Positions 1 through 21,385 of a DNA stretch of 21,385 bases are shown piece by piece. This stretch comes from a virus, in IMG/VR virus record IMGVR_UViG_3300023116_000418, positions 1 to 21,385 of that record. One strand, given 5' to 3'. The notes beneath the pieces were generated by a model. The model saw only the letters and a list, made by a program, of their open reading frames with translations, had not been told where the DNA came from and made no database searches. The first letter of the stretch is position 1; each line of letters starts with the position of its first letter. The translations under genes were made by a program, and so were the position numbers.

Positions 1-1
1 G

Positions 2-91
2 GTGAAGAATCGTATCGAGTCTCAACAAGAGATCGACTACGACACCTTTGGTGTGTATGTCGGAAACCGTGCTGTTATTAAAAAGGGATAA
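2..91 (+). CDS. C-terminal end of an unrecognised phage gene (5' partial)
   Basis: Reading from base 2, an open frame runs in from the left edge for 29 codons and ends at a TAA (89-91), six bases before the ATG of the next gene. The visible peptide begins VKNRIESQQEIDYD and ends NRAVIKKG. It carries no motif I can name. Its position directly upstream of the ssDNA-binding-like gene, on the same strand with a tiny gap, suggests it belongs to the same replication/recombination operon. The sequence just after the stop doubles as the leader of the next gene, with AAAAGGG about ten bases before its ATG. That this is coding rests on the tight spacing and the open frame only. Confidence 0.55.
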   Translation: MKNRIESQQEIDYDTFGVYVGNRAVIKKG

Positions 92-97
92 TTAACT

Positions 98-898
98 ATG
101 GCTACTACAGCAGTTGCAGAAAAAGCGAATACAAGTCTGGCACCAGAAGGCTTGATGGATATCTTTGAAGAAAACGCTGGTGCGGGTTTTGAAAAGATCG
201 GTCAGGAGCAAATGCAGATTCCGTTTGTGCGGATACTGCAAGCCCTCTCGCCGCAGCTTAATAAAGAAAAGCCTGAGTATATTAAAGGTGCGTCACAGGG
301 TGATATCTTCAACACTGTGACGGGCGAGATCTACTCTGAAGATACAGGTGTGGTTGTCATTCCTGTGGCTTTTGAGATGAAGTATCTTGAGTTTACCCCA
401 CGCTCTGCGGGTGGTGGACTCGTGAGGGAACTGGAGTATAACGATCCAGATCTTTCTAATACTACTCGTGAAGGCGCGGCTGAAATCCTACCTTCAGGTA
501 ACGAACTTGTGCGTTGTCACCAGCATTTAGTGATGGTTTACAACGAAGAAACAGGGGATTATGATCCTGCTGTTTTGGATATGAAGAAGACTCAGTTGAA
601 AGTCTCCAAGAAATGGAACTCGCAACGCACGGCCTGCCGAGCCGTGGGTAAGAACGGTCCGTTCATCCTACCTATCTATGGTACTGCGTGGCGGATAACG
701 ACTGTGTCCGAGAGTAACGATCAGGGAACGTGGTACAACTTTAAGGTTGCCCGTGAGACTGATGTTTCCAAGATGGGTCAGGCTATGCTTGCAGCCAAAG
801 AGATGGCTGAGAGCTTCAAAAAAGGAGAGATTAAAACGGCTGCGGGTACATCCGATGAGATGGCCCAAGCAACTAAGGCTGCTGACGTACCGTTTTAA
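98..898 (+). CDS. Putative phage single-stranded DNA-binding protein with SSB-like C-terminal tip
   Basis: A 266-aa soluble protein without signal peptide or membrane segment. Residues about 38-100 hold a conserved-looking block (QIPFVRILQALSPQL, then GDIFNTVTGEIY and a beta-rich stretch VVVIPVAFEMKYLEF), followed by more predicted beta strands (LVMVYN, FILPIYGTAWRIT, TWYNFKVA). The last 30 residues are Lys/Ala/Thr-rich, probably disordered, and end in ADVPF. That tip resembles the acidic -DIPF tip of bacterial SSB, which recruits partner proteins. Proteins of this type in marine phages sit in replication modules and are usually taken as ssDNA-binding proteins; I infer that role from the fold-like pattern, the tip and the neighbours (primase, helicase, polymerase). 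A recombination mediator or another replication accessory is possible. The start is supported by AAAAGGG about ten bases upstream. A hairpin with a T-tract follows the stop codon. Confidence 0.6.
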   Translation: MATTAVAEKANTSLAPEGLMDIFEENAGAGFEKIGQEQMQIPFVRILQALSPQLNKEKPEYIKGASQGDIFNTVTGEIYSEDTGVVVIPVAFEMKYLEFTPRSAGGGLVRELEYNDPDLSNTTREGAAEILPSGNELVRCHQHLVMVYNEETGDYDPAVLDMKKTQLKVSKKWNSQRTACRAVGKNGPFILPIYGTAWRITTVSESNDQGTWYNFKVARETDVSKMGQAMLAAKEMAESFKKGEIKTAAGTSDEMAQATKAADVPF

Positions 899-904
899 CC
901 AGTT

Positions 905-960
905 GGGGTGTCACTTGGGCTTGCCGGAGCCTTTGTCAGAGGTGGCACCCCTTCCTTTTT
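905..960 (+). terminator. Hairpin plus T-rich tract between SSB-like gene and primase (terminator/attenuator candidate)
   Basis: GGGGTGTCAC (905-914) pairs with GTGGCACCCC (942-951) over ten base pairs with one G-U wobble. Inside the loop GGCT and AGCC (918-921 and 928-931) can form a second short stem. TTCCTTTTT (952-960) follows at once, which is the layout of an intrinsic terminator. It begins six bases after the TAA of the SSB-like gene, and its T-tract runs directly into the GGAG ribosome-binding site of the primase. It could partly end transcription so that the SSB-like protein is made in excess over primase. Evidence is the sequence pairing only. Confidence 0.6.
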
Positions 961-964
961 GGAG
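961..964 (+). promoter_or_regulatory. Ribosome binding site that fixes the primase start
   Basis: GGAG lies six bases before the ATG at 971. The frame is open further upstream to a GTG at 908, but that codon has no such site and lies inside the left arm of the terminator-like hairpin. The family-like N-terminus (MTLAERFMAAFAGFDAAHGR) also begins at 971. Confidence 0.7.
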
Positions 965-970
965 ATTGCT

Positions 971-2506
971 ATGACCCTTGCGGAAAGGTTCATGGCGGCG
1001 TTTGCTGGTTTTGACGCTGCACATGGACGTACAGATATATCAGAAGAACGAAGAGCCGGGAAAACTAAAGCCAAGTCATACGTTGTTCGTAAACCGTTGA
1101 CTGTGGAACTCGTGCAAGAACATCTCGACGGCAAGACTGGCGTCGGGTCCATACCTATTAATAAAGATAACAAGTGCAAGTTTGGTGCGCTTGATATCGA
1201 TGTGTATCCATTAGATCACTCTGCTCTCATCAAGCAGTTATCAGAAAACAATGTACCGTGTATCGTGTGCCGTTCTAAATCGGGCGGCGCTCACATATTC
1301 TTTTTCTTTAAGGAGTGGTTCAGTGCAGGACAATTCAGAGACAAAGCTGCGGAGATTGCTGCTATGCTTGGGCATGGCAAGTGTGAAATCTTCCCGAAGC
1401 AAGAACAGGTTTTGGTCGAGCGTGGTGATGTTGGGAACTTTATTAACCTTCCGTACTTTCATTCGGAACAGACGCTCCGCCCAGCGGTTCTTCCGGACGG
1501 GGACGGGGCGACACTAGAACAGTTCCTCGACATGGTCGATGAAATTAGCGTCGATCCAAACGAATTTATGAAGCTGCCAATTGGTGGTGAGGTTAACCTA
1601 TACCCTGACTACATACCTTGTGTCCGCTCCAAGCTGATGCTTGGCGTGGGTGAGGGTGAGCGCAACAAGTTTGCATTCCAGTTAGGTATCTTCCTCAAGA
1701 AGTATGATGAAGTGAACTGGAAGACTTTGCTTGAAGAACACAATGCCAAGGACTTCAAGCCGCCGCTTCCTGCGTCAGAAATCGTGACGATACAGAACCA
1801 AGTCGAGAAGAAAGAATGGGGCTACCTGTGCAGTGAAGAGCCGATGGCTTCGTACTGCAACAAGAACATATGTCGCACCCTGAAGCATGGGATCGGGGGC
1901 GGTGGAACATTGCCCACTATCAGTGGCCTATCGGTTGTGATGTCAGAGCCGCGCCTATGGTTCTTGGACATTGATGGCAGGCGACTGGAGCTTGATACCG
2001 ATGAGCTACAGAATCCGCGCCTGTTCCAGCGGTCATGCATGGAGCAGCTAAACTTTATGCCTGAACGCGCCAAGGATGCCGACTGGCAGGTGTTGATCAA
2101 CAACCTGATGGACAACTGCAACCAGATTGAAGTGCCAGAAGAACTGACATACAAAGGCCAGTTCCTTGACCTGCTTGAGTCATATTGTACCGGACGGGTG
2201 CAGGCTCAGACAGTCGAAGAGATCATGTTAGGCAAGCCCTACACTGACGCGGAAGAACAGGTGACTTTCTTTAGGCTGGATTCGTTGATGGAATTCCTGC
2301 GGCAGAAGAAGTTCGACAGCTACACTAGAGCACAGATCCAAGAGCGCATCAAAGAGATGAACGAAGGTGACGACTCACATGGTGTGAAGCGGTTCAAAAC
2401 ATCAAGCGGCAAGTGGAAGTCGGTTCGTGTGTGGTGGGTGCCTGAGTTTGCGGCAGAGGTGGAAACACCCGACGTGGTAATACAAAAGTCAGAGGTGCCG
2501 TTCTAA
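971..2506 (+). CDS. Archaeo-eukaryotic-type (AEP, TOTE-like) DNA primase
   Basis: From the ATG at 971 the protein is 511 aa. The N-terminal two fifths show the AEP active-site pattern: GALDIDVY with Asp75 and Asp77 as the metal-binding pair, SKSGGAHIFFFF (about 102-113) as the S-x-H nucleotide-binding motif, then CEIFPKQ (138-144) and GNFINLPYF (155-163), which are typical of the TOTE-type primase domain. Around residue 275-310 a Cys-containing segment (YLCSEEP, YCNKNICRTLKHGIG) resembles the putative metal-binding C-terminal part of phage primases. The rest is probably helical, and the protein ends in KSEVPF, an SSB-like tip. AEP primases lay RNA or DNA primers for replication; here the enzyme sits with SSB-like, helicase and PolA genes, which fits that role. 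A primase-polymerase activity is possible. Its stop shares bases with the helicase start (TAATG). Confidence 0.85.
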   Translation: MTLAERFMAAFAGFDAAHGRTDISEERRAGKTKAKSYVVRKPLTVELVQEHLDGKTGVGSIPINKDNKCKFGALDIDVYPLDHSALIKQLSENNVPCIVCRSKSGGAHIFFFFKEWFSAGQFRDKAAEIAAMLGHGKCEIFPKQEQVLVERGDVGNFINLPYFHSEQTLRPAVLPDGDGATLEQFLDMVDEISVDPNEFMKLPIGGEVNLYPDYIPCVRSKLMLGVGEGERNKFAFQLGIFLKKYDEVNWKTLLEEHNAKDFKPPLPASEIVTIQNQVEKKEWGYLCSEEPMASYCNKNICRTLKHGIGGGGTLPTISGLSVVMSEPRLWFLDIDGRRLELDTDELQNPRLFQRSCMEQLNFMPERAKDADWQVLINNLMDNCNQIEVPEELTYKGQFLDLLESYCTGRVQAQTVEEIMLGKPYTDAEEQVTFFRLDSLMEFLRQKKFDSYTRAQIQERIKEMNEGDDSHGVKRFKTSSGKWKSVRVWWVPEFAAEVETPDVVIQKSEVPF

Positions 2507-4020
2507 TGGAAACAACAATTTTTGGACCACCGGGAACGGGCAAAACAACAAAGCTGATAAGCATTGTCAAGGAGTCTATAGCTAACGGCATGGACCCCAG
2601 CCGCATAGCTTTCATGTCCTTTAGTAAGAAGGCAGCGGAAGAAGCTAAGACACGAGCAATCGCAGAACTTAATGTAGATCATAAAGATCTAGTCTGGTTT
2701 CGCACACTGCACTCGCTGGCCTTTAGCTGGTTGGGTATGCGTTCACAAGATGTGTTCAAGGGAAGGGACTATCATGAACTTGGCAGTCTGGTTGGGCTAG
2801 ACTTTCGTGCCAACGCATCGAACAACATGTCAGAAGGTGTGCTGTTCACCCCCGGCGCTGGCGGGGATAAGTACCTATCCCTGATCCAGATGGCTAGGGT
2901 TCGTGAGGTAAGCATCGAACAGCAGTTTAGTGACACGGCTGACCGCAGCTTGCACTATCAACAGCTTCGCGTATTGGACAAAGCCTATCGGGAATTTAAG
3001 CAAGAGCTTCGCAAGCGTGACTTTGTTGACATGATCGAAGACTTTATCAAGCAGGGCACAAGCCCACATTTTGATCTGTTGATTATTGACGAAGCGCAGG
3101 ATCTAGCACCGCTTCAATGGCGCATGGTCAAGGAAGTGTTGGTGCCTAACTCAAAGAAAGTGTACTACGCTGGTGACGATGACCAATGCATCTATTCATG
3201 GATGGGGGTCCGTGTATCGGACTTCTTGAACGCCAGTGATCATAAGATAATCTTGGATAAATCCTACCGTGTACCGTTGTCCGTGCACCAGTTTTCTGAC
3301 GACTTGGTCAACCGTGTTGCGATCAGACAAAATAAAGTTTGGCAACCCACCGAAAGGCAGGGGAACCTGTCATGGCACCGTGATATAATGGAGCTAGACT
3401 TAGAGAGTGGTGAATGGTTAATCCTAGCACGGACAAACTACATTGCGAATAAGATCTCCACCCGCCTCAAGGAAGATGGTTATCTCTTCTGGCGAGAGGG
3501 GGCTGGATGGTCCCTATCTCAAAATGTTTTAAACGGCATTGAGGTATGGTTAAAATTATGCAAAGGCTTGTCCTTATCAGCAGCAGAACTGAAGAACTTC
3601 TCGAAGATACTAAGCGGAAATGTTATTTCCAAATCTGGACGCAAGCTCCTAGAATCATTAGACCCAGAACACACATATACTCTGGACGACATCAAAGACA
3701 AATGCCAGTTGAACGCGACATCGGAGTCGCCGTGGATGAGTGTGTTGAAAGTGTCGGACAAGGAGATCGCCTACATTACGTCGGTACGTCGGCGGGGGGA
3801 GCGATTACTATCTGGCAGTCCGAGGATTCGGATATCGACGATACACAAAGCCAAAGGTGGCGAGGCGGATAACGTCGCCCTTTTTCTAGACTCTACAAAA
3901 GCATGCACAGAAAACCTTGACCAAGATAGTGAGGTCAGGGTTTTCTATGTTGGTGCCACGCGCACAAAAAAACACCTTCATTTAATCGAATCAACAGGAC
4001 AATACGGATTTGCAGTATGA
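2506..4020 (+). CDS. UvrD/Rep-like superfamily 1 DNA helicase
   Basis: 504 aa with the ordered SF1 helicase motifs: Walker A GPPGTGKTT (7-15) at the extreme N-terminus; motif Ia near FMSFSKKAAEEAKTR (35-49); Walker B with LLIIDEAQD (191-199); motif III GDDDQCIYSWMG (223-234); motif IV KSYRVP (252-257); motif V STIHKAKGGEADNVAL (444-459); motif VI FYVGATR (480-486). These are the ATP-binding and translocation elements of a 3'-5' unwinding enzyme of the UvrD/Rep/PcrA class. It is shorter than bacterial UvrD (about 700 aa), so the accessory subdomains are reduced. It starts within the primase stop codon (TAATG) and overlaps the next gene by ATGA, so all three are probably translated in a coupled way. 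No DnaB-type helicase gene is present in the window, so this may act as the replicative helicase or in recombination-linked replication. Confidence 0.92.
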   Translation: METTIFGPPGTGKTTKLISIVKESIANGMDPSRIAFMSFSKKAAEEAKTRAIAELNVDHKDLVWFRTLHSLAFSWLGMRSQDVFKGRDYHELGSLVGLDFRANASNNMSEGVLFTPGAGGDKYLSLIQMARVREVSIEQQFSDTADRSLHYQQLRVLDKAYREFKQELRKRDFVDMIEDFIKQGTSPHFDLLIIDEAQDLAPLQWRMVKEVLVPNSKKVYYAGDDDQCIYSWMGVRVSDFLNASDHKIILDKSYRVPLSVHQFSDDLVNRVAIRQNKVWQPTERQGNLSWHRDIMELDLESGEWLILARTNYIANKISTRLKEDGYLFWREGAGWSLSQNVLNGIEVWLKLCKGLSLSAAELKNFSKILSGNVISKSGRKLLESLDPEHTYTLDDIKDKCQLNATSESPWMSVLKVSDKEIAYITSVRRRGERLLSGSPRIRISTIHKAKGGEADNVALFLDSTKACTENLDQDSEVRVFYVGATRTKKHLHLIESTGQYGFAV

Positions 4021-4304
4021 CAAAAAATAGAAAAGATTTTCTTGATGAAGCAGAAAAACTAATCAATGGACCAAGGGCAAAAGAATATGGGCCAGCAAAG
4101 ATGAATCATCAGCGTATTGCTGACATATGGACAATCCTTTTAAAGAATAAACTTGATGCGGATATTACTCCGCAAGAGGTAGTTGCCTGCATGGTTGGCG
4201 TAAAGCTGGCGCGGCTGGCAGAAGATATTACCAAAGACGATTCTTGGGTAGACATCATCGGATATGCAGCACTGGGTGGGGAGATTATAAATGACGCTAG
4301 TTAA
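4017..4304 (+). CDS. DUF6378 family phage protein (possibly MazG-like, nucleotide metabolism)
   Basis: A 95-aa all-alpha protein. It has the recurring pattern of a small phage family that I recognise as DUF6378: an N-terminal KEYGPAKMNHQRIADIWTIL segment (22-41), a central hydrophobic helix ending GVKLARLAED (61-70), and a C-terminal DSWVDIIGYAALGGEI (75-90). The helix-rich pattern with E/D-bearing faces and a DxxGYxAL segment resembles MazG-type nucleoside triphosphate pyrophosphohydrolases, so a role in nucleotide pools is a reasonable guess but not shown. The ATG overlaps the helicase stop as ATGA (4017-4020), and the gene overlaps the next by 14 bases, placing it firmly in the replication operon. 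Confidence 0.75.
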   Translation: MTKNRKDFLDEAEKLINGPRAKEYGPAKMNHQRIADIWTILLKNKLDADITPQEVVACMVGVKLARLAEDITKDDSWVDIIGYAALGGEIINDAS

Positions 4305-4560
4305 AGAAGCAGAAAAATATTTTTACAAGGCCGATGGTTTCGATGAAGCTGTCATTGGCATTGCCGAAAGATGTGGCTCAGAACAAGTCATTGCATACGA
4401 CGCTGAGAAGTGCCTAGACATTCTAATGGCTCAAGGCATGGAAGAGCATGAAGCTATTGACTACTTCAACTACAACGTAGCTGGAGCGTATGTAGGCGAC
4501 AGAACCCCCGTATTTATTTTTAAACATTCAATAGAAGACATAGAGACCTATTATGAGTGA
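4291..4560 (+). CDS. Small conserved-looking phage protein of unknown function
   Basis: 89 aa, acidic and soluble, with no signal peptide or membrane segment. Visible segments are EAEKYFYKADGFDEAVIGIA (6-25), a VIAYDAEKCLDIL stretch, then HEAIDYFNYNVAGAYVGDRT (53-72) and TPVFIF. The last part matches a recurring pattern in phage genomes (a YF-x-N-x-x-GA-x-VGD-x-TP block), so I believe it belongs to a widespread but uncharacterised phage family. GGGGAG (4278-4283) lies seven bases before the ATG and sits inside the end of the DUF6378 gene. The gene overlaps the polymerase start by eight bases. A function linked to the polymerase or to host takeover is inference from position only. Confidence 0.72.
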   Translation: MTLVKEAEKYFYKADGFDEAVIGIAERCGSEQVIAYDAEKCLDILMAQGMEEHEAIDYFNYNVAGAYVGDRTPVFIFKHSIEDIETYYE

Positions 4561-6466
4561 TTCATATCAATATCATTTGTTGGCGCAAGACCTCAAAGAT
4601 GTGGCTTGGGGAAAAACAGATAGTGACTGGTCACCACCTGCTTCTCTGCCTGACCTAACACAGTACGACAGGATAGCTGTTGACCTTGAAACAAGAGACC
4701 CAAACCTGACCAAACTTGGGCCGGGGTGGTGCCGCAAGGACGGGTATATCATCGGGATAGCTGTGGCAGCAGGGGATAGCTCTTGGTATCTGCCAATCAA
4801 ACACGATGCAGGCAACCTGCCGCGTTCATCTGTGATGGCGTGGATGAAGAAGATGATGGCTACACCCAACATCGAAAAGGTAATGCACAATGCGTTGTAC
4901 GATCTTGGGTGGCTCCGAGCAGAGGGCATAGAAGTTCAGGGCAAGATCATTGATACAATGGTTGCAGCGCCGCTGCTAAATGAAAACCGCCGCTGGTATA
5001 ACTTGGATTCACTGGCCCGTGATTATCTGTCTGAGCGCAAGGATGAGAAGATACTACGCTCGGCTGCTGAAGAATTTGGTGTCAATGCCAAAAGTGATAT
5101 GTATCGTTTGCCGTCCAGATATGTTGGTCCCTACGCAGAGCAGGATGCTGCTGTTACTCTCCGGCTGTGGGATCGGTTACGCACAGACTTGGTAAAGGAT
5201 GAATGCACATCCATCTTTGAGCTAGAGTCAAGTCTGGTTCCTGTACTACTTGACATGAAAACACGCGGGGTTCGCGTGGACATGGACAGGGCAGAGCAGG
5301 TGAAGAAGGAGCTATCGGGGCGTGAGCAGGCTCTACTTAAAGAAGTAAAGGAAGAGACCGGGATCGCCATTGAGCCGTGGGTTGCGACATCTATTGCAAA
5401 AGCCTTCGACTCTGTCGGGATCAAGTACGCGACAACACCAAACACGGGAGCGCCATCTTTTACCAAACAGTTTCTTGCGAACCACGAGCATCCCCTCGCC
5501 AAAAAGATTGTGAAAATTCGTGAACTGAACAAAGCCAACACGACATTTGTTGAAACAATTCTTGAACATTCGCATAACGGACGTATTCATTGTGATTTCA
5601 ATGCCCTTCGTTCTGATGATGGCGGCACTGTAACAGGCCGCTTTTCTTCAAGCAACCCAAACCTGCAACAGATCCCGGCTCGTGACCCAGAGATCAAGAA
5701 GATGATTCGTGGCCTGTTTATACCAGAGGATGGTTGCAAGTGGGGATCGTTTGACTATGCCTCTCAAGAGCCTCGTTGGCTAGCCCACTACTGTGCCACC
5801 TTGACAGGGGTAGATCGCCACCCACAGATTGACGATGTTGTTAAAATGTACCACGAGGGAGACGCTGACTTCCACCAGATGGTGGCTGACATGGCAGAGA
5901 TCCCTCGTAAGGAAGCCAAGACTGTGAACCTTGGCATTATGTACGGCATGGGCAAGAAGAAGTTAGCTAATGTGCTTGACATCACAGAGGATGAGGCAAC
6001 GTCACTACTCAATAAATACTATGAGCGTGTTCCTTTCGTCAAAGGTCTGGCTGACATGACATCTAGATATGCGTCAGAGCGCGGTGTTATCAGAACATGG
6101 CTAGGAAGAAAGTGTCGTTTTGACATGTGGGAGCCAGTATCATACACTTACAATAAGCCGCTGCCCATGGAACAAGCCATAAAAGAATATGGTGGTAAGG
6201 GTCGGATCCGCAGAGCCTTTACATACAAAGCCCTGAACAGGCTGATTCAGGGGTCTAGCGCGGACCAAACTAAGAAAGCCATGACTGATTGTTACAGCGA
6301 AGGGCTGTGCCCCATGCTTACTGTTCATGATGAACTTTGCTTTAACATTGAGTCACAAGATCAGGCTGACCGCGTAGTCGAAATCATGTCTACTTGTGTA
6401 CCTGATTTAAAGGTTCCGTTTGATGTCGATGCGGAGCTAGGTAACAACTGGGGTGAAGTGGGATGA
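4553..6466 (+). CDS. polA: Family A DNA polymerase with 3'-5' exonuclease, Leu762 type
   Basis: 637 aa. The proofreading domain shows exo I IAVDLETR (Asp44, Glu46), exo II MHNALYDLGW (Asp117) and exo III YAEQDAA (Tyr194, Asp198), so the exonuclease looks intact. The polymerase domain has TGRFSSSNPNLQQIPAR (361-377), motif A SFDYASQEPR (Asp401), motif B RKEAKTVNLGIMYG (452-465) and motif C TVHDE (His592, Asp593, Glu594). Counting from the catalytic Lys456 (E. coli Lys758), residue 460 falls at the Phe762 position and is Leu; Tyr464 matches Tyr766. Leu762 is a known marker class among marine viral polymerases and is linked to altered fidelity and speed. No 5'-3' exonuclease domain is present, as usual for phage enzymes. 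It is the replicative polymerase of the module. The ATG overlaps the preceding gene by eight bases. Confidence 0.96.
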   Translation: MSDSYQYHLLAQDLKDVAWGKTDSDWSPPASLPDLTQYDRIAVDLETRDPNLTKLGPGWCRKDGYIIGIAVAAGDSSWYLPIKHDAGNLPRSSVMAWMKKMMATPNIEKVMHNALYDLGWLRAEGIEVQGKIIDTMVAAPLLNENRRWYNLDSLARDYLSERKDEKILRSAAEEFGVNAKSDMYRLPSRYVGPYAEQDAAVTLRLWDRLRTDLVKDECTSIFELESSLVPVLLDMKTRGVRVDMDRAEQVKKELSGREQALLKEVKEETGIAIEPWVATSIAKAFDSVGIKYATTPNTGAPSFTKQFLANHEHPLAKKIVKIRELNKANTTFVETILEHSHNGRIHCDFNALRSDDGGTVTGRFSSSNPNLQQIPARDPEIKKMIRGLFIPEDGCKWGSFDYASQEPRWLAHYCATLTGVDRHPQIDDVVKMYHEGDADFHQMVADMAEIPRKEAKTVNLGIMYGMGKKKLANVLDITEDEATSLLNKYYERVPFVKGLADMTSRYASERGVIRTWLGRKCRFDMWEPVSYTYNKPLPMEQAIKEYGGKGRIRRAFTYKALNRLIQGSSADQTKKAMTDCYSEGLCPMLTVHDELCFNIESQDQADRVVEIMSTCVPDLKVPFDVDAELGNNWGEVG

Positions 6467-6472
6467 AAAAAT

Positions 6473-6679
6473 ATGTTCGAGGCAATGGTACTGGTTTGCC
6501 TATCTGGTAACCTAGATAATTGTTTTGCGGCTGATGACACACGCGGCCCATACAAGACTATTCATGAGTGTGTTGACAGAACCACTGAGATGGCAGCGCA
6601 ATTACTTACGATAAATAAAAACCACATTGTGATGGGTGTGCGGTGTGATCCAGTTCAGCGTTCCGGAACTGGGGCCTGA
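6473..6679 (+). CDS. Small four-cysteine phage protein, function unknown
   Basis: 68 aa beginning six bases after the polymerase stop. It has four cysteines (9, 17, 33, 58) and a central GPYKTIHECVDRTTEMAAQL segment (25-44). The first ten residues are hydrophobic, but the stretch is too short for a clear signal peptide or membrane helix. The spaced Cys residues and the GPYKT-x-x-EC pattern resemble small proteins seen at this spot in other marine phage genomes. They might form disulfides or bind metal; neither is shown. GTGGGATGAAAAAAT precedes the ATG, giving a weak ribosome-binding site. The last 25 bases overlap the end of the oppositely oriented zinc-ribbon gene (6655-6822), so two coding frames share this DNA. 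Confidence 0.6.
   Translation: MFEAMVLVCLSGNLDNCFAADDTRGPYKTIHECVDRTTEMAAQLLTINKNHIVMGVRCDPVQRSGTGA
6650..6672. repeat. Inverted repeat over the convergent gene ends
   Basis: CCAGTTC (6650-6656) pairs with GAACTGG (6666-6672) over seven base pairs with a nine-base loop. It sits exactly where the last + strand gene and the last - strand gene overlap tail to tail. There is no T-tract on either strand, so it is not a canonical intrinsic terminator. It could still act as a weak bidirectional stop or RNA-stabilising stem. Confidence 0.4.
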
Positions 6680-6822
6680 CAGGTTTCACCCTGACAACAA
6701 TCATCAATCACAGCTTTACAGTAGTGACATTGCCCGTGTCCGTGCACTTGAACCACTTTTAGGGGTGATTGACAGCGCGGACAGCGATTCTCAGGGACTT
6801 GAGGGTGTAATGATACGGTCAT
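6655..6822 (-). CDS. Short zinc-ribbon protein (55 aa)
   Basis: Read on the minus strand from the ATG at 6822-6820, 55 codons end at a TGA (6657-6655). The peptide contains CPRC (14-17) and CHYC (32-35), separated by 14 residues with a VQVHGHGQ approach to the second pair. This is the spacing of a zinc ribbon. A second cysteine cluster CCQGETC (42-48) follows. Such a cysteine layout is very unlikely by chance. The frame is the last gene of the leftward block, 43 bases after the lysozyme stop, and its final 25 bases overlap the end of the rightward small gene. The upstream frame hits a stop before any other start codon, so this ATG is the only choice; the ribosome-binding site is poor. Zinc ribbons of this size in phages often bind nucleic acid or RNA polymerase; which applies here is unknown. 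Confidence 0.75.
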   Translation of the reverse strand: MTVSLHPQVPENRCPRCQSPLKVVQVHGHGQCHYCKAVIDDCCQGETCQAPVPER

Positions 6823-6865
6823 CTTAAACGAGCTCGACGAGAATTGATGTTTTTATTTAATGTTT

Positions 6866-7315
6866 TCAGTGATTTGCTAAATCACGAATTCGCTTGACCA
6901 AACGCTTTGCGCGGTTCGGAACCTGATCATGCCACCTAGAATCAACCATTTCATCGGCGGCGCGGTGCCAATCCCTTTCGTCTATACCAGCCTTCATGCC
7001 TTTAAACTTAGACAGGCGTGGGTAGCCGAGGTTGAAGCACATGTTGGCTATGACCAACTGAGCCTCTTCTGGTAGTTCATCAAAATCGTCATATAGTCTG
7101 TGGCAATCTTCGATGGTTACGAGGATGTCCAGATCAAATGCCTGCCGCACCCGTTCTTCTGATACAGATGTGCCGACTGGTTGACCATGTTCCGGATCAG
7201 CATCTTTGATTAAATGACCGATTCCAAAAGTTGGCAGGCCAAGATGGTCCAAATATATTTCGTACTTGCAGCCTTCATCGTCTGCAAGCTCTTCGCGTAA
7301 CTGATTTTTGTTCAT
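6866..7315 (-). CDS. T4-type lysozyme (GH24 muramidase), endolysin
   Basis: 149 aa. The N-terminus has the phage lysozyme catalytic pattern DDEGCKYEIYLDHLG followed by PTFGIGHLI: Glu14, Asp23 and Thr29 are spaced exactly like Glu11, Asp20 and Thr26 of T4 lysozyme. The middle contains VIANMCFNLGYPRLSKFKGM (about 89-108), the conserved helix-and-turn of the family, and the C-terminus ends RAKRLVKRIRDLANH. The enzyme cuts the MurNAc-GlcNAc bond of peptidoglycan. There is no signal peptide or signal anchor, so export would need a holin; no clear holin gene is seen nearby. The start overlaps the end of the giant virion protein as ATGA. That coupling could mean expression with structural genes, so a virion-borne role in cell entry is also conceivable, but a lysis endolysin is the simpler reading. 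Confidence 0.93.
   Translation of the reverse strand: MNKNQLREELADDEGCKYEIYLDHLGLPTFGIGHLIKDADPEHGQPVGTSVSEERVRQAFDLDILVTIEDCHRLYDDFDELPEEAQLVIANMCFNLGYPRLSKFKGMKAGIDERDWHRAADEMVDSRWHDQVPNRAKRLVKRIRDLANH
6869..6885. repeat. Perfect palindrome at the 3' end of the lysozyme gene
   Basis: GTGATTT (6869-6875) and AAATCAC (6879-6885) form a perfect 7-bp stem with a 3-base loop inside the last codons of the lysozyme gene. On the minus strand it is followed by A-rich sequence (TGAAAACATTAAATAAAAAC), not a T-tract, so it is not a standard terminator. It may be an mRNA-stabilising stem or chance. Confidence 0.35.
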
Positions 7316-10300
7316 GCTATTCTCCGCTGCCTTGCAGCTAATGCTTGAGCTAACGCCTGATCTCTTGGGTCAGGGTTGACTATAGGATTTAATGCGCTTG
7401 GTGTAACAGCCTGCGGAGCCATGGATTGTGGACCGGGAGCCGGGGGCTGTGGTGCAGAAACTGGCTGTGACTGCATCATAAATGTGTCAGCGTTTATTTG
7501 TGGCGCTTGTTCTTGCACCCTACTTCCTAGAGACGGTGCAGCTTCAAACGCATCTGCTGGTGTTTCCTCTGGGAAGTCTGGATCAATAGATATGTTTTTA
7601 AGATCAGCTTCCAATATACCCAACAGACCGTAAGGAATCTCGTGGCCTTTTTCTTGACCTTCTTCCAACTTGACCTTGTTAGGTGAGTATGGAATATACC
7701 TACCGTTCATGATTGCGCGTATTTCTTCTTTACCCAAACGCTCCTTACGCAAGATATCTTCAAGCTCATTTCTTGAAATACCTAAATTTTCTAGAGCACG
7801 GGCCTGAACTGCGAAGTCCCTGAACACACGCAGTCTTGCCTCATTGGCTGCGAGATATCCTCTTACATAGGCATCTTCGTCTGCAAATTCCATGTTTACC
7901 ACATCATTAAATAATGTAGCTGCTTGAGAGCGGCGCTCTTTAAATTCATTTGCTTTAAACTTAGCGACACGTCTTGAATCGACAGTCTGTGTTTGCAAGC
8001 CTGACAATGCGCGGAATATTTCAGATGGCGCAGAGTATGTTCTTCCTGTGCTTGGCTCAACTTCACTGACCCCAAACTCAGTTTTTGAAAACAAGCTGCG
8101 TGGCAAACGTGATAATTCTATTTCAGAAAAGTCTGCGCCCACAGGTGCGCGGAAAGGCGTGATGTTGGCTGGACCCATTTGGTTTAGAAGATGAACCAAT
8201 GACCGTTCAATCTTTTTACCCATCGGCTCAATCTCACGGTACACTTTTGCACCTGTCACTGTTTCACCACCCCGGCCCACTATTGGAAGACCTTTAGGTA
8301 ACACGTCGTTCAATGCACCGAATGCAATAGACTCAGTCGTAAATGGATCTGCGAAATCTTTAAATGCAGCCCACGACGCGGCGGCAAACTTTGCAGGGCC
8401 GTCTTTGGACAGCTTATTACTTTCATCTAGACTGTTAAGAATAGCCTCTGCTGGGCGGATCAGCATGTCGTATGGGTTAAAGTGACTGTAATCCATAACC
8501 ACGAGATCACCATTTTCATCTCGGCCCATAGGTATGAAGGTGGCGTTTCTTTGATATGGCGCTGCTAACACATTAACAGATTCCATCTCTTCTTCGCTGA
8601 CACCAGCAAGGGTCATAGCCGTGTCTCTTATAATAGGCCCTGCCACATAGAATGTAGACAAAGAAGACATCAGGCGGCGCATGCCTATCTCACGGATAGC
8701 TGCATCATCACTGCTCAATTCTTTCATTGATGTCTCAAGCGTATTGAACCCTGTACGCATGATCTCAGCAGGGAATGCGATAAAGTTACCAAATGGCATG
8801 CCGCGTATATCTTTAATAATCTGTGGCACAAGTTCGTAGTTTGGAACAAGGTTACGAACATTGTCGGCAGCTTTATTTTTAATAGCCTCTTCCACAGTCG
8901 CAGCTTCTTCGTCGCCTAAAAACTTCTTAAATCTGTTGGTGGCGGTATCAACACGGAACTGATAATCTCTGTCATTCATTCTGCCGCGATTGCTACGGAT
9001 GTCATCTATAATATTTGTATAGGCTTCCCTCAGTTTTGAGGCCTCGAACTCATAATTGTATATCTTCCATACATCGTCACCTGCGCGATATAAATCTGCG
9101 GCCTTGCCCATGAACTGCATGAACATGTTGCGGCGATTCAATCTCTCAAGAGACGAACCACTAAGTCTCGGCCCTGTTTCCGCCACATCAGAGACTAAAG
9201 CATGCTCACCTAAAACGGCATTGTTCCGTGGATCGGTGCCCTTGCGTAAGTTATCTTGAATCTCTCTAAGCTCGGCGCTGCTGCCAATAACACCGCGCCG
9301 CTGTAGGTCAACCAGATAATCAAGACCCTGATCTGTAAGTTCATAGTCCGCTGTAAGGAGATTGCGATTTATTAAGTCACGAAGAACAATGTCCACGGAC
9401 TGCCCGAGGCTGGCCCCCGCTCCAACATTACCTTGAGCCGCAGCAAACAAAGAAGCTGATGTGAAGTTCCTGACCTGTGTAATAGGTGACAAAATTGTCT
9501 TGTTGAACTGTGTGATGCCTTTTAGCTTCAACATACCAGCGTATACGTTGCGGAGAATATTTGTTAAACCATATTCATCGTCAACAACAGTCCTAGAAAG
9601 TGACCGCCACATAGCATCTGGAATAGCTATGTTGTGCATAGCACCAAAAGCGCTTTCGGCTTGGCCCGGATCTTTCTTGATCATATTGCCGCCCGGATCT
9701 GTGCGCCCGATAATGTGATAGCCTTTTGTTCTTAGGTCAGCCATCACGGTTTCTTCTGCATTGTCAATTGCCTGCTGCAACTGGCGAAGTCTACCTTCTG
9801 ACGCGCCTTGTGCTGCCGCCGCATCAAGCTCCAACTGTAGCTGTTCTTTGCGTTCTGCTACACGATCCATGACGTTAATGTAACGTGCGTTACGTTTAGG
9901 GCCTATATCTGCGATTGTAGCCGCTGGGTTTTGCTGTCTTAATTCAGCCAAGGCAAGACGCTCGGACTCAGAGGCAAACTCCTCACCGTACCTGCCTGTT
10001 CTTTCTATGGCCTGTGCAATATCGTTGTCTGCAATCTGGCGCAGTCTTGTGTAGAATGAATCGTTTGCGATAAATGTGGACAGGTCTGACACTGTGGAAA
10101 TGTATGCCTCAGTTGGGTTTTTTGTCTGCCCAAGAATCTCTTTAAGTACAGGACTCTCAACCTTACGCCTGTTTAAAAGCTGTGTGTTCAACTTACGTCT
10201 TGCTACCCGACCCATAAAGTTGCCACGTTTGCCCATGCCTGACGGTGTCTTTTGAAGAACAAGACGAATGTACTCGCGCATCTGACGCTCTGTTATTGTG

Positions 10301-12018
10301 TTTAAGGTCTGTTCGTCTGTTATCTTTAGTGCGTTGTCGTCCATCAGTGTTTCTTTGATGTGGTTAAACACTGTGCGGTCCTGAGTTCCACCGTTCATGC
10401 TGCGGATCAAATCAAATATCTCACGCTCACGAGCAGACCCCGCAGCTATTTCGTAGGCTGGGTTTTCATAAGCAGCATAACGCTGGCGTAGATACCCACC
10501 AGCTTCAATATTTTCTCTAATGACCTGCATCAACTGCTGACGGCTTTGCTTCCCCGGTGCGGCTGTCTCAGGCAGCGCTCGTACTGCACCTGTGTCTAGA
10601 AGCTTTTCGGACAGGTCATCAATGACTTTTCTTGCAGACCTGTACGCGGCGTACAGTTCATCTGGCAAGCCATCCGGACGACGACCTGTTTCAAGAACAT
10701 CCATAAAACCGTTTAGCAAAGACTGCTTTGTAATACTGGTTTGCTGGCGTACCTCTGGTGTATTTAAATATGCATCAATCTTTTTTTCTATGTTTTTTAA
10801 TTTTCTTTCGGCGATTTTAACATCGCCTTCAACAGCAGCATTGATTAAAGAGTTTATGTTTGCAGCTTGTGGGTCAAGAAATCCACGATATCTAAGATTG
10901 GCGAACAGTCCGCCAAGCATTCTATCTATTGCGCCTAGTTCTACTTTGTCAAGTATTCTGGTCTCTTGCTTTAATATTTGTTTGGTGGCTGCGTTTATTG
11001 CGGCCCTTGCAGCAGGGATAGCTCCCACGGTAGCAATGTCCGCTACAGTTGTACCACGCGCTCTTTCAACAAGCCGCTGTGGCAAATACTGCGACAAAGG
11101 AATTTCAAATCCCCTACGAGATAAAAAATCTGACGCTGTCTGGATAGGCCTGTTAGCTCCTACTTTTGACAAGCCTTTAAATACCGCGCCAAGAACAGGT
11201 GGCAGTACAACCGTTCCGATCCCTGCTTCTGTTGCTAGAAGCATACGATCTAGAAGCTTCATTGAAATTCCTTCGTATGCAGACTCCCCAACAACCTTTT
11301 CTGGGGAACGGTCAGGGCCGAGTTCAAAGAAGTCATGCAAGCCTTGAGTGTCGTCGGTAGACACAACAAAATCAACGGCACCAGCAGCAGCAGCCTGCTG
11401 TCCAACAAGTGTAAGTTTTTGTCTTCTTGTCAGATTAGACTTACCCTTTCGTGCTATATCGATAAGTTTTTTGCGACCAAGACGTGTGGTCTTTTCCATT
11501 GCACCCGCACCCTTGATGCCGGGTAAAACAAATTGTGTGCCTATTTCTGCAATCTCACCAGCTAATGTTTCTGGTTTTAAGTTGAGATATTCTCTGGCCT
11601 CTTCAAACGCATCAGTAACTGTATCTGTTATAGGTGTGCTTGAAACAGGCGGAATCATTTCGCCTTCTTTAACTTTGTCTTGAGTAGCAGCGGCTATGAG
11701 CGGGTTGCCCATGCCGTACTTTAAATCAGAGTACATACCGAAAAGCTCAAGTGTGCCTTGAATAGCTTTGGTCGCACCGCTAGCCCCACCAACAAAAATG
11801 TCACCCAATAAGTCTCGACCACTTGTTTCTTTTACGTCAAGGGGGACAGTTGGGGTACGATCAACAGACTCATCAATTGCTTCATTGCCGCTAGTACCTG
11901 TAGTGTTAGCGGTAATGCGTCTGTCTTCAAGGATAGCTTGAATTTTTGAAGTTGCCTGTTCGGCTGAAAGATCTTCGTTAAACTCGAAGACCTCTCCGCC
12001 GTATTTCCACTTAGCCAT
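7312..12018 (-). CDS. Giant virion-associated protein, probable DNA-ejection/internal protein
   Basis: 1568 aa, the largest gene in the window. Residues 3-33 (KWKYGGEVFEFNEDLS, then AEQATSKIQAIL) are a short N-terminal module found at the front of several large phage virion proteins. Gly/Ala-rich hydrophobic stretches follow, for example GIGTVVLPPVLGAVFKGLSKVG near residue 270-290, which could insert in a membrane. The middle is long and helical, rich in charged coiled coil. Near residue 845 is LSPITQVRNFTSASLFAAAQG, resembling a motif seen in very large injected 'polyvalent' phage proteins. The last 100 residues are Pro/Gln-rich and probably disordered. No lysozyme or protease active site is evident. 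Size, position next to the Q-rich internal proteins, and lack of enzyme motifs suggest a T7 gp16-like ejected protein; this is inference. It starts 9 bases after the 586-aa gene and overlaps the lysozyme by ATGA. Confidence 0.75.
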   Translation of the reverse strand: MAKWKYGGEVFEFNEDLSAEQATSKIQAILEDRRITANTTGTSGNEAIDESVDRTPTVPLDVKETSGRDLLGDIFVGGASGATKAIQGTLELFGMYSDLKYGMGNPLIAAATQDKVKEGEMIPPVSSTPITDTVTDAFEEAREYLNLKPETLAGEIAEIGTQFVLPGIKGAGAMEKTTRLGRKKLIDIARKGKSNLTRRQKLTLVGQQAAAAGAVDFVVSTDDTQGLHDFFELGPDRSPEKVVGESAYEGISMKLLDRMLLATEAGIGTVVLPPVLGAVFKGLSKVGANRPIQTASDFLSRRGFEIPLSQYLPQRLVERARGTTVADIATVGAIPAARAAINAATKQILKQETRILDKVELGAIDRMLGGLFANLRYRGFLDPQAANINSLINAAVEGDVKIAERKLKNIEKKIDAYLNTPEVRQQTSITKQSLLNGFMDVLETGRRPDGLPDELYAAYRSARKVIDDLSEKLLDTGAVRALPETAAPGKQSRQQLMQVIRENIEAGGYLRQRYAAYENPAYEIAAGSAREREIFDLIRSMNGGTQDRTVFNHIKETLMDDNALKITDEQTLNTITERQMREYIRLVLQKTPSGMGKRGNFMGRVARRKLNTQLLNRRKVESPVLKEILGQTKNPTEAYISTVSDLSTFIANDSFYTRLRQIADNDIAQAIERTGRYGEEFASESERLALAELRQQNPAATIADIGPKRNARYINVMDRVAERKEQLQLELDAAAAQGASEGRLRQLQQAIDNAEETVMADLRTKGYHIIGRTDPGGNMIKKDPGQAESAFGAMHNIAIPDAMWRSLSRTVVDDEYGLTNILRNVYAGMLKLKGITQFNKTILSPITQVRNFTSASLFAAAQGNVGAGASLGQSVDIVLRDLINRNLLTADYELTDQGLDYLVDLQRRGVIGSSAELREIQDNLRKGTDPRNNAVLGEHALVSDVAETGPRLSGSSLERLNRRNMFMQFMGKAADLYRAGDDVWKIYNYEFEASKLREAYTNIIDDIRSNRGRMNDRDYQFRVDTATNRFKKFLGDEEAATVEEAIKNKAADNVRNLVPNYELVPQIIKDIRGMPFGNFIAFPAEIMRTGFNTLETSMKELSSDDAAIREIGMRRLMSSLSTFYVAGPIIRDTAMTLAGVSEEEMESVNVLAAPYQRNATFIPMGRDENGDLVVMDYSHFNPYDMLIRPAEAILNSLDESNKLSKDGPAKFAAASWAAFKDFADPFTTESIAFGALNDVLPKGLPIVGRGGETVTGAKVYREIEPMGKKIERSLVHLLNQMGPANITPFRAPVGADFSEIELSRLPRSLFSKTEFGVSEVEPSTGRTYSAPSEIFRALSGLQTQTVDSRRVAKFKANEFKERRSQAATLFNDVVNMEFADEDAYVRGYLAANEARLRVFRDFAVQARALENLGISRNELEDILRKERLGKEEIRAIMNGRYIPYSPNKVKLEEGQEKGHEIPYGLLGILEADLKNISIDPDFPEETPADAFEAAPSLGSRVQEQAPQINADTFMMQSQPVSAPQPPAPGPQSMAPQAVTPSALNPIVNPDPRDQALAQALAARQRRIA

Positions 12019-12026
12019 TTAAAAAC

Positions 12027-13787
12027 CTATTCTACTGGTTGAGCCAAGGTAGCATTTGGTCTGGCGAATTCTATAAAGGCCGTTTGTCCTTGTAATGCTT
12101 TTTGAGCTTCACGATCTAACCCGCCAGCAGGCACTTCTATTTTTGCGCCGTTTCTATCATAGAATGTGATACCAGCCGTTACACTGTTTTGTATAACATA
12201 GTCGATCATTTCTTTGGATGAACTTTGTGCGCCGTATGCTCTGGCGTAAGGTATAAGTACAGCAGGGCGATCTTTTGGATCAGACGGCAGATTAGCCTTG
12301 CCTATTTGGATGGCTGCGTTTTTAGCTATGCTGCCTGCGGAATCACCCAAATGTCCAAAGTCAAGCATGTCTACAACACCTGAATCTGAAGCGACATTAG
12401 CAGACTGCATTAGGTCTGTGATTTTTGTAGCGCCCTTGCCTGCTAGGTATGATTCATAAATACCTCTACCATCTTCAGTCATTGTCATACTGTCCGGATT
12501 AGCAAAGTCTATAGCATCAAATCCTTCTGCTGGTTTGATATAATCACCCGCCGCTAGCTCACGAAGAATATCTGGGGTCTGCGCTGCCAAGGTAGCTTTT
12601 AGTGTTTGATCAAATTTATTTTTATCAAACGCAAGCTTTTCCCAGTCCATGTTTGCCTTGTTCATCTCAGTTATGAACGTGTTTTCTAACGTAGCAAATT
12701 TTTCTTCTTGCGCTAACTTTAACTGCATCATTTGCAGTTCTTCGCCGCGCATAGCCTGCGCTGCCGTAGCCAAGGCTTGTGCCTTTTGAATTCTGTTAGC
12801 ACGTTTCATAAGGTCAAGGTCACGATCATCTTTCAAAAGCGTCAGCTTCATAGCAGCTACCTGCCTGTTATCTTCACGCTCTTGATCAGTAATCTTTGAA
12901 ATATCCTTGCCGTAGCTTTCCAACCCAAACGACAAACCTCTAGCAAGATTGGTGATTGTGTTTTCACTCTCACCTGCTGCTGTAGCAAGACCAGCCTTCA
13001 TTAAAGACATCCAGAACGCTGTCTTGCGATCTTCGTCAGCAGTTTCTTTAATGCCTTTCTTATCGAAGCCGAGTGCCTCAAGTGCTGCATCTTCGTAGTC
13101 TGCCAAAGAATAATCACTGAATGCTTTAGGCTCTTCATCCATCGCGGCGAACAAATCATCATATGCTTGATTAACAGACTTACCTGCAATCAAGATATCA
13201 TCTTTTGTGGGTGCCCCTCTCATAATTCTTTCGGTAGACGCACGAAGGGTGTTGATATTACTTCTTAGGTCTTCGCCTAGTTTTTTAGTACGATCTGCAC
13301 CAAGAGCACTACTGTTTGATTCGTTTATTTCGTCGCCCGTAGTTTTCTTTTTCTTTTCTTTCAAATCTGCATTTGAAGCAGCCAACAGTGCAGCTTCTAG
13401 CTCATCTGGAGATTGAGACATAAGCGCAGCATCTGTTTCTGTTATTTTAGGGTCTCTTCTAGTAAGAGGCGCTGGTGGGCGGGTGCCTGTTGTACCATAG
13501 AACTCAAGGTCAGGCCCAGTGACTCCAGCCATAGGATCGCCTATAGATGTCCGCACTGCGCGTACTGGATTAGGCCCTGTCGTCATAAAAGGATTTTGAT
13601 TTCCGTAGATAGCAGGATTCTGTAGTACATTAACCGAGCCGCCAGTCTGGAAACCCGGCAGTGGACCTTGGTTCATGTTCCGTCGTGCAGCTTCGATCAT
13701 CTCAGGTGACGACGCCAAAATACCCATAGGTTGACGTGACATACCGGGCTGCTGTAGCCGGAACAATCTGCGCTGTAACGGGTTCAT
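12027..13787 (-). CDS. Putative virion/internal protein with coiled coil
   Basis: 586 aa. The N-terminus (MNPLQRRLFRLQQPGMSRQ, then QGPLPGFQTGGSVNV) is Gln/Gly/Pro-rich and likely disordered, with a GFQTGG patch also seen in marine phage structural proteins. Residues about 125-170 are very charged (DLKEKKKKTTGDEINE). Residues about 250-420 are helical with heptad-like Leu/Ala spacing (LMKRANRIQKAQALATAAQA, then EELQMMQLKLAQEEKF), pointing to a coiled coil. The C-terminal 150 residues look globular. I do not recognise a named family. It lies between the Q/A/G-rich protein and the giant protein, the usual place of a second ejection protein. The Shine-Dalgarno is GGGGG in TTAGGGGGTATC just before the ATG, overlapping the stop of the upstream gene. 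Confidence 0.68.
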   Translation of the reverse strand: MNPLQRRLFRLQQPGMSRQPMGILASSPEMIEAARRNMNQGPLPGFQTGGSVNVLQNPAIYGNQNPFMTTGPNPVRAVRTSIGDPMAGVTGPDLEFYGTTGTRPPAPLTRRDPKITETDAALMSQSPDELEAALLAASNADLKEKKKKTTGDEINESNSSALGADRTKKLGEDLRSNINTLRASTERIMRGAPTKDDILIAGKSVNQAYDDLFAAMDEEPKAFSDYSLADYEDAALEALGFDKKGIKETADEDRKTAFWMSLMKAGLATAAGESENTITNLARGLSFGLESYGKDISKITDQEREDNRQVAAMKLTLLKDDRDLDLMKRANRIQKAQALATAAQAMRGEELQMMQLKLAQEEKFATLENTFITEMNKANMDWEKLAFDKNKFDQTLKATLAAQTPDILRELAAGDYIKPAEGFDAIDFANPDSMTMTEDGRGIYESYLAGKGATKITDLMQSANVASDSGVVDMLDFGHLGDSAGSIAKNAAIQIGKANLPSDPKDRPAVLIPYARAYGAQSSSKEMIDYVIQNSVTAGITFYDRNGAKIEVPAGGLDREAQKALQGQTAFIEFARPNATLAQPVE

Positions 13788-13795
13788 GATACCCC

Positions 13796-14605
13796 CTAAC
13801 CAAACATTTTACTAAAGCCGCCAGCCTGACCGACTGCGCCAAGACCTGCCACACCAAGACCAAGCAACTGTGATGTTGTGCTTGGCGGTGGTGTTGTTGA
13901 GGTCTGATATGTGGACTGCAATGCTGGAACACCACGGAAGATGTCTGACATAAAACCAACCTGCTGGAATGGCAAAGCCTGCTGTGCCAGCAAGTTGCGC
14001 CGTGCTACATCTAGCTCTGCCTGTGACTGCTGCTGTGTCATGCCGCCGAGGCCAAGCAGTGTGTTGATGTCCTGAGTACCAAGCTGCTGACCCAACTGTC
14101 CGAGGCCCGAGAACAAAGCTGAACGCTGACCTGCCAGTTGTTGCGCTTGACTGAAACCCGACTCTCGAAGCTGGGCTGCTGTACGCGCCTGCTGTTCCAG
14201 CGTACCACGGGCCAGTTCACCAGAGGCTACGGCTGCACGGGAACCACCAAAGGCCCCTGCGCCAGTGGCCTGACCAGCCAGTTGGTTTTGCTGCATAGCA
14301 CCACCACGAGCAATATCTTTCATAGACTGATCAATCACGTCCTGTGTAAAAGGACTCATAAACTGCTGGTAGCCCTCTGGTGCTGCCAGTGCTGCGGCTG
14401 CCTGCATATAAGGCTGATAAGCACCAATACCCTGCAAGCCCATTTGTACGGCTTGCTGTTGTTCTGCGGATAGACCAGCTAGCTGTTCTGGTGCGTAAGG
14501 CTGTGACACACCCTGTAGTGCCTGTGCCGACGCAAAAATATCTTTCAGGAACTCTTCCTGAAAGGGCGCTAGTCTTTGTACCTGTGTTACGGTTTGTGAA
14601 CTCAT
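13796..14605 (-). CDS. Gln/Ala/Gly-rich putative internal virion (ejection) protein
   Basis: 269 aa with extreme Gln, Ala and Gly content. Recognisable pieces are APFQEEFLKDIFASAQAL (13-30), FMSPFTQDVIDQSMKDIARG (82-101), AGAFGGSRAAVASGELARGT (116-135), then a long amphipathic Gln-rich helix (residues about 140-220), a Pro/Thr/Ser linker and a hydrophobic LLGLGVAGLGAVGQAGGF tail (247-264). The SPFTQDV and GAFGGSR motifs recur in this class of marine phage proteins. The mix of amphipathic helix and a Gly-rich membrane-like tail fits a small ejected protein that helps form a DNA channel, but that is inference. Its start shares TAATG with the stop of the gene before it. Confidence 0.65.
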   Translation of the reverse strand: MSSQTVTQVQRLAPFQEEFLKDIFASAQALQGVSQPYAPEQLAGLSAEQQQAVQMGLQGIGAYQPYMQAAAALAAPEGYQQFMSPFTQDVIDQSMKDIARGGAMQQNQLAGQATGAGAFGGSRAAVASGELARGTLEQQARTAAQLRESGFSQAQQLAGQRSALFSGLGQLGQQLGTQDINTLLGLGGMTQQQSQAELDVARRNLLAQQALPFQQVGFMSDIFRGVPALQSTYQTSTTPPPSTTSQLLGLGVAGLGAVGQAGGFSKMFG

Positions 14606-15396
14606 TATGCCATACTCTCTAACTCAGCCATCATATCATACATTCGTGCTGCTCCGATATCCCTATCTCCATTTCCTGCACCACGAACTGCTTTAGCTGT
14701 TAATACAAATTCACCGTCGGATAGTCTGGCTGGCACAGAGTCAGAGGTCCCTGTTCCGGGGCCCGTGACTTCACCACCCATTTCATACTTGAAGCTCTTT
14801 TCCCGAAGCTGTAACAACTCATTATTGTACGCTTCGACTTCGTCTTCGTTTGCAAGGTTATAAGTCGTTCCGGTAATCGGACCTTTAACCTTGGTTTCGT
14901 AGGGGCGACCTGCCCGTGTTTCTTGATATGGGGTAGCTTCGTCTTCTTCTTCCATGCCGCCTGCCAGCATACCAAGAGCGCCAATACCAAGCCCTGCTGA
15001 AAGAAGCTTGTTTTCAGCTATAAAGTCACCGATTCCACCAAGAACACTAGACCCCGCAGCAGCGCCTTCAGTCCCAACAAGCCCTTGAGCCATACCGGGG
15101 TCAACAGAGGCAGATGCTATGTTTGCTTTTTGAGTTGCGGCGGCGGCGGTGTTCGCGGCTGCGCTCTGTTGTGCTGCCGCCGTGGGACCATAACCCATAC
15201 CTGCGCCTAGGCTACCAATACCATAACCCATAGCAGCGTAACCTAAAGATTCTTCAACACTGCGACCACTAGCAAGACCACCGAGACCAGAACCAATAGC
15301 CGCGCCTGTTGGGCCTCCAACCATAAAACCGATGGTTCCACCAATAATTGGCGCGGCCTTTTTGATTGTCTTGCCGATGTCGTTAAAAATACCCAT
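14605..15396 (-). CDS. Gly-rich virion protein with GPGTGTSDS-VPARLSDGEF tail motif
   Basis: 263 aa. After MGIFNDIGKTIKKAAP come Gly/Ala-rich hydrophobic stretches (about 17-75, again 130-148) with glycine-zipper spacing, suited to membrane insertion. Between them is a poly-Ala/Gln/Thr low-complexity run (75-95). The C-terminal part (about 205-263) carries EVTGPGTGTSDSVPARLSDG followed by EFVLTAKAVRGAG and a conserved-looking RDIGAARMYDMM. That block is common at the ends of phage tape-measure-like and internal virion proteins, where it is thought to be an interaction or processing module. The gene probably encodes a virion component delivered with DNA or placed in the tail. Both its start and stop share bases with neighbours (TAATG), so translation is probably coupled. 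Confidence 0.68.
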   Translation of the reverse strand: MGIFNDIGKTIKKAAPIIGGTIGFMVGGPTGAAIGSGLGGLASGRSVEESLGYAAMGYGIGSLGAGMGYGPTAAAQQSAAANTAAAATQKANIASASVDPGMAQGLVGTEGAAAGSSVLGGIGDFIAENKLLSAGLGIGALGMLAGGMEEEDEATPYQETRAGRPYETKVKGPITGTTYNLANEDEVEAYNNELLQLREKSFKYEMGGEVTGPGTGTSDSVPARLSDGEFVLTAKAVRGAGNGDRDIGAARMYDMMAELESMA

Positions 15397-15623
15397 TATG
15401 CTACCTTTACAGTCCCTGCATCATTATACAGTGCTCCCGTCTCAAGTCCAGTGGCGCTTGTAGGCAGGTCCGTTAATGTTATTTTTGTGCCGCGCAACTC
15501 ACCGGGGTTGCGTTCTTGTTCCATAAACACTTCCAATGCCCGTATTAAGTCCTGCATATGCTGCTGTGAATACTCTTGCGGGGCTTCAGGCAGTCTTGGC
15601 GCTGGGATCTGAACACTAGCCAT
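15396..15623 (-). CDS. Small conserved-looking virion-module protein (75 aa)
   Basis: 75 aa: a Pro-rich start (VQIPAPRLPEAPQEYSQQHM), a helix MQDLIRALEVFMEQERNPGE (23-42), then GTKITLTDLPTSATGLETGA and LYNDAGTVKVA. The C-terminal half, LTDLPTS-x-x-GL-x-x-G-x-LYND, is a beta-like motif that recurs in marine phage small structural proteins. The gene lies between the gp10-like hub and the Gly-rich protein with overlapping start (TGATG) and stop (TAATG), so it is expressed with them. It may be a tail adaptor or fibre-attachment piece; function unknown. Confidence 0.7.
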   Translation of the reverse strand: MASVQIPAPRLPEAPQEYSQQHMQDLIRALEVFMEQERNPGELRGTKITLTDLPTSATGLETGALYNDAGTVKVA

Positions 15624-18556
15624 CAGCGCCTACCATCTTGCCGGATGTCCACACGAGGGCTACCTAGCTTCCACTTTGATTCTAGTGCATTAGAGTCTAC
15701 ACGAATTGCGAAAGAACGTCCACGGATACGCAAGTCAAGCTGGTTCGTAAACTCCTCTACCGGACTAACAGATGTCCGGCTGGTAATACCAGAGGCGGTG
15801 CTACCAAAATCCTCACCCGGAAAGTTACGCGCCTTGATAGTAAAGGTAGCCTGCGGCGAACTAATGGCTGTTGAACCACGGAACGTCAGGTCAGGAATTA
15901 CCCGGCGTATGTATGTAAAGTGGTCTCCATCACCTATGTCCATAGCCGCAGATTCAACATACGAGTCCATAGGCTGACCGTCGGCATCATACCCAAACTC
16001 GTGGTTGTATAAGTACCCGCTCTGAGCAGCAATCGGAAAGTCTCTTGTGCCACGGTCCAGCCACGCTGTTCTTTCAATCGTGCCGTAGTACCAAATTTTT
16101 TCGATGTAGTTGTAGACAACATATCTATCGTTTTCAGTTGATGCGGCAGAAGGGTACAGCCAAAAGACTTCACCAAACTCACTGTTCACCGCACCGTACA
16201 CCTTGTCAAATTCAGCCAAATTGATGTCTGCAAACACCTTGTCCTTCACAGTACAAGGTAGCTGTGCCGTCTGACCAGCATAGACGTAGAAGTTATCCAG
16301 CCCCATCCAGAACACAAAGTCTTCTGTAGCCACAGCAGCATTCGGGCCAATAATTGTAATGTTGTTGGCAAGCTGTTGCAGGCCAAATGTGAACGGTGGC
16401 CCGATGAACCGTAGTGAAGTGAGCGCCGTGTCCGTCCACACCAAGATCTCACGCTTTGTTTCGATGGCTCGTACAAACGTGGACCCCGAACCAAGGCGCA
16501 AGTCACCCGCAGTGTTGGTTGCAGATGGATACCAGTCCAGCGGATCTTCTTGATCCGAGAACCGAATAAGCAGCGGATCTTGAACACCGTCACCCTGTGT
16601 GCCAGAGGGGCTGGCATTGATCCCATCACACCCAAACGCAAGAACGTGGCGGTCACGGTCAGAAACCATTACCTGTTTACATGCCGTAGGCACGGATGTT
16701 TTGGTACCGGACAACGTAGATAGCTCCACGGCTCTTGCACCTGCACCACCTGACTTGTCCCAGTAGTAGATAAACGAGTCGCGTGGATTTATAAGCAAAT
16801 CTTCGCCAAAGTTATCATGTGACCAGAGACGTATTTGCGTTGTGGTAGACAATGACGATGGCATGCCCCATCCGTATGTAGCCTCAGTAACCGCATCGCC
16901 GCTACTGTGTGTAGAAGCTGTAGTACCAAATAAGCCGCGTGTTGCGCCCGTTAGGTTAGGTGAGGAAACACCAGTGTACTGAATTATTTCTCCGTTAATA
17001 ACAACGTATCCTGATGTTGGAAAACCAGCGACGCTTGTTAATGGTATAGTTGCAGCGCCAGCAGTTATGTTTGCAGATAGGGTTGTCGCTGCTGGCGTAT
17101 GACCAGAAGCACCACCGTATGAACCTGCGCCCCAGCCTGTACCACCAACTGTTGTGTTCAAACCAACATTGATTTGGTATTCACCCACAACTTCGCTAGT
17201 TGTTGTGGCTACAGTAATTGTGAGATCATTAGTTGGGCTTGCCCCACCAAGACTTGTGCCGGGAATAGTAATTGTATCGCCAACTAAATATCCTTCCCCG
17301 CCATCAGTAACAGTAACTGTTGAGTAAGATACAGAAGCTGTAGTTCTTGCGGGTATGACAACTGTAAATTGAGCACCTGTTCCGCTACCACTTGTGGCGG
17401 ACTGAGTAACAGCGGTATATGTTGTAGCGTCTAGTTTAGCTACATCTGCAACTAAATCAGACGCATCTTCAGCAGGGGTTCCTCCAAAGTAAACGTCATT
17501 TACACGGATTTGATCTCCTATTTGGTATCCAGTGCCTTGTGATGAAATATTTCCTGTTCTTTTGACACTTGTGTAAACATTACTAGAAGTAGTGACAAAG
17601 GCATTAAAACTTGTACCTGTTGAAGGAGATTCGGCGGTGGCTGTTCCGCTGCCGCTAGGATAACCCGCTACTCCTGTAAGGTTGGTAAAAGCAGCAGTGT
17701 CGTTATCAGGGATTTGTCCAACGCTTGTACCTGTACCTAAAAAGGTAACGGTATCAACAACCCTGCCACCGTTTAATGTATCACCACCAATAGACGCAAC
17801 GGTAATTGTTAAATCATTAGCTGTAGTCGCGCCACCTAGTTGAGTGCCAAGTATAGTAATCGTGTCGGTAGCCGCGTAACCAATTCCAATCGCGGTAATA
17901 GCGTCAACAGTGTAGTTACCAGCGCCATCCGAGCTAATAGTAAATTCAGCACCTGTTCCAGAACCGCTAGTTGCGTCCTGTGTGATACCAGTAAACGTAG
18001 CTGTGCCTGTTGATGTTCCAGATACTGTAGTTGTTTTTACCCCAGTTGTACTGGCTGTAACACTCACTGTAATTTCATAAGTATCTGCATCAATAACGCG
18101 AGTTATTTGATGTTCTTGATTTAATATAGCTGCCGTGACATTACCACCTAAAGAACCTGCATTTGTATAAATTACAAAATCATTCTGCTGACAGCCGTGG
18201 CTTGTGTCAGTAACGGTTATAATAGAACTATTATTTGTGGCGGCAAAGGTAACATCCCCAGCCGCAGTAGTTTCGCGAATGGGTGTGATGTCGTTAAAAG
18301 ACGTACCTTCTTCGATGTAGTATTTAAGGTGCGTTCCAACACCTAGATAGTTTGAACCATCAAGAGCAATCCAGTTATGAAGCGCACGAGCCGCACCTTG
18401 ATAAGTCGCATCAGAAAACTTTTGCCAGCCACCAATTTTTTCGGGGTAGCCTAGACGAAACCTGATTTTGTCACCGTCACGCCAGCCGCCTTCATTCGAG
18501 TATGAAGTAATATCTCGGTTGATGCCGGGGCGAAACTGTAGCTTTGTCAATGGCAT
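15623..18556 (-). CDS. P22 gp10-like tail hub / packaged-DNA stabilisation protein with beta-repeat insert
   Basis: 977 aa. The N-terminus (LQFRPGINRDITSYSNEGGW, then DGDKIRFRLGYPEKIGGW) and the C-terminal half from about residue 560 (TQIRLWSHDNFGEDLLINPR, then ETKREILVWTDTALTSLRFI and YVVYNYIEKIWYYGTIERTA) have the layout of the phage stabilisation protein family typified by P22 gp10, which closes the portal and carries the tail needle. Between them, residues about 110-555 are an unusual insert rich in Thr, Ser, Gly and Val. It contains related beta units sharing SGSGTGA-x-F, a G-x-GY-x-x-x-D-T-I-T-I step and LGGA-x-x-x-N-D-L-T-I-T-V (copies near 193-254, 385-450, and a decayed one 311-373). 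A further beta module, AATTLSANITAGAATIPL to GLFGTT (489-545), resembles a common phage tail add-on. The insert is probably displayed outside. Start and stop overlap neighbours (TAATG, TGATG). Confidence 0.8.
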   Translation of the reverse strand: MPLTKLQFRPGINRDITSYSNEGGWRDGDKIRFRLGYPEKIGGWQKFSDATYQGAARALHNWIALDGSNYLGVGTHLKYYIEEGTSFNDITPIRETTAAGDVTFAATNNSSIITVTDTSHGCQQNDFVIYTNAGSLGGNVTAAILNQEHQITRVIDADTYEITVSVTASTTGVKTTTVSGTSTGTATFTGITQDATSGSGTGAEFTISSDGAGNYTVDAITAIGIGYAATDTITILGTQLGGATTANDLTITVASIGGDTLNGGRVVDTVTFLGTGTSVGQIPDNDTAAFTNLTGVAGYPSGSGTATAESPSTGTSFNAFVTTSSNVYTSVKRTGNISSQGTGYQIGDQIRVNDVYFGGTPAEDASDLVADVAKLDATTYTAVTQSATSGSGTGAQFTVVIPARTTASVSYSTVTVTDGGEGYLVGDTITIPGTSLGGASPTNDLTITVATTTSEVVGEYQINVGLNTTVGGTGWGAGSYGGASGHTPAATTLSANITAGAATIPLTSVAGFPTSGYVVINGEIIQYTGVSSPNLTGATRGLFGTTASTHSSGDAVTEATYGWGMPSSLSTTTQIRLWSHDNFGEDLLINPRDSFIYYWDKSGGAGARAVELSTLSGTKTSVPTACKQVMVSDRDRHVLAFGCDGINASPSGTQGDGVQDPLLIRFSDQEDPLDWYPSATNTAGDLRLGSGSTFVRAIETKREILVWTDTALTSLRFIGPPFTFGLQQLANNITIIGPNAAVATEDFVFWMGLDNFYVYAGQTAQLPCTVKDKVFADINLAEFDKVYGAVNSEFGEVFWLYPSAASTENDRYVVYNYIEKIWYYGTIERTAWLDRGTRDFPIAAQSGYLYNHEFGYDADGQPMDSYVESAAMDIGDGDHFTYIRRVIPDLTFRGSTAISSPQATFTIKARNFPGEDFGSTASGITSRTSVSPVEEFTNQLDLRIRGRSFAIRVDSNALESKWKLGSPRVDIRQDGRR
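17207..17404 (-). repeat. Beta repeat copy 3 inside gp10-like protein (residues 385-450)
   Basis: Contains SGSGTGAQF, then GEGYLVGDTITIPGTSLGGA and NDLTITV. It matches copy 1 (17795-17980) at most key Gly, Thr and Ile positions, with a similar length (66 versus 62 residues). Confidence 0.75.
17438..17626 (-). repeat. Decayed beta repeat copy 2 inside gp10-like protein (residues 311-373)
   Basis: Keeps the GTGYQIGDQIRVNDVYFGG step and a DLVADVA strand corresponding to GIGY..DTITI and DLTITV of copies 1 and 3, but has lost most of the SGSGTGA block. Confidence 0.5.
17795..17980 (-). repeat. Beta repeat copy 1 inside gp10-like protein (residues 193-254)
   Basis: Contains SGSGTGAEF, GIGYAATDTITILGTQLGGA and NDLTITVA. 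Pairs with copy 3 and the decayed copy 2 in the same insert. Confidence 0.75.
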
Positions 18557-19875
18557 TATATAATACCTGTCCTAGAGTAAACACCTGTGTAACTAGTAAA
18601 GTCTATACCAGCAGTAACAGTGCCGTCAGTATCTTTGGTTATACCCGCTCCATTAAAAGCAAAGTAATCAGGGGAATACGGGTTTCCGTTTACAGATGCT
18701 GCATAAGTAGCAGTACCTGATGTAGTAGGTGGGACATAGCCACCTATAAACGGAGTTTTTGGTCCACCACCACCGGGCATTCCGGCTCTTACGTTATTTT
18801 CAGACTCGCCACTAATTGTAATTAAAGTGTTTTCAGTAACGTATCCATTAAAATACATAGAGCTACCATCACCCGTTATGTCGGGTGAGTTTTCAGCGCT
18901 TCCCCAAGACTTTGTCATCGTAGAAGGGATACCTGAGATTTGCCACCTAGTGTCGCTTCGACCCCTTGAATCTTCTCTATAAGAACTATAACAGCGGAAG
19001 CTATACCAACGTCCGGGGCGTAGAGTTAAAACATGATAACCAGACCCCATTACTTGCTCCGTAGCAACAGCCCCACCACCTGACCCACCAGATATTTGTG
19101 AGTCGTTAAACGTAACTTCTGAAACACCATACTCAGTTTGACTATTAGATGAATTAGTCCCTTGATAGCTATTAGAAGTACCACGGAAAATCCTGTCATC
19201 ATCGGGCGCTAAAGATATTGTGCCAACTCGTGACTGAGATGAAGACCAAGTTGGAAAGCTTGTAGTGTTGTTACTGCAAGTAACAGTAAGACCGTTGCTA
19301 GAAATGCTTGTCACTGTGAACAAAGTACGCATCCAGTCGCCTTGGTCGTCCTCGGGGCCTCGAAAACCAATACGAAACACATTATTAGGTGGCGTGGTAG
19401 ACAAGGTCCCATTTGTTCCAGCCCCAGCGGTTACATCAGATGCAAACGTGAATACCGCATTTGTTGCTTTAGTGGCTGCGGTGATTGTAGGCAAAATACC
19501 CGTGTCTGTGCTATTTTTAAAACTACCAAACACATCCATACTGTAGCTTCTAGAAACACTAGAGGCAGTAGGATTCCCAGACCCATCTAACTCACCCGCA
19601 GAAATAGTACCAGACCCTAAAAGCTTTAGCACCGTAGAATCTGTGTCTGCGTAAGTAATGGCATCTGAAGCATTGTTGGCTTCTATAAAATAAGAACCAA
19701 CATCAAACTCAAGGTTTTTGTGGTTATTGCTGTTGGGAAAGTTTATGTTACCTGTGATGCTGTTACCCAAAGACCATCTTTGAATAGGTAGCTTATAGCG
19801 AGGACCAGCAGCGGTCTCGACATTACCGGATGCAGTAATTTCATATTTACTTACACCTTTGGCGACAAGAAACAT
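18556..19875 (-). CDS. Putative tail/fibre-associated virion protein, beta-rich
   Basis: 439 aa, rich in Ser, Thr, Gly and Asn with few Lys and Cys, as in extracellular phage fibres and spikes. The N-terminus (MFLVAKGVSKYEITASGNVE) lacks a signal peptide. Predicted strands alternate with turns throughout; a Gly-rich patch SQISGGSGGGAVAT lies near 258-271 and a GGGGPKTPFIGGYVPP linker near residue 370-385, followed by a compact C-terminal piece ending DFTSYTGVYSRTGII. I recognise no family. Its place between the gp10-like hub and the GEQSGSWG fibre gene points to a tail appendage. AAAGGAG lies seven bases before the ATG, the strongest Shine-Dalgarno site I noticed in the block, suggesting high expression. 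Its stop shares TAATG with the next gene. Confidence 0.65.
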   Translation of the reverse strand: MFLVAKGVSKYEITASGNVETAAGPRYKLPIQRWSLGNSITGNINFPNSNNHKNLEFDVGSYFIEANNASDAITYADTDSTVLKLLGSGTISAGELDGSGNPTASSVSRSYSMDVFGSFKNSTDTGILPTITAATKATNAVFTFASDVTAGAGTNGTLSTTPPNNVFRIGFRGPEDDQGDWMRTLFTVTSISSNGLTVTCSNNTTSFPTWSSSQSRVGTISLAPDDDRIFRGTSNSYQGTNSSNSQTEYGVSEVTFNDSQISGGSGGGAVATEQVMGSGYHVLTLRPGRWYSFRCYSSYREDSRGRSDTRWQISGIPSTMTKSWGSAENSPDITGDGSSMYFNGYVTENTLITISGESENNVRAGMPGGGGPKTPFIGGYVPPTTSGTATYAASVNGNPYSPDYFAFNGAGITKDTDGTVTAGIDFTSYTGVYSRTGII

Positions 19876-19882
19876 ACTATCG

Positions 19883-19889
19883 CTCCTTT
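19883..19889 (-). promoter_or_regulatory. Strong ribosome binding site of the beta-rich tail protein
   Basis: AAAGGAG on the minus strand, seven bases before the ATG at 19875. It lies in a 28-base gap, whereas several other starts in this block overlap the previous stop, so this gene can be initiated independently. Confidence 0.65.
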
Positions 19890-19903
19890 AAGTGATGGTT
19901 TCG

Positions 19904-20674
19904 CTAGAACCAATAAGAAGCGGTGGCATCCCAGATACCGCTAGCAATTTTAGCATCACTACCAAGACTTACACCAAGTGCGCCAACACCCCAAGACAGG
20001 GTCATAGTGCCAATACTTACAATGTTAATTGTTTGCCCATCGTACTGACCTGCGCCGATAGATACGGTACCCGTACCTGAGTGCTTAACAAATGTTGTAA
20101 ACGCTGTTGCGGACAAAGTAACAGAATCTGTTCCAGACTTTGTTTGAACGTCTTGCTCAATTTTTGCCTGAGTTACTGCATCGTCCTCTATAATTGATGT
20201 TGTTACTGCATCTGCCACAAGCTGCGCCGTATCGACCTGACCTGCACCTACAGCACCTGCTGGGGGCTTAATTTCAAATACATCAGCGCCAGCGCCAGCG
20301 CCATTAGCATATATAATAGCTTGTTCACCATTAGCTACAGTTACGTTTGCGCCGGAACCCTGCGAAAACACAGCATTCTCACCAGAGGTATTATTAACAA
20401 AATAAAGTTTGTCTTGGTCATTTGGGCTAATTGTAATTGTGCATGTACCAGTTGGGCTTCCACCTAAGACCAAAACTCTATAGTGACCATCAGACAAAGA
20501 ACCGTCAGATGTAGACAAGGTGTGCGTTGTGCCTGCAAGAGTAATGGCCCCGACACCATTTAAGCTGCGGTCAATAAGATCGAAGTTTGTATTGGTTGTA
20601 GTACCCCAACTACCGGACTGTTCACCCGGTCCCGGTTTTTCAATACCTGTATTATCTGTATAGGTAGACGCCAT
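19904..20674 (-). CDS. Putative tail fibre protein (GEQSGSWG N-terminus)
   Basis: 256 aa. The N-terminus (GEQSGSWGTTTNTNFDLIDR, residues 18-37) is a motif found at the front of many marine phage tail-fibre proteins, where it probably anchors to the tail. It continues as beta-rich sequence (HYRVLVLGGSPTGTCTITIS, then KLYFVNNTSGENAVFSQGSG, then ANVTVANGEQAIIYANGAGA). A helical VDTAQLVADAVTTSIIEDDA segment (147-166), with the repeated DAVTxxxIEDDAVTQAKIEQDV pattern typical of trimeric fibre coiled coils, follows. The C-terminus is beta-rich and ends ASYWF. Trimeric fibre for host recognition is the likely role. The ATG directly abuts the TAA of the preceding gene (TAAATG), with AAAGGTGG upstream overlapping that gene's end. 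Confidence 0.75.
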   Translation of the reverse strand: MASTYTDNTGIEKPGPGEQSGSWGTTTNTNFDLIDRSLNGVGAITLAGTTHTLSTSDGSLSDGHYRVLVLGGSPTGTCTITISPNDQDKLYFVNNTSGENAVFSQGSGANVTVANGEQAIIYANGAGAGADVFEIKPPAGAVGAGQVDTAQLVADAVTTSIIEDDAVTQAKIEQDVQTKSGTDSVTLSATAFTTFVKHSGTGTVSIGAGQYDGQTINIVSIGTMTLSWGVGALGVSLGSDAKIASGIWDATASYWF

Positions 20675-21385
20675 TTAAACCACCTTTTGTGTCCATATTT
20701 CGATTGTACCACCAGCGTTAATTTCTGTCCACGTCCCGCCTGTTGGTACAATTTGCACCCACGTTTCAGGGGGTGAGTTATTTGGTGAACCCGCCCAGTC
20801 GTCCCAATACAAGCGACCATCGGCTGATTGTATAAACACAGCGACAACATCTCCACCAAGTGTTTTAACAAAACCACCTGATGCTATTTGTTGGAACAGA
20901 TGTATGATGTCCACTGTGGCTAACTGCACTATACCGCCATTAGTGCTTTGCGTAAAGTTTGTCGATTGATCGGAAAGACCTATTAAAATCATGTTTGGAG
21001 CGGCGCTTTGAGTAAAGTTAGCAGACTGCTCTGATACGCCCGTAGCAAAGCGAACTGCATCAGCTTCTTGTGTAAAGTTAGCAGACTGCTCGGACACGCC
21101 GTTGAACACCGTAAGCGGGGTAGTTGTCTGATCGAAGCTTGTTACACTTGCTGACACACCTGTGGCAAACCGTGTAGGCACCGTGGTCTGTGTAAAGATG
21201 GTTGAGGATTCCATCAACCCGACAAGAATGCCAACACCGATAGATGTTTTTGTTGCAATGGCCTCGATTTCTGAAGCACCGTCCAGTGTCAGGTTGCCTG
21301 CATTTGATTTAGTGAAGTTAGCAGACGCGGTTTCAGATGCAGAGAGCAAGACCCCCTGATCCGATATAGCCTTTTCTGATATGGC
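20675..21385 (-). CDS. Repeat-built putative tail fibre/virion protein (5' partial)
   Basis: The frame is open to the right edge, so the gene begins outside the window; a TTG at 21349 is not a convincing start because the repeat pattern continues upstream of it. At least nine consecutive units of exactly 20 residues are visible, with the consensus S-E-x-S-A-N-F-T-Q-S followed by ten variable residues and a GV step (for example SEQSANFTQSAAPNMILIGL). The last three units are more decayed. The C-terminal 40 residues are Trp-rich (RLYWDDWAGSPNNSPPETW, then GGTWTEINAGGTIEIWTQKV), looking like a compact cap domain. Exact one-turn repeats suggest a beta-helical or beta-stacked shaft. Its neighbours are two tail/fibre proteins. 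No named family is recognised. Confidence 0.7.
   Translation of the reverse strand, partial: AISEKAISDQGVLLSASETASANFTKSNAGNLTLDGASEIEAIATKTSIGVGILVGLMESSTIFTQTTVPTRFATGVSASVTSFDQTTTPLTVFNGVSEQSANFTQEADAVRFATGVSEQSANFTQSAAPNMILIGLSDQSTNFTQSTNGGIVQLATVDIIHLFQQIASGGFVKTLGGDVVAVFIQSADGRLYWDDWAGSPNNSPPETWVQIVPTGGTWTEINAGGTIEIWTQKVV
20795..21334 (-). repeat. Nine tandem 60-bp (20-aa) coding repeats
   Basis: Nine 60-base units follow each other with no insertion or deletion (21334-21275, 21274-21215 and so on to 20854-20795). A core resembling TAAAGTTAGCAGACTGCT on the + strand recurs at 60-base steps; it is nearly identical in the units near 21011 and 21071 and diverged elsewhere. A probable further partial unit runs from 21335 to the window edge. 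Confidence 0.85.

Follow-up and report, generated by a model that had tools for sequence, protein, structure and literature searches.

A small zinc-ribbon gene that probably occupies a terminator-like repeat where early and late viral genes converge

We analyzed the window, a 21,385-nt stretch of marine phage DNA (IMG/VR record IMGVR_UViG_3300023116_000418), with attention to a 55-codon ORF at the point where its early (plus-strand) and late (minus-strand) gene blocks converge. We consider it probable that this ORF is a mobile, moron-like accessory gene grafted into an ancestral terminator-like repeat at the early/late convergence, and that it encodes a minimal zinc-ribbon protein with one Cys4 site (C14, C17, C32, C35) and conserved HGH and CC motifs. 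Comparative sequence analysis supports a real gene, a core under selection as protein, first 13 codons under selection as nucleotides, and a core whose presence varies at a junction that is conserved in other respects. On this explanation, the repeat would terminate transcription, and read-through would allow late expression of the gene. Because one and the same junction exists in nature with and without the gene, the idea can be tested directly.

Coding status and three zones of the gene

Translation of the minus-strand ORF from ATG to TGA yields MTVSLHPQVPENRCPRCQSPLKVVQVHGHGQCHYCKAVIDDCCQGETCQAPVPER followed by the stop codon. The preliminary description had noted CPRC, 14 residues, CHYC and a CCQGETC cluster, all of which are present in the translation, and the overlap of 25 bases with the plus-strand ORF 6473-6679 is exact (6655-6679). 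The gene directly upstream is, as stated there, a lysozyme, with a match to Pfam Phage_lysozyme. The claim that this is a genuine, easily missed zinc-ribbon gene where the two blocks converge is upheld by conservation and by the pattern of substitution, two of the checks that had been proposed. A peptide scan of IMG/VR returned 51 loci, 50 of which contain the whole core; at the 51st (L051), the ORF ends inside the core. Among 30 distinct DNA versions, the median dN/dS was 0.135 over 48 codons. Most relatives have a stop codon just upstream of the ATG. The possibility that close relatives might lack the cysteines or have a broken frame is borne out in part: the cysteine core is missing in several of them (L347, L349, L356, L359, L383 and others), but where the core is present it shows no erosion. 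As judged from their sequences, these core-less relatives are presence/absence alleles.

Table 1. Features at the convergent junction of the window.
Feature	Position	Strand	Remarks
Zinc-ribbon gene	6655..6822	-	55 codons; ATG 6822-6820, TGA 6657-6655; translation, 50 intact-core viral homologues, dN/dS
Codons 1-13 (MTVSLHPQVPENR)	6784..6822	-	homologous to the hairpin of gene-less relatives (alignment)
Cysteine core, codons 14-48 (CPRC...VHGHGQCHYC...DDCCQGETC)	6679..6783	-	sole part conserved as protein
Variable C-terminal tail and stop	6655..6678	-	overlaps, in antisense, the 3' end of the convergent gene
24-nt element, AAAAACATC(A/G)ATTCTCGTSGAGCT	6831..6854	-	lies just upstream of the ATG and forms the left arm of the inverted repeat
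Hairpin resembling an intrinsic terminator, for early (+) transcripts	6779..6858	+	then TTTTTATTT; RNA fold
Phage lysozyme (endolysin)	6866..7315	-	directly upstream of the zinc-ribbon gene; Pfam PF00959, E 4.4e-9
Convergent 68-aa gene (MFEAMVLVC...DTRGPYKTI...C...C)	6473..6679	+	partner of the conserved junction

Selection differs along the length of the gene. Across the core, mean dN was 0.043 and mean dS 0.819 (30 distinct DNA versions). Codons 1-13 had a mean dN of 0.12 and a mean dS of 0.057, values that point to constraint on this segment as DNA or RNA and not as protein. The tail beyond codon 48 varies between subgroups, and it differs among versions of 55, 60, 67 and 70 amino acids. 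The antisense frame of the core has a dN of 0.18 and a dS of 0.02, and because this is the mirror image of the minus-strand pattern, we take the minus frame to be the coding frame. The antisense ORF itself (6636-6827, plus strand) was tried as a gene and rejected: it is open, but dN is far above dS in the core region. The result is a tiny gene apparently built from borrowed parts, in which a terminator-like hairpin provides the start, antisense DNA provides the tail and a core of 35 residues is selected as protein; it would represent an unusually clear natural case of such assembly.

The junction repeat with and without the gene

The leader of the gene and its codons 1-13 coincide with the arms of a conserved inverted repeat of ~80 nt at the early/late convergence. 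The 24-nt element in the left arm, read on the plus strand, is a stem plus U-run; it is exact in nearly all loci of the window's virus group, occurs once per genome, and gave one match in the window versus none in 100 shuffles. The window hairpin folds well as plus-strand RNA (-21.2 kcal/mol, z -1.9), with a stable stem followed directly by UUUUUAUUU, and weakly as minus-strand RNA (-9.3 kcal/mol, z -0.15), and for this reason we favour a terminator acting on the early strand. The weak minus-strand fold also led us to reject a structural lock on the start codon of the late strand. A simple terminator scan, which admits loops of 3-8 bases only, missed the hairpin. An Rfam search gave no match, and neither did literature titles and abstracts for similar terminator or lysis arrangements. 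No promoter-like excess was found near the zinc-ribbon gene, where the shared junction repeat is the sole hairpin recognised. No double (compensatory) changes were seen in the stem; 94% of outer-helix cells are paired, and most positions never vary. A plain terminator would not usually be so nearly invariant, and the repeat may also function as a DNA site, for protein binding or otherwise.

Gene-less relatives have a continuous inverted repeat (AAAAACATCGATTCTCGTSGA...TGAGAATTGACGTTTTTG) between the lysozyme and the convergent gene. Most of these repeats fold at about -25 to -41 kcal/mol and a few at about -19 to -24, and with an A-run and a U-run at their ends they present a stem plus U-run on both strands, giving them the look of a bidirectional terminator. 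Genomes that bear the gene have the cysteine core in the right arm; as the core occupies this arm, the late-strand U-run is gone, and the early-strand stem and U-run are kept.

The gene-less form was recovered by two routes. A scan with the 24-nt element found contigs in which the element and the first 12-13 codons are retained but the cysteines are missing, and many relatives gathered by lysozyme similarity, with the element unused, likewise had the repeat and lacked the zinc gene. Retrieval by the element pattern favours junctions with an intact left arm, a bias that retrieval through lysozyme does not have. We compared 64 distinct junctions: the repeat contains the core in 26 and is without it in 37, and one junction was too short to judge. 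When these states are mapped onto a lysozyme tree of 74 sequences, at least six changes are needed, four of them forced by well-supported branches; the tree is unrooted and therefore counts changes without separating gain from loss. Gene-less repeats share the ending CGTTTT(T), which points to the uninterrupted repeat as the older form.

The position of the gene also varies: some relatives have it on the early strand beside the DNA polymerase, or beyond the repeat. At two loci (L396:3240-3432 and L414:3240-3432) the early strand carries a zinc-ribbon relative, flanked by DNA polymerase A and the gene for the convergent MFxA protein; the relative is on the opposite side of the junction repeat. 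One subgroup has two extra genes between lysozyme and the repeat (L021:5278-5884), encoding a 132-aa protein with one likely membrane segment and a 73-aa protein. L131 has two copies of the left arm around this block of extra genes, with a run of N nearby.

We propose that the cysteine core was placed in the right arm of an ancestral repeat resembling a bidirectional terminator, and that this repeat would now supply the leader, the start codon and codons 1-13 of the zinc-ribbon gene. Early (plus-strand) transcripts would end at the repeat. Because the late-strand U-run has been lost, late (minus-strand) transcripts could read through it and express the gene after lysozyme. We give a little less than an even chance to the proposal that a conserved terminator, already in place, came in this manner to serve as 5' leader, start codon and codons 1-13 for a mobile zinc-ribbon cassette. 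If true, one stretch of DNA acts as an early-strand terminator and as a late-strand translation start, and insertion of the cassette converts a bidirectional terminator into a one-way valve for late transcripts.

The zinc-ribbon family and its genomic neighbours

Homologs share the signature C-x2-C...VHGHxQC-x2-C...CC, and we counted 105 distinct cores. C14, C17, H27, G28, Q31, C32, C35, C42 and C43 are invariant over 83 diverse members, and four of these cysteines form two CxxC knuckles spaced for one zinc (C14-x2-C17-x14-C32-x2-C35), which suggests that the protein binds zinc. AlphaFold places strands at residues 23-26, 29-32 and 38-40 with a pLDDT of about 80 in the core (moderate confidence), predicting a small beta-hairpin zinc ribbon. 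Foldseek returned generic zinc ribbons only, none significant, with no match below E 0.5 in the PDB. No model in Pfam, NCBIfam, PHROG or PADLOC covers the family, and there was neither a match above a curated cut-off, where one was shown, nor a match consistent across the family. Single members weakly matched PriA, TFIIB, IS1595 transposase, RNA polymerase subunit P, archaeal uS14 and TniQ; these weak matches, none passing its curated cut-off, are to zinc ribbons of DNA- and RNA-handling proteins.

Profile searches extended the family to other marine virus groups and to bacterial genomes, where members were found in 18 of the 294 Planctomycetota and 6 of the 289 Alphaproteobacteria that were sampled. 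No neighbour is common to all of 20 chromosomal loci from these two groups. In some Planctomycetota (L137, L138, L152 and L157) the zinc ribbon is fused to a conserved C-terminal stretch, SLF..VF..LGG..ATV..D.L.FAL.QRLG.DLD. Searches of 50,697 phage records by tblastn with different members found no clear family member, with matches at chance level at best, and the signature peptides were not found in the literature. This is a large zinc-ribbon family that is widespread in environmental viruses and some bacterial phyla, has no clear member among the 50,697 phage records as searched and is without a model in the four protein-family libraries.

The preliminary description suggested a regulator that binds nucleic acid or RNA polymerase, and such binding is plausible. 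That description made no mention of the terminator-like hairpin at the start of the gene, of its presence and absence in close relatives or of its early-strand location in some viruses. Our leading guess at its action, tentative and put at somewhat below even, is binding, either to nucleic acid or to a host or phage protein of transcription or translation; a role in lysis ranks behind it.

The order lysozyme, zinc ribbon, convergent MFxA gene occurs in the window's group and in a second virus group that has a different gene set beyond the junction. The 68-aa product of the convergent gene has homologs in the same convergent position in both groups, is found opposite the zinc gene in several virus groups overall, and matched nothing in Pfam, PHROG or NCBIfam; it is a small four-cysteine protein with a hydrophobic start, possibly exported. 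Several relatives encode a second small CxxC protein (MNCWHCKTELIWGGDHDLEEEDEYY...; L005:6346-6501) near the polymerase end of the junction. The DNA polymerase A gene of the window (4553-6466, plus strand) matched an aminoadenine-type DpoZ model at E 1e-102, below the cut-off of that model.

Of 68 representative viral loci, 45 have an endolysin or holin no more than three genes from the family member; in 30 of 70, the next sizeable gene is convergent. Four endolysin types were seen near family members (GH24 lysozyme, Peptidase_M15_3, VanY-like and SleB/Hydrolase_2), as was GTA_holin_3TM. Other loci (L193-L196, L205-L210 and L225) have replication or nucleotide-metabolism contexts; on three viral contigs of 63-112 kb (L205, L207 and L210) the family member lies between dCTP-deaminase-like and PhoH-like genes.

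Alternative readings and known systems

We weighed four other readings of these data. The most skeptical is that the ORF is no gene and that its open frame is a by-product of overlapping features. The ORF is indeed short, it overlaps a plus-strand ORF, and the antisense frame is also open in 29 of the 30 versions; but dN/dS shows strong protein-level constraint on the core in the minus frame, the pattern is inverted in the antisense frame, and the cysteines are invariant in more than 80 diverse members. This reading is left with next to no probability, and we regard it as already refuted by the pattern of selection. A more serious alternative accepts the gene and reverses its history, with the gene present in an ancestor and lost by several deletions that each left a hairpin. 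Gene-less L389/L349 is nested among gene-bearing viruses in the lysozyme tree and keeps DNA matching the C-terminal tail. That tail DNA, however, belongs to the 3' end of the opposite gene anyway, and recombination between alleles explains the nesting equally well. The gene-less forms also share the right-arm ending at one position, and separate deletions would hardly be expected to produce it repeatedly. We judge repeated deletion unlikely, although it is the strongest of the four, and lean towards insertion of a mobile gene into the repeat.

The two remaining readings concern what the protein does. One makes it an accessory of the lysis module that works with endolysin and holin, for example in the timing or regulation of lysis. 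The frequent proximity to lysis genes of four unrelated endolysin types argues for such a role, as does recurrence of the lysozyme-zinc gene order in viruses that carry another module on the far side. Yet lysis genes are commonly the last late genes, and the link, real as a matter of position, could follow from residence at late-operon ends. The early-strand location in L396/L414, the replication and nucleotide-metabolism contexts, the bacterial chromosomal copies without an evident lysis cassette nearby, and a protein with no visible signal peptide or membrane segment all count against a lysis role, which we find improbable. Less probable still is that the protein binds phage or host transcription machinery as a terminator or antitermination factor on the junction hairpin itself. 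The gene sits inside that hairpin, the protein weakly resembles TFIIB, RNA polymerase subunit P and other nucleic-acid zinc ribbons, and the left arm is conserved at the sequence level, as a binding site would be; but the repeat is equally conserved in gene-less relatives, and many viruses and bacteria carry the gene although the junction repeat was not seen in them. Since each occurs without the other, gene and repeat are probably not functionally tied.

The closest related DNA polymerases in phage records are those of phage DSL-LC04, 023Pt_psg01 and the HTVC023P/HTVC027P pelagiphages. Pelagiphages of the HTVC023P/HTVC027P type have a related DNA polymerase A (46-51%) and a similar early gene order but, unlike the window virus, no clear zinc-ribbon relative by tblastn. 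The protein shares two CxxC knuckles and, as predicted, a beta-hairpin with nucleic-acid zinc ribbons (Pfam Zn_ribbon_PriA, Zn_ribbon_TFIIB and Zn_ribbon_IS1595; TniQ; RNA polymerase subunit P), but it is encoded as a stand-alone gene and no member passes the curated cut-offs shown; those families, to our knowledge, have neither the VHGHxQC nor the CCxGE signature. The zinc form of uS14 has the same C-x2-C-x14-C-x2-C spacing, and a VHG/IHG motif occurs in archaeal uS14, which the profile matched with an hmmsearch E of 4.8e-5. We set aside an origin from uS14, which profile-profile comparison did not support: hhalign with bacterial uS14 gave a probability of 0.8%. The zinc-ribbon protein also lacks the uS14 body.

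A further parallel is with phage morons. Like them, the zinc-ribbon gene is sporadic, lies at an operon end and has been gained or lost independently of its neighbours, as the junction counts and the changes of state on the lysozyme tree indicate. Classical phage morons bring their own promoter and terminator. No such pair was recognised at the zinc-ribbon gene, which differs from classical morons in that its leader and first codons are drawn from a terminator-like hairpin already in place.
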